A stretch of DNA of 55,271 nucleotides from an uncultured Eubacteriales bacterium (GTDB lineage: Bacteria; Bacillota; Clostridia; Oscillospirales; Acutalibacteraceae): contig OMZU01000006.1 of the NCBI GenBank assembly GCA_900315605.1, positions 1 through 55,271 of the forward strand. Direction: 5' to 3'. The translations under genes were made by a program, and so were the position numbers. Shown piece by piece: positions 1 through 55,271 of this stretch (positions within the stretch are counted from its first letter, which is position 1; every line of letters begins with the position of its first letter). The notes beneath the pieces are model-generated. The model did no database searches. It was given only the letters and a program-made list of their open reading frames with translations, and was not told the origin of the DNA.

Positions 1-61
1 AATGTTATAGATTGTCCGCTATTAGGCTGATATTATTCTTAATTGGAATTATGTGTGATAG

Positions 62-831
62 GTAAATAAAAATTATCAATTTTTAGAGGTTACCTTAACA
101 AAATCAGATGATATGTATTATATGGTATTTGATTTTGTTGAGGGTAAAACATTAAAAGATGATGAAATAACTGTTGAACATTGCAAGAAGATCGGAAATG
201 TTTTAGCACATATTCATTAGATTATAAAGAAATAGGATTAGAGCCTAATGCAGTTGAATATACAAAATTATATGATTGGGAAAGTTATATTAATAATCCT
301 AGTTTTAGTAAAATGTCATATAAAAATGTATTCTTAAAGAATCATAAGAAATATAATTCTATGCTAAAAAGAGCAAATGAAAGTTTTAATGCTTCAAATA
401 AAAATCAAACAATATGCCACTGTGATATAGATCCGAAAAATGTAATGTGGAATAATGATAATCCAATTATTATTGATTGGGAATGTGCAGGAGTTGCAAA
501 TCCGGAAAGAGAATTATTAGAAGACGCATTATGTTGGTCCGGATTTTTAAGTAATAATTCTAGTGAAGAAAAGTTTATTGCAATTCTAAAAGAGTATTTT
601 AAATATAGAAAAATTGAAGATGTTGAGTGGTATGATGTTATTTGTGGTAATTTAGTTGGTAGATTTGGTTGGCTTAAATATAATTTAGAAAGAAGTTTAG
701 GTATTGTTTCTAATGATGTAGAAGAAATGAAACTTGCAGAAAATGAAGTGGTAAAAACAATTGATGAAATAAACAGATATTTAGATTTAATTGGTGATAT
801 GTATGATATTATTACAAAATCAACAATTTAA
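62..831 (+). pseudogene. APH/choline-kinase-family phosphotransferase remnant, frameshifted
   Basis: Aminoglycoside-phosphotransferase-like fold (PF01636 type), which transfers phosphate from ATP/GTP to a small alcohol or amine substrate. Two frames carry one protein. Bases 62-220 encode an N-lobe segment with MVFDFVEGKTL ending GNVLAHIH then TAG; bases about 217-831 continue one base out of frame with SLDYKEIGL. The Brenner motif HCDIDPKNV and the following IIDWECAG metal-binding strand are intact in the second part. Stops at 56-61 cut off any earlier N-lobe, so the gene lacks its start and has a one-base shift near 211-219. The segment is far more AT-rich than the 5-40 kb region, which suggests transfer. 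The substrate cannot be told. A sequencing error could explain the shift but not the missing start. Confidence 0.7.
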
Positions 832-837
832 GAAACA

Positions 838-1100
838 GAAAACTATGACAGTGTTATGCAACAAATTGCAGATAGTAATGAGATATTAAGCCATATTGAG
901 ACGGCCGCGCTTTTGGAGAAAGAAAAGAAGAAATAGTTTACAAAAACTCATCGCACCTTGCGGAAATGTCGGGGACTTCGGCTCCGTACATCAGCAGGCT
1001 GATAAACAAGAAAGACGGCATCATGAACAAGGTGTTCGTGGAGATGCACAAAAAGACGGGCTACGATATCCAAATCACGTATGTAAAAAAGGATGTTTAG
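838..1100 (+). pseudogene. remnant of a small HTH-like DNA-binding protein
   Basis: Bases 838-936 read as a short acidic/basic helix (MQQIADSNEILSHIETAALL, then EKEKKK and stop). The next frame, from about 925 to 1100, reads HLAEMSGTSAPYISRLINKK followed by MHKKTGYDIQITYVKK and stop. The second part has the shape of a helix-turn-helix (LAE-SGTS-PYISRLINKK) as in short phage or XRE-type regulators. The two halves join at an A-rich run (921-933), a common site for frameshifts, so this is probably one broken gene of about 80 codons. It is more GC-rich than the phosphotransferase remnant before it. The family is not identified; a homology search of the spliced frame would decide. Confidence 0.4.
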
Positions 1101-1125
1101 AGTCCAGTCTAATCATACTTTAACG

Positions 1126-1172
1126 GAGGTTTATTATCTATGATTTCGGACGAGAACTGAAACCTCTTTTTT
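1126..1172 (+). terminator. possible rho-independent terminator, plus strand
   Basis: GAGGTTT at 1126-1132 pairs with AAACCTC at 1160-1166 and is followed by six T. The loop is long (27 nt), so it is a weak candidate. It would end transcription of the decayed genes at 62-1100. Confidence 0.4.
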
Positions 1173-1206
1173 GGTATTTTGTATATTTAAACTTAGTAAA
1201 AAGTTC

Positions 1207-1238
1207 AACGGCTGTACAGCAATCTCTGTACAGCCGTT
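1207..1238 (-). terminator. terminator of the dockerin cysteine peptidase gene
   Basis: A perfect 13-bp stem (AACGGCTGTACAG at 1207-1219 with its complement at 1226-1238) around a 6-nt loop. On the minus strand the stem is followed by GAACTTTTTACT. It lies 43 bases past the stop codon of the gene ending at 1281. Confidence 0.75.
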
Positions 1239-1280
1239 AATTAATCGATTATATATCCAATATATAAGTTAATTTTAACC

Positions 1281-2717
1281 CTATTTTACTGTTTCCCAAT
1301 AAGGTAGATAGATTTTACTGTCTACATAATCGGTACCCACGGTTTTTTTAAATCTTTGAGTTGTACCATTAGAAAGCATAATATTATAAAATCCGCCATT
1401 ATCTGCTGTTACTGGTTTATCACGATAGATTTTACTGTTAAGAAAACTATCATCCTTGCAATAAACAATGTTTGTAACCATACATCTCCAGTCAACAATC
1501 TTACCATCTTTAACAAAGAATGAAATAAATCTATTTTTATCTTTAGGTTCATTACAATCGTAGTAATAAAGTCTCTTTACTTGCCAACCTTCATAAGACT
1601 TAGACTCTTTGTCGGCATATGTTGCTTCTCTGTCGCATGATCTTACCGTAGTTTCTACTACCTTGTATCCAACTATCGCGTGTTGATCACCGATACCTAT
1701 TAAAACAGGTTTTTTAGTATTTTCAACTTCTTTTACCGCTTTAATTAAGCCATCAAAATCATTTAATGTTTTGGAGACGTTAGATGGAAAAGGATCTTCA
1801 TGTTGAGCCTCTTGTAAATCAATTATAAAATCTTGCAATGTTTTATTCTTATATCTTGCAATAGTGCCTTTATATACATCGGTTAAAGCTAAATCTTTAA
1901 GACTTTTTACTTTAGCACCGTTTTTATGTGAGAAATCAGAACACTTTATTCCACTGTCAGGGGAGTTTAATAAACATGACATTAATGAGATTCCGTAACA
2001 GTAACCGCCATCTGCTACATCCTTGTTAAAAAAGGAAAATGCAATATTATCATAGAAATCTTCAATTTCAACTTTACAAGTTGCTACTTTGTGTGTAATA
2101 GATGAAGTAGCGGTTATAGTTACAGTACCCGTTTTGCAGAATTTTCCAACAGAACTGTTGCTTAATACTACATCGTTAGTATTAAAGGTGACATTACCGT
2201 TCTTATCAACAGTTGCAAGCGAAGGATCCGATGAAGAATAAGTAATGTCTTCACATGGTTTAGCCGGAGTAACTGTCAACTTTGTAGACATATATAACTT
2301 GGCACTCGCATTAAATGTAAACTGATTATTTTTGTAAATACCATTTTTAAAGGTAAAATCAGTGCATTTATTGTCAGTAAACGAAAGCGACTGTACAAAA
2401 TTAGCAACTTTTCCAGCATTACGGTTGCTTGTATTCTTTTTCCCGATTGAATAATTCAAAACTCCTGAACTGTCAGTATTGGTGATTTTCCCATCTCCGT
2501 TAACATCCGCAAGATATTTTTGAATATCGTTGAAGGTCTCCTTTTTGATAATATAACGTTGAATCTTAAGAGAGTCCGCTGAGGTTACTTTTCCGTCTAA
2601 ATCGACGTCACCAATAATATACTTGGTCGTTGCAGTTGCCGCATACGTTGTCGGAATGGCCGAAACAGCTACAAGACTAATAGCTACAACTGAAGTCAAA
2701 ACTTTTTTACATTTCAT
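1281..2717 (-). CDS. secreted papain-like cysteine peptidase with N-terminal dockerin
   Basis: 478 aa. Residues 1-27 are a signal peptide (MKCKK, hydrophobic core, cleavage near TYA). Residues 35-93 form a type I dockerin with two calcium loops, DVDLDGKVTSAD and DVNGDGKITNTD. Residues about 110-222 resemble a bacterial Ig-like (BIG2) domain with the usual SSSDPSLATVDKNGNVT pattern. The C-terminal half has a cysteine-peptidase layout: C240 in GGYCYGISLM, H346 in GDQHAIVGYKV, and D387 or N389 in YYYDCNEP. It should act outside the cell, docked on a cohesin scaffold. Dockerins are usually C-terminal, so the order is unusual. The start is fixed by AAAGGAG 12 bases upstream. Peptidase activity is inferred from motifs; the domain is divergent from classical papain. 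Confidence 0.75.
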   Translation of the reverse strand: MKCKKVLTSVVAISLVAVSAIPTTYAATATTKYIIGDVDLDGKVTSADSLKIQRYIIKKETFNDIQKYLADVNGDGKITNTDSSGVLNYSIGKKNTSNRNAGKVANFVQSLSFTDNKCTDFTFKNGIYKNNQFTFNASAKLYMSTKLTVTPAKPCEDITYSSSDPSLATVDKNGNVTFNTNDVVLSNSSVGKFCKTGTVTITATSSITHKVATCKVEIEDFYDNIAFSFFNKDVADGGYCYGISLMSCLLNSPDSGIKCSDFSHKNGAKVKSLKDLALTDVYKGTIARYKNKTLQDFIIDLQEAQHEDPFPSNVSKTLNDFDGLIKAVKEVENTKKPVLIGIGDQHAIVGYKVVETTVRSCDREATYADKESKSYEGWQVKRLYYYDCNEPKDKNRFISFFVKDGKIVDWRCMVTNIVYCKDDSFLNSKIYRDKPVTADNGGFYNIMLSNGTTQRFKKTVGTDYVDSKIYLPYWETVK

Positions 2718-2788
2718 TTCAAAACTACTCCTTTTTAGTATTAAATAATTGATGAAATCGTTGCTATTAATGTAATGATTTCATAATT

Positions 2789-2818
2789 ATTATAGCATTA
2801 CACACAAAAAAATATCAA
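2789..2818 (-). promoter_or_regulatory. sigma-A-type promoter of the dockerin peptidase gene
   Basis: TTGATA (complement of 2813-2818), 18-bp spacer, TATAAT (complement of 2789-2794), 71 bases before the start codon at 2717. An imperfect dyad, TGTAATG at 2771-2777 with CATTACA at 2797-2803, flanks the -10 box and could be an operator. Confidence 0.65.
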
Positions 2819-3221
2819 TTGTAAAAATAGACAAATTATAAATTTATTTATTATAAATAAATATGGTCGACAAATTATTTATTGTATTGTGTTAAATTAT
2901 TTAATTATTATAATTATTTTACAATAATCTTTTTTATGAATATTGTATTTTGTTGATTATTTTAAGATTAGAAAAGATTATATAGCTGTATATTCATTTT
3001 TTAATTATAACACAAATTCTTTTTGTTAAAAATAACCAACAAACTTTAAAACTAAATCCCCATGCTACAAACCGAAGCCATGATGTGCATAAGTAGCGAT
3101 TATTGTTATTCCACATCTAATCAACATCACTAAAAAACATGTAAATCGCCTCTACAATAATAATACATACAAGTTGTTATTCTGTCATAATTATCCAGAT
3201 ATTTTCACAGGAATAAAATGA
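2819..3221. other. AT-rich intergenic stretch without a gene
   Basis: About 400 bases between the two peptidase genes, very AT-rich to about 3050. I see no open frame with a ribosome binding site, no tRNA and no repeat. A short AT palindrome lies near 2841-2862. The 3' region of the gene ending at 3222 has no clear terminator hairpin. Confidence 0.5.
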
Positions 3222-5216
3222 TTATGAAATTGGCTTGCCGATTCCATCGGGAGCTTCCATATCCGCTAGATACTGCTGGATAAGGGTCACGTCATCAATC
3301 AGTACTGCACTATCTCCATCAACATCCGCCGCTGCTTCGTTAAAGGCTTCAACCGGAAACTCAGCCAACTTATACTGGATAGCGGTAGCGTCAGAGATAG
3401 AAACCGCGCCGTCGCCGTCAACATCTCCGAGAATATCAACCGCGCCGTGCTCGCTTGCAGGAACAAGGATCGCCTTTACCGGGAAATTGTCAATCGAAAT
3501 ATCCTCTTTGCCGTCTACACTTTCCATAACATCCGAAAAATCACTTCCGATTTCTTCCGCACATATTCTTAAAACTTCGTCAAGAAGCCTGTCTTTTTCG
3601 TTTACCATATCGTTCCATTTGCCGTCGGTATAAAGGTAGCTTTCGCCCTCGTTGATGATCCCGTATACCTTTGAGTTGTTTGGAAAGTTCGCGCCTATTG
3701 ATAAAACGTCGGTATACACCGAAGCCTCGTCGTTTTCCCCCTTATACTTCATTGTCAGGACAACTGAGTATTTTTCACCTTTTTTGAGAAAATACTCGCC
3801 CGAAAGGTCAATTTTATGCGAGCCGACAAATTCATGGAAATTATCTCCTACATCAAGGAGAGTTCCCGAAGCCGGATCACCGTCTTGAATATTTTTATAA
3901 ATCTCGTAGTGTACAGAGATTTCGGGCGAATTTGTCATGTAGGAGATTTGACGCAGGTATTCGTCCTCTTCCGCGTCGAAGACATTCGCCATCTTGGTCT
4001 CGCTGTCGTAATCGCTGTTGAAGTATAAGCCCGACATAAGCAAATCGTACTGGTCGTAGTTTTGCTTTGCGTATTTTACATCCTCTGATCTGTCAAAATC
4101 AAAGCATACGGGAAGTGATATCGTTCGGTCGTAATATGAAAGATAAAAACAGCCGTTGCCGTCTATTCCGTAATTATACGCGTTGGGATTTTGATATACC
4201 GGCTCCCCGTTCTCGTCGGTAGTCGCCGTCGCCCTGTCCTCGTCGGTCAGCGAGCCCGCGCTGTTTTTTACAATAAACGCACCGTCTCCGGGCGGCGTAT
4301 ACTTTTTGATAGGATTTCCGAGCTTGTTGTAGCGCGTAAAGTTTTCCTTTGAAAAATTATCATCGTAGCCGATTATCGTCACCTCATGGTTGGCAGAGGT
4401 AATTGAGTTGTTGTAATCCATCCAGTTGTCGGTATTGAACCTATCGGAAACGCAAATTCCGACGGCAACTCCGTGACCGGTAGCTATTTGGGATTTTATC
4501 GCCTCTAAGCCTGCCTCGTTGAACTTGTACTTTCCGTCCTCGTCTCTATCGGACGGGGAGGGCAAAAGATAGGCGTTTCTAAGCAAAATCTGTGAGGAAG
4601 TGTTGCGGTATTCGGCGTTGAGCGGAAGCGTCCAGTCATCGTTGTAATTATAACCTGCTATAGGCGAAAGAATACGGTTTTTTCCGCTGTAGTAGTAAGG
4701 ATATTCTCCGTTCACGCTTACGCTTTCGTCAACAGGATTGAATCCGGAAGCAAAAAGATTGAATGCCATATTCGCATTGCCGCCGAACATGTAGACCGAG
4801 TTTCTGTCTGTGGCTTCCGCCTCGGTCACGTCGTAGCCCTCACCCACCTGAGAAGCGCGAACCTTGCCGGGGGTCACGTCAGCTTCGGTAATACCGTGAT
4901 AAATGTACCACGAGATATATTTTTCGGAGAAATCAACGTTTTTGTTTTCCTCGCCTGCCGGTACGCCCAGATCATTTGCAAACAAATATGAGGTCTCCGC
5001 TGCCGCGGCTGCTCCGAACGCCCAGCAGGTCCCGAACGGCGACTGCAATTTTGCGCGGGTCACATAGTTTTTTCCATTGTAATCGCGCAGGTCAACCTTA
5101 GCCGGCAAGCTTTTGGGAATTTCGTTCTCGTTTTCAGCCGCAGAAACTCCAAAAGTTGACAAAGCCGATAAGGCAATTGTTGTTGAAAGAAAAACTCCGA
5201 TCAATCTCTTTTTCAT
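3222..5216 (-). CDS. secreted C1-family (papain) peptidase with C-terminal dockerin
   Basis: 664 aa. Signal peptide at 1-26 (MKKRLIGVF ... GVSA). A full-length papain-family domain follows at about 38-330: C64 in QSPFGTCWAFG, H277 in SANHEVTIIGYDD, N318 in GAFIVKNSAG, so the triad is complete. A beta-rich region of unknown fold spans about 370-580. A dockerin at about 595-655 has loops DVDGDGAVSISD and DVDGDSAVLIDD; the second loop is less canonical. The protein should be exported and bound to a cohesin-bearing scaffold or cell surface. RBS GAGGAG precedes the ATG. A -10 box TATAAT (complement of 5250-5255) lies upstream but has no good -35, so an activator may be needed. Confidence 0.88.
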   Translation of the reverse strand: MKKRLIGVFLSTTIALSALSTFGVSAAENENEIPKSLPAKVDLRDYNGKNYVTRAKLQSPFGTCWAFGAAAAAETSYLFANDLGVPAGEENKNVDFSEKYISWYIYHGITEADVTPGKVRASQVGEGYDVTEAEATDRNSVYMFGGNANMAFNLFASGFNPVDESVSVNGEYPYYYSGKNRILSPIAGYNYNDDWTLPLNAEYRNTSSQILLRNAYLLPSPSDRDEDGKYKFNEAGLEAIKSQIATGHGVAVGICVSDRFNTDNWMDYNNSITSANHEVTIIGYDDNFSKENFTRYNKLGNPIKKYTPPGDGAFIVKNSAGSLTDEDRATATTDENGEPVYQNPNAYNYGIDGNGCFYLSYYDRTISLPVCFDFDRSEDVKYAKQNYDQYDLLMSGLYFNSDYDSETKMANVFDAEEDEYLRQISYMTNSPEISVHYEIYKNIQDGDPASGTLLDVGDNFHEFVGSHKIDLSGEYFLKKGEKYSVVLTMKYKGENDEASVYTDVLSIGANFPNNSKVYGIINEGESYLYTDGKWNDMVNEKDRLLDEVLRICAEEIGSDFSDVMESVDGKEDISIDNFPVKAILVPASEHGAVDILGDVDGDGAVSISDATAIQYKLAEFPVEAFNEAAADVDGDSAVLIDDVTLIQQYLADMEAPDGIGKPIS

Positions 5217-5289
5217 AAAAAATTCTCCTCTTTTCGGATTATTTTAACAATTATAGTATATAGTATCAATCTGAAGTTCATCTAAAGAA

Positions 5290-5326
5290 AAAGCTCCTTG
5301 CAGCAAAAATGCGAGCAAAGAGCTTT
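5290..5326 (-). terminator. terminator of the recG-dacF transcript
   Basis: Inverted repeat AAGCTC-CTTGC with GCAA-GAGCTTT around an A-rich loop; on the minus strand it is followed by TTTTTCTTT. It lies 22 bases past the stop of the carboxypeptidase gene and upstream of the peptidase promoter. Confidence 0.75.
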
Positions 5327-5348
5327 ATATATTTTAAAATACTTCTTA

Positions 5349-6695
5349 TTAAAGATTTCTGTATCTTTTTACGCTTCTGTTTTTACGTCTTTTGCGGCTG
5401 CTGATTTTGGAAGAAATAAAGTATAGCAGCAAAACGAGTGCAATGATTCCTATTACGACCAAAAACCAATATGACTGCAAGATCGTTCCCATAACATCCA
5501 AAACCTTCAGGAAGCCGCTCATTTCAACATTTTCGCTAGGAACAAGATCAACCTTGGCAAGCTCCTGCAGCTCAGATTTTTCGTCAGCACGGTAATAAAC
5601 CGTAGCAACGCCGATTTTAGTGTTGGTATTGAGGGGAGCCTCGGCTACCTCGGGAACGTCCGTTTCAACAACAATGTTTTCTTCTCCTATGTCCTTAGGA
5701 ACAACGGCGGTCAGGTTCTTTGCAGGAACAAGAGTTACAGAATCCTTGCCCCAGGCAAGCTTTACCTTTTGCTCGCAAACCGGTGTTTCAACAGTTTTGA
5801 TAGTGCGGATCTCAAGTGAGGTAAGCGACCAGCGGAACAGATCCGCCGCGTCTATCATTGTGTAGTATTCCTCATCTTCGCCCTCCTTGTAGGGAGCCTT
5901 GAGCAGCACAGCCATATAGGAGTATCCGTCTGCACTCGCGGTTGTTACAAGGCAACGACCTGCTTCGTCGGTTGAGCCGGTCTTGATTCCCTTTGCGTAC
6001 ATGTAATACAGCTCTCCGCCGCGCCACTGGTCTATCATCAGGTTGGTTGTAACGATAGGATAATCCTCACCCTCAACATCATAGGTGGTGGTATTGGTGA
6101 TTTCTTCAAAATTATCAAGCGTCAGCGCGTATGTGGTCATCTTATACATATCGCGCGCGGTTGTGTAATGTTCTTCGTCGTGAAGTCCGTCGGGGTTTGT
6201 AAAATGAGTATCGTTGCAGCCAAGCTCCTTTGCCTTGTCGTTCATCATTTCAACAAAGCGATCAATGCTGCCTTCGCCCACGTAATCCGCAAGAACAACC
6301 GCAGCGTCGTTTCCGGACGGAACCATCATGCTGTAGAACAGATCGATAGCAGACATTGTTTTTCCGACATGATCGGCAACATTTGCAAGCGAGCTTCCTG
6401 TGTTCTCCAGATTGTCAAGAACCTCTTTCTTGATCGGGATCCTTGTAGTTTCGGGATTTTGTATATGCTCATATGCAACTATATATGTCATAATTTTGGT
6501 TGTTGAGGCAGGATAACGCTTGGCGTCCGCTTCTTTTTCAAAAACGACCTGGTCGGTATCCATATTAACAAGCAGTATCGACTCCGACAAGGTTTTGACG
6601 TCGTTTGGAAACGAAACCGCGCCTGCCGGTGACGCAGCCGATAATGCGAGAACAAATGCGGTAATTATAACAGAAAGTATTTTAAGCTTTTTCAT
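5349..6695 (-). CDS. D-alanyl-D-alanine carboxypeptidase (PBP5/DacF class)
   Basis: 448 aa. Trims the terminal D-Ala from peptidoglycan stem peptides at the outer face of the membrane. Signal sequence at 1-26. The three penicillin-binding motifs are present: S64-T-T-K67, S127-G-N129 and K238-T-G240. A PBP5-type C-terminal domain follows, then a transmembrane helix at about 410-432 and a basic tail (SSRKRRKNRSVKR), so the enzyme is anchored by a true membrane span rather than an amphipathic helix. The start is the ATG at 6695 because GGAGGTAATA sits directly before it; an upstream in-frame TTG overlaps that site. It follows recG by 26 bases, so the two are cotranscribed. Whether it is DacF (sporulation) or DacA (vegetative) cannot be told from sequence alone. 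Confidence 0.92.
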   Translation of the reverse strand: MKKLKILSVIITAFVLALSAASPAGAVSFPNDVKTLSESILLVNMDTDQVVFEKEADAKRYPASTTKIMTYIVAYEHIQNPETTRIPIKKEVLDNLENTGSSLANVADHVGKTMSAIDLFYSMMVPSGNDAAVVLADYVGEGSIDRFVEMMNDKAKELGCNDTHFTNPDGLHDEEHYTTARDMYKMTTYALTLDNFEEITNTTTYDVEGEDYPIVTTNLMIDQWRGGELYYMYAKGIKTGSTDEAGRCLVTTASADGYSYMAVLLKAPYKEGEDEEYYTMIDAADLFRWSLTSLEIRTIKTVETPVCEQKVKLAWGKDSVTLVPAKNLTAVVPKDIGEENIVVETDVPEVAEAPLNTNTKIGVATVYYRADEKSELQELAKVDLVPSENVEMSGFLKVLDVMGTILQSYWFLVVIGIIALVLLLYFISSKISSRKRRKNRSVKRYRNL

Positions 6696-6721
6696 TATTA
6701 CCTCCAATAAATAAAGGATCT

Positions 6722-8767
6722 CTAATTGAGCGAATTCTGTCCGACCTGTTCAAAAAGCTGTTCAACCTCGCTGTTAAGCAATCTTAGCTCGTCAGCGCGT
6801 AAATCTCTGTAGGTAAAAAGAATATAGTCGGCAATCATCTGAGAAAGCTCAATGCTCTTTGTATCAGCAAAATCGGCAATAGCAAGCTGAGGCAAGCCGT
6901 GCTGCCTTGAGCCGAAAAAGTCTCCGGGACCGCGCATTTTCAAATCTTGGTCAGCGATTTCAAAGCCGTCGTTTGTTGAGCACATAACTTCGAGCCTTGC
7001 GCGCGTTGACTCGGAAAAGCTGTCGCTTATCAATATGCAATAGGACTGGGCTTCTCCCCTGCCGACTCTGCCTCTGAGCTGGTGAAGCTGAGAAAGTCCA
7101 AAGCGTTCGGCGTTTTCGATCACCATTACCGTTGCGTTCGGAACGTCAACACCAACCTCTATTACAGTTGTAGCAACCAAAATCGAATACTCGTTGGCGG
7201 CAAATTTGCGCATGATTTCTTCTTTTTCATCGGATTTTAGCTTTCCGTGAACTAGTCCTACGGAAATATCCTGAAACTGATTTAGCATAAGCTCGGCGGC
7301 ATATTCCTCGGCGGAAACAAGACCTTCGATCTCGCCCTCTTCAACAAGCGGACAAACGATATATGCCTGCCTGCCCTCGGAAACCTCTTTGCGAATAAAA
7401 TCATATATCTTTTTGCGCTGTGCCGTAGTTCTCAGCGCGGTTTTTACCGGCTTTCGCTGCGGCGGCAGCTCGTCGATTATCGAAATGTCCAAATCTCCAA
7501 ATATAATCAAGCCCAGAGTTCTGGGGATCGGAGTCGCACTCATTACCAGCAAATGCGGATTATCTCCCTTGCCCAGCAGCTTTGAGCGTTGCGAAACACC
7601 AAATCTATGCTGTTCGTCGGTAACGGCAAGCCCAAGGTTTTTGAATTCGGTCTTGTCCGTTATCAGCGCGTGAGTGCCGATAACAAGATTGATCTCGCCG
7701 TCGGCAAGCTGTGAACGGATCTGCTTTTTCTCGCTTTCCTTCAATGCTCCCGTAAGCAAGCTGACCTTGATTTCGGTATTTTCAAAAAACGACTTAAAGG
7801 TTTCGTAATGCTGTCTGGCAAGGATCTCGGTCGGTGCCATAAATGCAGCCTGAAAGCCGTTTTTTATCACTGTATATATCACCGAAGCTGCGACCGCGGT
7901 TTTTCCCGAGCCGACGTCTCCCTGAACAAGCCTGTTCATCGGTGATGATTTTGTAAGCATATCGGAAACGCAGTCCGATATGGCGTGCTTTTGCGCGTTA
8001 GTGAGCTCAAAGGGAAGCTTTGACTTGAAATCGTCGGAATAATCCGCAGAGATTTTTACTCCGCTCACTCCCCTGCTGTGCTCTTTAAGCTTTTTCATGC
8101 CCAGGTTCAACACCAAAAGCTCTTCCGCAACTAGACGCTTTCTTGCGTCGTAAAGCTTCTCGGGATCTTTCGGAAAATGGATCTGCTCCAATGCCTCGCG
8201 CAGACCGCACAGGCTGAAGGTTTTGCGAACCTGCTCCGGGAGAGGATCGTTTATCTGCTTGGGCAAAAGCGTGAGAGCCTGCTTTACGCAGTTTGATATA
8301 ACCTTGCTGACAAGGCCGGGAGTTTGCTTATAAATAGCATGAAGCCCGTTTTCTTCGCTTGACGGAGAAAACACCGGAGCGAGCATTTGGAGCCCGTAGC
8401 CTTCGTCGTTGATTTTCCCTCTGAAAAGGTATTCTTCTCCTACCTTTAGCAAACCGCTGATATATCGGTTGTTAAAAAACAAAATTCGGAGCGAGCCTGT
8501 ATCGTCAAACACCATTCCTTTGGAAAGAATAGTTCCTCCACGCGAATAGGAATCATTTACAGGTGTGCCGAGAGTTGCCTTTATGCAGCAAATCTCTCCG
8601 TTTTTTACGTCGCTTATGCTTTTGATATCGGTCCAGTCCTCATATGCTCTGGGATAAAAATTCAAAAGCTCTCCGACGCTGTTGATACCAAGCTTTGCAA
8701 AAAGCTCAGCGCGTTTTACGCCGACTCCGCTGAGCTTTGTCAGAGGCATTTTGTATAAAGAAGCCAT
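6722..8767 (-). CDS. recG: ATP-dependent DNA helicase RecG
   Basis: 681 aa, the normal size. Remodels stalled replication forks and branch-migrates Holliday junctions. An N-terminal wedge/OB domain (residues about 50-150) precedes the superfamily 2 motor: Walker A GDVGSGKT at 283-290, DEQH box at 384-387, SATPIPRTL, then the helicase C domain with QLRGRVGRG. The start is taken at MASLYK (ATG 8767); no convincing Shine-Dalgarno is seen and an in-frame GTG lies 9 bases upstream. It follows fakA, the yloV-recG order known from Bacillus. A terminator hairpin lies only 40 bases before the start, so recG may depend on read-through. Confidence 0.97.
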   Translation of the reverse strand: MASLYKMPLTKLSGVGVKRAELFAKLGINSVGELLNFYPRAYEDWTDIKSISDVKNGEICCIKATLGTPVNDSYSRGGTILSKGMVFDDTGSLRILFFNNRYISGLLKVGEEYLFRGKINDEGYGLQMLAPVFSPSSEENGLHAIYKQTPGLVSKVISNCVKQALTLLPKQINDPLPEQVRKTFSLCGLREALEQIHFPKDPEKLYDARKRLVAEELLVLNLGMKKLKEHSRGVSGVKISADYSDDFKSKLPFELTNAQKHAISDCVSDMLTKSSPMNRLVQGDVGSGKTAVAASVIYTVIKNGFQAAFMAPTEILARQHYETFKSFFENTEIKVSLLTGALKESEKKQIRSQLADGEINLVIGTHALITDKTEFKNLGLAVTDEQHRFGVSQRSKLLGKGDNPHLLVMSATPIPRTLGLIIFGDLDISIIDELPPQRKPVKTALRTTAQRKKIYDFIRKEVSEGRQAYIVCPLVEEGEIEGLVSAEEYAAELMLNQFQDISVGLVHGKLKSDEKEEIMRKFAANEYSILVATTVIEVGVDVPNATVMVIENAERFGLSQLHQLRGRVGRGEAQSYCILISDSFSESTRARLEVMCSTNDGFEIADQDLKMRGPGDFFGSRQHGLPQLAIADFADTKSIELSQMIADYILFTYRDLRADELRLLNSEVEQLFEQVGQNSLN

Positions 8768-8806
8768 ATAATACACCGGCGAAATAACGCCGCCTCAAAA
8801 AATAAG

Positions 8807-8829
8807 GGGCACGACAAAGCATCATGCCC
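8807..8829 (-). terminator. terminator between fakA and recG
   Basis: GGGCATGA and TCGTGCCC form an 8-bp stem with one G-U pair in minus-strand RNA, followed by CTTATTTTTTG. It should attenuate fakA transcription before recG. Confidence 0.7.
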
Positions 8830-8857
8830 GTTATATTTATGTTATAAAACAATAAAA

Positions 8858-10510
8858 TTACTCTACGCTTAAAATGAAGTAGTAAACCGGCTGATCGCCC
8901 TTTACAAGACTGATATCGGTACGTGAGCCGAATTTATCTCTGAGCTCCTCATATGCCTTTTCTGCCTCTTCCTCGCCGATCTCCTCGCCGTAAACAAGAG
9001 TGATGAACGAGGTATCGCGGGTCACCATGCTCTTTGCAAGCTTTACGAGAGCCTTGACCGGATTCTTTTCGGTTATGGTGAGCTTGCCGTTTTCAAGTGC
9101 GATAATATCGCCCGCCTTGATTTTCTTTCCGCCGAACTCGCTGTTGCGCGCCGCAAAGGTAACAAGACCTGTGCCAACGCCGTGAGCAGCCTCCATCATA
9201 AGCTGAGAATTGCTCTCACAGGAGATTTCGGGGTCAAAATTGAGCATAGCTGTCATGCCCTGAGGAATAGTGCGTGTAGGAACGATGATAACGTTTCTGT
9301 CCTCGACCATGGGAACTGTTTGCTCTGCGGCAAGAATAATGTTCTTATTGTTAGGAAGAACAAATACGTTTTGAGCCGGTGTAGCCAAAATCGCCTCGTA
9401 AATATCGTCGGTACTTGGATTCATGCTCTGACCGCCCGAAACGACGTTGTTGCAGCCCAGATCCTTGAAGAGAGTCTTTAAGCCGTCTCCCGCCGCAACA
9501 GCGACAAAACCAAATTTTTCGGTGGGCTCAACAGGCTCAAATACCTCTTTTTCGGGCTTTTTCTTCTTAGCAGTTTCCTTGGCGTTCTTGTGCTGCTCTT
9601 TCATGTTCTCGACCTTAACGGTGAGAAGCTGACCAAACTCAAGACCCTTGTTAAGCGCGTTGCCCGGGGTTTCGGTATGAACGTGAACCTTGATTATTTC
9701 ATCATCATTTACAACCACAACGCAGTCGCCGATAGTTTGGAGATAATCTCTGAGCTTCTGAGGATCGGTCTCGATCTCCGGATTTCTGCCGACAATAAAC
9801 TCGGTGCAGTAAGTAAACTGGATGTCGTCGTCAAATTCTGCTGCCGCGCTCTCAAAGGTGTCCACGGTCAAAGCCTCGGGAGCCTCGTCGTACTCCACAG
9901 CCTTGCCGTCTCTGATAACGCTGAGCATACCTTCAAAAATCGTGCAAAGTCCCTTGCCGCCTGCGTCAACGACACCGGCTTTTTTGAGCACCGGAAGCAG
10001 CTCGGGAGTGATCGCAAGAGCTTCGTTGGCAGCTTTTGTGATAGTTTCCCAAACATAAGCAGGCTCGGTATTCTGCTTTGCTGCCTCGATTCCTGCCTCG
10101 TAAGCCATGCGAGCGACCGTGAGGATCGTACCCTCGGCAGGCTTCATAACAGCCTTGTAGGCTGAATTAACGCCGATTCCGAGAGCCGCCGCCATATTTT
10201 TGCCGTTTACCTCTTCCATATCCTTGAGTCCCTGAGCAAAGCCCCTGAAAAGAATCGAGGTGATAACGCCTGAGTTTCCTCTTGCTCCTCTGAGCATTGC
10301 GGAAGCGACGATATCGGCAACCTCACCGGCAGAAGTGCTTTCGCAATCCTCCAAGGCGTGAGCAGCCGCCATTATCGTCATAGACATATTTGTTCCCGTG
10401 TCGCCGTCGGGAACAGGGAAAATATTTAAATCATTGATATGATTTTTTTGAATACTAATATTATGCGCACCTGAAATCACAGCTTGCTTTAAGATTTCTC
10501 CGTTAAGCAT
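8858..10510 (-). CDS. fakA: fatty acid kinase catalytic subunit FakA (YloV/DhaL family)
   Basis: 550 aa, the usual length. Phosphorylates fatty acids bound to a FakB (DegV-family) partner, feeding acyl-phosphate into phospholipid synthesis. An N-terminal DhaL-type domain (about 1-200) has the Mg-ATP motif FPVPDGDTGTNMSMT and GARGNSGVI; a middle domain follows, and a C-terminal DegV-like region (about 330-550) contains GGQSMNPSTDDI. A basic linker at about 305-320 (KKKKPEK) separates them. RBS AAAGGATG precedes the ATG. No fakB gene is in the window. The upstream gene is ymdB; recG follows. Confidence 0.93.
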   Translation of the reverse strand: MLNGEILKQAVISGAHNISIQKNHINDLNIFPVPDGDTGTNMSMTIMAAAHALEDCESTSAGEVADIVASAMLRGARGNSGVITSILFRGFAQGLKDMEEVNGKNMAAALGIGVNSAYKAVMKPAEGTILTVARMAYEAGIEAAKQNTEPAYVWETITKAANEALAITPELLPVLKKAGVVDAGGKGLCTIFEGMLSVIRDGKAVEYDEAPEALTVDTFESAAAEFDDDIQFTYCTEFIVGRNPEIETDPQKLRDYLQTIGDCVVVVNDDEIIKVHVHTETPGNALNKGLEFGQLLTVKVENMKEQHKNAKETAKKKKPEKEVFEPVEPTEKFGFVAVAAGDGLKTLFKDLGCNNVVSGGQSMNPSTDDIYEAILATPAQNVFVLPNNKNIILAAEQTVPMVEDRNVIIVPTRTIPQGMTAMLNFDPEISCESNSQLMMEAAHGVGTGLVTFAARNSEFGGKKIKAGDIIALENGKLTITEKNPVKALVKLAKSMVTRDTSFITLVYGEEIGEEEAEKAYEELRDKFGSRTDISLVKGDQPVYYFILSVE

Positions 10511-10541
10511 TAAAGCACATCCTTTTCGATTAATATAAATA

Positions 10542-10570
10542 ATTATACCTTTATTTTATGGATTTTTCAA
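10542..10570 (-). promoter_or_regulatory. sigma-A promoter of fakA
   Basis: TTGAAA (complement of 10565-10570), 17-bp spacer, TATAAT (complement of 10542-10547), 31 bases before the fakA ATG. It lies in the short gap behind ymdB. Confidence 0.75.
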
Positions 10571-10590
10571 TAGTAAAACGAAAATTTCCG

Positions 10591-11364
10591 CTAAATTATG
10601 CGCAGATTCTCGGCAGAAAGGCACTTTCCGGAGCTGTCGTCAATCTCAAACAAGGCACATTCAAGCTTACATTCTCCGCTTTCAAGGTCAAATCTTGCCG
10701 GAAGCTTTGTTTTGAATTTGTTGATGATTATATCGGTTTTCACACCCAAAACCGAATGGATAACGCCCGTCATTCCGACGTCGGTGATATATCCGGTCCC
10801 CTTTGGCAAAACCTCTGCGTCCGAGGTCTGGACATGAGTATGAGTGCCGAACAAAGCGGATACTCTGCCGTCAAGATAATAACCCATCGCGCGCTTTTCG
10901 CTGGTTGCCTCGGCGTGAAAATCCACAATAATTATCTTACCCTCGGCTTTTTGAAGCACGTTGTCGATCACATCAAAGGCACAGTCAAGTCCGCTCTCGG
11001 TGAACATATTTCCCATGAGATTGATAACAGTGATGATCCTTCTCCCTGTGTCAATATTGATTATGCCGCTGCCCGGCGTGGTTTTGTCGGGAAAATTTGC
11101 CGGCCGCGCAATAAACGGGTTGCTGTCAAGGTAATCATAGGCTTCCTTTCTTCTAAAAGCGTGGTTGCCGAGCGTTATCGCGTCAACTCCGCTGTCAAAC
11201 AAAAACTTTGCCGAAGTGGGTGTGATCCCGTTGCCGTCGGCGGAGTTTTCGCCGTTGCAAATAACAAAATCTATGCCCTTTAGTTTTTTCAGCGAGGGCA
11301 GCCTTTTTCTCAAAAACTCGCAGCCAACGCTTCCGACAACGTCTCCGATACACAAAATCCTCAT
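10591..11364 (-). CDS. ymdB: YmdB-family metallophosphoesterase
   Basis: 257 aa, full length. A calcineurin-like phosphodiesterase; the Bacillus subtilis member hydrolyses 2',3'-cyclic AMP and affects biofilm/motility choice. Metal-binding motifs in order: GDVVG at the N-terminus, NGENSADGNG, TLGNHAF, VDFHAEATSEK, and the C-terminal GTHTHVQTSD. AAGGAAGG precedes the ATG. Upstream on the same strand are yqfC-yqfD; an inverted repeat lies just before the ribosome binding site. Confidence 0.92.
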   Translation of the reverse strand: MRILCIGDVVGSVGCEFLRKRLPSLKKLKGIDFVICNGENSADGNGITPTSAKFLFDSGVDAITLGNHAFRRKEAYDYLDSNPFIARPANFPDKTTPGSGIINIDTGRRIITVINLMGNMFTESGLDCAFDVIDNVLQKAEGKIIIVDFHAEATSEKRAMGYYLDGRVSALFGTHTHVQTSDAEVLPKGTGYITDVGMTGVIHSVLGVKTDIIINKFKTKLPARFDLESGECKLECALFEIDDSSGKCLSAENLRII

Positions 11365-11381
11365 GACTTTACCTTCCTTAA

Positions 11382-11410
11382 TATAGGCAATTTGAGCGGT
11401 GTTGCCTATA
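11382..11410. other. 9-bp inverted repeat in the ymdB leader
   Basis: TATAGGCAA at 11382-11390 and TTGCCTATA at 11402-11410 form a perfect stem with an 11-nt loop, ending 17 bases before the ymdB start codon. On the plus strand it is followed by six T, but no plus-strand gene leads into it; on the minus strand it lies just 5' of the Shine-Dalgarno site. Confidence 0.45.
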
Positions 11411-11422
11411 GTTTTTTACAAA

Positions 11423-11439
11423 AAACCCGTTAGAGGTTT
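11423..11439 (-). terminator. weak terminator behind yqfD
   Basis: AAACC and GGTTT form a 5-bp stem in minus-strand RNA, extended by T to a run of six. It lies 15 bases after the yqfD stop. The short stem makes it uncertain. Confidence 0.4.
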
Positions 11440-11453
11440 CCAAAAGTATTTTA

Positions 11454-12629
11454 TCACTCCGTAACGCTAAAATCAACGCTTTGCGCAATATTTTCGTTAA
11501 GAATATAATCCGCCTCAAAACAAAAGCTGTTTTTATCCTCGGTCATTTTGATTTTTCTGTCGGTAATGCTGCCGCCGGTTTTGAACGCCTCATAAATCGC
11601 AAGCTCGTTTGCACAGATTTTTTCCGCCTTAGCCTTGTCGCAGCTCGAATCCAAAAGCACCGCTTCACATTCAGTCTGAGTTTTTATGCCCAAAGGAAGG
11701 CTTGTGTTGTTTATACAGAGGCTTTTGCTTCTCTGATAAAACGCGGAGTTTTCAAAGGAACGAAACGACGCTGAAAACGGCAGCTCGACGCCAAACAAAC
11801 AAAGTCGTCTGCGGTCAATATAATTTTCTGTAAGAAAATAATATTCATGAGATTTAGGTATTTTTATTTCTAATTTAGAAATTACATCAGCGTAAACCTC
11901 TGCGTCTGCGTGCAGGTAGCTGTTGATCCCGTTTTCACTTGGGACCACTCCGCTGACAAGCAGCTCTCCTTTTGTAACTCCGCTGCCTTTTTTTACAACC
12001 GACGTGCCGGTTTTTGCGTTCACCTTGGTAATGACCCCATCCTTTGCCGCCTTGATATTGCACGGAACCAGAGTGCTGCCGGTTTTCGGTCTGTCGGTCA
12101 TTTCCTTTAATTCGACCTGCGCTGTGCTTCCTGTCAGATTAAGGCTCATCCAACCCAAGCCGTCAATTTTGAGCAGCAGGTCGCGCTTTACGGCGGCAGG
12201 ATCAACGCTCCCCTTGTATGCGCCGATTCTCACACCGTTTTCTTCGAGGGCATCGACTACCTCTGTATTGCTTATATGCTCCGCTCCGCTTATATTTACA
12301 GTCCAAATAAAATTTGACAAAAACAGCATCAAAGCAAGCCCAAGCACACCGCCGATAGGGATCCCTACGCGAGGCTTATATTTTATGACAAAAAACGGAA
12401 AGCCACGCTTTTGTTTTATTCTTAGTCTTACCTTCGCTTTGGCGGCGACCGGTCGTATTCGCCTGTATTCCGACGCACTCATTGCTCCGGTCAGCACCCC
12501 AGGCTGCGGCATGGCATTCCAAAGGGCTATGCCCCTTTGTGATGTGATATTAAGCAGCCTTTCGGTAAATTTTCCTCTTGCCTCAAAGACGACATATCCT
12601 CTGAGCAGTCTGACAAGCTCAACAAGCAT
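11454..12629 (-). CDS. yqfD: sporulation protein YqfD
   Basis: 391 aa. A membrane protein of the sigma-E regulon of endospore formers, needed for efficient sporulation; its biochemical role is not known. The N-terminal region (LVRLLRGYVVFEARG) is followed by a membrane span at about 85-105 (PIGGVLGLALMLFLSNFIW) and a large extracytoplasmic part with the family signature SGAEHISNTEVVDALEENGV. The start is the ATG at 12629, placed 7 bases after GAGGTGA. It is one transcript with yqfC, whose stop lies 13 bases upstream. Confidence 0.9.
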   Translation of the reverse strand: MLVELVRLLRGYVVFEARGKFTERLLNITSQRGIALWNAMPQPGVLTGAMSASEYRRIRPVAAKAKVRLRIKQKRGFPFFVIKYKPRVGIPIGGVLGLALMLFLSNFIWTVNISGAEHISNTEVVDALEENGVRIGAYKGSVDPAAVKRDLLLKIDGLGWMSLNLTGSTAQVELKEMTDRPKTGSTLVPCNIKAAKDGVITKVNAKTGTSVVKKGSGVTKGELLVSGVVPSENGINSYLHADAEVYADVISKLEIKIPKSHEYYFLTENYIDRRRLCLFGVELPFSASFRSFENSAFYQRSKSLCINNTSLPLGIKTQTECEAVLLDSSCDKAKAEKICANELAIYEAFKTGGSITDRKIKMTEDKNSFCFEADYILNENIAQSVDFSVTE

Positions 12630-12642
12630 AACGCATTTCACC

Positions 12643-12894
12643 TCAAGTTATAAAATCAATTCCGCAGATAAAGCCCTCGATCTCAACACAGGAGCTTGAG
12701 ATACACCGCACACACAAGCCTCTGCCCCTGAACGACACCACCATTCGATTGGTATTGATTTTGATGTTTTCACTTTCGTACAGCAAAACTCCGGTTGAGC
12801 CTTCAACAGTAACTCTTCTGTTACCCAAAAGCTCCAGCAGCGGTGCAGAGCCCATATCGAACCTGTGCGAAAGTGGATTTTTTTCCTTATTCAA
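12643..12894 (-). CDS. yqfC: sporulation protein YqfC (YabP/YqfC family)
   Basis: 83 aa from a TTG start preceded by GGGGTGATT. A small soluble protein of the YabP/YqfC family, sporulation-associated and almost always next to yqfD. The conserved core runs LLGNRRVTVEGSTGVLLYES and INTNRMVVSFRGRGLCVRC. The gene is divergent from ylbJ with only 58 bases between the two starts, so their promoters must be back to back. A longer frame starting at 12927 is possible but lacks a ribosome binding site. Confidence 0.85.
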   Translation of the reverse strand: MNKEKNPLSHRFDMGSAPLLELLGNRRVTVEGSTGVLLYESENIKINTNRMVVSFRGRGLCVRCISSSCVEIEGFICGIDFIT

Positions 12895-12952
12895 GCAATC
12901 ACCCCGATTAATAAATATGCCGTGCAAAGCATATATATTATCGGTGATTGCT

Positions 12953-14017
12953 ATGAATGTGTTTGCGGCGCGCAGGCTCGCGCCGATTCTTAAAACAGCA
13001 GTGCTTGGCGCGTGCTGTTTTGCGTTGATCTGCTTTTCTCAGTCCTGCGCTCAGGGAGTAAAAAGCGGTATAGAGCTGTGCCTGAACGTTTTGGTTCCCT
13101 CGCTTTTTCCTTTTATGACTGTTTCGGGACTGATTGTAAAATACGGAGCTGCAAAGCGTGCAGAAAAGCTTTTTATGAAGCCGACAAAGCTGATTTTCGG
13201 GCTTGACGGAAGCTTTGCTCCTGTGGTTTTGCTTAGTCTTATCGGCGGATATCCGGTGGGAGCAAAGGGTATTTCCGAGCTAAAAAGGCAAGGCGCGGAC
13301 AATAGCCAATGCCAAAAAGCAGCTATGCTTTGCGTTTGTGCCGGACCGGGGTTTTTGATTAATTATGTCGGAGTTTTTATTTACGGCAGCAAAAGGCTTG
13401 GTATCATTATGTATACCGCTCAGGTGCTTTCGGTAATAATAATCGGGGTCGGGGCTAAGCTTTTCTACAAAAGCAATAAGGATTTTTATTTTGAAGCAAA
13501 GCGTATAAGTCATAATATTTCATTCGCGGACGCATTGACAGAAGCAGTTTTTGACAGTGCAAAGGCTATGCTTTCGATCTGCGCTTATGTTATTCTTTTT
13601 TCAGGGATCACGGCAATATTGCAAAGCGTTGCCAAAACAAACGGTCTTAGCTGCATGACAGCTTGTTTGCTGGAGGTTTGCTCAGCGGTGAACCTGATGT
13701 CGAACAAGATGACGATCGAAGCGGTAGCTTTTGCGGCAGGCTTAGGAGGGCTTTGCGTTCACTTTCAGATCTTTTCAACGCTTAACGGGATCAAGGTCAA
13801 TAAACTATTATTTTTCACTATAAGAATTATACAAGGTGCTTTAACAGCCCTGATAACTCATTTGGGGTTGATTGTTTTTCCCGAGGCAAGACCTGTTTTT
13901 TCAAGCGCACAAGGCAAGCCTTCAATATGCTTTGGTACAAACGCCGCTTCGGGGATCGTTCTTATTTTGACCTCGATACTTTTTTTATTTTCAATAATAT
14001 CATTAAAACGGAGGTAA
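12953..14017 (+). CDS. ylbJ: sporulation integral membrane protein YlbJ
   Basis: 354 aa. A multispan membrane protein with nucleoside-recognition/Gate-type repeats, needed for cortex formation in Bacillus. Signature segments: GIELCLNVLVPSLFPFMTV near the N-terminus, then SLIGGYPVGAKGISEL and AGPGFLINYVG. About eight hydrophobic spans. The start ATG at 12953 follows GGTGAT; an upstream in-frame extension overlaps yqfC and is not used. Only 4 bases separate it from asnB, so the two are cotranscribed. Confidence 0.9.
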   Translation: MNVFAARRLAPILKTAVLGACCFALICFSQSCAQGVKSGIELCLNVLVPSLFPFMTVSGLIVKYGAAKRAEKLFMKPTKLIFGLDGSFAPVVLLSLIGGYPVGAKGISELKRQGADNSQCQKAAMLCVCAGPGFLINYVGVFIYGSKRLGIIMYTAQVLSVIIIGVGAKLFYKSNKDFYFEAKRISHNISFADALTEAVFDSAKAMLSICAYVILFSGITAILQSVAKTNGLSCMTACLLEVCSAVNLMSNKMTIEAVAFAAGLGGLCVHFQIFSTLNGIKVNKLLFFTIRIIQGALTALITHLGLIVFPEARPVFSSAQGKPSICFGTNAASGIVLILTSILFLFSIISLKRR

Positions 14018-14021
14018 AATT

Positions 14022-15854
14022 ATGTGCGGAATCGGAGGATGGATCGAAAAAAACAGCCGTATGCGTGAACGCTTCGGTGTGTTAAACAAAATGAGCGACA
14101 GCCTTGCAAGGCGAGGTCCCGATGAAAACGGGATCTACGTCAACGGTGACGCCGCGCTGATCCACCGCAGGCTGACAGTTATTGACCGCGAAAACGGCAA
14201 ACAGCCGATGGCAACAAGCTACAAGGGAGTGACCTATGTTATCGTTTATAACGGCGAGCTTTATAACACAGAGGAGCTGCGAAATGAGCTTAAAGCGAAC
14301 GGCTTTCACTTTAGAGGTCACAGCGACACCGAGGTTGTGCTGAAAGCATACATCAATTACGGCGAGAGCTGCGCCGAAAAGCTAAACGGCATATTTGCCT
14401 TTGCGGTTTTTCGTTCCGATTCTCGCTCGGTATTCCTTTGCCGCGACAGGATCGGAGTTAAGCCCTTGTTTTACTATGAATACAACGGCGGACTAATATT
14501 TGGCTCCGAAATAAAAACCCTTCTTGCAAGCAGGGTCGTACAGCCGAAAATCGACGAAAGCGGACTTTATGAGATTTTCTTTTTGGGTCCGGCGCGAACG
14601 CCTTCAAACGGTATTTTTAAGGGAGTCAAAGAGCTTTTGCCCGGAGAATGTGCGGTTTATGAGAATTACATGCTGAAACGTCGAAAATATTTTTCGATCG
14701 AGGCGCGCGAGCACACCGACAACGAGAGTGAAACCATTGAAAAAACAAGATTTTTACTTACCGACGCAATTGAGCGGCAGTTGGTCAGCGACGTGCCGAT
14801 GTGTTTTTTCCTATCCGGAGGACTTGACAGCAGCATAATAGTTCAAACCGCCTCGCGGTTCAGAAAAGAGCGTAAGCTCGGAAAAACAGTCACCTATTCG
14901 GTTGAGTATGACGACAATAAAAAATTCTTTAAAAGAAGTAAGTTTCAGCCGAACGCAGATTTTGAGTATATTTCAAAGATGGTAAAAAGTGCGGATACAA
15001 AGCACAACGAAATTATTCTTGATAATTTTCAGCTTGTTGAGGCACTCAGCGACAGCGTTCTTGCACGCGACCTGCCGGGCTATGTTGATGTTGACAGCTC
15101 TCTGCTGTTATTTTGCCGGGAGATCAAAAATAATTACACCGTCGCGCTTTCCGGCGAATGTGCCGACGAGCTGTTCGGCGGTTATCCATGGTACCACAAC
15201 CGCGATATACTCTTTGAGGACTGCTTTCCGTGGTCGAGAAGTCAGCAAATCAGAAGCTTTATACTGAAGGACGGGATACTTCCGCGCGGCGAGGAATACG
15301 TTCGCCAAAAATATCTTGATACCATCCGCTCCGCTCCAAAGCTAAAGACAGACACAAAGCTTGACGCCAGAATGAGAGAAATGTTTTATCTGAATTTTTA
15401 CTGGTTTATGCAATGTCTGCTCGAAAGAAAGGACCGCTGTTCAATGTACAGCGGACTTGAGGTCAGGGTGCCGTTCTGCGACTACAGGCTGGTTGAATAC
15501 GCCTACAATATGCCATGGACGCTAAAGGCATACGGCAGACGTGAAAAAGGGATCGTGCGCAAGGCGTTTGAGGATATTTTGCCAAAGGAGATCGCGTGGC
15601 GTAAAAAAAGCCCCTACCCCAAAACGCACAACCCGATATATTTTAACGAATGTGCTCTGAGGGTAAGGAATATTCTGAATAAGAATAATATACTCACTGA
15701 AATGCTCAACAAAAGAGCTGTGGAAAGCATAATCCAAAGCCCTGACAAAATCACCGAGCCGTGGTACGGTCAGCTTATGAAGGCTCCTCAGATTCTGGCG
15801 TATATAATTGAGCTTGACATTTGGTTTGAAAAATATAATGTTGAAATCGAGTAG
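14022..15854 (+). CDS. asnB: asparagine synthase (glutamine-hydrolysing)
   Basis: 610 aa. Makes asparagine from aspartate, glutamine and ATP. The class II amidotransferase domain begins with the catalytic Cys2 (MCGIGGW), with RRGPDENG and YNGELYN for glutamine binding. The synthetase domain has the PP-loop SGGLDSS at 265-271 and later ALSGECADELFGGYPWY. GGAGG precedes the ATG. Coupling to ylbJ puts it in a sporulation-linked transcript, as well as any internal promoter. The length is typical for the AsnB/AsnO group; AsnO is the sporulation form in Bacillus, but I cannot assign that here. Confidence 0.93.
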   Translation: MCGIGGWIEKNSRMRERFGVLNKMSDSLARRGPDENGIYVNGDAALIHRRLTVIDRENGKQPMATSYKGVTYVIVYNGELYNTEELRNELKANGFHFRGHSDTEVVLKAYINYGESCAEKLNGIFAFAVFRSDSRSVFLCRDRIGVKPLFYYEYNGGLIFGSEIKTLLASRVVQPKIDESGLYEIFFLGPARTPSNGIFKGVKELLPGECAVYENYMLKRRKYFSIEAREHTDNESETIEKTRFLLTDAIERQLVSDVPMCFFLSGGLDSSIIVQTASRFRKERKLGKTVTYSVEYDDNKKFFKRSKFQPNADFEYISKMVKSADTKHNEIILDNFQLVEALSDSVLARDLPGYVDVDSSLLLFCREIKNNYTVALSGECADELFGGYPWYHNRDILFEDCFPWSRSQQIRSFILKDGILPRGEEYVRQKYLDTIRSAPKLKTDTKLDARMREMFYLNFYWFMQCLLERKDRCSMYSGLEVRVPFCDYRLVEYAYNMPWTLKAYGRREKGIVRKAFEDILPKEIAWRKKSPYPKTHNPIYFNECALRVRNILNKNNILTEMLNKRAVESIIQSPDKITEPWYGQLMKAPQILAYIIELDIWFEKYNVEIE

Positions 15855-15869
15855 AAAATGTGTTAAAAT
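15841..15869 (+). promoter_or_regulatory. candidate promoter of the PAP2 gene
   Basis: TTGAAA, 17-bp spacer, TAAAAT, overlapping the last codons of asnB and lying 82 bases before the next start. The fit is good but the site is partly coding. Confidence 0.5.
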
Positions 15870-15951
15870 TAAGACATAATCAGAGCTGTTTTGGGCGCAA
15901 TGGCTTTACGGAATACATGCGCCGAAATAATAAAAGGCTCCTACGGATGTG

Positions 15952-16449
15952 ATGAGTATAAACAGAAGGATTTTTGAAAAGGTCACAAACTATTTTTCGA
16001 CCCATTTAAAATCAAAGAAGCTGCTTAAATTAATATATCAGTATGTAACGCTTCTTGTGTTTTTGGCTTATCCGCTGCTTTTGGTATATGTTTTCTTTGC
16101 CGAGCGCGACAAACTGCTCAAGGTGGTCCTCGTACCGCTGGGAACGCTGATTTTGGTAACGCTTTTGCGAAAAATAATCAACCGTCAGCGACCCTACGAG
16201 CAGTTTGAAACGCCGTCGGTGTTTGACAACAAAACCGAAGGAAAAAGTATGCCGAGCCGACACACGGCAAGCGCGTTCATTATTGCGGCGGCGTTTACTT
16301 ATGTAAATCCGGTTTGGGGAGCGTTTGCCTTTGCGGCAGCGGCTCTTATTGCATTATCACGAATTGCGGCCGGCTCGCATTATATCAGCGACGTTGCGGT
16401 TGCAATAATCATAAGCATGACGATAGCATATTTGTTTTTCTTCATCTAA
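15952..16449 (+). CDS. PAP2-family membrane phosphatase
   Basis: 165 aa. Phosphatidic acid phosphatase/undecaprenyl-pyrophosphatase-like enzyme that acts on lipid phosphates in the membrane. All three family motifs are seen: K-x6-RP in KIINRQRPYE, PSRH in SMPSRHTASAF, and SR-x5-H-x3-D in SRIAAGSHYISDV. Four or five hydrophobic spans. A GTG at 15949 directly precedes the ATG and could also serve; GGATGT is the nearest ribosome binding site. UppP at 23.3-24.2 kb could overlap in function. Confidence 0.88.
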   Translation: MSINRRIFEKVTNYFSTHLKSKKLLKLIYQYVTLLVFLAYPLLLVYVFFAERDKLLKVVLVPLGTLILVTLLRKIINRQRPYEQFETPSVFDNKTEGKSMPSRHTASAFIIAAAFTYVNPVWGAFAFAAAALIALSRIAAGSHYISDVAVAIIISMTIAYLFFFI

Positions 16450-16467
16450 TTCAACAGCTTGCAAAAA

Positions 16468-16494
16468 GGCGCGGCTCTCATTTGAAGCCGCGCC
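16468..16494. terminator. bidirectional terminator between PAP2 gene and mscL
   Basis: GGCGCGGCT at 16468-16476 pairs perfectly with AGCCGCGCC at 16486-16494. T-rich sequence follows on the plus strand and TTTTTGC on the minus strand, so it can end both converging genes. Confidence 0.9.
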
Positions 16495-16553
16495 TGATTT
16501 TTATTTTTTTATGTTACTGTCGATCAACAGCGTAAGAAAAATTTAAAAAGCTA

Positions 16554-16967
16554 TTATTTAACTTCCTCAACATCGCTTGTGCAGTGCGGGCACTTTGTTG
16601 CCTTGATGTCGATTTCCGAGCAGCAGAACGGGCAAACCTTGGTTGTGGGTTCCTCCTCGACCTCTTTTTTGCCGAGAGACATAACCTTGTTGATGCCCTT
16701 TACCATCAGGAAGATTATGAAAGCCATAATCAGGAAGTTGATGATCGCTGTGATAAACGCGCCGTATCTGATCTCAGCACCGTTTACCTTTGCAACAAGG
16801 TCGCTGAAATCCATTCCGCCGAAGATACCGAGGATAGGCGAAATGATATCGTCAGTCAGCGAGGTTACGATCGCGCTGAACGCGCCGCCTATGATAACGC
16901 CGACTGCAAGATTCATAACATTTCCGCGCATTATGAATTCTTTGAATTCTCCAAAAAACTTTTTCAT
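16554..16967 (-). CDS. mscL: large-conductance mechanosensitive channel MscL with C-terminal zinc ribbon
   Basis: 137 aa. A pentameric channel that opens under membrane tension to release osmolytes. The N-terminal amphipathic helix and TM1 ([20 protein letters not shown]) and TM2 at about 72-90 are standard. In place of the usual cytoplasmic helical bundle alone, residues 112-129 carry CPFC ... CPHC, a rubredoxin-like zinc ribbon (C112, C115 or C116, C126, C129). The ribbon could add metal or redox sensitivity; that is inference. RBS GGAGAAGG. The gene stands alone. Confidence 0.92.
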
Positions 16968-17054
16968 TGTTCCTTCTCCTTTTTTATTTTATTTCAGCGG
17001 AACAGCTTTCTCGGCTCCGCATTTTGTACGATTTTAAAGGTTTTTTAATTCTGA

Positions 17055-18284
17055 TTAAGAATTAAAGATCGCCTTATGGAACACCTTTTTACCCTTTTTG
17101 ACAATAACATGACCCTTTTCAAAAGCCGATTTCAAAAGCTCTGCCTTTGGATCGGTGATTTTTACGTCGTCGATCGAAATGCCGCCCTGCTCAATGAGTC
17201 TTCTTCCCTCTTTGTTAGACGGAATCAGTCCGCAGGTTTTCAAGAGCTCGATAACGCCGATTTTATCTTCCGCAAAGTTGTCGTCATTAAGCTCTGTTGA
17301 AGGCATATTGTCGGTGTCAGCCTTGTTTGAGAACAAAGCTCTTGCCGCTTCCTGAGCCTTGTCAGCTTCCTCCTTGCCGTGGATCAGCTCGGTGAGCTCA
17401 TGCGCAAGGATCTCCTTTGCCTTGTTGATCTCGCTTCCCTCAAGCTTTGCAAGCTCCTCGATCTCTTCAAGCGGCAGGAAGGTGAGCATTTTCAGGCATT
17501 TTATTACGTCGGCGTCGTCAACGTTTCTCCAGTACTGGTAGAAATCATAGGGGCTTGTCTTTTCGGCAGAAAGCCAAACCGCACCCGACTGGGTCTTGCC
17601 CATCTTCTTGCCCTCGGAATTGAGCAAAAGATTGATAGTCATTGCATATGCGTCCTTGCCGAGCTTGCGCCTGATAAGCTCTGTACCGCCGAGCATATTG
17701 CTCCACTGGTCGTCGCCGCCGAACTGCATATTACAGCCGTATTTCTGATAAAGAGCATAGAAATCATAGGACTGCATTATCATATAGTTGAATTCAAGGA
17801 AGCTAAGTCCTTTTTCCATTCTCTGCTTGTAGCACTCGGCAGTCAACATTCTGTTTACGCTGAAATGCGCACCAACCTCTCTGAGCACATCAACATAATT
17901 GAGATCAAGCAGCCAGTCAGCATTGTTGACGAGCAAAGCCTTGTCGTCGGAAAAGTCGATAAAGCGGCTCATTTGCTTCTTAAAGCAGTCAACGTTGTGT
18001 TGAATGGTTTCTTTAGTCATCATCTGGCGCATGTCCGTTCTTCCGGAAGGGTCGCCGATCATAGCCGTACCGCCGCCGATGAGCGCGATAGGCTTGTTGC
18101 CTGCCATTTGCAGTCTTTTCATAAGGCACAATGCCATAAAGTGACCCACGTGAAGGCTGTCCGCCGTGGGGTCAAAGCCTATGTAAAAAACAGCCTTTCC
18201 GCTGTTTACAAGCTCTCTTATTTCTTCCTCGTCTGTGACCTGAGCGATAAGTCCTCTGGCGACGAGTTCTTCGTAAACTCCCAT
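17055..18284 (-). CDS. tyrS: tyrosyl-tRNA synthetase
   Basis: 409 aa. Charges tRNA-Tyr. Class I Rossmann fold with HVGH at 45-48 (HIGH motif), the tyrosine/ATP site [19 protein letters not shown] at 227-231 (KMSKS motif), and a C-terminal S4 RNA-binding domain ([15 protein letters not shown]). AAAGGAT precedes the ATG. The leader is only about 60 nt from the promoter and has no T-box structure, unlike many Firmicute tyrS genes, so control must differ. Confidence 0.97.
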
Positions 18285-18327
18285 TGTTTTTATCCTTTCT
18301 TGAGTGAATTTGCTTTAGTATAGTAAT

Positions 18328-18356
18328 AGTATATCGTTTTTTTGTGAAAAGGTCAA
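18328..18356 (-). promoter_or_regulatory. sigma-A promoter of tyrS
   Basis: TTGACC (complement of 18351-18356), 17-bp spacer, TATACT (complement of 18328-18333), 44 bases before the tyrS ATG. Confidence 0.8.
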
Positions 18357-18507
18357 GGGGTTTTATGCCTTGGAAGTAAATTTTTTGTATAATAATTATA
18401 TGATTGATTTGTCTGAATTTCTGTTTTCTCAGAACGTCAATTATATATGAATGTATTTTCGGGCAAACGACATGCGGACGGACGCCGCAATTTCTGCTCG
18501 AAATAAA

Positions 18508-20376
18508 TTATTTTTTTCTCCTGTATCTCGCCATCTTGTCCTTCTTTTTCTTAAAGTTGGAATTAGAATTGTTTTTTCCCTGTCCCGGAAGCGGAGCAAC
18601 AAGACAATTTTTGCCGTTTCCGATCAAATCTTTTCTGCCGGCTTTTAGCAGAGCTTTTATAACAGTCTGTTTATTTTCGGGGATAAACCATTGAAGCAGC
18701 GCGCGCTGCATTGATTTTTCTTCCGTTGTTTTGGGAATAAACACTTCTTTCATGGTATAGGGATCAAGCCCGGTGTAAAACATCGCGGTAGAGATCGTGC
18801 CCGGCGTGGGGTAAAAATCCTGCACCTGCTTTGGGTGGATGTTTTCTCTTTTGCAGAACAAGGCAAGCTCAACTGCATCTTTGAGCGTTGACCCGGGATG
18901 CGAGCTCATAAGGTAAGGCACAACATACTGATCCTTTTTTTCTTTGCCGGTAAGCTCATAAAACTTGTCGCAAAACCTCTTGTACGCCTCAATGTGCGGC
19001 TTGCCCATTTTGTCGAGCACAGCCGCCGAGCAATGCTCCGGAGCAACTCTGAGCTGACCGCTGATATGGTGGCTCACAAGCTCGCGGAAAAAGCTGTCGT
19101 CTCCGTCCTCGATAAGATAATCAAAGCGGATTCCGCTACGGATAAACACTTTTTTTATACCTTTGATTTCGCGCAGACTGCGAAGGATATCAAGATATTC
19201 CGTGTGAGAAACCTGCATGTTCGGGCAGGGCTTGGGTGCAAGGCATTTTCTGTTTTTGCACAGACCCAGCTTTTTTTGCTTTTCACAGGACGGAAGCCTG
19301 AAATTCGCAGTGGGTCCTCCGACGTCGCTGATATATCCCTTAAAACGCGGATTGTCAAGAAAGCTTTTTGCCTCGTCTATCACGCTTTGCTTGCTGCGCA
19401 CCGTCACGGCTCTTCCCTGATGAAAAGCCAGCGAACAAAAATTGCAGGCTCCAAAGCAGCCTCGGTTGTGAGTGATAGAAAACTCCACCTCGGCAATTCC
19501 CGGAACTCCGCCTGCGCTTTCATAGCATTTAGGATACCATCTTTCGTACGGCAAAGAGTATACCCAATCAAGCTGCCTTGTGTTGAGCGGCGGCATAGGA
19601 GGATTTTGGATCAAAAGCCTGTTGCCGTGTCGCTGGATCAAGGTTTTTCCTCTTACTGCGTCAGCCTCGTCAAGCTCTTTTCTGGCAGCAAGCGCGTAAT
19701 CCCTTTTGCTTTCGCTGACTCTCTCATAAGAAGGAAGCTCGACCACAGAGGATGGAACGTAGTCCTCGGTTGTTACTGAATAACAAATTCCGCGAATATC
19801 ATGCAACGCCTCGACCGTAAAGCCCTCGGAAAGCCGCCTTGCGATTTCAACCGTTTGAAGCTCGCCCATTCCGTAAACAAGAATGTCCGCGCTGCTGTCA
19901 AACAAAATCGAGGGCATTACTCTGTCGTTCCAATAATCGTAATGAGCAAATCTTCTCAGCGACGCCTCAAGACCGCCGATGATGATCGGGCTGTACGGAT
20001 AAAGCCGTCGAAGAATTTTGCAGTAAACAGTCACCGCTCTGTCGGGGCGTTTGCCGTTTTTTCCGCCTGCTGTGTAGGCGTCGTCGTGTCTCTTGCGCTT
20101 GGCTACCGTATAATGTGCAACCATGCTGTCGATGTTTCCGGCGGAAACCATAAAACCCAAGCGCGGCTTTCCGAATTGTGTAAAATCGCGGTCATTTTTC
20201 CAATTCGGCTGAGCAAGAAATGCGACCCTGTAGCCGCAGTATTCCAATACTCTGGTTATGATAGCCGCACCGAACGAGGGGTGGTCTACATAGCTGTCGC
20301 CGCAAACATAAACAAAATCAACGCTGTCCCAGCCACGCTGGCGCACCTCATCAGCATTCATAGGTAAAAAAGCCAT
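18508..20376 (-). CDS. YgiQ-family radical SAM protein
   Basis: 622 aa from the ATG at 20376, which follows GGGGG; a longer in-frame extension reads through the inverted repeat upstream and is not used. N-terminal domain FVYVCGDSYVDHPSFG, then radical SAM cluster C307-x3-C311-x2-C314 (RGCFGACNFCSLAF) that binds a 4Fe-4S centre, and a basic C-terminal tail (NFKKKKDKMARYRRKK). The function of the family is unknown. The gene lies behind spoIIIE on the same strand but is separated from it by a strong hairpin. Confidence 0.9.
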   Translation of the reverse strand: MAFLPMNADEVRQRGWDSVDFVYVCGDSYVDHPSFGAAIITRVLEYCGYRVAFLAQPNWKNDRDFTQFGKPRLGFMVSAGNIDSMVAHYTVAKRKRHDDAYTAGGKNGKRPDRAVTVYCKILRRLYPYSPIIIGGLEASLRRFAHYDYWNDRVMPSILFDSSADILVYGMGELQTVEIARRLSEGFTVEALHDIRGICYSVTTEDYVPSSVVELPSYERVSESKRDYALAARKELDEADAVRGKTLIQRHGNRLLIQNPPMPPLNTRQLDWVYSLPYERWYPKCYESAGGVPGIAEVEFSITHNRGCFGACNFCSLAFHQGRAVTVRSKQSVIDEAKSFLDNPRFKGYISDVGGPTANFRLPSCEKQKKLGLCKNRKCLAPKPCPNMQVSHTEYLDILRSLREIKGIKKVFIRSGIRFDYLIEDGDDSFFRELVSHHISGQLRVAPEHCSAAVLDKMGKPHIEAYKRFCDKFYELTGKEKKDQYVVPYLMSSHPGSTLKDAVELALFCKRENIHPKQVQDFYPTPGTISTAMFYTGLDPYTMKEVFIPKTTEEKSMQRALLQWFIPENKQTVIKALLKAGRKDLIGNGKNCLVAPLPGQGKNNSNSNFKKKKDKMARYRRKK

Positions 20377-20392
20377 GAGAACCCCCTTTTTT

Positions 20393-20454
20393 AGTGTGGA
20401 GTTTGAAGTTTGGAGTGTGGAGTTAATGTCGGTAAAAACTCCACACTCCAAACT
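20393..20454. repeat. long perfect inverted repeat with an extra direct copy
   Basis: An 18-bp perfect stem: AGTTTGGAGTGTGGAGTT at 20407-20424 with its complement at 20437-20454, loop 12 nt. A partial third copy, AGTGTGGAGTTT, lies at 20393-20404. It fills the gap between ftsK and the ygiQ-type gene and may act as a terminator or mRNA stabiliser, but no T run follows directly. It looks like a mobile or dispersed small repeat rather than a simple terminator. Confidence 0.75.
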
Positions 20455-20459
20455 AAATA

Positions 20460-23135
20460 TCAGTTTTCGCGGTTTTGCAAAACATTTCTTCTTTCAAGCC
20501 ATTCGTTATAGGTCATCAAAACCTCTCTGGGCTTTGAGCCCTGGTGAGGTCCGACAACACCCATGCGCTCCATATCGTCGATCATTCTTCCGGCGCGGGC
20601 ATAGCCGACCTTTAGTCTGCGTTGTATCAGCGAGGTTGAAGCCTGTCCTGCGTCAATAACGATCTGGATCGCCTCATCCATTTTGCTGTCAACATCCAGT
20701 CCGTCGTCCTCGTCAGAGGATGATTTTTTGTTGCCTGAGATCTCTTCAACCGCTATTCTCTTGATGGTCTCTTCGATCTCGGCGTTATACTGAGCGGAGT
20801 AGGATTTTTTGATGAAGCCTGTTACGCCCTCGATCTCTTCTTCTGAGGCATAGCAGCCCTGAACTCGGATCGGCTTTGGCGCACCGACCGGTGAAAAGAG
20901 CATATCGCCCTTTCCTATCAGCTTTTCGCCGCCGCCTGTATCAAGGATCGTTCGGCTATCCATATTAGAGCTGACCTTTAGCGCGATTCGGCTTGGTACG
21001 TTAGATTTTATCAAGCCGGTAATTACGTTTACCGTCGGTCTTTGAGTCGCCAAAATAAGATGCATACCGGCGGCTCTCGCCATTTGAGCAAGGCGGCAAA
21101 TGCTGTCCTCGACCTCACCGGGAGCAGCCATCATCAAGTCGGCAAGCTCATCGATCGCAATTACGATTCGGCTCATTTTTTCTTTTGAAACCGGCAGTCC
21201 GTTGATCTCAAGGACAGGCTGAACAAGCTCGCCCTCTTCATTTTCAACAGGCGGATTTTTTTCTATATATGCAAGATTTTTTTCTATCAAAGAATTATAA
21301 CTGTCAATATCCTTGCAGTCATATTCCGAAAAAATCTTGTAGCGGTTAAGCATTTCGCTCACAGCCCAGCCAAGCGCGCCGGCAGCCTTTTTTGCGTCCG
21401 ACACGATTGGAACAAGCAGGTGCGGAATACCCTTGTATTTTGAAAACTCAACCATCTTGGGGTCAATAAGCAAGAGTTTGACCTCATCGGGCGTTGCTTT
21501 GTACAGAATACTGATAAGAATAGAATTTACACAAACCGATTTACCTGAGCCGGTTGTTCCGGCAATCAGCAAATGCGGCATTTTTGCAATATCGGTAATC
21601 ACGATCTCGCCTGAAATATCACGACCCAAAACCGCAGTAAGCTTACTTTTTGCCGCTCGGAACTCGTCCGAATCGATCAGCTCGCGCATTGAAACCATGC
21701 TGACGACCTTGTTCGGGACCTCGATTCCGACAGCTGCCTTACCCGGGATTGGAGCCTCGATCCTGACTCCGTTAGCGGCAAGATTAAGCGCGATATCATC
21801 CGAAAGATTTGTGATTTTGCTGATTTTAACTCCCGGAGCAGGCTGTAGCTCATAGCGCGTTACCGAGGGACCGCGGCAGATATTAACTATACTCGCGTTT
21901 ACACCGAAGCTGTTCAGGGTTTCGATCAGCTTTTTTGAATTATGCTGAAGCTCCTCCATTGCCGAACGATCATTGTCGTTGCGGCTGGGCTTCAAAAGCT
22001 GAACGGGAGGATAGTGATAAACCTTTTCGTCCTTATTGTCTGTGCCGCCCATATTATAGCCGAGGTTTTCAAACTCGTCATTTGGTTGGTCGGATCCTTT
22101 TTTTGCTTCAAGCGGAATAGTTTCGGGATCGGGCTGCTTTGCGCCGTTGCTCAAATGCTCCGACCTCTTATTCTGCGAGATATTGTCAGCGATTTCTTCG
22201 ACAGTCGTATCAGCAGACTGATCCATAGGCTTTCCCGCACGTTGAATAATATTGAGCAAATCGTCTGACAAATCCTTGTCAACGGCGTTTTCCTCGTTCG
22301 GATCTGAAATATCAATGTCAATACCGCTTTGGACTTTCTTTTTTTTCGTTTTTTTGCGCGGCTCTGGATCAAGCGGAATGTCAATATCCTCGGCAACAGC
22401 ACGATAAGGGATGTCTATACTATTGTAAGAATCCCTGTAGTCCTCTCTGGGGTCGCGCGCCTGCTTGACTGCATTTTTTCTGGCTTTTCGAGCCATGACC
22501 TGACGTTCTCCGGCTTCTCTGACTCTTTCCATACGCCTTGCCGCAGCAGAAGCAATATCCTTTACCGACAAATTGGCAACTATAAAAAATAATGCTGCCG
22601 TAAATAACAAGCTCAAAACCAACGCAACTGCTCTGCCGCAAAGCGCGACCAACGGATAACCCAATATTCCGCCGATCAGTCCGCAGCTTGCGGTAAAGTA
22701 TGTATCGGTGCTTGAAGCCTCAGCCCACAGGTTGCCCAGACAGGCAAAATAGTTCATGCCGTCGTTGTATTTTGCACCTTTGATAACATAAACTGCCGCG
22801 CCGAGAAACAGAAAAATAAGTACGCACAAAACAATTTTAAAGGTTTGTCTTTTTACCGCACGCTCTTTTTCGGTGATCACGCACATATACGCAAAAAACG
22901 CCGGAACAAGCATCATGCCCAAGCCAAATACCCCCAGAAAAAAACCGCGAATGTTTTCCCAAAGGCTGTGTCCCTTAATAAAAATCATAACGGTAAAAAA
23001 AACAGCAGCCGTAGCGTAGAGAATCGCCTTTATCCTCGGGCTGACCCCTGCCGGCTTAGCAGCCGCCTTTGTGCTTTTTTTTGACGAAGAGGCTTCCGAC
23101 GCACGTTTGCCTCCCGATTTTTTCTTTGCTGCCAT
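20460..23135 (-). CDS. DNA translocase FtsK/SpoIIIE
   Basis: 891 aa. Pumps chromosomal DNA through the division or sporulation septum. A basic N-terminal tail (KKKSGGKR) precedes about four membrane spans between residues 33 and 188, then an acidic low-complexity linker (about 230-370), the alpha-beta motor with Walker A GTTGSGKS at 526-533 and IAIDELADLMM (Walker B), and a C-terminal gamma winged helix (ASTSLIQRRLKVGYARAGRM) that reads KOPS/SRS-type DNA. The start is the ATG at 23135, just after GGAG. Its neighbours tepA and uppP upstream agree with the Bacillus tepA-spoIIIE region, which favours SpoIIIE. Confidence 0.95.
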   Translation of the reverse strand: MAAKKKSGGKRASEASSSKKSTKAAAKPAGVSPRIKAILYATAAVFFTVMIFIKGHSLWENIRGFFLGVFGLGMMLVPAFFAYMCVITEKERAVKRQTFKIVLCVLIFLFLGAAVYVIKGAKYNDGMNYFACLGNLWAEASSTDTYFTASCGLIGGILGYPLVALCGRAVALVLSLLFTAALFFIVANLSVKDIASAAARRMERVREAGERQVMARKARKNAVKQARDPREDYRDSYNSIDIPYRAVAEDIDIPLDPEPRKKTKKKKVQSGIDIDISDPNEENAVDKDLSDDLLNIIQRAGKPMDQSADTTVEEIADNISQNKRSEHLSNGAKQPDPETIPLEAKKGSDQPNDEFENLGYNMGGTDNKDEKVYHYPPVQLLKPSRNDNDRSAMEELQHNSKKLIETLNSFGVNASIVNICRGPSVTRYELQPAPGVKISKITNLSDDIALNLAANGVRIEAPIPGKAAVGIEVPNKVVSMVSMRELIDSDEFRAAKSKLTAVLGRDISGEIVITDIAKMPHLLIAGTTGSGKSVCVNSILISILYKATPDEVKLLLIDPKMVEFSKYKGIPHLLVPIVSDAKKAAGALGWAVSEMLNRYKIFSEYDCKDIDSYNSLIEKNLAYIEKNPPVENEEGELVQPVLEINGLPVSKEKMSRIVIAIDELADLMMAAPGEVEDSICRLAQMARAAGMHLILATQRPTVNVITGLIKSNVPSRIALKVSSNMDSRTILDTGGGEKLIGKGDMLFSPVGAPKPIRVQGCYASEEEIEGVTGFIKKSYSAQYNAEIEETIKRIAVEEISGNKKSSSDEDDGLDVDSKMDEAIQIVIDAGQASTSLIQRRLKVGYARAGRMIDDMERMGVVGPHQGSKPREVLMTYNEWLERRNVLQNREN

Positions 23136-23222
23136 TTTTAACTCCATAAAACAAGAAAACAAAAGCATTGTTATTATTGTTTTCTATTCAATATAAAATC
23201 TATAAATCAAAGCATTTGGAGC

Positions 23223-23245
23223 AAAGGCGACCAACGGTCGCCTTT
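23223..23245. other. 10-bp hairpin between uppP and the spoIIIE-type gene
   Basis: AAAGGCGACC and GGTCGCCTTT form a perfect stem with a 3-nt loop, 42 bases past the uppP stop. It lacks a clear T run on the minus strand, so it may be a weak terminator or processing site. Confidence 0.55.
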
Positions 23246-23287
23246 ATGATCTCTATTTTGAAAAGCTTGATTAAAACACGTTTTGCC

Positions 23288-24244
23288 TTAATACAGAGGC
23301 GCACCGGTGAACATGTTCACTCCGCTGTTGAGCTCCATAATGGAAACAACAAGGAACACCGAGCCGATGATCGCAGTGTAAACAACAAAAATCAGCATTT
23401 TGTCGGTTTTTAAAAACCATTTAAAAATCAAAATCGAAACATATCCGACAATTGCCGAAACAAGCATACCTGCGACTACAACTGCAATGTTGATGTCAAA
23501 GCCCTCCGGTGAAGTTATCGCGTCAACACCCTCCAGCACAGCGGCAGCGAGGATCGAGGGGATCCCCAAAACAAAGGTATAGTCAAGAGCCTTTTGTTTG
23601 TTGATCCCGCGCATTTCACCCACGGCAAGTGTAGAACCTGAACGTGAAATTCCCGGGAAAATAGCCGCAACTGCCTGCATAAGTCCAACGCAGAGCGCGT
23701 CAAAAGCAGTATAGCTTTCTTTTCCACTCTCACCCTCCGGCAAACCGTTTCTGAGGTGCTTGTAGCTCGATTTTGAATTTCGCTTGTTGCAAATAATACC
23801 GATCGTCAAAAGTATCGAGGTAATTATAAGACATATCGAGGTCATTAGCAGAACCGGGCTTCCTGCAAAAACATCAGCCAGATCCTTTACCTTCATATCC
23901 GTTCCGGGGATAGGGATAAACATAGTAAACAGCGGAAGAAGTCCGATAATCAGCATAAAAATAAGATTTCTTTCGTAGCTCAGGTTTTTAAAGGAGAATT
24001 TTCCTGTGAAAATATCCTTTATCATAAGGAAAAATTCCTTTATCAACGACCAAACCAGCTTGTGATAAAAGGCTATAACCGCCACAAGCGTGCCCAGATG
24101 AAGCATTACGTTAAAGAAAAGATTTCCTTCACCGTTCACACCCAAAACATGCTGAGTTATTGCCAGGTGACCGCTGCTTGAAACCGGCAAAAACTCCGTG
24201 AGTCCCTGAACGATTCCCTGGATTATCGCGTCTAAAGTTGTCAT
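23288..24244 (-). CDS. uppP: undecaprenyl-diphosphatase UppP (BacA)
   Basis: 318 aa. Recycles the undecaprenyl carrier for cell-wall synthesis and gives bacitracin tolerance. Eight or so membrane spans. Family motifs: E17 with FLPVSSSGH (18-26) near the N-terminus, and FPGISRSGSTLAVG in the second repeat. GGAGGGG precedes the ATG at 24244. A hydrophilic loop at about 155-175 is longer than in E. coli BacA. It lies between tepA and the spoIIIE-type gene on one strand. Confidence 0.95.
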   Translation of the reverse strand: MTTLDAIIQGIVQGLTEFLPVSSSGHLAITQHVLGVNGEGNLFFNVMLHLGTLVAVIAFYHKLVWSLIKEFFLMIKDIFTGKFSFKNLSYERNLIFMLIIGLLPLFTMFIPIPGTDMKVKDLADVFAGSPVLLMTSICLIITSILLTIGIICNKRNSKSSYKHLRNGLPEGESGKESYTAFDALCVGLMQAVAAIFPGISRSGSTLAVGEMRGINKQKALDYTFVLGIPSILAAAVLEGVDAITSPEGFDINIAVVVAGMLVSAIVGYVSILIFKWFLKTDKMLIFVVYTAIIGSVFLVVSIMELNSGVNMFTGAPLY

Positions 24245-24277
24245 ATGTACCCCTCCGTGTATGTAATGGAGCAAAGA

Positions 24278-25027
24278 TTATGCTCCTTTTGATTTTTTTA
24301 TCATCTTGTAAAGTGCTTCTATCGCTTCGCTAACAGTACCGACTCTGTCGATCAGTCCTTCCTTTACAGCTTCGCCGCCCTCAAGAATGGTTCCGATATC
24401 CATAACAAGCTCCTCGGTGTTGAGCACAAGCTCGTTGTATCTCTGCTTTGATATGCTTGAATTTTCAACAACAAAGTTGGTGATCCTGTTTTGCATACGC
24501 TTAAAATATTCAAATGTCTGTTGAACGCCGAGCGTTAGCCCGGTCGTTCTGACAGGATGAACCGTCATAGACGCGCTTTTGGCGATAAAGCTCTGCTTTG
24601 CCGCAACCGCAAGCGGAATACCGATCGAATGTCCTCCGCCGAGCACGATGGAGGCTGTTGGCTTTTTCATGCCCGAAATCAACTCGGCAATTGCAAGCCC
24701 GGCTTCGACGTCGCCTCCGCAGGTGTTGATTATCACTAGCAAGCCGTCGATTCTTTCGTCCTCCTCAATTGAGACAAGAAGCGGTATGACGTGTTCATAT
24801 TTTGTGGTTTTAGTCTGCTGAGGCAACACATAATGCCCCTCGATCTGACCGATGATCGTAAGACAGTGGATAACGCTGTCTCTGTGCAGGGTAAGCACCG
24901 AGCCGGTTTCCTCGATTTGCGGATCAGTCTCTTCGTTTTCGGAGCAGATGCTCTGTTCGCAGTCGGGATCATCTCCGCACGGGTTTTTTACAAGCTCGTC
25001 CCTGTCATGATTTTTAGTTTTATTCAT
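24278..25027 (-). CDS. tepA: ClpP-like translocation-enhancing protease TepA (YmfB)
   Basis: 249 aa. A crotonase/ClpP-fold serine peptidase related to TepA of Bacillus, linked to protein export and spore protein turnover. The N-terminal 45 residues are acidic and low in structure (EEEDPQIEETG-type), then the Clp fold: NTCGGDVEAGLAI, catalytic S134 in GGGHSIGIPL, H157 in MTVHPVR. GGAGGTG precedes the ATG at 25027. It is upstream of uppP and the spoIIIE-type gene, as in Bacillus. A stem-loop abuts its ribosome binding site. Confidence 0.88.
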   Translation of the reverse strand: MNKTKNHDRDELVKNPCGDDPDCEQSICSENEETDPQIEETGSVLTLHRDSVIHCLTIIGQIEGHYVLPQQTKTTKYEHVIPLLVSIEEDERIDGLLVIINTCGGDVEAGLAIAELISGMKKPTASIVLGGGHSIGIPLAVAAKQSFIAKSASMTVHPVRTTGLTLGVQQTFEYFKRMQNRITNFVVENSSISKQRYNELVLNTEELVMDIGTILEGGEAVKEGLIDRVGTVSEAIEALYKMIKKSKGA

Positions 25028-25038
25028 CAAATGCACCT

Positions 25039-25067
25039 CCGGGATAATACAAAAATATTATTCCCGG
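25039..25067 (-). promoter_or_regulatory. stem-loop that runs into the tepA Shine-Dalgarno site
   Basis: Minus-strand RNA folds CCGGGAATAATA against TATTATCCCGG with one bulged base. The 3' arm ends in GG that begins the GGAGGTG ribosome binding site. The fold could limit ribosome access. Confidence 0.45.
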
Positions 25068-25260
25068 CATACATCAAAATCTGCATAGTATTTGCTTAAT
25101 AAAAGATATGCAAACCTACCCATTTTAATGAATTATATCTAGTATAACATTTTATACATTATTTTTCAAGTTTTTAAGGTTTATTTCTTAAAAACAATAA
25201 TTATTTTAAAGAATTATAGTAGTATATATTTGTATAACCGTGTTTCGGAGTGATAATTAA

Positions 25261-26553
25261 TTGGATTCTAATATAATAATGGGCGTTGTTATCCTTTTGC
25301 TCGTACTGCTTTCGGGATTTTTTTCGGCAACGGAAACTGCTTTTTCTTTTGTAAACAAGATCCGTGTTCAGCAAAGCGTTGACGCAGGCGATAAAAAAGC
25401 AAAGACCACGCTCTATGTGATCGACCGCTTTGACAAGGCTCTTACAACGATTCTGATTTGCAACAATATTGTAAACCTGGGCTGTTCCTCAATCGCCACA
25501 GTGCTTTGCCTAAGGCTTTTCGGCGATATCGGCTCGGCGATATCGCCGAGCATCGGCCCGGCGATCGCCACCGGATTGACGACCCTGCTTGTGCTGACCT
25601 TTGGCGAGGTCATCCCAAAATGTCTCGCAAAGGAGCACTGCGACGCATTTTCAATGAAAACCGCAGGCATTTTAAAGGGGCTTATGATTCTGCTGTCCCC
25701 CTTGGTGTTTATCTTTATGAAGCTGCGCTCGCTCGCGCTCAAAATTTCCGGCGGAAGCGACGACGCTCCGTCAGTCACCGAAAACGAGCTGAAATACATA
25801 GTTGAAAGCATTGAGGAAGAGGGCGTGCTTGAGGAAAGCGAAAGTGAAATGGTACGCTCTGCTCTTGATTTTGACGAGACTACCGCTGAGGAAATTCTTA
25901 CTCCGCGCGTTGACGTAGTTTTTATAAGCGTTGACGACTCGCCCGAAAAAATCAAGGATATTATAATTGAAAACCGCTATTCGAGGATCCCCGTATATGA
26001 GGGCACAACCGATAATATAGTAGGTATTCTTCATACGCGCGACTATCTTGAGCACCTTGCCGACGGAAAGGCACCCAAGCTAAAAAACATGCTTCAGCCA
26101 CCGTTCTTTGTTTTTAAATCCACTCAGCTTTCAAAAATCCTGAGCGACTTCAAGCGCACCAAAATCCATATGGCGATCGTCACCGACGAATACGGCGGCA
26201 CGCTCGGCATTGTTACTATGGAGGATTTGATAGAGGAAATCGTCGGCGACATCTGGGACGAGGACGAGGAGATCGAACACAGCTACTACAAAATCGGCAA
26301 AAACGAATTTCTTGTAAACGGAGACTTTGAGCTGGAGGATATGCTCGCGCTGTTTGATATGGACGAAAGCACGCTCGAAAGCGATTCGGTGACAGTCGGC
26401 GGCTATATTCTCGAAAACTGCGGCTCGATCCCGAACAAGCGCGACAAGGTCGAAGCAGGCGGCTTCCTGTTCACGGTAATGGAGATCAAAAACCAGCGTA
26501 TTTTACGGGTCGTTGTCAAAAAACTTGACGTTCAAGCCGACGAAAATGAATAA
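25261..26553 (+). CDS. CNNM/CorC-HlyC family membrane transporter (UPF0053)
   Basis: 430 aa from a TTG start preceded by CGGAGTGAT. Four membrane spans form a CNNM/DUF21 domain (residues 1 to about 165, with LLSGFFSATETAFSFVNK), then a pair of CBS domains (about 190-315, EEILTPRVDVVFI and TDEYGGTLGIVTMEDLIEEIVGDI split over the pair), then the CorC_HlyC domain. The family exports magnesium or related divalent cations, with the CBS pair binding ATP-Mg. It is often misnamed hemolysin. The gene is divergent from tepA and stands alone. Confidence 0.92.
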   Translation: MDSNIIMGVVILLLVLLSGFFSATETAFSFVNKIRVQQSVDAGDKKAKTTLYVIDRFDKALTTILICNNIVNLGCSSIATVLCLRLFGDIGSAISPSIGPAIATGLTTLLVLTFGEVIPKCLAKEHCDAFSMKTAGILKGLMILLSPLVFIFMKLRSLALKISGGSDDAPSVTENELKYIVESIEEEGVLEESESEMVRSALDFDETTAEEILTPRVDVVFISVDDSPEKIKDIIIENRYSRIPVYEGTTDNIVGILHTRDYLEHLADGKAPKLKNMLQPPFFVFKSTQLSKILSDFKRTKIHMAIVTDEYGGTLGIVTMEDLIEEIVGDIWDEDEEIEHSYYKIGKNEFLVNGDFELEDMLALFDMDESTLESDSVTVGGYILENCGSIPNKRDKVEAGGFLFTVMEIKNQRILRVVVKKLDVQADENE

Positions 26554-26555
26554 AG

Positions 26556-26936
26556 CTAATCATTTTTCCGCTGCAGTGCCTTGCAAAAGCCAAAAACCGG
26601 TATGCATAGCAAGCCCCAAAGCAGACTGTATAATGGGCAAATCTGACCTTTTACATTCAGCTTGCAGTTATAATAATCCCATACGTTCATTTTCAGCCTC
26701 AAATTAACAATGCAGCCGCACAGAAATTCCAGCGCGGTTATTATCGCACTTCCGCACAAGCATTTGCAAAAAAGCTTCATGCGTTTGTGCCGCCTGTAAA
26801 AATCCCACAGCACAGCAAAGCAACCGCCGCCGAGAACGAGCATTGACAAATGTGTTTTTCCGCGCCACAAAACCTCGATAAATCCATAGGCGATTCCGCC
26901 GGTTATAAACAAAACTATATTTTTTATAATTCTCAA
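26556..26936 (-). CDS. small membrane protein of the CmpB-type putative ABC permease family
   Basis: 126 aa, three or four hydrophobic spans. It matches the pattern of the family annotated as putative ABC-transporter type IV (PF06541): GFIEVLWRGKTHLSMLVLGG, then TALEFLCGCIVNLRLKMNVW and GQICPLYSLLW. The true function is not known, and no ATPase subunit is adjacent. It converges on the CNNM gene with 2 bases between stops. It lies behind the higA terminator. Confidence 0.75.
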   Translation of the reverse strand: MRIIKNIVLFITGGIAYGFIEVLWRGKTHLSMLVLGGGCFAVLWDFYRRHKRMKLFCKCLCGSAIITALEFLCGCIVNLRLKMNVWDYYNCKLNVKGQICPLYSLLWGLLCIPVFGFCKALQRKND

Positions 26937-26940
26937 AAAA

Positions 26941-26973
26941 CCACCGACCTTAGTTTGTGCTAAAGCCGGTGGT
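26941..26973 (-). terminator. terminator of the higBA transcript
   Basis: ACCACCG and CGGTGGT close a stem with an inner CTAA/TTAG extension; on the minus strand six T follow (complement of 26935-26940). It begins 28 bases past the higA stop. Confidence 0.8.
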
Positions 26974-27001
26974 ATTATTATCGTTTTTGAAAGAATAAAA
27001 T

Positions 27002-27274
27002 CTACACAAATTCTATTTTAAGTTTTTTTCCCATAGCTTCTGCAAGTCTTTGGAGAGTTTTAACAGAAGGATTTGCATTACCGTTTTCCAGCTTGCTTAT
27101 GTCGCCCTGAGCAATACCGGAACGTTCTGAAAGCTCTTTTTGTGTTAAACCCTTGGAGTTACGAGCGTCGATCATAGCTTGCTTTATACTGAACTCGGGC
27201 TCAAGTGCTTCGTATTCCTTTTTGAATTCTTCATCCTTCATTTGTTCGGCAAGAAATTCATCAAAAGCTGTCAT
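27002..27274 (-). CDS. higA: XRE-family antitoxin (HigA-like)
   Basis: 90 aa. Neutralises the toxin encoded just upstream and should repress the shared promoter. A helix-turn-helix of the Cro/CI type fills residues about 33-85: KGLTQKELSERSGIAQGDIS, then KLENGNANPSVKTLQRLAEAMG. The start is the ATG at 27274, 4 nt after GAGGAGCAT; a longer frame to 27328 has no ribosome binding site. The start overlaps the end of the toxin gene by 14 bases, so translation is coupled. Confidence 0.88.
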   Translation of the reverse strand: MTAFDEFLAEQMKDEEFKKEYEALEPEFSIKQAMIDARNSKGLTQKELSERSGIAQGDISKLENGNANPSVKTLQRLAEAMGKKLKIEFV

Positions 27275-27629
27275 TAGTATGCTCCTCTCGTCTAAGATAG
27301 TCTTCTCTATACCTTTTGGCTCGTTCAATTTCAGCTTTAGGAGTTTTTTGTTTTTTCTTTATGAATCCATTGGTAAGAATGATTCTTTGACCAATTACAA
27401 AGAAATACAGGACTCTTGAAATATCGGAACCGACCTTTGCCCTAAGCTCAAAAATACCATCTTCCAAATGCTTTGATTCAGGCTCTCTCAAATCATTTCC
27501 GTTCACCTGAAGCAGTTGAATAGTCCGCAACATTTTAGCTCTCATCTTAATATCGGTGCTTAGAAGAAATTCTTTTACAGGTTCTCTTCCATCTTCTTTT
27601 TTATAAAACACGATTTCAAATTGTTGCAT
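27261..27629 (-). CDS. higB: RelE/ParE-fold toxin (HigB-like, Gp49 family)
   Basis: 122 aa. Ribosome-dependent mRNA endonuclease by family (phage-derived Gp49-like, PF05973). Core: FEIVFYKKEDGREPVKEFL at the N-terminus, KHLEDGIFELRAKVGSDIS and RVLYFFVIGQRIILTNGFIK, then the basic stretch KKKQKTPKAEIERAKRY. The catalytic residues typical of the family (basic R/K and aromatic Y) are in place. Toxin first, antitoxin second is the HigBA order. It has its own consensus promoter and an operator palindrome. Confidence 0.88.
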   Translation of the reverse strand: MQQFEIVFYKKEDGREPVKEFLLSTDIKMRAKMLRTIQLLQVNGNDLREPESKHLEDGIFELRAKVGSDISRVLYFFVIGQRIILTNGFIKKKQKTPKAEIERAKRYREDYLRREEHTNDSF

Positions 27630-27643
27630 AAAACGCCTCTACG

Positions 27644-27694
27644 ATATAGGATTTAACCTATATTTATTATAAACTTTGAAATAGAAAATGTCAA
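27644..27694 (-). promoter_or_regulatory. higBA promoter with operator palindrome
   Basis: TTGACA (complement of 27689-27694), exactly 17 bp, TATAAT (complement of 27666-27671): a full consensus promoter. Directly downstream, ATATAGG at 27644-27650 and CCTATAT at 27657-27663 form a perfect 7-bp dyad around the expected transcription start, the likely HigA operator. Confidence 0.85.
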
Positions 27695-27712
27695 TACATA
27701 TTTCATATTAAG

Positions 27713-28303
27713 TCAATCAGAAATAATCTTAACAATCTCTTTTAATTCTTCAAAAGAATATAAACAATTCAGTGCCGCAAGCATTGCGTTTGTTGTCATG
27801 TACAGCGGCATATTTAATTTTGTCAGGAGCTTTATTCTCAGCTCGGCTGAGTTTTCTTTGCCTGTCAAGCCCAACGCGTACAAATCCGCCTTTGTGATTT
27901 CGTTTCTTTGGCTTTGCTGTTCTCCGTCAATCGTCGCTCCGCATTTTTTGAGGGCTTCAACGATCACCATATCGCTCACGCCCTCAACGCCGAGAAGTCC
28001 TTCCTTGCCGGGCTGCGCCTTGCGCTTTTCCTTACCCTCAAGCTGAGGGATATAACAGTGCTTTATTTTGCTTTTGTCAACAACGCCGCGCAAAAAATTG
28101 CGTATCACAAACCCTGCGCTGTCGCTGTCGGTAAGGACGATTATACCTCTTGTTTCGGCAATTTGCCTTATAAGGCTCTGCTTTTCTTTGTCGGAAAAAA
28201 CTCTAAAGCCGTTGGTGCAGATTATCGGCGCGTCAACGATTCCGCTGAGCTTGATTTTATCGTACCTTCCCTCAACGATTATCGCCTCGCGAATCTTAAG
28301 CAT
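27713..28303 (-). CDS. rnmV: ribonuclease M5
   Basis: 196 aa. Matures 5S rRNA. N-terminal TOPRIM domain with the glutamate in IIVEGRYDKIKL and DSDSAGFVIRNFLR as the DxD motif, then KHCYIPQLEGKEKRKAQPG and EGLLGVEGVSDMVI typical of M5. The gene overlaps the 3' end of holA by 8 bases. In many Firmicutes it neighbours ksgA and tatD, which are not here. Confidence 0.92.
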   Translation of the reverse strand: MLKIREAIIVEGRYDKIKLSGIVDAPIICTNGFRVFSDKEKQSLIRQIAETRGIIVLTDSDSAGFVIRNFLRGVVDKSKIKHCYIPQLEGKEKRKAQPGKEGLLGVEGVSDMVIVEALKKCGATIDGEQQSQRNEITKADLYALGLTGKENSAELRIKLLTKLNMPLYMTTNAMLAALNCLYSFEELKEIVKIISD

Positions 28304-29345
28304 ATTCTCTTCCCTCTTTAAAAATCAGAAGCAGCTTCGCGATAAGCTGTTCCATAGCAAGGCGATAGTTCACCGAGGTTGACTTGAACCTTTCGTCAGC
28401 ATCGGCAAGTGCGTCAAGGCATTTTCTGAGCGCGTCGGTGCTGATCCCGTGCGTTGCTCTGCGCGCCTTGTCGAGCGCGAAGGCACGCCTTTTATAATCA
28501 AAATCAGCCGCGACCTCATTTGACGTTACTCCGCACTCGTCTGCAATCCTGATCCTGTAAGCGTCGATATAGGAATTTGCCAACACATAAAGCATGGATA
28601 TCGGCTCCTCGCGCTGATAAAAAAGAGCGTCAAGGGTTTTGAACGCCTTTTCGCCCTCTCCCCTTATCACAGCGTCGGACAAAGCAAAAACCTTGGTTTC
28701 CAGATTCACCGTTGCGAGCTTTTCAATATCGGAATACTGAATCTCCTCGGTCTTTGAATAGGCGCAGATCTTGTTGATTTCATTTTTCAGCAAATTCAGA
28801 TCCTCTCCGCAAAAATCAATGAGCTTAGAGGCATTGATCCTGGAAATTTGCTTTCCGTTTGCGTTCGCCCACTTTGCAACATATTTTTCCAAAGCCGAAC
28901 GGCTCAGCGCGTCAAAAACGCAAACTGAGCCTGATTTTTCAATCTGCTTTGCCAGTGCTTTAAATGCCGTATTATTCTTTTTTGGAATATAAGACGGCAT
29001 TGAAATAATCAAAACCGTACCCTCGGCAGTATTAGAAACGATCTTTGCAAAGCTGTCAAGCTCGTCCTTTTGCATACTGTCAAAGAACACGTCGCTTGCC
29101 ACAACACAATTGTACTCGCTCATAAACGGCACGACCTGAACCGCCGCTGCAAAGCTGTCAAGATCGATCTCGCCCTTAAAGACGTGATAATTGAACTCCG
29201 ACGGCTGTTTTCCGGCAACAGCCTCAATCAAAAGCTTGGTATAGCTCTTTACATAAAGCTGCTCTGTGCCGTACAAAAGATATGTTCGAGAAAAATCTTT
29301 GTTTTTAAGCTGTTTTTTCAGCTCGGTTTCCGTAAGCTTTCCCAT
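28296..29345 (-). CDS. holA: DNA polymerase III subunit delta
   Basis: 349 aa. Clamp-loader subunit that opens the beta clamp. N-terminal segment TYLLYGTEQLYVKSYTKLL, middle AAA+ region with FCGEDLNLLKNEINKICAY, and a C-terminal helical collar with REEPISMLYVLANSYID. The gene overlaps rnmV and lies 3 bases behind the phosphoribosyltransferase gene. The Firmicute-type low similarity to E. coli HolA is normal. Confidence 0.92.
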   Translation of the reverse strand: MGKLTETELKKQLKNKDFSRTYLLYGTEQLYVKSYTKLLIEAVAGKQPSEFNYHVFKGEIDLDSFAAAVQVVPFMSEYNCVVASDVFFDSMQKDELDSFAKIVSNTAEGTVLIISMPSYIPKKNNTAFKALAKQIEKSGSVCVFDALSRSALEKYVAKWANANGKQISRINASKLIDFCGEDLNLLKNEINKICAYSKTEEIQYSDIEKLATVNLETKVFALSDAVIRGEGEKAFKTLDALFYQREEPISMLYVLANSYIDAYRIRIADECGVTSNEVAADFDYKRRAFALDKARRATHGISTDALRKCLDALADADERFKSTSVNYRLAMEQLIAKLLLIFKEGREYA

Positions 29346-29348
29346 AAA

Positions 29349-29888
29349 TCAGTCTTTAAAAAACAGCGGAAGAGGTTCAAGAAAAATAATATCGTCCCTG
29401 TTCTTTGCGTCGCCCTCGGCAAGCACGGCGGCTTTGCCGACAATTTTTGCTTCGGTTTTCTCAATAAGCTTTTCGAGCGCGGCAAGACTCTCTCCTGTTG
29501 AGATAACGTCGTCAACAATCAAAACGCGCTTGCCCTTTAAAAATTCAACATCGCTCTCACCCAAAAACAGTCTTTGCACCTCTGAGGTAGTGATAGAATT
29601 GACCTCTACCCCAACCGGGTTTCTCATATAAACCTTAACGCTTTTGCGGGCGATAACATATTCGCCGCAGCCCTGCTTTGCCATCTCGTAGCAAAGCGGG
29701 ATCCCCTTTGCCTCGGCAGATACAACAACATCGTGCTCGGGACATTTTTTCAGCAAAGCCTCGGCAGCCTTGACTGTTACTTCAACGTCGCCGAACATAA
29801 TAAATGCAGCTATATCAACCTTGTCGTTTACCGGGAACATCTCAAGCTCGCGTTCAACTCCGGCAATATTAATATTATAAGTTTTCAC
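29349..29888 (-). CDS. phosphoribosyltransferase, adenine phosphoribosyltransferase-like
   Basis: 179 aa. Salvages a purine base by transfer of ribose-5-phosphate from PRPP. The PRPP loop RVLIVDDVISTGES is at 121-134, and DVVVSAEAKGIPLCYEMAKQ at 53-72 is the Apt-like substrate segment with ARKS following. Length fits adenine phosphoribosyltransferase; xanthine or a regulatory role cannot be excluded. It is the second gene after the HIT protein. Confidence 0.82.
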   Translation of the reverse strand: MKTYNINIAGVERELEMFPVNDKVDIAAFIMFGDVEVTVKAAEALLKKCPEHDVVVSAEAKGIPLCYEMAKQGCGEYVIARKSVKVYMRNPVGVEVNSITTSEVQRLFLGESDVEFLKGKRVLIVDDVISTGESLAALEKLIEKTEAKIVGKAAVLAEGDAKNRDDIIFLEPLPLFFKD

Positions 29889-29897
29889 TCTGTCACC

Positions 29898-30239
29898 TCA
29901 GCACATTTGACCACTGAGTTTTTTGCCGCCCAGAATATGAAAATGAATATGCTTGATGCTTTGGCAGCCGTCGTCGCCACAGTTATTTACTATTCTGTAG
30001 CCGTTTTCAAGACCGAGCGACTTTGCGATCTGCGGGATTTTGGTGAAAATATATGCGATTACATCAGCATTGCTTTCGTCAAGCTCGTCTGCACAGCAAA
30101 TGTGCTGCTTGGGAACAACCAAAACATGCACGGGAGCCTGGGGCTCCAAATCATGAAAAGCAATGATTTTGTCGTCCTCATATGCCTTATTAGACGGGAT
30201 AGAGCCGTCGATTATTTTACAAAAAATACAGTCAGCCAA
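29898..30239 (-). CDS. HIT-family nucleotide hydrolase (HinT-like)
   Basis: 113 aa from a TTG start behind AAAGGAG. Hydrolyses adenosine phosphoramidates or related AMP conjugates. The histidine triad H97-I-H99-F-H101 sits in KHIHFHILGG, and CIFCKIIDGSIPS with HVLVVPKQHI are the N-terminal hallmarks. The first cysteine pair may bind zinc. First gene of the HIT-apt-holA-rnmV unit, with a clear promoter. Confidence 0.92.
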   Translation of the reverse strand: MADCIFCKIIDGSIPSNKAYEDDKIIAFHDLEPQAPVHVLVVPKQHICCADELDESNADVIAYIFTKIPQIAKSLGLENGYRIVNNCGDDGCQSIKHIHFHILGGKKLSGQMC

Positions 30240-30275
30240 AACGGATAACTCCTTTCAAATAAATAATACAATTAT

Positions 30276-30304
30276 ATTTTAACCCCAAAACTCAATTTGG
30301 TCAA
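30276..30304 (-). promoter_or_regulatory. sigma-A promoter of the HIT-apt-holA-rnmV operon
   Basis: TTGACC (complement of 30299-30304), 17-bp spacer, TAAAAT (complement of 30276-30281), 37 bases before the HIT start codon. Confidence 0.8.
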
Positions 30305-30408
30305 TAGTTTTATTTCTATATGACATTGCCCGGGTGATTTGATAATAGTATGAGTCCGGGCTGTACAAAATCAGGTTTAAAATTCTACGTAATATTTTCG
30401 ATAAAAAT

Positions 30409-30440
30409 CCGCCAGGCGCATTTAGAAACACGCCTGACGG
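30409..30440 (-). terminator. terminator of the pullulanase operon
   Basis: CCGCCAGGCG at 30409-30418 against CGCCTGACGG at 30431-30440. In minus-strand RNA one pair is G-U and five U follow. It resembles in its outer arms the hairpin family at 44-53 kb. Confidence 0.8.
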
Positions 30441-30473
30441 TTTATTAGATTTTATTCGATTTCAGAAAAATAA

Positions 30474-33400
30474 TTACAGTCTTTCTGCTATCGGAGCGTC
30501 GGGATTTTTGTCTGGATTGTCGGTATAGAATGTGAGCCAATCCTGAGTTTCAGTGCCAACGAGGTCGTCGTTAATAACGATCCACATCTCGTTGTCGATA
30601 AAGCCCTTGTAATCGATCGTCTGCGGACTTCCGTTATCGTTGATGATAACGTTGTATGTGCCCACGCCTGTGTAGTCAAACTCGTACTTATACCAGCCGT
30701 CATCGTCAAAATCGGTTATCGGACCGCCAGGCCAGCTGTTTTTGGCTGAATAATTGCCCTCGTCAACTCCGTCGAGGTTTGAACCCCAAATCCAGAAGTA
30801 CGGAGTCCACGAAGCACTTCCGCTGTGCTTAACGTGAAGCGTCACATGAGCGTCTGAAGGAGCGTAGTAGTAATCTACCTTGAGCGGCTCTCCGTAAGGA
30901 ATATATCCTGATGTCTTTTCGGGCAGCTTTGTTTCGTCGATCTTGTAGCCGACTACTCTGTAGGTCTGGGTTGTAAACTCGTCGCCCACTCTGCCTTCGA
31001 TCTCAACAGGCTTCATGATCGTTTTGAGATCACCGTTCTTGTCGTAGTAATAGTAATTAACTATTACCTTTCCGCTGCCTACGCCGAAATCTGCAAGATA
31101 AAGCTGGAGGATCGTCGCGTCGGAGATAGTAACTGAGCCGTCGTAGTCAAGGTCAAGCTCCTCAACGGTTTTGTCAAGCTCTATAAGCTCGGCAAGATAC
31201 ATCTGTAGTGCGGTAACGTCGCTTATGGTTACATAGCCATCGTTGTCAAAGTCTGCGTTAAGGATCCTTTCGGGAACATAATCGGTAAAGGTGTAGGTAA
31301 CCTCCTTGGGTTCCTCTGTGAATACGCCGCTGGTTTCGCCCTCTGAGGACTTTGGCATATAAATATTGGGAACTGACTTTGAAGGAGCAGTCTGATAGGA
31401 TGTTCCGATATCACCCTTGAGAACGATCGGATCTGCAAGCTGGCTTCCGTCTCTGTCATAAACAAAGTTTACTTTAACCTTACCTGTATTTGATTGCAGA
31501 TTAGCCTTTTCAAAGCTTTCCTTTTCAACAGCAATGATCGTTGTGTGAGCCGGAACCTTATACTTGAAGTCGCTGAATTCGCCAAGGTTTTCAAGTCCTG
31601 CTTCAACGCCGTTTGCAACTATTACCCAGTCGCGAACTGTTCTGTCGTTAAGTCTGATCGTAGCTGCGCCGCTTGCGGAGTTGTGGAATACCGCAACTCT
31701 GTTCCATTCGCCTTCGGTGTCATTGATGACCTCAAAGCCTGTTTGAGCGGATTGCTGGTTCATATCGGAGCCGATAATTGTATACTTATCCTTAAAGGAG
31801 TTGTCGTCAGCAGTAAACGGCGAGAACGCCTTTCTGATTTTGAACAGACCCTTGTAGTAGGAAACTACATCGGCATAATCAACAAGATTTTCCCAACGGA
31901 TCATATTTATTTCCGGAGAAGAATTATAGCTGTTGGTGTCGCCGAATTTTGTACGTGCCATTTCCTGACCGGCGAGCATGAACGAAATACCCTGAGATGT
32001 GTTGATGATCGACGCGCCCTGCTTTTGGAGCTGAACACCAAGTTCGCTTCTTGTGCCGTATTCGCCCAGAGCAGCGGAAGCCATGATCTGGTCGTACATT
32101 GTGGCATTATCATGGCAGTCTGCGTAGGTCACGGTCTGAGACGGAGCTTTTGCGATCCATGCACCGCCGTCGAGTGTGTTAGCCTGAATACCGTAGCGGA
32201 TCGCAGGTGTGCTTTCCTTGTTGCCCTCGATAAAGCCCTTGTCCTGGATGCCCCAAACGCTTCCCTTTACGTTATCTCTGATGCTGTCGCTGAACAGCGC
32301 GATCCTTGAGTCAAGATATTCGGAATTGGTTTGAGTTGCAGCCAAGTACTTTTGACCTGTGCAGGTCGTTGAGTGCGTAAAAGTATCCATTGACCAGCCT
32401 TCGCCCCAAAGGGTGATGCCTGAATCAACCTCGTCGAGGTTTTCGCGGATAAGATTCATTGTTTCAACATCCATAAGACCCATAAGGTCAAAACGGAAGC
32501 CGTCAACATGATATTCGTCAACCCAGTAGCGGAGAGACTGGATCACAAAATCTCTGTACATTGCACGCTCGGTTGCGCAGTCGTTGCCGCAGCCGGAGTT
32601 GCTTGAATAGGTAAGTCCGTCAACAACGTTGCCGTTTGTGCTGCCGTCCTCGAGCATTCTGTAGTAGTAGTTTGGAACGGTGTTGTTAAAGCTGGAATCA
32701 ACTGAGTAGGTATGGTTGTAAACAACATCCATAACAACAGAAAGTCCTGCGTCATGAAGTGCCTTTATCATAGCCTTACATTCTGCGATCCTTACGTTAC
32801 CGTCATAGGGGTTTGAGGAATACGAGCCCTCGGGAACGTTGTAGTTCTGCGGATCATAGCCCCAGTTGAACGCCTTGTCTGAATCAGCCTCATTGATTGA
32901 CTGGAAATCATAGAAAGGATTGAGCTGAACGGTCGTTATACCCAGCTCCTTGAGGTAGTCAATACAGGTTGAAAGCTTGTTCTCGTTGTTCAGAGTTGTA
33001 CCGGTTTCGGTAAACGCAAGGTATTTTCCTCTGTTTTGCTCGCTTACGCCCGAAGCCGGATCATAGGAAAAGTCCTTGATATGAAGCTCATAAACAATTG
33101 AATCGGTTGATTTTCCGGGTAAAACATGTCTGTCGCTTTCCCAACCGTCGGGATTTGTTTTTGCAAGGTCAACAACCATTGAGCGTCTGCCGTTTACGCC
33201 GGTCGCCTTTGAGTAAATGTCCTGAGTCTCAACAGTCTGTTCTCTCTCGCCCTTTACGTTCTTGGCGGTAATGGTATAGGTGTAGTAGGTGTTGACGATA
33301 TCGCCCTTAACGGTGGCTGTCCAAACGCCTGTCCATTCGCCGTCCTCGATCAGCTTATCCATTGTTATCTTGCCCAGATCTTTTGCATTCTTTTCGGAAT

Positions 33401-33653
33401 CCGAGCCGGTAGCATAGCGGTTGAGCGTCACCTGAGAGGCTGTAGGAGCCCAAACCTTAAAGACGGTTTGTTCGGGAGAATAGGTTGCTCCCAAATCGCC
33501 CTTGTCGTAGGCATACTTATTGTCGATCGCCATTGAAGCCTCGGTATACGAGGTTTCTGTCGCCTTTTCGGCGGCAAAGCCCGACAACGCGCTTGTAGAA
33601 GCGAGCATACATACGACAAGAACCGAAGAAATTATTTTTCTTGTGATTCTCAT
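30474..33653 (-). CDS. secreted type I pullulanase with MucBP-like, dockerin and CBM26-like modules
   Basis: 1059 aa from the ATG at 33653 behind AAGGAGG. Cleaves alpha-1,6 branches of amylopectin or pullulan outside the cell. Signal peptide 1-28; CBM48-type domain about 50-160; GH13 subfamily 14 catalytic domain about 185-620 with the pullulanase signature NWGYDP at 263-268, nucleophile D389 (FRFDLMG), acid E418 (WGEGW) and D515 (CHDN). MucBP-like beta domain about 724-790; dockerin about 798-857 (loops DFDNDGYVTISD and DLDYDGSVTISD); second MucBP-like domain about 861-930; CBM26-like starch-binding domain about 935-1030 with FWIWGSNLDG. The internal dockerin should link it to a cohesin scaffold, as in amylosomes. 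It lies 46 bases behind its paralogue, with no promoter seen between. Confidence 0.93.
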   Translation of the reverse strand: MRITRKIISSVLVVCMLASTSALSGFAAEKATETSYTEASMAIDNKYAYDKGDLGATYSPEQTVFKVWAPTASQVTLNRYATGSDSEKNAKDLGKITMDKLIEDGEWTGVWTATVKGDIVNTYYTYTITAKNVKGEREQTVETQDIYSKATGVNGRRSMVVDLAKTNPDGWESDRHVLPGKSTDSIVYELHIKDFSYDPASGVSEQNRGKYLAFTETGTTLNNENKLSTCIDYLKELGITTVQLNPFYDFQSINEADSDKAFNWGYDPQNYNVPEGSYSSNPYDGNVRIAECKAMIKALHDAGLSVVMDVVYNHTYSVDSSFNNTVPNYYYRMLEDGSTNGNVVDGLTYSSNSGCGNDCATERAMYRDFVIQSLRYWVDEYHVDGFRFDLMGLMDVETMNLIRENLDEVDSGITLWGEGWSMDTFTHSTTCTGQKYLAATQTNSEYLDSRIALFSDSIRDNVKGSVWGIQDKGFIEGNKESTPAIRYGIQANTLDGGAWIAKAPSQTVTYADCHDNATMYDQIMASAALGEYGTRSELGVQLQKQGASIINTSQGISFMLAGQEMARTKFGDTNSYNSSPEINMIRWENLVDYADVVSYYKGLFKIRKAFSPFTADDNSFKDKYTIIGSDMNQQSAQTGFEVINDTEGEWNRVAVFHNSASGAATIRLNDRTVRDWVIVANGVEAGLENLGEFSDFKYKVPAHTTIIAVEKESFEKANLQSNTGKVKVNFVYDRDGSQLADPIVLKGDIGTSYQTAPSKSVPNIYMPKSSEGETSGVFTEEPKEVTYTFTDYVPERILNADFDNDGYVTISDVTALQMYLAELIELDKTVEELDLDYDGSVTISDATILQLYLADFGVGSGKVIVNYYYYDKNGDLKTIMKPVEIEGRVGDEFTTQTYRVVGYKIDETKLPEKTSGYIPYGEPLKVDYYYAPSDAHVTLHVKHSGSASWTPYFWIWGSNLDGVDEGNYSAKNSWPGGPITDFDDDGWYKYEFDYTGVGTYNVIINDNGSPQTIDYKGFIDNEMWIVINDDLVGTETQDWLTFYTDNPDKNPDAPIAERL

Positions 33654-33699
33654 AAAGATATTCCTCCTTATATTCGCGGAAGTCATTTTCGCTTCCGTT

Positions 33700-36585
33700 T
33701 TATCCTTGTTTGTTATCGCCTTCGTCCAACTCAACAACGTCCATGTTTGACATCAAGCTTTTTTTTCGCGTGATCCTTCTGTATACAGCCGACGCAACAC
33801 AAAGCGCGAGGATCACTCCTACGCCGATATAAATGTACACCAGCATATCCGCATATGGGTCGGGCTGTGAGGTATAGCAGAACAAAACGTTGATCTCGCC
33901 CTTTTTGAAAACGCCTGAGCTGTTTTTGGGGATCTCAATAAGATTCATGTCCTCATACTCGTTTTCCTGAGCCGAATACTCCTCGCCCTCTTTTCCCTCA
34001 AGGGTCTTAACGTCCAGGATTTTTCCGTTGTCCGCAAGATAAATCAAATTCACCCTGCAAATCGAGGTGTCTGCGTCATCAGTGATCCTTGTATACTTAA
34101 ACAGCACCTCGGAATCCGCTCCCTTGATCTTTCCGGCAGCATTGTCGGGAAGGCTGTTGAGCACCAGATTATAACCGTCGATCGAAGGCAGCTCCGGTGT
34201 AAAATACTGCTGACCCTCGCGGTTCTTGATCAAAAACGAATCTGCAAGCTCCTCGCCGTTGGTATCGTCAATATATCTGACAGTGACCTGAGACATCTTG
34301 CCTTCAAATTCCTTTACATAAACCTCTGCGCGGCTGACAGTTTCCGAAAACTCGCCCTGAACATTGCCGTTAGTAGATTTGATATCGTAATTGAGCGAAT
34401 CGGCATAGAGTCCAATGTCATAGGGCTTTCCGATTTCATCGGAAACGACTTGGGTTTTAATGTGCTCCTTTGAATCGGCGTCAAAATAATCAAGCTTTAG
34501 CTTGCCCTCGTGATCGGTAATATTTGCAGCTTCATAGCTCTTTTTATCAACTAGGATCAAAGCCGAGTGAGGCTTGACGGTCGCTTTGCCCGAAACGCCG
34601 CCGAGACTGTTGAGCCCGGCAAATTCATCGTTTGCGATTATCGTCCATTCGCCTTCAACAGAAACCGACTGCTCCTCGTCGCTGCCGTTGAACAGCAGGC
34701 AAAGCTTATCCCACGCGCCGCTCTCTGTGTTGTTGATAAAATAACCGGAAACACCCTTTGGCAGCTTTTCAAAGCTTTCAAGGCTGTTTGCAGTCTTGCT
34801 TGTGCTGTCTCTGAACGCGGCGAATTTATCTCTGATCTTATAAAGACCTCTGTAGTATTCGATCAGGTCGCTGTATTCCTCAAGGCTCTTCCAATCGAGC
34901 ATGTTTTCCTCTCTGCTTGAGGAGAAGGAGTTTTCATCGCCGTCCTTTGTGCGTGCAAATTCCTCTCCGCCCAGCATAAAGGGGATTCCCTGAGAGGTGA
35001 TGACAATTGCTCCGGCGAGCTTGTTCATCTCTACCAGATCATCGTAACGCTTACGGTAATCTCCCTCGCTGCCCTTTACGGTGTCGATAAGCTTGTCATA
35101 AAGGCAAAGGTTATCATGGCAGGACGCATAGGTCACACACTGGCTCGGTGCTTTTGCCCAGCCGCTCGACGATTCGGATTGTCCGGCGATTCCGATTTTC
35201 AGATTTGATCTTCCCGAGCCCTCCTGAACAAAGCCTGCGCCCGCGCCAAAGGTGCTTCCCTTGATCGCGTCGCGGATCGTATCGTCAAATGCGCCGATCC
35301 TCTCGTCAAGCTTGCTCATGTTGGTCTGGTTAGCCATGACCGTGCCCGGAGCGCAGTTGGTTTGCAGGTTCCATGCTTCGCCGTACATCAAAAGCTTTTT
35401 TCCGCCGCCGTCCTCGTAAAGCGAATCAAGCGCGGCGCGGATCGCGTTCATGGTATCAACATCATGCAGTCCCATAAGGTCAAAGCGGAAGCCGTCTATG
35501 TGGTATTCCTTTGCCCAGTAGCTGACGGAATCTATCATATATTTTCTGAACATAGCATGTTCCGAAGCCGTGTCGTTGCTGCAGCCTGAGCCGTTTGAAA
35601 AGGTGCCGTCCTCGTTCATGCGGTAGTAGTAATTGGGAACAGTGTACTCAAACCACGAATCGGTAGAATATGTATGATTATAAACAACGTCCATAATAAC
35701 GCCGATCCCGGCCTCGTGCAAAGCCTGGATCATCTGCTTACATTCCTTTATCCTTACGCTTCCGTCGTAGGGATCAGTAGAATAAGAGCCCTCGGGGCAG
35801 TTGTAATTGACCGGATCATAGCCCCAGTTATACTGCTTCATGATGTCCTCGCTCTCGTCAACCGAGCCAAAATCATAAAACGGCATGATCTGAACATATT
35901 TTACGCCCAGCTTTTTGAGGTAATCCACACATGTAGGTGTGTTGCCCCGGATACCGTCTACAGTGGTTCCGCTTTCGGTAAAGGCGAGGAATTTTCCGCG
36001 GTTTTTGGGAGTAACTCCGCTGCTCTCGGATGAAGAAAAGTCTGCTACCGAAATCTCCCAAACCGTTGCGTCGGTCTGATTTTCGACGGTAACATGGGTG
36101 TCGTTTTCCCAGCCCTCCGGATTTGTCTGCGACAAGTCGAGGATCATGCTGCGCTTGCCGTTTACACCGCAGGCTCTGGCATAGATATCCCCGGTTTCCT
36201 TTACGCTTTCACCGTGCTTCACGGAATAGGTGTAGTATTTTCCGGCGTAATCGCCCTCAAGCGTGATGGACCAAACGCCTGTTTTTTTGTCAAGCGTCAT
36301 AGCCTTGGTTTCGATCGATCCCGGGTCTCCCTCGTCGTCGCTGCCGTGGTTAAAAATATTGACCTTTACGCTGTCCGCCTTTGGAGACCAAACCTTAAAG
36401 GTTGTTGACTCCTTGGAATAGGTTGCCCCCAAGTCGCTTTTGTCATACGCCGTCTTGTCAAGCTCCGCGGCAAATGCGTGATAATCTGTCTTTTTGGATT
36501 TTTCGGCGGCAGTAACAGCCGCTGAGGATGCTGAAGTAACCATAAGTAATGCTAACGCCCCTGTTATTATTCTTTTGAAAAGCAA
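33700..36585 (-). CDS. membrane-anchored type I pullulanase
   Basis: 961 aa. Same enzyme class and domain order as the next gene but without dockerin or CBM26. Signal peptide 1-27; CBM48-type domain about 50-150; GH13_14 domain about 170-600 with NWGYDP at 253-258, D369, E403 (YGEAW) and D491 (CHDN). Three MucBP-like domains follow (about 694-760, 765-832, 843-905), then a membrane helix at about 914-934 (VYIYIGVGVILALCV) and a short basic-acidic tail, so it is held in the membrane without a sortase signal. The start is TTG at 36585, 8 bases after GGGAGG. A candidate promoter upstream (TTGAAT, 15 bp, TATAAT) is suboptimal. Substrate specificity is inferred from motifs. Confidence 0.92.
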   Translation of the reverse strand: MLFKRIITGALALLMVTSASSAAVTAAEKSKKTDYHAFAAELDKTAYDKSDLGATYSKESTTFKVWSPKADSVKVNIFNHGSDDEGDPGSIETKAMTLDKKTGVWSITLEGDYAGKYYTYSVKHGESVKETGDIYARACGVNGKRSMILDLSQTNPEGWENDTHVTVENQTDATVWEISVADFSSSESSGVTPKNRGKFLAFTESGTTVDGIRGNTPTCVDYLKKLGVKYVQIMPFYDFGSVDESEDIMKQYNWGYDPVNYNCPEGSYSTDPYDGSVRIKECKQMIQALHEAGIGVIMDVVYNHTYSTDSWFEYTVPNYYYRMNEDGTFSNGSGCSNDTASEHAMFRKYMIDSVSYWAKEYHIDGFRFDLMGLHDVDTMNAIRAALDSLYEDGGGKKLLMYGEAWNLQTNCAPGTVMANQTNMSKLDERIGAFDDTIRDAIKGSTFGAGAGFVQEGSGRSNLKIGIAGQSESSSGWAKAPSQCVTYASCHDNLCLYDKLIDTVKGSEGDYRKRYDDLVEMNKLAGAIVITSQGIPFMLGGEEFARTKDGDENSFSSSREENMLDWKSLEEYSDLIEYYRGLYKIRDKFAAFRDSTSKTANSLESFEKLPKGVSGYFINNTESGAWDKLCLLFNGSDEEQSVSVEGEWTIIANDEFAGLNSLGGVSGKATVKPHSALILVDKKSYEAANITDHEGKLKLDYFDADSKEHIKTQVVSDEIGKPYDIGLYADSLNYDIKSTNGNVQGEFSETVSRAEVYVKEFEGKMSQVTVRYIDDTNGEELADSFLIKNREGQQYFTPELPSIDGYNLVLNSLPDNAAGKIKGADSEVLFKYTRITDDADTSICRVNLIYLADNGKILDVKTLEGKEGEEYSAQENEYEDMNLIEIPKNSSGVFKKGEINVLFCYTSQPDPYADMLVYIYIGVGVILALCVASAVYRRITRKKSLMSNMDVVELDEGDNKQG

Positions 36586-36806
36586 ATCAAATGCCTCCCG
36601 TTTCCTACATTTCTTTTATTTTATCATATTCAGAACAAGATATTAATTCTATATTAGAATTTATATCATAAAAATTATATTTAAACTGTAGAAAATTCAA
36701 CTGTTATTATGTGCAAAATAAACAAAGAAATGAAAAGTGCTGACCGCTGTATCATTTTGTCAACTACAGAATATAATGATAGCAAAGCAAAAAGGAGGAA
36801 TCAGTT

Positions 36807-37112
36807 TTGGAGCTTGTTCAATATACGGTAAGGCAGGGCAATACCCTATTCGGGATAGCTCAGTTTTTTGATACGACCGTTCAGGATATTCTTTTGTACA
36901 ATAACATTCAAAACCCGTCGCAGATATATGCCGGTCAAACGCTAACGATTCCGGCAGGAACATCCAGAGACGATTACTATGTTGTCAGACCAAATGAAAC
37001 ACTGTGGTCGATCGCTCAAAAATTCAATTCAACGCCGCAAAAGCTGACGGCAATGAACAGCCTAAGCAACCCGAACGTTATTTATCCCGGACAAATTTTG
37101 AGAATCAGATAA
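36807..37112 (+). CDS. small protein with two LysM domains
   Basis: 101 aa from TTG behind AAGGAGG. Two LysM repeats of about 45 residues fill the protein: QYTVRQGNTLFGIAQFFDTT and YYVVRPNETLWSIAQKFNST, each ending in IYAGQTLTIP or IYPGQILRIR. LysM binds N-acetylglucosamine in peptidoglycan or chitin. There is no signal peptide or catalytic domain, so it is cytoplasmic, spore-associated, or exported by another route. Spore-coat LysM proteins are known in related organisms. It is divergent from the pullulanase pair. Confidence 0.85.
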   Translation: MELVQYTVRQGNTLFGIAQFFDTTVQDILLYNNIQNPSQIYAGQTLTIPAGTSRDDYYVVRPNETLWSIAQKFNSTPQKLTAMNSLSNPNVIYPGQILRIR

Positions 37113-37128
37113 TTTTTTCGCAAAAAAG

Positions 37129-37160
37129 TGCTTCCTAACGCCGTAACAGCATAGGAAGCA
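37129..37160. terminator. bidirectional terminator
   Basis: TGCTTCCTA and TAGGAAGCA form a 9-bp stem; TTGATTTTTT follows on the plus strand and CTTTTTTG on the minus strand. It ends the LysM gene and the converging reductase gene. Confidence 0.85.
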
Positions 37161-37217
37161 TTGATTTTTTATGGTTAAATTTGATTTGAATTAAAAGTCA
37201 AAACCAGCTATAAAGCT

Positions 37218-37922
37218 TTATTTGTAATATCTGTGGCAGGTCAAGCGGTGGATCGATTTATCATAAACGGCACTGCCTGTGATTTTATAATTTTCAAGAA
37301 CAGAATGCTCAAACAGGCACTTGTCGTCCTGCTCGGCAACAACAGGTGCGATAATAAGGCTCAGTTCGTCGATAAGACCTTCTCTTTGGAACGAACCGTT
37401 GATCTCACTTCCGCCCTCAAGCAAAAGCTTTTTGATACCGAACAGCGAATAAAGCTTGTTGAGAACCAGCTCCAAATCAAGATCCTCTTTGCCGCCGAAA
37501 ATATAAGAAACGCCTATGCTTCTCAGATACGCAAGATAGCTGTCGGGAGCGTCCTCGCACAGCACCTCAATTATATGCGCGCCGTCATATCCCGGGTCGT
37601 CGTCCGAAATTGCAGAAGCCTTCCAGCCCAACCTTCCGCGGCGGTCAAAGGCAACGGCATAAAACTCAGCCTTGCTGTCGGCAATATGATCGCTGCGGTC
37701 AAGGCTTGCGCCCTCAAACTCTGAAAGGTCGGGAGCAAAGCCCTTTGTAAAGCTTTCGTCCATAGTGACCCTTCCGCAGGCAAAAGCGTCCGCACCGTAT
37801 TCAGCGTGAACCTTATAATACCACTTTGAAGCCTCGTTACCGATTGGAGTAGTCAAAAAGCTTCCTGTTATTTTGCCGTCGATCGAAGTCACCATATGAC
37901 ATATTATATATGGCTTATCCAT
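37218..37922 (-). CDS. RibD C-terminal-domain reductase (DHFR-like fold)
   Basis: 234 aa from the ATG at 37922 behind AAAAGGATG. NADPH-dependent reductase of the RibD_C/dihydrofolate-reductase-like superfamily. N-terminal strand YIICHMVTSIDGKITG, then ADAFACGRVTMDESF and the cofactor region IKKLLLEGGSEINGSFQREG. It lacks the deaminase domain of RibD and is not in a riboflavin operon, so its substrate is unknown. Confidence 0.82.
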   Translation of the reverse strand: MDKPYIICHMVTSIDGKITGSFLTTPIGNEASKWYYKVHAEYGADAFACGRVTMDESFTKGFAPDLSEFEGASLDRSDHIADSKAEFYAVAFDRRGRLGWKASAISDDDPGYDGAHIIEVLCEDAPDSYLAYLRSIGVSYIFGGKEDLDLELVLNKLYSLFGIKKLLLEGGSEINGSFQREGLIDELSLIIAPVVAEQDDKCLFEHSVLENYKITGSAVYDKSIHRLTCHRYYK

Positions 37923-38086
37923 AAAAATCATCCTTTTTGCAATGCCGCATAATCAAACGAGCGGATCGCGCAGTAAGTATTAGTGCAAGGCGAACATCAA
38001 TAACTGATCGGTGCTGCCTGTGTCTTTTTTACTAATCTCAAATAAATAGTTGACATAGATTGTGATTTATTGAGTTATGTATCAGT

Positions 38087-38115
38087 ATTATAGCACGATG
38101 ATTGGAAAAAGTCCA
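38087..38115 (-). promoter_or_regulatory. candidate promoter of the RibD-C reductase gene
   Basis: TGGACT (complement of 38110-38115), 17-bp spacer, TATAAT (complement of 38087-38092). It gives a leader of about 160 nt, in which I see no known riboswitch. Confidence 0.5.
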
Positions 38116-38143
38116 CATAAATATCAAATTTCCGCTGATTTAT

Positions 38144-38878
38144 TTATAGCTTCGACAAAATCATTCTTTTGTAATCCAGAAATTCACCTGTAAGATCAAA
38201 ATCGTCACGAGTGTTTCCCGGTCTTTCAATGATGATTTCATCCGTTATACGTCCGGGCTTTCCGTTTAGCAGGTATATTCTGTCAGACAGCAAAATAGCC
38301 TCGTCTATATCGTGAGTTATAAACAGCGTTGAAAGCTTTATTCTGCTCATAACACCCAGATACCAACTGTGGATATCGTGCTTTGTAAGAGCGTCAAGCG
38401 CGCTGAAGGGCTCGTCGAGCAGCGCGACCTCACCTGAGAACATATAGGTTCTCAGCAAAGCTGCGCGCTGTCTCATTCCGCCCGAAAGCTCGGAGGGAAA
38501 ACGCTTTTGAGTTCCCTCCAAGCCAAAGTCTGCAAAATGCTTTGACGCCTTTTCTCTCGCCTCGCGTTTATTTACTCCCTTTATCATTAGCGGAAGCGCG
38601 ACATTATCCTCAATTGTTCTGTAGGGCAAAAGCAAATCCTTTTGAAGCATATAGCTGACGTTTCCGGGCTTTCCGGTTATGTCGTTTCCGTTTAGGAGCA
38701 CGCTTCCCGAATCCGGCTTTTGCAGCCCGGATATAACATTAAACAGAGTGGTTTTTCCGCTTCCGCTCACTCCCAAAAGGCAGACGAGCTCGTTTTCATT
38801 CAGCGTCAGGCTTATATCCTCGATAACATTTGTCTGCTCATACGCAAATGATACATGCCTGACCTCAAGCTTTGTCAT
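38144..38878 (-). CDS. ABC transporter ATPase for thiamine precursor (ThiZ-like)
   Basis: 244 aa. Powers uptake by the adjacent permease. Walker A GVSGSGKTTL near residue 38, Q-loop YMLQKDLLLPY, signature LSGGMRQRAALLR, Walker B VALLDEPFSAL, and the switch histidine in FITHDIDEA. Last gene of the TPP-riboswitch operon, 2 bases behind the binding protein gene. Confidence 0.92.
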   Translation of the reverse strand: MTKLEVRHVSFAYEQTNVIEDISLTLNENELVCLLGVSGSGKTTLFNVISGLQKPDSGSVLLNGNDITGKPGNVSYMLQKDLLLPYRTIEDNVALPLMIKGVNKREAREKASKHFADFGLEGTQKRFPSELSGGMRQRAALLRTYMFSGEVALLDEPFSALDALTKHDIHSWYLGVMSRIKLSTLFITHDIDEAILLSDRIYLLNGKPGRITDEIIIERPGNTRDDFDLTGEFLDYKRMILSKL

Positions 38879-38880
38879 AC

Positions 38881-39939
38881 TTACTCCAAATACTCGTTAG
38901 TAAAGCCGGTGTTCTCGGGAACGTTTTCATCAGAAAGCTTGTTGTCATTTATCCAATTATAAAAAGCGTTCCAGCGTGCCGGGTCAATATAGCCCCACTG
39001 CTCGACCTCTGCCTTGTACTGCTTTGACATGTATTCCTGGCTCTTTACAACCAGCTCTTTGTCAAGCTCAGGCGCGGCTTTGAGAAGGATCTCGGCTGAT
39101 TCCTCAATATTTTCAATTGAATACTCATAGCCCTTTTTGAGAGCAGAAAGGAAGCTCTTTGCAGCCTCGGGATTTTGGCTCATCCAGTCTGTGTTTCCGG
39201 CAACGACCGGAGTATAATAATCAAAAACAGGGTCGATATCCTTAAATGCAAAGTAATCTGTTTCAAGGTCGGCAACCTCAGCGGCAATGCCTGCCCAACC
39301 GTAAAAGATCCAGATCGCGTCAACCGACTTGCTCTTGAGCGCGGAAACCTCGTCTGTAACAGTGCTTGGGATAAGCTCGACCTTGTCAAAGTCTCCGCCG
39401 TCCTTTTCAACCACCTGCTTTAGTGTAGCCTTTTCGATCGGCAGATCCCAGGTTGCGTACTTCTTGCCCTCAAGTCCCTTTGGTTTGTCGATACCCTCTC
39501 CCTTGCGCGAGATAATACCCGAGGTATTGTGCTGCAAAAGAGCCGCAACAGCCTTTATGGGCATTGCGTTTTCGCCGACGATCGCCGGAAGCATCGAATC
39601 CTGGAAGGTAACGCAAAACTGCGCCTTGCCCGAGCCGACAAGAGCCTCTGCGCCGTCCTCGGGCGGCTGAACGATCTCAACGTCAAGTCTGGCGTCAGCG
39701 AAGTAGCCCTTTTCCTGAGCAACATAAAGTCCGGTGTGATTTGTGTTTGGCGTCCAGTCAAGCACAAATGTGATCTTTGTTTTCTCTCCGCTTTTGTCGG
39801 ATTCCATTGAGCTTTGAGCCGAAGCCTGAGAGGACGACTCCGTTGCCGAAGGCTCCTGATTTCCCGTTGACTGTGAACAGCCGGCAAAAGCCGCTGTGAG
39901 CATTGCAGCTGCAAGTGCAAGTGAAATTAACTTTTTCAT
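38881..39939 (-). CDS. thiamine-precursor-binding lipoprotein (ThiY-like, NMT1/THI5 family)
   Basis: 352 aa. Lipoprotein signal with C21 in AAFAGCSQ, a Ser/Gln-rich linker, then the NMT1/THI5-like fold beginning ITFVLDWTPNTNHTGLYVAQ. ThiY proteins bind formylaminopyrimidine or HMP-type pyrimidines; the riboswitch upstream supports that use. It lies 27 bases behind the permease gene. Confidence 0.92.
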   Translation of the reverse strand: MKKLISLALAAAMLTAAFAGCSQSTGNQEPSATESSSQASAQSSMESDKSGEKTKITFVLDWTPNTNHTGLYVAQEKGYFADARLDVEIVQPPEDGAEALVGSGKAQFCVTFQDSMLPAIVGENAMPIKAVAALLQHNTSGIISRKGEGIDKPKGLEGKKYATWDLPIEKATLKQVVEKDGGDFDKVELIPSTVTDEVSALKSKSVDAIWIFYGWAGIAAEVADLETDYFAFKDIDPVFDYYTPVVAGNTDWMSQNPEAAKSFLSALKKGYEYSIENIEESAEILLKAAPELDKELVVKSQEYMSKQYKAEVEQWGYIDPARWNAFYNWINDNKLSDENVPENTGFTNEYLE

Positions 39940-39966
39940 ACTTCCTCCATAAGCATTTTCGGGGGT

Positions 39967-40752
39967 TTATTGATTTGATTTTAGTCTCCCCCTGTATTTC
40001 CAAGGCATAAATTTCTTTTCCAAAACATTTACAAGTCCCATCAAAAGCAGGCTCAGCGCGGAGATCAAAAAAATCACCGCGAACATTTTGTCAAAGGAAT
40101 AAGCCTTTTTTACCCTGGTCATATAAACTCCAAGTCCCTTGAAGCCGCCCAGCCATTCCGAGATTACCGCGCCCACAACGGCATATGAAACGGCGATTTT
40201 CAGTCCGGCAAAAAAGTGGCCCAGCGCGGACGGAAGCTTGACATATCTTAAAATCTGGGTCTTGCTCGCTCCCATTGAACGAAGCAGATTTATTGTATCG
40301 CTGTCAGCCGACCTGTAGCCGTCCAAAAGATTCACGGCGATCGGAAAGAAAACGATAATAATAATAAGTATTACCTTTGGCGCGGTTTCGTATCCGAACC
40401 AAAGCACCAGCAATGGCGCGATCGCCACGGTTGGCACGGTCTGCGTAAGTACAATAAGCGGATACAGCATTTTGTAGAGCAGGTTGAATCTGTCCATGAG
40501 CAAAGCCAGCACAAAGCCCAGCGCGATGCCCAACACAAGACCCAAAAAGGTTTCAAACAAGGTCACGCACGAATGGCTGAAAAGCAAAGGAAAATCCGTT
40601 ACAAACGCCCTTCCCACATCGATCGGAGACGGAAGAAGGAATGACGGAACAATCCCCAGCGTGCAAACAAGCTGCCAAACCACAAGAATGATAATTACAG
40701 CACTGACCGGCAGGGCAAGCTTACTGATGGTGCTTTGTAACTTTCTTTTCAA
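39967..40752 (-). CDS. thiamine-precursor ABC transporter permease (ThiX-like)
   Basis: 261 aa, about six membrane spans, with the permease EAA-like loop around LLRSMGASKTQILRYVKLPS. The start is a TTG at 40752 inside the end of the upstream gene (32-base overlap), which implies translational coupling; GGGAGAT lies about 14 bases upstream. Pairs with the ThiZ and ThiY genes. Confidence 0.88.
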   Translation of the reverse strand: MKRKLQSTISKLALPVSAVIIILVVWQLVCTLGIVPSFLLPSPIDVGRAFVTDFPLLFSHSCVTLFETFLGLVLGIALGFVLALLMDRFNLLYKMLYPLIVLTQTVPTVAIAPLLVLWFGYETAPKVILIIIIVFFPIAVNLLDGYRSADSDTINLLRSMGASKTQILRYVKLPSALGHFFAGLKIAVSYAVVGAVISEWLGGFKGLGVYMTRVKKAYSFDKMFAVIFLISALSLLLMGLVNVLEKKFMPWKYRGRLKSNQ

Positions 40753-41017
40753 TTGTCAAAACATCTCCCTCGGGCTTATATGTAACCTTGATATACGCCA
40801 AAACAGACGGCGCACCGGCTCTGATGGCGATGTGCTGACACTCTTTTACGATATCCATAAGCTCATCGTAATCGCCCTCGATCGCGGTCTCAAAGGGACC
40901 CACATAGTAATTCAGTCCTGTGCTTTTGATATAGTCGATGACCTCATCAACTATACGAATAAGCTCTTCATCATTTTTTGCTTCCGGAAGAGTTTGGATA
41001 GCTACGCTTGCGTTCAT
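40721..41017 (-). CDS. thiamine-binding protein (YkoF/MTH1187 family)
   Basis: 98 aa. A small cytoplasmic ferredoxin-like-fold protein that binds thiamine or its pyrimidine part. Typical features: VAIQTLPEA at the N-terminus, IVDEVIDYIKSTGLNYYVGP, and the ETAIEGDYDELMDIV segment. RBS AAGGAG precedes the ATG. First gene of the operon, directly behind the riboswitch and its terminator. YkoF is a known partner of thiamine-type transporters. Confidence 0.88.
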   Translation of the reverse strand: MNASVAIQTLPEAKNDEELIRIVDEVIDYIKSTGLNYYVGPFETAIEGDYDELMDIVKECQHIAIRAGAPSVLAYIKVTYKPEGDVLTIEKKVTKHHQ

Positions 41018-41048
41018 AAAAGTTTCTCCTTTTTTACATAAAAAATAA

Positions 41049-41073
41049 ATGCACTGCGACGCGCGCAGTGCAT
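41049..41073 (-). terminator. riboswitch expression-platform terminator
   Basis: ATGCACTGCG and CGCAGTGCAT form a perfect 10-bp stem, followed on the minus strand by TTATTTTTTATG. It lies between the TPP aptamer and the first start codon, the layout of a switch that stops transcription when TPP is bound. Confidence 0.88.
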
Positions 41074-41089
41074 TAAGTAAGGCTGTATA

Positions 41090-41182
41090 ACAAGCTTCCT
41101 ACGTCGGCATTACCCGCATCAGGTTAAAGGGTTAAGGCAACACAGCCTACTCTCAGCCCGCTTTTGCGGACTCCCCTGCACT
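41090..41182 (-). ncRNA. TPP riboswitch aptamer (THI element)
   Basis: Minus-strand RNA carries the conserved elements in order: GCAGGGGAGTC (P1 side), GCGGGCTGAGAG, then ACCCTTTAACCTGATGCGGG, and TAATGCCGACGTAGGAAGC. CTGAGA and the ACCTGAT...GGGTAATGCC core are the TPP-binding signature. P3 is short (CCGC-AAAA-GCGG). It controls the four transport genes at 38.1-41.0 kb. Exact ends are approximate. Confidence 0.95.
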
Positions 41183-41186
41183 AATC

Positions 41187-41215
41187 ATTTTACAACTATA
41201 ACCATAATTTGTCAA
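41187..41215 (-). promoter_or_regulatory. promoter of the thiamine transport operon
   Basis: TTGACA (complement of 41210-41215), 17-bp spacer, TAAAAT (complement of 41187-41192). Transcription would start right at the aptamer. Confidence 0.88.
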
Positions 41216-41217
41216 GC

Positions 41218-41487
41218 TTTTTAGTCCGAGAAGAGAACTCGGCGGATAATCCAACACCGGTTGCCCGAAAATGCCTTCATCTAAAAATCACGTTTTTTGA
41301 TCCGAGCAGAGAACTCGGCGTATTGTCAAATACCGGTTGCCCGAAAATGCCTTCATCTAAAAATCACGTTTTTAGGAAAGGGTCATAGAATACTTTTGAT
41401 CCGAGAAGAAAACTCGGCGTATTGTCAAACATCGGTTGCCCGAAAATGCCTTCATCTAAAAATCACGTTTTTAGGAAAGGGGCATAT
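41218..41487. repeat. three tandem copies of an 80-100 bp intergenic repeat
   Basis: Units begin at TCCGAG 41225, 41301 and 41400. Each holds the small hairpin CCGAG-AAGAGAA-CTCGG (copy 2 has GCAGAGA), a GTATTGTCAAA-type segment, CGGTTGCCCGAAAATGCC, and a second hairpin CTAAAAA-TCACG-TTTTTAG. Copies 2 and 3 end in AGGAAAGGGTCAT or AGGAAAGGGGCAT, which can extend the second hairpin by pairing with ATGCC; copy 1 stops at the T run. An open frame through the array (41297-41569) just reflects the repeat and is not treated as a gene. Confidence 0.9.
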
Positions 41488-41510
41488 TAAATATCCTTAT
41501 TATTCGTTTC

Positions 41511-41915
41511 TTAAATATGAATTATTATCGAAAAAATGTCATCAAGATTTATTCTTCTTCCGTCCGTAAAAATCACAACACGCTCAAAGTCGTCGATTTT
41601 TCTTACGTTGCCGGTCGCGGTGACATAGTTTCCGCCTTCTTTTCTGAGATCAGGAACAAAATAAACAAAATCGGCAAGCAGCTTACCGTGCGAATGTTGA
41701 GCCAGAAACACAATTTTTTCTCCAAGCTCACGAAGCTCCTCCTCGCTAAGCTCGATTTTGCTGTCGGTCAGCCTTGCGGTTTCGTTTATTGCGGAATCGT
41801 AGCCTGTCAAAGCTGCAAACGGAGCGAACTGTGCGGCGCGGTCATGCGCCGACATCGGCTTGCGCGTTGTATTTTTCGGACGTTCAAGATTTATTATATC
41901 ATCGTAATTATCCAT
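41511..41915 (-). CDS. YolD-like protein
   Basis: 134 aa. A small protein of the YolD family that is encoded next to Y-family polymerases in Firmicutes and is thought to help translesion synthesis. The family N-terminal motif is RKPMSAHDRAAQFAPFAALT, followed by a helix with ELSEEELRELGEKI and a C-terminal beta part. It ends the polymerase operon: its start lies 1 base past the polymerase stop. Confidence 0.85.
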   Translation of the reverse strand: MDNYDDIINLERPKNTTRKPMSAHDRAAQFAPFAALTGYDSAINETARLTDSKIELSEEELRELGEKIVFLAQHSHGKLLADFVYFVPDLRKEGGNYVTATGNVRKIDDFERVVIFTDGRRINLDDIFSIIIHI

Positions 41916-41916
41916 T

Positions 41917-43395
41917 TTACGCCTTGTGACCGCCGATTTGACCGTTGCGCTCGATCGCGGTCGCTCCCTCCTTCAAATTCATCCCCTTTAAAACCGCGTT
42001 TTTTCCAAACCTTTTTTGAAGGGTTACAACGGCTTTTTGTATATTCTTTTCTTTTTTCAATTCCTCTTCCTTCTTAACAAAGCTGTCGTAGTCCGTAAAC
42101 ATATCCAGCTGCTCAGGCGTGTTTTGAACCTTGCTTTCATAAAGTATATTATTGGCGACAACGTACATTCTTCTAACAAGAAGTTCTCTGTCAACGATCC
42201 TGTCAAACAGCTTCATTGCCGCTTCAACGATCAGCGATGCAGAGGAAGTGTGTCTGCCGATATTTTGTGAGCCGTGAGCCTGTCCCGGCACCTTTCGTCC
42301 GTACCAGTCAACGGTGATTTTTCCTTTATACGCCGTACCTTTTTTTAAATTATCAACATCGTAGCCCACGGTCAAAACAAGCTGATTGGTCACAACTCCC
42401 TTGTCAACCAAATCCAGCACAAGCTGCTCTGTCATCTCTCTTACAACAAGCCGCGCTTTTTCAAAAGTATATGGCTGCGACAAAACCTGACCTGAGCTGA
42501 TAGATCTATTCTCAGGAACATACGATTTTATATCCGATATCTCACAAGGCTCCCAGCCCCAGGCATGATCGATCAGCAGCTCGGCGTTCACTCCGAAAAG
42601 CCTGTATAACAGCTCGCTGTTCACAACCGAGCAACGCGCAACATCACCCATTGTGAACATTCCGTATTCGGCAAGCTTTTTTGAATACCCCTTGCCTATA
42701 CGCCAAAAATCCGTTATAGGCTTATGCCCCCAAAGCTCTCTGCGGTATGACATTTCGTCAAGCTCCGCGATCCTCACTCCGTCCTTGTCGGCAACAATAT
42801 GCTTTGCTCCGATATCCATTGCGATTTTTGCAAGATACAGATTTGTTCCTATCCCGGCGGTCGCGGTGATCCCCGTTTGAGCAAGCACATCTCTTATCAT
42901 TTTGTCCGCAAGCTGCTTCGCGCTCATTTTGTAGGTTTTTAAATAATTTGTTGCGTCAATAAAAACCTCGTCAACCGAATAAACATGAATATCCTCAGGC
43001 GCAATATATTTGAGGTATATTTTATAGATTTGAGTGCTTATCTTCATATACTTAGCCATTTGCGGCTTTGCCACAATATAATCAAGCTCCATTTCTGGCT
43101 TTTGATTAAGGAACGAAGCAAAATGTGATTTTCCCGAAAAGCAGCCGCCGGGCGCGTGAACAAGGCGCATGGCGTTGACTTCCTTAACCCTTTGAACGAC
43201 CTCAAAAAGCCTGGCTCTGCCGGGAATACCGTAAGCCTTCAGCGAGGGAGAAACGGCAAGACAGATCGTTTTTTCGGTTCTGCTTTCATCAGCAACGACC
43301 AGATTTGTATTGAGCGGATCAAGTCCTCTTTGGACGCACTCGACCGAGGCGTAAAAGGATTTTAAATCAATTGCAATATATTGTTTTTCAGCCAT
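41917..43395 (-). CDS. Y-family DNA polymerase (UvrX/UmuC-like)
   Basis: 492 aa. Error-prone lesion bypass polymerase. Catalytic acids D10 in YIAIDLKSFYASVEC and D142-E143 in VYSVDEVFID. Residues 80-92 (HAPGGCFSGKSHF) and the little-finger region with QPYTFEKARLVVREM fit the UvrX/YqjW group found with YolD rather than plain DinB. GAGGTGAG precedes the ATG. Upstream is a 16-bp dyad; no LexA (CGAAC-N4-GTTCG) box is seen. Confidence 0.92.
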   Translation of the reverse strand: MAEKQYIAIDLKSFYASVECVQRGLDPLNTNLVVADESRTEKTICLAVSPSLKAYGIPGRARLFEVVQRVKEVNAMRLVHAPGGCFSGKSHFASFLNQKPEMELDYIVAKPQMAKYMKISTQIYKIYLKYIAPEDIHVYSVDEVFIDATNYLKTYKMSAKQLADKMIRDVLAQTGITATAGIGTNLYLAKIAMDIGAKHIVADKDGVRIAELDEMSYRRELWGHKPITDFWRIGKGYSKKLAEYGMFTMGDVARCSVVNSELLYRLFGVNAELLIDHAWGWEPCEISDIKSYVPENRSISSGQVLSQPYTFEKARLVVREMTEQLVLDLVDKGVVTNQLVLTVGYDVDNLKKGTAYKGKITVDWYGRKVPGQAHGSQNIGRHTSSASLIVEAAMKLFDRIVDRELLVRRMYVVANNILYESKVQNTPEQLDMFTDYDSFVKKEEELKKEKNIQKAVVTLQKRFGKNAVLKGMNLKEGATAIERNGQIGGHKA

Positions 43396-43423
43396 ACCCT
43401 CACCTCGCTTTAATTTTCAGTCG

Positions 43424-43439
43424 ATCCGTACAAACGGAT
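43424..43439. promoter_or_regulatory. dyad ATCCGT-N4-ACGGAT upstream of the Y-family polymerase
   Basis: A perfect 6-bp inverted repeat with a 4-nt spacer in the 67-base gap between the HTH gene and the polymerase gene. It could be a repressor site or a hairpin; it does not match the Firmicute LexA box. Confidence 0.4.
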
Positions 43440-43462
43440 TTGTCATATTATTCGGGCTGTAT

Positions 43463-43663
43463 TTATTGTTCCCCGTCCCAGAATAAATCGTCAAGCGATT
43501 TACCAAGCGTGCGGCAAATCGCAATACACAGCTTGATCGTCGGGTTATAATCCCCTTTTTCGATAGCGTTGATAGTTTGCCTGCTGACTCCTACTTTGTC
43601 GGCAAGCTGCTGCTGAGAAAGGTCGAGCGCAGCACGAGCACTTTTCAGTTTAAGATTTTTCAT
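43463..43663 (-). CDS. small HTH regulator (XRE, YozG-like)
   Basis: 66 aa, almost all a Cro/CI helix-turn-helix: LDLSQQQLADKVGVSRQTIN followed by AIEKGDYNPTIKLCIAICRTLG. Very short regulators of this type accompany a small membrane protein gene; here the ATG begins on the base after the membrane gene stop. It probably represses its own operon. Confidence 0.88.
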   Translation of the reverse strand: MKNLKLKSARAALDLSQQQLADKVGVSRQTINAIEKGDYNPTIKLCIAICRTLGKSLDDLFWDGEQ

Positions 43664-44179
43664 TTACTTCTCCGCTCCGCGTTTCTCCAAAACGATTTTA
43701 ATAACTGAGAGGATCCCCAAAGCCAAAAAGCATACCGAGGAAACTAAATAAATAAAGTTTTCTGTCAGCTCACCGTTTTGCCAAAGCGCTTCTCCTCTGA
43801 TGATGTACAACAACAAATGCCCTAGGCCATTTATTCCAAACCAAAAAAAGAATATAATTGAATAAACATTTCGCTTTGTCGAATTAGAGAAATATGCGTC
43901 CTTCATAATACATAAAGCGATAAACAACAAAAATGATATAATGACACCGAGAAACATTTGGATCGCAGTATCAGCCCATCTAACTTCAAAGATATGCAAT
44001 AATCCGCAAGCAGAGCAATAAATAAGCAAGAAGAAAAACGAGCTTTTATAAGCGGCGTTTCTTGCCAAAAGCTGACGTTCATCGTAATTTGCTGTTTTAT
44101 TTCTGAAAAAACGAGCTATTGCAACAAACAAAATCAAAACAACCACAATGATAATCGGGATCAGAACATTTCCACTCAT
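43664..44179 (-). CDS. membrane protein of unknown function paired with the HTH regulator
   Basis: 171 aa from ATG 44179 behind AAAGGAGTG. Five hydrophobic spans: VLIPIIIVVVLILFVAIARF at the N-terminus, then pairs at about 45-65, 75-97, 105-125 and 140-162. A charged loop after span 1 reads NKTANYDERQLLARNAAYKS, a DERQ motif seen in many small membrane proteins next to XRE regulators. No catalytic motif. Function not recognised. Confidence 0.75.
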   Translation of the reverse strand: MSGNVLIPIIIVVVLILFVAIARFFRNKTANYDERQLLARNAAYKSSFFFLLIYCSACGLLHIFEVRWADTAIQMFLGVIISFLLFIALCIMKDAYFSNSTKRNVYSIIFFFWFGINGLGHLLLYIIRGEALWQNGELTENFIYLVSSVCFLALGILSVIKIVLEKRGAEK

Positions 44180-44212
44180 AAAAAACACTCCTTTAAATAT
44201 CTTTACGAGCAT

Positions 44213-44241
44213 ATTGTATCATATTATTTTCAGTATGTCAA
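44213..44241 (-). promoter_or_regulatory. consensus promoter of the membrane protein-HTH operon
   Basis: TTGACA (complement of 44236-44241), 17-bp spacer, TACAAT (complement of 44213-44218), 34 bases before the start codon. Confidence 0.82.
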
Positions 44242-44296
44242 GTATATTTTACATAAAGTCGCAGATATTTTTATCATTCTGAATTAAAAATAAAAA

Positions 44297-44326
44297 CCGC
44301 CAGGCAGGAGAGATCCTGCTTGACGG
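44297..44326 (-). terminator. hairpin family copy 1, behind the padR operon
   Basis: CCGCCAGGCAGGA and TCCTGCTTGACGG with a 4-nt loop; on the minus strand TTTTTA follows. It lies 71 bases past the stop of the 107-aa gene. Confidence 0.8.
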
Positions 44327-44397
44327 CTGTGACGATCAGATACAAATCAACTCAGATCAACTATCTGATTCATAAAAATCCAAACTCAACTATTTTT

Positions 44398-44721
44398 TTA
44401 TAACGCATATGTCTTATCGCCATTCTGATAAGCTGCATAAATTTTTTCAAGCTCTTTGACCGCAGCTTCTTTTGTCGGATAGCTGTTTAAAACATCCGAA
44501 TGTTGGTTGACGCTGCCGAAAATCGCGAACTTCTTGTCTTTTCCGTTTCCGAAATTGCGCTGAACGGTCAGACGGTTATATTCAGCGCACTTTGTTTTGT
44601 CTTTTGATAAAATAACCATTGTCATTTCCCTTTCCGTAACTTTAGAACTATATGAAATATAAAAGATGACTATAACCATAAAAATAGGAATAATAAAAAA
44701 AGGATAACCCAAAAAAGACAC
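44398..44721 (-). CDS. small membrane-anchored protein of unknown function
   Basis: Up to 107 aa. One N-terminal membrane span (FFIIPIFMVIVIFYISY), then a soluble part with YNRLTVQRNFGNGKDKKFA and YPTKEAAVKELEKIYAAYQN. The start is uncertain: GTG at 44721 has its ribosome binding site (GAAGGG) too close, while TTG at 44712 is better spaced. Third gene of the PadR-DUF2812 unit, 6 bases behind it. Not recognised. Confidence 0.65.
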   Translation of the reverse strand: MSFLGYPFFIIPIFMVIVIFYISYSSKVTEREMTMVILSKDKTKCAEYNRLTVQRNFGNGKDKKFAIFGSVNQHSDVLNSYPTKEAAVKELEKIYAAYQNGDKTYAL

Positions 44722-44727
44722 ACCCTT

Positions 44728-45324
44728 CTATTCATAGATTTCGCTTTCTTTTTGCAATTGCTTCATATTTCGTCGCGCCTTGGCGGTCAGCATGATAGTA
44801 TACGCGCACATACCGATATATATAGCTACGAATATAAAAAACAACACGCAGAAAACATCTAAAATGACCGGAGCCTCGGGAACGGTCATTTTTTCCCCAA
44901 GGATAAGGACGCAATCCAAAATGAGTAAAATTGACAATATGATAAAAACAATACTAAGAGTGCGAAAACGATGATATATTCTTTTTGCACTGTCGATTTT
45001 TTCGGGTGCTTCACAAACAAATTCGGGCGAGACTTCAGCCTTTTTACCTGTAAGATAAAGTATGTCGCCAAAACCGTCCATTGTATGCGGTATGGCTTGG
45101 TAACCGCACTGAGCAGCAAATGAAGAAATCTCCAAAATCTTCTCCTTTGCTGTAGCATGAAGTATCGTAAAATACTCATCCGGCTCGGTCTTTTCAAAGA
45201 TGTAAAGGCAGCCGCCCTTGATATACACAAGCTTCCAGCCTTCCTTGTTCATCTTATTGATAAACTCAAGCTCCTTGTCAAGCGAAAAAAACAATTTAAA
45301 TTTTTTGATATTTACATTATCCAT
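44728..45324 (-). CDS. DUF2812-type membrane protein
   Basis: 198 aa from ATG 45324 behind GGGGGG. N-terminal soluble DUF2812-like domain (KFKLFFSLDKELEFINKMNK then EGWKLVYIKGGCLYIFEK), followed by two membrane spans at about 125-148 and 155-180. DUF2812 genes sit with padR regulators across Firmicutes, but the function is unknown. Its start is 4 bases past the padR stop. Confidence 0.85.
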   Translation of the reverse strand: MDNVNIKKFKLFFSLDKELEFINKMNKEGWKLVYIKGGCLYIFEKTEPDEYFTILHATAKEKILEISSFAAQCGYQAIPHTMDGFGDILYLTGKKAEVSPEFVCEAPEKIDSAKRIYHRFRTLSIVFIILSILLILDCVLILGEKMTVPEAPVILDVFCVLFFIFVAIYIGMCAYTIMLTAKARRNMKQLQKESEIYE

Positions 45325-45328
45325 AGTA

Positions 45329-45634
45329 TCAGCCCCCCAAGATTTCTTCACCGTTTTTAACAAGCTCCCTGAGTCTTTTGAGCTCGGAGTTTAATGCACT
45401 TCTTCCATCCTCTGTTATGATATATTCCTTTTTGGACGGATCGCTTTTGTATTCCGCAATAAAGCCCTTTGAGAGCAGCGTGTTGATCGCTCCGTAGAGC
45501 GTGCCCGCGCCGATATTCACTCTGTCGTTTGTCAGCTTTTTCACATTCTGCATAATACCATAGCCGTGCATTGGCATAAGCAGTGACAGCAGAATGTAAT
45601 AAACAGGCTCGGTCAGTGCGTTTTGTTTTGACAT
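45329..45634 (-). CDS. PadR-family transcriptional regulator
   Basis: 101 aa. Winged-helix repressor of the PadR family: ALTEPVYYILLSLLMPMHGY then GIMQNVKKLT, and the wing GTLYGAINTLLSKGFIAEYK followed by KKEYIITEDGRSALNSE. GAGGTGAT precedes the ATG. It probably represses its own promoter through three dyads upstream, and so controls the DUF2812 protein. Confidence 0.9.
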   Translation of the reverse strand: MSKQNALTEPVYYILLSLLMPMHGYGIMQNVKKLTNDRVNIGAGTLYGAINTLLSKGFIAEYKSDPSKKEYIITEDGRSALNSELKRLRELVKNGEEILGG

Positions 45635-45646
45635 ATTATCACCTCT

Positions 45647-45739
45647 GTTATCGTTCTCCGATATATCAGCTCATGTTATATCGTGTTCCGATATATCGTA
45701 TGTTGTAATAACTATATCACCTTCCGATATATTTGTCAA
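45647..45739 (-). promoter_or_regulatory. padR promoter with three operator dyads
   Basis: Promoter TTGACA (complement of 45734-45739), 17 bp, TATAGT (complement of 45711-45716). Three 19-bp dyads of the form TATATCG-N5-CGATATA, read on the minus strand: 45713-45731 (within the spacer and -10, one mismatch), 45677-45695 (perfect) and 45647-45665 (imperfect). Centres are 36 and 30 bp apart. Binding by PadR is inferred. Confidence 0.8.
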
Positions 45740-45761
45740 GAGTTTTTCAAAAATATCAAAA

Positions 45762-45792
45762 CCGCCAAGCAGGAAATTTCCCACTTGACGGC
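45762..45792 (-). terminator. hairpin family copy 2, behind the alpha/beta hydrolase gene
   Basis: CCGCCAAGCAGGAAA against TTTCCCACTTGACGG. In minus-strand RNA all 15 positions pair with three G-U wobbles; plus-strand RNA would have three A-C mismatches, so the minus strand is the functional one. Begins 47 bases past the stop. Confidence 0.8.
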
Positions 45793-45838
45793 TGTTGCTA
45801 TATTTCTGAAATAGAATTTTAATTCCATTCTCTCCTTA

Positions 45839-46801
45839 TTATTTCAAGTTGCATATCTCCTCAAACACTGCCTGCATTCCGTTCATTCCGGGGATATGGG
45901 AACTGTTTGCTATTACTTTGCAGGTGAGATTTGGGTTTTCTGCTTTTTCAACAAAAGACATGATACTCTTGGTTTCGGTGACTAAATCGGTTTCTCCCTG
46001 CAAGATATGATAAGGCACAGATACGCCTTTCAAAGTATCACGCAGATCAAGCTTTGACAGTTCTGTTATCAGGCTTGTATTTTTCATATAACCGTTTTTT
46101 ACAATTGCGATAAAGTCTTTGAATTTATAGTCCGGACTTGTCATGATTCCGCGAATCATTTCTCCGATTTTAGCTTTGGGTTCATTAGGATCGTTGTAGC
46201 CGTAGGTGTATTTTCGTATTGCACTGCTTAGCTTCAAAGCCGAGCTTTTATTAAATGCTTTGGAATCTGCGGCGGTTTTGATCTCGTCTTTTATTTTTTG
46301 GGGTGCTTTTGAATTCATTACCGCGTCTATGGCTTCTTGGCTTTGCATAAGCTGATAAAGCACCTGACCGTATGTTATCACTCCGTCGATCATTTCGGGA
46401 GAACGTTCACAAGCCATGGCAGACAGCACCGAGCCCCAAGACATTCCCAAAAGCCAAAGGGCATTTTTAGGAAATTTTCTTTTTATTTCCTTAATCAGAT
46501 CGGCAGTCATGTTTACAAAATCATTAATGGAAATGTCATCGGGAAGCTTTGCGTTATTGATTCCGCAGCCGAATTGATCCCAAGACACAAGAATACAGTT
46601 ATCGGTAAAATCGGGAAACAAGCCTCTTGCACCAACGCAAAACGGAATAGGCGTACCGGGACCGCCGTGCAGCGTTATAACAACGGGAAGATCATCGGAT
46701 TTACCTTCTATAAGTACCTTCTGCGGATAACCGCCCAAAACGAACTCTTCAATCGTTGATATCTTGTTTGCTTCTATGACTGCTTTTCTTTTTTTATTCA
46801 T
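45839..46801 (-). CDS. alpha/beta hydrolase, proline-iminopeptidase-like
   Basis: 320 aa from ATG 46801 behind GAGGAAG. Oxyanion motif HGGPG at 45-49, SWDQFGCG near 73-80, nucleophile S121 in GMSWGS, and a late histidine in NSSHIPG. The HGGPG and DQxG motifs are those of proline iminopeptidases (S33), but substrate is not established. No signal peptide, so cytoplasmic. Single gene with promoter and terminator of its own. Confidence 0.85.
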   Translation of the reverse strand: MNKKRKAVIEANKISTIEEFVLGGYPQKVLIEGKSDDLPVVITLHGGPGTPIPFCVGARGLFPDFTDNCILVSWDQFGCGINNAKLPDDISINDFVNMTADLIKEIKRKFPKNALWLLGMSWGSVLSAMACERSPEMIDGVITYGQVLYQLMQSQEAIDAVMNSKAPQKIKDEIKTAADSKAFNKSSALKLSSAIRKYTYGYNDPNEPKAKIGEMIRGIMTSPDYKFKDFIAIVKNGYMKNTSLITELSKLDLRDTLKGVSVPYHILQGETDLVTETKSIMSFVEKAENPNLTCKVIANSSHIPGMNGMQAVFEEICNLK

Positions 46802-46849
46802 CAAGCTTCCTCGTTTCAATTAGTTGTTTTTTGGTTTTTGTTTATATAA

Positions 46850-46878
46850 ATTTTACCATAAATCATAAATATTAGCAA
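46850..46878 (-). promoter_or_regulatory. promoter of the alpha/beta hydrolase gene
   Basis: TTGCTA (complement of 46873-46878), 17-bp spacer, TAAAAT (complement of 46850-46855), 48 bases before the start. Confidence 0.65.
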
Positions 46879-46886
46879 TAGAAAAA

Positions 46887-46916
46887 CCGCCAAGCAGGAA
46901 AATTCCCGCTTGACGG
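46887..46916 (-). terminator. hairpin family copy 3, behind the anti-sigma gene
   Basis: CCGCCAAGCAGGAA against TTCCCGCTTGACGG; fully paired in minus-strand RNA with two G-U wobbles and followed by UUUUUC. 52 bases past the stop. Confidence 0.85.
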
Positions 46917-46968
46917 CTTGAATAATTATTTGGCTTCAAAACAAAATTGTACGTTCGTCGGAACCACC

Positions 46969-47598
46969 TTACTCCGAGAAGAATTCTTCTGAATGTTCTT
47001 CGTCAGATAAAACGATTTTATATTCATCCACTGTGCCGGTGATCGTAAACTTTATTTTGTTGTGGTTATCAACGTCAACGGTGAACTCGGCGTGACCGTC
47101 GGAGAAATCTTCGGTAATATCCTCGCGTATATCTGCCGATATCCAGCTTAAATATACTCTGTTTGATTTCTGAACGACCTTCGGTTCTTTCTCAGCAACA
47201 CATATTTCAATATCTGAATTAGGGTCTATCGCATATTGACCGTCACCTTCGATCCCTTCTTTTATACCGTTTCCGTAATCAATAATAAGTTTCTGAGAAC
47301 CAAACTCGCCGTTTTCGTCATACTTGTCGATCAGCCTTGCATTGTATTCGCCGCCGTTGACGGTTGCGGTCACAAGATGTTCTATCCAAGTCGCTCCCGT
47401 AGCGGCATAAACAACAGCATTGCTCGCTATCAATAAAATCATTATTGCCGCTGCAACATAGATCACTTTTCTGATGACATAGATTTTCTTTTTTGTTTTA
47501 TTTTCAGTCATATTCTGCAACTTCATTATCAGCTCATCAGATGCGTGAACCTCGTCAAGCACGCTTTGGTAAAGCTCGTGTGTATTCTTATTATTCAT
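46969..47598 (-). CDS. single-span membrane protein, probable anti-sigma factor
   Basis: 209 aa from ATG 47598 behind GGGGAGG. A cytoplasmic N-terminal segment of about 44 residues (LYQSVLDEVHASDELIMKLQ), a membrane span at 45-66, and an acidic extracytoplasmic domain rich in beta-strand pattern (HAEFTVDVDNHNKIKFTITG). The start overlaps the sigma factor gene by 8 bases, the classic arrangement of an ECF sigma and its membrane anti-sigma. No zinc-binding ASD (HxxxCxxC) motif is seen, so the sigma-binding part is of another type. The signal sensed is unknown. Confidence 0.7.
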   Translation of the reverse strand: MNNKNTHELYQSVLDEVHASDELIMKLQNMTENKTKKKIYVIRKVIYVAAAIMILLIASNAVVYAATGATWIEHLVTATVNGGEYNARLIDKYDENGEFGSQKLIIDYGNGIKEGIEGDGQYAIDPNSDIEICVAEKEPKVVQKSNRVYLSWISADIREDITEDFSDGHAEFTVDVDNHNKIKFTITGTVDEYKIVLSDEEHSEEFFSE

Positions 47599-48073
47599 AT
47601 AGCCACGCCTCCCCAAGTTTATCCTTTAGCATTTTTCTTGCTCTCATCAGTCTTGTTTGCACATTACTCTCCGATATTCCGAGAACAGAGGCAATTTCAT
47701 CACATTGATAGCTTTCGTAATAGTACAGATGTAAAACCATACTGTATTTTTCCGGAAGCTTCATAATCTCGGCAAAGATCTCATTTTTTTCAGAGTCTAT
47801 GTACTCAGGCTCTTTATCCAGATCGTTGAAAGAAACAACTTTCTTTCGCCAAAAAGAACGCCAAAGCGATTTGCTTTCATTCGCTGCGACCCTGATAAGC
47901 CATTTTCTGATATGATCGTCGTTCTCAAAATCAGCTTCACTTTTCAGCAGCTTCATAAAAGTGTTCTGCGTGATATCCTCTGCGTCACTTTTATTCTTGC
48001 AAAAGCTCAATGCCGAACGGAATACAACATCAGCGTATTTATCAACTATTCTGTTGAATTCGGAAGAGTCCAC
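47591..48073 (-). CDS. ECF-type RNA polymerase sigma factor
   Basis: About 160 aa. Region 2 (VVFRSALSFCKNKSDAEDI then TQNTFMKLL) and region 4 (LPEKYSMVLHLYYYESYQCD then EIASVLGISESNVQTRLMRA) are both complete. The GTG at 48073 fits best because GGGAG lies 8 bases upstream; an ATG at 48079 and longer starts are possible. A TATAAT lies upstream (about 48107) without a good -35. It directs a regulon that cannot be told here and is coupled to the membrane protein behind it. Confidence 0.9.
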   Translation of the reverse strand: MDSSEFNRIVDKYADVVFRSALSFCKNKSDAEDITQNTFMKLLKSEADFENDDHIRKWLIRVAANESKSLWRSFWRKKVVSFNDLDKEPEYIDSEKNEIFAEIMKLPEKYSMVLHLYYYESYQCDEIASVLGISESNVQTRLMRARKMLKDKLGEAWLYE

Positions 48074-48203
48074 AAACATCACTCCCATCTTAGGTATAAA
48101 ACATAGAGTATTATACTTCATTTTTTTGTTCTTGAAAAGCTCTTCATTAATACAACGCTTTGAAATATAAAAATATCACAAAATTTTTTAAAAAAATTTA
48201 AAA

Positions 48204-48238
48204 TGCCGCCAAGCAGGAAAATATCCCACTTGGCGGCA
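48204..48238 (-). terminator. hairpin family copy 4, behind the DUF3021 gene
   Basis: TGCCGCCAAGCAGGA against TCCCACTTGGCGGCA, 5-nt loop, fully paired in minus-strand RNA with two wobbles. It starts 11 bases past the stop and is followed by a U-rich stretch. Confidence 0.85.
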
Positions 48239-48249
48239 TAAAATAATAA

Positions 48250-48714
48250 TCAGCTATTTACAGCATTTGATTTGACTTTGTCGTTGATCGCCCGGATTTT
48301 TTTCTTCATAGCAAAGTACTGACTGAACCAGATGAAGAAATAGATAAAGAAGAAAATAGCGATATAGCCCGCTATACCCCAAAAGCTATGCGGCATCCAG
48401 TACATACAGTATGCAATTGGCAACATTGATACGGAAATGACAAGGCAGTGAATAACCGTTTTCTTCAAAAGGCTCCAGTTTTCCACTTCCCAAATAGCCG
48501 ACGCTCCGCCGAAAGCAGCTCCGTATATCAGAGAGCATATTGTCTGAATGACAACTGCATTCAGTTCATTGCCGCAAAGAGCAGTCAGCTGCGGTACGAC
48601 CGGATAATACTCTCCCTTGTTAATGATTACCGAAATGATAAGCGTGATAAAAAAGCTGATGCTCAAACCGATAGGCGCACCGATCAGGCAGCGTTTAATA
48701 ATTTTCTTTTTCAT
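48250..48714 (-). CDS. DUF3021 membrane protein
   Basis: 154 aa, four membrane spans (about 8-30, 52-70, 85-105, 112-135) with the family pattern RCLIGAPIGLSISFFITLII and CSLIYGAAFGGASAIWEVEN. DUF3021 proteins are encoded directly behind LytTR regulators and restrain them in streptococcal relatives (HdrM/BrsM type). Its start lies 10 bases past the LytTR gene stop. Confidence 0.88.
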   Translation of the reverse strand: MKKKIIKRCLIGAPIGLSISFFITLIISVIINKGEYYPVVPQLTALCGNELNAVVIQTICSLIYGAAFGGASAIWEVENWSLLKKTVIHCLVISVSMLPIAYCMYWMPHSFWGIAGYIAIFFFIYFFIWFSQYFAMKKKIRAINDKVKSNAVNS

Positions 48715-48724
48715 AATTGACCTC

Positions 48725-49165
48725 CTATAAACCTAAGACCTGTTTGATTTTTGACACATAGCGTCTTGAAACATAAGTGGACGTATTGTCAGACAATGTA
48801 ACGCAGATCGTACCGGACAAACTCAGATCAAAGTTGCGTACCTTTTTAAGATTGATGATCTCAGAGTTGGAAATGCGCACAAAGCTGTGCTTGGTCAGTT
48901 GTTCCTCAAGCTCGTATAATCTTTGTCTGAGTACATATTCTTTCTTGTTGACTGTGGCAAAAGTCTTGCCGCCCTCTGCATAAATACGGATAATGTCCTC
49001 CGGCGATAAGATCTCAGCTAAATCATTGTAAAAGCCGGTGATCACTTCAGGCGTTTTTGATGAAAGCGTGTTGAGTATATCTTTGATTTCATCAGTTACC
49101 TTGTCGGTAATGATAATCAACTTAGGCTCAACACAGTTTTCATCGATTTTGATTTCTACCTGCAT
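48725..49165 (-). CDS. LytTR-domain transcriptional regulator
   Basis: 146 aa from ATG 49165 behind AAAGGAGG. N-terminal half has no receiver domain; the LytTR DNA-binding domain fills about 55-146: IIRIYAEGGKTFATVNKKEY, LEEQLTKHSFVRISNSEIIN and LKKVRNFDLSLSGTICVTLS. A stand-alone LytTR activator with a DUF3021 partner matches the LytTR regulatory system (LRS) of streptococci. Direct repeats upstream are likely its own binding sites. Confidence 0.9.
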   Translation of the reverse strand: MQVEIKIDENCVEPKLIIITDKVTDEIKDILNTLSSKTPEVITGFYNDLAEILSPEDIIRIYAEGGKTFATVNKKEYVLRQRLYELEEQLTKHSFVRISNSEIINLKKVRNFDLSLSGTICVTLSDNTSTYVSRRYVSKIKQVLGL

Positions 49166-49190
49166 TGTGTTTTCCTCCTTTGCTGAAAAC

Positions 49191-49260
49191 AGTATATCAC
49201 ACACAGAGAATCAAATCTACTGTTTTTCAATAAGTGGTCGGTTTTTAAATATAAGTGGTC
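49191..49260 (-). promoter_or_regulatory. LytTR promoter with two direct-repeat boxes
   Basis: TATACT at the complement of 49191-49196 has no good -35 box at 17 bp (TAGATT). Upstream lie two identical 10-mers GACCACTTAT (complement of 49230-49239 and 49251-49260), 21 bp apart, near -50 and -70. That is two helical turns, as LytTR activators use, and the weak -35 fits activator dependence. Confidence 0.75.
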
Positions 49261-49277
49261 AACATATAAAATAGCAA

Positions 49278-49309
49278 GCCGCCAAGCAGGAATCATCCCG
49301 CTTGGCGGC
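49278..49309 (-). terminator. hairpin family copy 5, behind the racemase gene
   Basis: GCCGCCAAGCAGGA against TCCCGCTTGGCGGC, 4-nt loop. It lies 117 bases past the racemase stop and directly upstream of the LytTR boxes. Confidence 0.8.
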
Positions 49310-49425
49310 GTTGATTATTATTCTAATAAGGAAATTTATTCTCGCACAAAGCGTGTCTATATAAGCAACATTCCAACAATACATTTTTGCGACACAACCG
49401 GCGATAGAGATTCTAATTCACTAAT

Positions 49426-50124
49426 TTATTCTTTCATCGCTGCAAGTCTGATAAGTTCCCTGATATGAATGTCAACACTGTCCAAACACGGCAAAGCAGC
49501 GTTTGTATCACTAAGGAGCAACGGCAATTCAGTACAGCCAAGGATAACAGACTCTATACCATATTGAGTGCGCATCCTGTCTATAATGGCATTAAACTCC
49601 TGTAATGTCGATTTTTTCACGATACCTATCTCAAGCTCTTCTAAAATTCTTTTTGCGATAAGTTCTCTGTCCTCTTTGCACGGAACAAATACATCTATAC
49701 CAACACTCATCAGATCCTTTTTCATATAATCCTGTTCCATTGTAAACATAGTACCCAGAAGTCCGACTTTTCTATATCCTCTACGTACAGCTTCATCACA
49801 CACTGCCTTCGGAATACTGACAAGCGACACGTTAGTATTCTTTTCTATCTCGTCAAATACTATGTGCATCGTTCCGGCTGTGAGCGTAATGATCTCACAA
49901 CCGGATTGTTTTAGCAGGTTTACCTTTTCAGAAAGATATGATGAAAGCACTCCATATTTTCCGCCTGAAACATAGTCCCATGCTTTCCGAAAATTGACGC
50001 TTTCAATGGCAATATCCGGCATTTCTTTTCCGCCAGTAAGATAATCAATTCTTGAATTCAATTCCTTATAATACATCAGCGTTGACTCAGGTCCCGTTCC
50101 GCCGACTAAACCTATTTTTTTCAT
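49426..50124 (-). CDS. aspartate/glutamate racemase-family protein
   Basis: 232 aa from ATG 50124 behind AGAGG. Cofactor-independent racemase fold: GLVGGTGPESTLMYYKELN at the N-terminus and the second catalytic cysteine in ILGCTELPLL. The first catalytic motif, usually CNT, reads AGT in ITLTAGTMH, so the first cysteine is missing. E. coli L-Asp/Glu racemase also lacks it (Thr instead). One-way racemisation or loss of activity are both possible. It lies 22 bases behind the DJ-1 gene. Confidence 0.85.
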   Translation of the reverse strand: MKKIGLVGGTGPESTLMYYKELNSRIDYLTGGKEMPDIAIESVNFRKAWDYVSGGKYGVLSSYLSEKVNLLKQSGCEIITLTAGTMHIVFDEIEKNTNVSLVSIPKAVCDEAVRRGYRKVGLLGTMFTMEQDYMKKDLMSVGIDVFVPCKEDRELIAKRILEELEIGIVKKSTLQEFNAIIDRMRTQYGIESVILGCTELPLLLSDTNAALPCLDSVDIHIRELIRLAAMKE

Positions 50125-50146
50125 ATTTACCTCTGAAGAGTCGTTA

Positions 50147-50728
50147 TTATTCAAAAACATCACATTCCTTATTGCTGTTCCAAAAATACTCTATATCGAA
50201 AGCGATTTGTTTAGCTTTTTCAATTCCAAACAAATCGCTGATAAAACCGAGCGACATATCCATCCCTGCGGAAACGCCCGAAGAAGTATAATACTTTTCA
50301 TCAACAACCCAGCGTGCTTTTTTGATCCAATTGACATTTTGAGAAATGGATCTCACCCAATCAAACGCTTTCTTGTTCGAGGTAGCGTTTCGTTTGTCAA
50401 GTACGCCTGATTTAGCTAACAATGCCGATCCCGTACAAATTGATAGCACGTTTTCTGCTCTATCACAAAGATTTCGCAATGTTTTGATAAACAATTCATT
50501 CGACACAAGACTTCTTGTTCCCTGACCGCCGGGAACAACTACAATGCTGTTTGGAGCGATTCCAGTTATTGATTCAGTTTGAGTGTAGAAGCCTTGTTTG
50601 CTTTTAATCATTCCGCCTGATAAGGAAATGTAATGCAATTTTACCTTTTCAATTCGTGATAAGATTTCAACCGGACCAAAAACATCAAGCGTTTCAAAAT
50701 CTTCAAATAAAAGAAAGTATATATCCAT
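50147..50728 (-). CDS. DJ-1/PfpI-family protein
   Basis: 193 aa. Class I glutamine-amidotransferase-like fold with the nucleophile elbow C98 in SICTGSALLAKSG and the acid E21 in DVFGPVEILS. These two residues define the DJ-1/PfpI/isonitrile-hydratase group. The stretch YTSSGVSAGMDMSLGFI is typical of the regulator-like AraC-fused branch, here without the AraC part. Substrate unknown. Operon with the racemase. Confidence 0.88.
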   Translation of the reverse strand: MDIYFLLFEDFETLDVFGPVEILSRIEKVKLHYISLSGGMIKSKQGFYTQTESITGIAPNSIVVVPGGQGTRSLVSNELFIKTLRNLCDRAENVLSICTGSALLAKSGVLDKRNATSNKKAFDWVRSISQNVNWIKKARWVVDEKYYTSSGVSAGMDMSLGFISDLFGIEKAKQIAFDIEYFWNSNKECDVFE

Positions 50729-50767
50729 GAAGAGTACCGCCTTGGAGGTTTTACAAATAATTTCTCA

Positions 50768-51223
50768 TTATAATTTGAACTGCATAAAGTTATTGTTTTT
50801 CTCAAAGCCAAAATCAGAGTATAACAGAACACCCATATCGGAAGCGGTGATTTGAACGGTGCCGCACCCCTGTTTTCGGGCTTCGACAACTACCTTTGAA
50901 AGCAATGTCTTTGCGATACCTTTCCTTCGATAGGCTTTATCTGTAAACATACTTGACAACAGTCCGATTTTACCGCTTGGGCAACCGAAATACGGCGGCT
51001 TTTCCACGATAGACATTCCGCTTGTGCCGATAATCCTATCGTTATCTAAAGCAAGCCACGAGATAAACGTACCGTCTGACAAATGACGAAGATAATAATC
51101 TCTTAAAGTAGGCTCAAGGTCAATTTCATCCTTTGCACCTTCCTCACGCAGTTGATGAATGCGCATTTTAATGAATGTATCAAGATCATTTTCTGTTAGT
51201 TTTCTGTATGTAATGGTCATCAT
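50768..51223 (-). CDS. GNAT-family N-acetyltransferase
   Basis: 151 aa. Acetyl-CoA-binding motif A: LLSSMFTDKAYRRKGIAKTL, where RRKGIA is the pyrophosphate loop. N-terminal YRKLTENDLDTFIKMRIHQL is typical. Substrate unknown. Its ATG begins on the base after the stop of the broken HAD gene, with AGGTGAG as ribosome binding site, so it belongs to the same transcript. Confidence 0.88.
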   Translation of the reverse strand: MMTITYRKLTENDLDTFIKMRIHQLREEGAKDEIDLEPTLRDYYLRHLSDGTFISWLALDNDRIIGTSGMSIVEKPPYFGCPSGKIGLLSSMFTDKAYRRKGIAKTLLSKVVVEARKQGCGTVQITASDMGVLLYSDFGFEKNNNFMQFKL

Positions 51224-51808
51224 CTCACCTAAATAATTCTGTTATCTCCGCTAAATTATTGACTATATAATCGGGTTGTTCTTCTACTGTTTTCGGCTCT
51301 GCGTAACTGCCGAACCCTTGTTTGATCCACACGGTTGTCATTCCGATTTTGTTAGCCGGGATAATATCGTTGTCGATTCTGTCGCCGACCATTAAGCAAT
51401 TTGGAAAATCCGCAAATCGGGCTTTGCTACGCCCTCCTCGGCAGAGGCGATAACAAGATTAATGTATTGATGTACATTGAAATCCATTAATCTTTGCTCA
51501 GTTCCGAAATCCTGATTTGCTATTATCCCGATTTTATATTTTTGGCTGAGCCTTTGCAATAATTCTTTTGTTTCGGGGTACAGGACTTCTAAATCATGAC
51601 GCCACGCAGGAACCTTCACTCCGTAATCTTTTGCTACCGACATAATCGGTCTTGGGTCAGTTTGAGCACGCTGTATAACCTTTGCGACAAACTCATTTTT
51701 GTCGATATTATTACTTTGCGTTATTTCCTCGATTCTGTTTTCATAGACTGCGCTTTCGTCAACCAACGTTGAGCCTATATCAAAGAAAATCCATTTCGGT
51801 TTATTCAT
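51224..51808 (-). pseudogene. HAD-family hydrolase with internal deletion and frameshift
   Basis: The first 138 codons (51808 to 51392) have HAD motif I FFDIGSTLVDE, motif II-like GIIANQD, and motif III GVAKPDLRIFQIA, then a stop. The rest, MVGDRIDNDIIPANKIGMTT followed by VWIKQGFGSYAEPKTVEEQPD, continues in another frame and ends at 51224. A typical HAD needs about ten residues between FQIA and the LMVGDR motif IV, so a short deletion has removed them and shifted the frame. Both halves are otherwise well preserved, so the loss is recent (or an assembly error). Confidence 0.8.
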
Positions 51809-51814
51809 ATAGTA

Positions 51815-52627
51815 TTATTTCAACCTTCCATAAGCATTTCTTATTACCCCACCCGAAAGAATATACTTTTTCATATTTCTTTGCAAAGAGGTATTTTCGG
51901 GAAGCATAGCATAATCAGTTGATTTTGTATTATACAACCATTCGATAAAATCTGTCCCGATTTCACCCTCGTTGAAGATCTCAAATCGGTTTTGAAAGCT
52001 AAGTATATTTGAGCTATCTTTTAGCATTTTCCTTAACTGTTTATCCAAAAGCCAAGAGTGACAACGATATTCAGCATTTGACAGTTCACGATAATATGCA
52101 GCGAAAAAGTGCTTTGCACTGGCTAAAGAGTCATCAATAGCAAAAGGTGAGAAGTCAACGTTCGACGGAATATGAATTCCAATGACAATATCATCGCCAA
52201 TATGCTTCATTTCATATTCTAACTCACCGATTCTGAACAGGTGACATCCTGCCTGACGAGTCGTCCACCAATAGCGGTCAAAAAACAGCTTACCTGTCAT
52301 TTTATAGGTTTCGTCAATAAAGCGAGGATAACACTTCATTGTGGCGAAGTAAATCTCATCGCTGATACCTTTTTCTCTGTAAATATCGTACACATCCACA
52401 GATGCTTTCAGCATACAGGCAAGGATCTTTATATTATCGGTATCCTCGCCGAGTATTGTTTGAAGCTCTGCCAATGCATCAGACATCTTTTCGTAATTCT
52501 GAAAATCTCTTAATTGATTGGTCACTGTTGAAAAATCAAAATCATTTGCAAACTCAATTACGCAAGATTTGATTTCGGGTTGCAGATTGATTTTATCACA
52601 TAAGGTTAAAATATTCATATTCTTCAT
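51815..52627 (-). CDS. NAT_N/GNAT_C-type acyltransferase-domain protein (DUF5596-like)
   Basis: 270 aa. The N-terminal third (ILTLCDKINLQPEIKSCVIE) and the C-terminal domain with FDRYWWTTRQAGCHLFRIGE then LEYEM, followed by IGIHIPSNVDFSPF, match the paired NAT_N and GNAT_C domains of a family annotated as acyltransferase domain-containing. Biochemical role unknown. Starts at 52627 or at 52618 (MNILTL) are both possible; the Shine-Dalgarno is weak. First gene of the 52.6-49.4 kb run, 6 bases before the HAD gene. Confidence 0.72.
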   Translation of the reverse strand: MKNMNILTLCDKINLQPEIKSCVIEFANDFDFSTVTNQLRDFQNYEKMSDALAELQTILGEDTDNIKILACMLKASVDVYDIYREKGISDEIYFATMKCYPRFIDETYKMTGKLFFDRYWWTTRQAGCHLFRIGELEYEMKHIGDDIVIGIHIPSNVDFSPFAIDDSLASAKHFFAAYYRELSNAEYRCHSWLLDKQLRKMLKDSSNILSFQNRFEIFNEGEIGTDFIEWLYNTKSTDYAMLPENTSLQRNMKKYILSGGVIRNAYGRLK

Positions 52628-52697
52628 CTTTCAAATGAATGTATCAAAAATCATATTATCATTTTACCACGAATCCGAAAATATGGCAATAGAAACC

Positions 52698-52730
52698 GCC
52701 GCCAAGCAGGAGATTATCCCACTTGACGGC
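52698..52730 (-). terminator. hairpin family copy 6
   Basis: GCCGCCAAGCAGGA against TCCCACTTGACGGC, 5-nt loop, paired in minus-strand RNA with wobbles and followed by GGTTTCT. It lies 44 bases past the stop of a 45-codon open frame at 52775-52912. Confidence 0.75.
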
Positions 52731-52760
52731 TGTACTTATAATTCTAATTTAGAAGTGTAA

Positions 52761-52805
52761 TGGTGCGAAGTCGTTTATCCTCGTTTGGTGCGAAGTCGTC
52801 TATCC
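52761..52805. repeat. two 20-bp direct repeats
   Basis: TGGTGCGAAGTCGTTTATCC at 52761-52780 and the same with one change (C for T) at 52786-52805, period 25. They overlap the end of the small minus-strand open frame. Confidence 0.8.
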
Positions 52806-52912
52806 GCAGTGTTCTCCCGTCCTTCGCCTTCGTTCACCCTCCGCTCGCCACCTTCCCGCACGCTATCGCGGCTTAGAAGACGGCTCGCTTCGGTTCCTTC
52901 TCTTTCCCTCAT
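52775..52912 (-). CDS. possible 45-aa Arg/Glu-rich small protein
   Basis: ATG at 52912, preceded at 8 bases by AAGGAG, opens a 45-codon frame rich in Arg and Glu (MREREGTEASRLLSRDSVRE then GGERRVNEGEG). No known family. It lies 12 bases behind another short basic frame, and a family terminator hairpin follows 44 bases after its stop. The region is compositionally biased, so it may be non-coding. Confidence 0.25.
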   Translation of the reverse strand: MREREGTEASRLLSRDSVREGGERRVNEGEGRENTADRRLRTKRG

Positions 52913-52924
52913 TACCCTCTCTCC

Positions 52925-53041
52925 TTAGTCTAATTCCCTTAATATTCGCCATTTATTCTTCTCTCTTCTTCTCTCTTCTTCTTTTTTCTTCTCTTTTCTT
53001 CTCTTTTCTTCTTCTCTTCTCTTTTTCTCTTCTTTTCTCAT
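52925..53041 (-). CDS. possible 38-aa Lys/Arg/Glu-rich small protein
   Basis: ATG at 53041 opens a 38-codon frame, MRKEEKKRREEEKRRKEKKK then EEERRR and WRILRELD. It would be a highly charged helix. It is the direct reading of a purine-rich simple repeat, which is reason for doubt; GGAG lies about 17 bases before the start. No family recognised. Confidence 0.2.
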   Translation of the reverse strand: MRKEEKKRREEEKRRKEKKKEEERRREKNKWRILRELD

Positions 53042-53070
53042 TTTTTCTTCGTTTTTCTCCTATTTCCTAT
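52950..53070. repeat. polypyrimidine (TTCTCT) low-complexity tract
   Basis: About 120 bases of almost pure C/T on the plus strand in irregular TTCTCTTCTT units. It has the look of slipped-strand microsatellite expansion. On the minus strand it is polypurine and could form a triplex or H-DNA. It is part of the 52628-53400 stretch that has no confident gene. Confidence 0.85.
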
Positions 53071-53153
53071 AGAGGGAGATACGAGTACGAGAGAAAGACG
53101 GGACTTTAACTTACCGAATTTCTGAAATGTAATCAGGCTTTCAGAGCACGAAA

Positions 53154-53208
53154 AAAAGCCTTAGCCAAAGGTGCGCCACTTTGCGGCATCCATTGGCACA
53201 AGGCTTTT
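53154..53208 (-). terminator. terminator of the guaA transcript
   Basis: AAAAGCCTT at 53154-53162 and AAGGCTTTT at 53200-53208 with an inner CCAA/TTGG pairing; seven T follow on the minus strand. It lies about 190 bases past the guaA stop. Confidence 0.75.
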
Positions 53209-53244
53209 ACTTATGTTGTTGTTTGTCCGTCTTTCTCCTGGATA

Positions 53245-53329
53245 GATTCTGAATTTGACCCCGCTATGAAGGGATATAACTTAGGTCGATTCGGAATCTC
53301 AACCCCGCAATAAAGGGATATAACTTAGG
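53245..53329. repeat. two tandem 42-bp repeats in the guaA 3' region
   Basis: Units at 53245-53285 and 53288-53329 share GATTC-GAAT, CCCCGC and AAGGGATATAACTTAGG (the last 17 bases identical). They sit between the guaA stop and its terminator, so they would be in the 3' untranslated RNA. Two units are too few for CRISPR and the full unit is repeated with no spacer. Confidence 0.85.
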
Positions 53330-53400
53330 CTCCGAGGATACTTCAGTTCGCATCATTTGGAGTTTTTGAGGTTAACCGAGAGTGAATGAGGACAAGAAGT

Positions 53401-54381
53401 TTATTCCCACTCTATCGTTGCACAAGGCTTTGGTGTGAGGTCATAGAGTACTCTGTTTACGTTTTCTACTTCAGCTGTGATCCTTGCGGTAATGTGTTCG
53501 AGGAGCTCGAACGGAACGTTCTCAACAGTTGCTGTCATTGCGTCTGTTGTGTTGACCGCACGAATTATTACCGGATAGGCAAAGGTGCGCTTGCCGTCCT
53601 TTACGCCGACTGATTTAAAGTCCGGAACAGCGGTAAAATACTGCCAAACCTTGCCCTCCAAGCCGTTCTTGGCAAATTCTTTGCGGAGGATCGCGTCGCT
53701 CTCGCGAACTGCTTCGAGCCTGTCTCTTGTAATCGCGCCAAGGCAGCGAACGCCGAGACCCGGTCCGGGGAACGGCTGACGGAATACCATATTGTCCGGC
53801 AAGCCGAGAGCTTTGCCGACAACTCTTACCTCGTCCTTAAAGAGAAGCTTGACCGGCTCAACAAGCTCAAACTGCAAGTCCTCGGGAAGTCCTCCAACAT
53901 TGTGGTGCGCCTTTACGCCGTCACTTTCGAGAATGTCGGGGTAAATTGTGCCCTGAGCCAAAAATTCAATGCCGTCGAGCTTTCTTGCCTCTTCTTCAAA
54001 AACGCGAATGAACTCTGCACCAATGATCTTTCTCTTCTTTTCAGGCTCTGCAACGTTTGCGAGCTTGTCCAAAAAGCGGTCAACCGCGTCAACATAAACG
54101 AGGTTGGCGTTCATCTGGTTGCGGAACACCTCAACAACCTGCTCAGGCTCGCCCTTGCGCAAAAGTCCGTGATTTACGTGAACGCAAACCAATTGCTGAC
54201 CGATCGCTTTGATCAAAAGCGCGGCAACAACCGAGCTGTCAACTCCGCCGGAAAGCGCGAGAAGCACCTTTTTGTCGCCGATTTGTTCTCTGAGCTCCTT
54301 GACCTGCTCGTCAATAAAGGCATTTGCAAGCTCGGGAGTAGTGATTCTTTCCATGGTTTCGGGTCTGACATTTCCCTGCAT
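53401..54381 (-). CDS. guaA: GMP synthetase, ATP-pyrophosphatase domain only
   Basis: 326 aa. Converts XMP to GMP with ATP and ammonia. The PP-loop SGGVDSS is at 44-50, then [44 protein letters not shown], and the C-terminal dimer domain [20 protein letters not shown] ending [11 protein letters not shown]. The N-terminal glutamine amidotransferase domain of ordinary bacterial GuaA is absent; the protein opens with a short leader ([20 protein letters not shown]). It resembles the two-subunit archaeal GuaAb form. No separate amidotransferase gene is in the window. AGGAGG precedes the ATG. Confidence 0.92.
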
Positions 54382-54414
54382 ACTGATTCCTCCTAGGTAT
54401 TTTGATGATATACT

Positions 54415-54443
54415 ATTATAAAGTATTTATTGGCGAAAATCAA
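54415..54443 (-). promoter_or_regulatory. promoter of guaA
   Basis: TTGATT (complement of 54438-54443), 17-bp spacer, TATAAT (complement of 54415-54420), 34 bases before the ATG. The leader is too short for a purine riboswitch. Confidence 0.8.
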
Positions 54444-54485
54444 GTTTTTTCGGGGTTTTTGTATAATATAATTACGGATCAAAAA

Positions 54486-54515
54486 AGACCTTGCGGGATT
54501 TCTCCTGCAAGGTCT
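54486..54515 (-). terminator. terminator hairpin next to the intron
   Basis: AGACCTTGC and GCAAGGTCT form a 9-bp perfect stem with extra inner GGA/TCC pairing; on the minus strand TTTTTTG follows. It faces a gene that would lie beyond the intron. On the plus strand the intron starts five bases past the stem. Confidence 0.85.
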
Positions 54516-54520
54516 GATTT

Positions 54521-55271
54521 GTGTTTGCCCAGAATGGGCAGCAACTTGGTGGTGAAAGTCCACTACACGCTTGGCAGTAGGAAGTGTTAGCTGAGGGCAA
54601 GGGTGTCCGTTGTGAAGCGGAATCTGAAGTAAGCCTAAGGCAAACTCTCGGTCTGACGAACAGAAATCGCATATAAGGCATACGCGGGGCGGACGAGTCT
54701 GCCTAACAAGACAAAGTCCCATACTGCCCGAACCCCGTGGTGTAAATGCGGCGGATATATGAGAGGATGGTTGCTGTTCTTAACTGGGGAGGTCTTGCAG
54801 CTGTGACGAAGGACAGAAAGATTGACACCCGTCAAACCCGTGCAGTGATGTACGGCTGGGCTGCAAGAAGTCAGCAGAGGTCATAGTACCGAAAAAAATT
54901 CGGGAAGGACCGAACAATAGTAGTCTTGGAAACGAAGGAGGAAAGAGCAATGCAAAGACCACAGAAAACGGCGCAAGCCGGCTGTCCCTGTGAGGGTATG
55001 GTGGAAACAGAGAGTAACAGGGAAGCGTGCAGTATTGTTTTGACTGAAACGGACAGAAGAGACGGTGCAGAGGATTTGCTGGAAAGGATACTTGACAGAA
55101 ATAATCTGAACAAGGCATACCTGAAAGTAAAGAGAAACGGAGGCTCGGCGGGAGTAGACGGAATGACGGTCGGCGAAATGCTGCCATACCTAAAGGAACA
55201 CCGCGAGGAGTTACTGACCGCATTAAGAAACGGTTGGTACAAGCCGCAGGCAGTACGCAGGGTAGAAATAC
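54521..55271 (+). mobile_element. group II intron, 5' part (continues past the window)
   Basis: The 5' end reads GTGTTTGCCCAGAATGGGC, close to the GUGYG consensus of group II introns, followed by the structured domain I sequence (GGTGGTGAAAGTCCACT, CTTGGCAGTAGGAAG, AGCTGAGGGCAAGGGTGTCC) seen in clostridial introns. A reverse transcriptase gene begins at 54950, in domain IV. The position just downstream of a stem-loop terminator is the habit of group IIC introns. The 3' end is outside the window. Confidence 0.88.
54950..55271 (+). CDS. ltrA: group II intron reverse transcriptase/maturase (5' part)
   Basis: The first 107 codons from ATG 54950 (AAGGAGGAAAG ahead); no stop before the window end. 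Residues about 45 onward match the RT0/RT1 region of intron-encoded proteins: DLLERILDRNNLNKAYLKVK, NGGSAGVDGMTVGEML, and NGWYKPQAVRRVEI. The short leader before it (MQRPQKTAQAGCPCEGM) is poorly conserved. It is needed for splicing and retrohoming of the intron. Finger, palm and thumb domains lie outside. Confidence 0.9.
   Translation, partial: MQRPQKTAQAGCPCEGMVETESNREACSIVLTETDRRDGAEDLLERILDRNNLNKAYLKVKRNGGSAGVDGMTVGEMLPYLKEHREELLTALRNGWYKPQAVRRVEI

Follow-up and report, generated by a model that had tools for sequence, protein, structure and literature searches.

The hairpins that recur between 44 and 53 kb of the window, which is the whole stretch of 55,271 nucleotides analysed here and comes from a Ruminococcus-type gut bacterium, probably belong to an integron-like accretion array at guaA, in which a block from the end of this gene forms the joint between small gene modules. 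Joints, a common direction, presence/absence and reordering bounded by hairpins, and near-identical modules in distant species were all observed. The window modules themselves were probably borrowed.

Six predicted terminators separate the modules of the window

As a preliminary description of this DNA had reported, the six hairpins share one arm, and CCGCCARGCAGGA was found without mismatch at positions 44297, 45762, 46887, 48206, 49279 and 52699. Thirteen matches to this arm with at most two mismatches were observed against 1.55 expected, and the number expected for the two-arm pattern was 0.00 (100 dinucleotide shuffles). In minus-strand reading, all six copies form GC-rich stems of 14-16 bp, and for every copy the minus-strand RNA is predicted to fold better (-21.8 to -30.9 kcal/mol) than the plus-strand RNA (-11.0 to -26.8 kcal/mol). 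A simple terminator scan called five of the six copies, on the minus strand, with loops of 4-5 and 14-16 pairs; copy 1 also folds and was uncalled. A T-rich tail follows the stem to a varying degree in copies 1-5, the uncalled copy 1 included; in copy 6 the stem is followed by GGTTTCTATT. The differences between arms that give G-U pairs in minus-strand RNA and A-C cells in plus-strand RNA, as well as the single mismatch of copy 1, were also as claimed. Judged by their fold, strand and position, the six hairpins are most likely minus-strand intrinsic terminators, and the terminator function proposed earlier stands as a prediction of this kind. Copies 1-5 lie about 70, 46, 50, 11 and 117 bases past a minus-strand stop codon, in agreement with the 11-117 bases given for all six, but copy 6 does not conform, the first minus-strand ORF of 60 aa or more behind it being a guaA-like gene that ends at 53401, about 670 bp off. 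Rfam, searched at gathering score, matched a TPP riboswitch and two domains of group II introns in the window but nothing at the hairpin, which was therefore assigned to no known RNA family.

All features of the strip described next lie on the minus strand. The guaA-like gene (53401..54381) encodes 326 aa without the amidotransferase domain and carries GAGTGGGA at its end (53405-53412). Joint copy 6 (52689..52732, 60.6 bits), 672 bp behind this gene, adjoins a remnant of the guaA 3' untranslated block with the palindrome TTCTAAATTAGAA (52733..52754) and is followed by an exact match to a promoter block (52661..52691) composed of TTGCCA, 17 nt and TAAAAT, with TG before the latter. The module that comes next (49426..52627) encodes Asp/Glu racemase family, DJ-1/PfpI, GNAT, HAD and GNAT_C/NAT_N proteins, the HAD reading frame being interrupted. 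It is separated by joint copy 5 (49269..49311, 55.6 bits), whose guaA block remnant (49312..49345) retains GAGAATAAATTTC, short of the full core, from a module encoding a LytTR regulator and a DUF3021 protein (48250..49204). Joint copy 4 (48196..48239, 62.5 bits) divides the latter from a module in which a sigma-70 family factor (47591-48121) is paired with a protein lacking any Pfam match (46969-47616), which may be called anti-sigma-like by its position only (module 46969..48121). Joint copy 3 (46877..46919, 61.7 bits), followed by a diverged promoter block (46850..46879; right-flank class 0, not within 8 mismatches), leads to an alpha/beta hydrolase module (45839..46819). Joint copy 2 (45752..45794, 59.1 bits), with a diverged guaA block remnant (45795..45833; left-flank class 0, palindrome block within 5 mismatches), separates the hydrolase from a PadR regulator, a DUF2812 protein and a 107-aa protein (44398..45634), and joint copy 1 (44287..44329, 56.5 bits) separates these from an HTH_3 regulator (43463-43663) and a membrane protein without Pfam match (43664-44212; module 43463..44212). 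Modules joined in this way are not confined to the regulatory kind named earlier, and several consist of a single enzyme gene. No recombinase gene was found in the strip.

The hairpin family in its own genome and in the genus

A covariance model was searched against the 2.42-Mb genome from which the window comes, 150 of 555 candidates being scored. On the better strand, ten places were strong, and this 8.4-kb strip contains six of the ten. A hairpin at 30409, formerly regarded as a looser relative, was not counted as a family member: its score in the window was 15.9 bits (E 0.016), and among the 150 candidates scored in the genome it is not one of the 34 places with an E of 10 or less.

The family is present in 42 of 100 genus genomes, the other 58 having no copy at E up to 1e-4. 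For further comparison, 105 genus copies were picked by hand as better-strand places from 194 both-strand matches in 36 genomes, weaker places being left out. Eight of the 105 lie inside automatic ORFs of at least 80 aa, and orientation is the same in 26 of 28 pairs of neighbouring copies, with a median spacing of 1.1 kb. The upstream ORF is on the same strand at 76 of 93 callable copies (within 150 bp at 50 of those 76). Copies are thus not equally common inside genes or in the opposite orientation, which had been named as an outcome that would contradict the earlier proposal, but at 17 of the 93 callable copies the upstream ORF is on the opposite strand. Identity between copies averaged 0.813 within genomes (207 pairs) and 0.807 between genomes (5253 pairs), a difference reached in 489 of 2000 permutations, which argues against a terminator multiplying inside genomes.

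The proposal that selection keeps the RNA fold is weakly supported. In RNA sense, the 105 copies contain 219 G-U cells against 37 A-C cells, an excess that hints at such selection but shrinks to 68 against 35 when two family-wide wobble pairs are left out. Covariation is slight: on 69 distinct rows, 30 of 500 shuffles reached its score and 136 of 500 had as many pairs with both partners changed, and eight copies from the own genome gave no covariation signal (269 of 500 shuffles).

The joint block resembles the end of guaA

Sequence comparison allows the source of the hairpin to be named: it would be the guaA 3' intergenic region, with the stop codon, a palindrome, a terminator and in some cases a promoter. 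Sixteen distinct guaA loci have a hairpin that begins 23-32 bp past the stop of the gene. When 30 full-length guaA loci were picked by score alone, a hairpin stood behind the stop in eight (one of them a half only); nine others had repeats like integrase arm sites, 12 had other sequence and one was at a contig end. The promoter block occurs 12 times in 12 genomes, 11 times adjoining a listed hairpin and once a broken one, and the reversed promoter pattern gave 0 matches.

The core GAGTGGGA was found exactly at 24 of the 105 joints and with one mismatch at 8, a total of 32 that includes guaA's own. At core-bearing joints, similarity to other joints starts at GAGTGGGA, and the genes to the left are unrelated. 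Neither an exact nor a one-mismatch core was found at any of the six window joints, so that the window modules are not intact elements. At many joints the hairpin stands directly behind another gene (TnpV-like, DUF3021 or GNAT) without trace of the guaA block, and recombination at the core alone therefore cannot explain the arrays.

Modules are gained, lost and reordered at the hairpins

Comparison by blastn with the genome of a relative, L064, aligned window positions 44398-45794 with L064 7212-5814 (84.1% identity) and 48184-49341 with L064 5870-4761 (81.8% identity). Since both blocks, bounded in the window by joint copies 2 and 4, meet in one L064 hairpin, 2.4 kb comprising the hydrolase module and the sigma/anti-sigma-like module are extra in the window and missing at this place in L064. 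Likewise, L076 and L055 share two blocks by blastn, one of 1548 bp at 94.6% identity and one of 535 bp at 99.1%, which meet in one hairpin, and a 1.2-kb LytTR/DUF3021 module is extra in L076. For L073 and L119, blastn identity was 95.1% over 667 bp on the right and weak on the left (69.2% over 686 bp). Pairs of this kind were kept only if checked by blastn, as the search by flank similarity gave many false candidates owing to the guaA block common to all class-0 joints. Among the candidates listed by that search, which was aimed at module gain only, there was no case of a hairpin alone present or absent in identical flanks.

Module order also differs, being LytTR-PadR-GNAT in L064 and PadR-GNAT-LytTR in L069, and a partial order of LytTR, PadR and HTH/membrane modules is common to the window and L064. 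Both the left-hand and the right-hand gene vary at one joint. The left flank of joint copy 1 recurs in L050 with a different right flank. Across 103 of the 105 copies (two with short flanks were left out), left-flank linkage stops at one hairpin foot and right-flank linkage is strong from the other. In change-point fits, pairs sharing a left flank gave column 8 or 9 and pairs sharing a right flank gave columns 15-36; the bootstrap ranges were wide, and the fits did not place the point of exchange within the hairpin.

Between species with guaA genes of 71-83% identity, some modules reach 97-99%. A module is not always closer than guaA, however, the HTH/membrane module being 71.6-74.4% identical to that of G075 (guaA 72.9-79.7%) and the GNAT module of G075 79.0% identical to that of G070 (guaA 82.5%). 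It should be noted that guaA is one marker, which may itself have been transferred.

Integrase, general recombination and other explanations

In the accretion model that we favour, the joint block would run from the guaA end (the GAGTGGGA core and the stop) through a short palindrome to the terminator, with a promoter added in some cases, and modules of one to five genes in guaA direction would be stacked behind guaA or a guaA-like gene with one joint between each. We infer that modules enter as core-bounded segments moved by a tyrosine integrase acting on GAGTGGGA, that this enzyme may be supplied by integrative mobilizable elements at the same site and that, after core decay, copies of the joint would exchange modules by ordinary recombination. 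A joint would end the transcript of one module and a kept promoter block would start that of the next, so that a newcomer would be insulated from guaA and from its neighbours. As the cores of the window have decayed, its array is probably old. The own genome contains three PF00589 loci, one of them a candidate tyrosine integrase inside a mobile element, C55, that also encodes NikA-like and Mob_Pre proteins. The left end of C55 lies directly behind GAGTGGGAATAA, as in L072; in both cases the left end of the element directly follows the guaA-end GAGTGGGA core.

General recombination only is a serious competitor, to which we give somewhat less than an even chance. The joints would then be homologous repeats of about 35-120 bp, between which modules are inserted, deleted and reordered by way of conjugated or transformed DNA. 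This fits exchange points anywhere within the hairpin, and hairpins broken near the loop (L153, L077) and in the 5' arm (L226) do occur; core-less joints (left classes 1-4) shuffle as well. A search for half-hairpins gave two places only. By contrast, 35 bp is short for general recombination, and both the start of similarity at GAGTGGGA, next to unrelated left genes, and the integrase-bearing elements that end at this core speak against it.

It is improbable that a dedicated recombinase acts on the hairpin DNA, with its two inverted arms and variable centre, in the way that attC serves integrons. Switching of modules at the hairpin, the co-orientation and spacing of neighbouring copies and a cargo of single enzyme genes would suit such a site. 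The G-U strand bias, however, fits RNA and not DNA, no recombinase could be linked to the hairpin, and none of the 100 genus genomes has an integron integrase over the TIGR02249 cut-off. Weaker matches to this profile occur in 95 of the 100, but all 14 control genomes have them too, so that they are what any tyrosine recombinase would give. Membership of the integrons was rejected on this ground and for want of the boxes RYYYAAC and GTTRRRY, by which attC sites are known, in the joint consensus read by eye.

The spreading terminator cassette of the preliminary description is partly borne out: there is spread, but the evidence indicates gene modules, between which the terminator serves as the joint. 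A self-copying interspersed repeat of MITE or REP type would explain ten strong copies in one genome, six of them clustered; it is very unlikely, given that copies within a genome are no more alike than those between genomes, that whole modules and not lone hairpins come and go and that both flanking genes vary at one joint. Vertical inheritance of neighbouring operons with terminators homogenised by gene conversion, to which the order partly common to the window and L064 would lend itself, is scarcely credible in view of the same lack of within-genome excess, the order in L069, the many genus genomes without a copy and the near-identity of modules in distant species, which contradicts it unless guaA happens to be a poor clock for those pairs.

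Comparison with known systems

Integron cassette arrays are rows of small units that mostly hold one gene and face one way, joined by stem-loops of less than 150 bp and carrying enzymes and small regulators. The arrays described here resemble them in their small co-directed units, stem-loop joints and cargo, but differ in lacking an integrase over the cut-off and attC boxes and in a joint that comes from the end of a housekeeping gene. Whether they form a cassette system in the full sense, grown from this gene end, with a joint that would be terminator, promoter and recombination site at once and a cassette made of gene(s) plus one joint, is a bolder proposition that we regard as rather doubtful.

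According to the available part of the GIsul2 report, GAGTGGGA is the core by which this island integrates at guaA, and the island integrase excises and inserts an inner unit (CR2-sul2) flanked by two such cores in a recA-deficient host (PMC9376610). Target gene and 8-bp core are the same as here; GIsul2 is nevertheless a large proteobacterial island with one inner unit, whereas the window holds a row of 1-3 kb modules, and that part of the report describes no terminator-promoter joint (PMC9376610). In CIME-ICE/IME tandems, successive integration stacks elements at one gene end, and the stacked elements have lost integrase and transfer genes while keeping att sites (PMC5704250, citing Pavlovic 2004 and Bellanger 2011). 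To judge from the portion of this source at hand, our arrays differ from them in a repeated unit that includes the target gene's terminator and sometimes promoter, in very small modules and in many joints that have lost the att core yet mark exchange points (PMC5704250). Streptococcal ICEs share a tyrosine integrase and insertion at the exact guaA 3' end but are, in the passages available, whole conjugative elements (PMC4701971). Dehalococcoides islands, as described in the part of the report available, integrate at one conserved gene end by a related mobilization mechanism, their target being the tmRNA gene ssrA (PMC3146451). The array is thus of a known kind, and its terminator-jointed form is apparently new, no description of such arrays at guaA having been found in open-licence PMC papers.

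If the accretion model is true, a genus that includes relatives of Ruminococcus bromii gathers small genes at a single place with no need of an integron, and newcomers are insulated by a stop signal and sometimes given a promoter. If the cassette proposition is also true, new genes would be taken up, ordered and expressed in the neighbourhood of guaA throughout a genus of gut bacteria. The integrase step is directly testable, as its core site has a precedent in other bacteria. A plain-looking repeated terminator would in this way be tied to gene flow, and the hairpin could serve as a probe in the search for mobile modules.

Results

The six hairpins that the preliminary description placed in the 44-53 kb strip (copies 1 to 6 by rising coordinate, 44287..52732, minus strand) were found at the positions it gave, far above chance expectation, and all six fold better as minus-strand than as plus-strand RNA. 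Its reading of them as terminators appears right on the anatomy, from which the terminator function of the family is predicted; a simple scan called five of the six copies, copy 1 being the one missed. The distance of 11-117 bp past a minus-strand stop codon holds for five copies, but copy 6 lies ~670 bp past the end of the guaA-like gene. The proposed strand asymmetry was recovered in part: G-U cells exceed A-C cells in the RNA sense (219 vs 37), but this excess is due mainly to two wobble pairs common to the family, and 68 vs 35 are left without them. Covariation across copies is weak, and a covariance-model search of genome and window did not support membership of the looser relative at 30409. 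The hairpin family is real.

With a covariance model built from eight copies of the window's own genome, ten strong places were detected in that 2.42-Mb genome (150 of 555 candidates scored): six in the strip and four elsewhere, namely 28 bp downstream of the full-length guaA (contig C27), next to a mobile element (contig C55), behind a TnpV-like remnant (C71) and close to the end of contig C69. Matches at E ≤1e-4 were obtained in 42 of 100 genus genomes and, at the stricter threshold of E ≤1e-7, in 5 of 199 other genomes drawn family-wide. When 84,980 species were scanned with an exact pattern, 57 stretches matched, titled Ruminococcus, Ruminococcaceae, Oscillospiraceae, unnamed Clostridia, Clostridiales, Bacillota or bacteria, and one Gastranaerophilales MAG. 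This MAG, labelled Candidatus Gastranaerophilales (locus L205), has three family hairpins, at 465, 1537 and 4756, reflecting either cross-phylum transfer or a misplaced contig. The copies of right flank class 4 (L054, L088, L089, L110, L111), solitary hairpins outside arrays, resemble the flank of L079 5266.

Modules move at the hairpin. Left and right flank classes combine freely. Among the right classes, that of the LytTR module (9 copies) is found after 4 left classes, that of the HTH/membrane module (9 copies) after 5 and the promoter class (17 copies) after 11; the TnpV-like left class (16 copies) occurs before 13 right classes. Left-flank linkage does not reach beyond the hairpin's 5' foot. 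Right-flank linkage is strong from the 3' foot onward and is present to some extent in the loop; the exact exchange point within the hairpin was sought and not fixed. Direct locus comparisons agree with the flank classes. The window and L064 have in common the LytTR/DUF3021 and PadR/DUF2812/107-aa modules, separated by one hairpin in L064 and by three in the window, where the sigma/anti-sigma-like and hydrolase modules form the extra stretch. Similarly, L076 and L055 are 94.6% identical in the guaA-like gene and 99.1% in the next region; both meet in one hairpin in L055, and L076 has an extra 1.2-kb LytTR/DUF3021 module. The order of the LytTR, PadR and GNAT modules differs between L064 and L069. 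Orientation is the same in 26 of 28 neighbouring pairs (≤5 kb apart; median spacing of same-orientation pairs ~1.1 kb); one of the two exceptions, L078:4216, may be miscalled, its promoter block being on the strand opposite its call.

Several modules are more similar between species than guaA, the single marker used as clock, as would fit transfer. Identity among G002, G046 and G070 is 97.6-98.9% for the GNAT module (guaA 74.5-75.0%); it is 97.6% for the HTH/membrane module between G046 and G083 (guaA 71.4%) and 97.2% for the PadR module between G075 and G070 (guaA 82.5%). For the window's modules, the values are 86.0-88.8% vs 72.2-76.8% for LytTR (four partners having guaA) and, for PadR, 84.7-85.2% vs 76.5-76.8% (G075, G070) and 77.2% vs 72.2% (G012). 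Its HTH/membrane module is hardly above guaA (72.4-80.2% vs 72.5-76.5%), and other pairs, e.g. the HTH/membrane module with G075, have no excess. Hairpins within one genome are no more alike than those of different genomes.

The make-up of the joint, that is, a hairpin with its flanks, was analysed in a set of 105 copies that come from 36 genomes. At 16 distinct loci the guaA stop codon is followed by a short palindrome, TTCTAATTTAGAA, and 23-32 bp after the stop by the hairpin start; this guaA-end block is also seen at joints that lie behind other genes. Counting copies behind guaA, the palindrome block is kept in 41 of the 105 copies, the exact core GAGTGGGA in 24 and a one-mismatch core in 8. 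A promoter-like block directly 3' of the hairpin is common to 17 copies from 12 genomes, whose first genes form 14 groups with no blastp similarity to each other (two of them both methyltransferases by Pfam). Searched alone in 12 genomes, the block occurred 12 times, in 8 genomes, 11 times adjoining a listed hairpin and once a broken one; the reversed control pattern had zero occurrences there. In the window, the block is intact at copy 6 and diverged at copy 3. Palindrome block, hairpin and promoter are all kept in 6 of the 105 copies.

The window's own genome carries two guaA-type genes, a full-length 514-aa form (C27) and a 326-aa form that lacks the amidotransferase domain; in the part that both have, their identity is 51%. 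The guaA-type genes lie at 53401-54381 of the window (326-aa form) and at 5067-6611 of L081. Several genus genomes have the short form only; in several, the two forms lie close to each other. The ~660 bp that separate the guaA-like gene from copy 6 (52740-53400) have no minus-strand ORF of at least 60 aa; 52950-53050 is a TC-rich tract, and the 28-nt repeat ACCCCGCWATRAAGGGATATAACTTAGG occurs at both 53258 and 53302. The stretch 54486-54910, close to the contig end, has group II intron domains (Rfam RF02001, RF01998) on the plus strand, preceded immediately by a terminator-like stem (54486-54515). The inner part of this stem is similar to the hairpin (21.6 bits); a position behind terminators is a known trait of group IIC introns. 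Elsewhere, the stretch 41079-41486 has a minus-strand TPP riboswitch with three ~93-nt repeats (41219-41486) right upstream, and the HAD-type hydrolase gene (51225-51808) is seemingly two ORFs, split at ~51392, perhaps by a frameshift.

Discussion

The earlier proposal of a spreading terminator was right that something is mobile, but the array is better explained by mobile modules that have guaA terminators as their joints. The C55 element encodes a tyrosine integrase and NikA-like, Mob_Pre and AAA proteins, and its left end comes after GAGTGGGAATAA; a related element lies directly behind guaA in L072, and similar starts come after guaA in L146 and L151. The integrase of proteobacterial GIsul2 acts at guaA on GAGTGGGA, and an inner unit between two sites of this type is likewise excised and inserted by it (PMC9376610), decayed elements are known to stack at one gene end (PMC5704250) and streptococcal elements are known at guaA (PMC4701971). 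Because of these elements at the guaA core and these precedents, we suggest that modules enter as core-bounded segments through an integrase of the guaA-end type, and that a copy of the guaA intergenic region comes in with each; such entry would resemble that of GIsul2, with the same core at guaA, although GIsul2 is proteobacterial. Since core-less joints still shuffle, later exchange between joint copies would proceed by general recombination. No integron integrase was above the cut-off in the 100 genus genomes.

The array falls under gene-end accretion, which is known; its terminator-promoter joints, very small modules and genus-wide shuffling apparently make it a new variant, and no description of terminator-jointed arrays at guaA was found in open-licence papers. 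Several promoter-class modules (L066, L056, L083, L065) encode nucleotide-related enzymes (NUDIX+HD, adenosine deaminase, HD_3, nucleoside phosphorylase family), a cargo that perhaps stands behind guaA-derived joints by chance.
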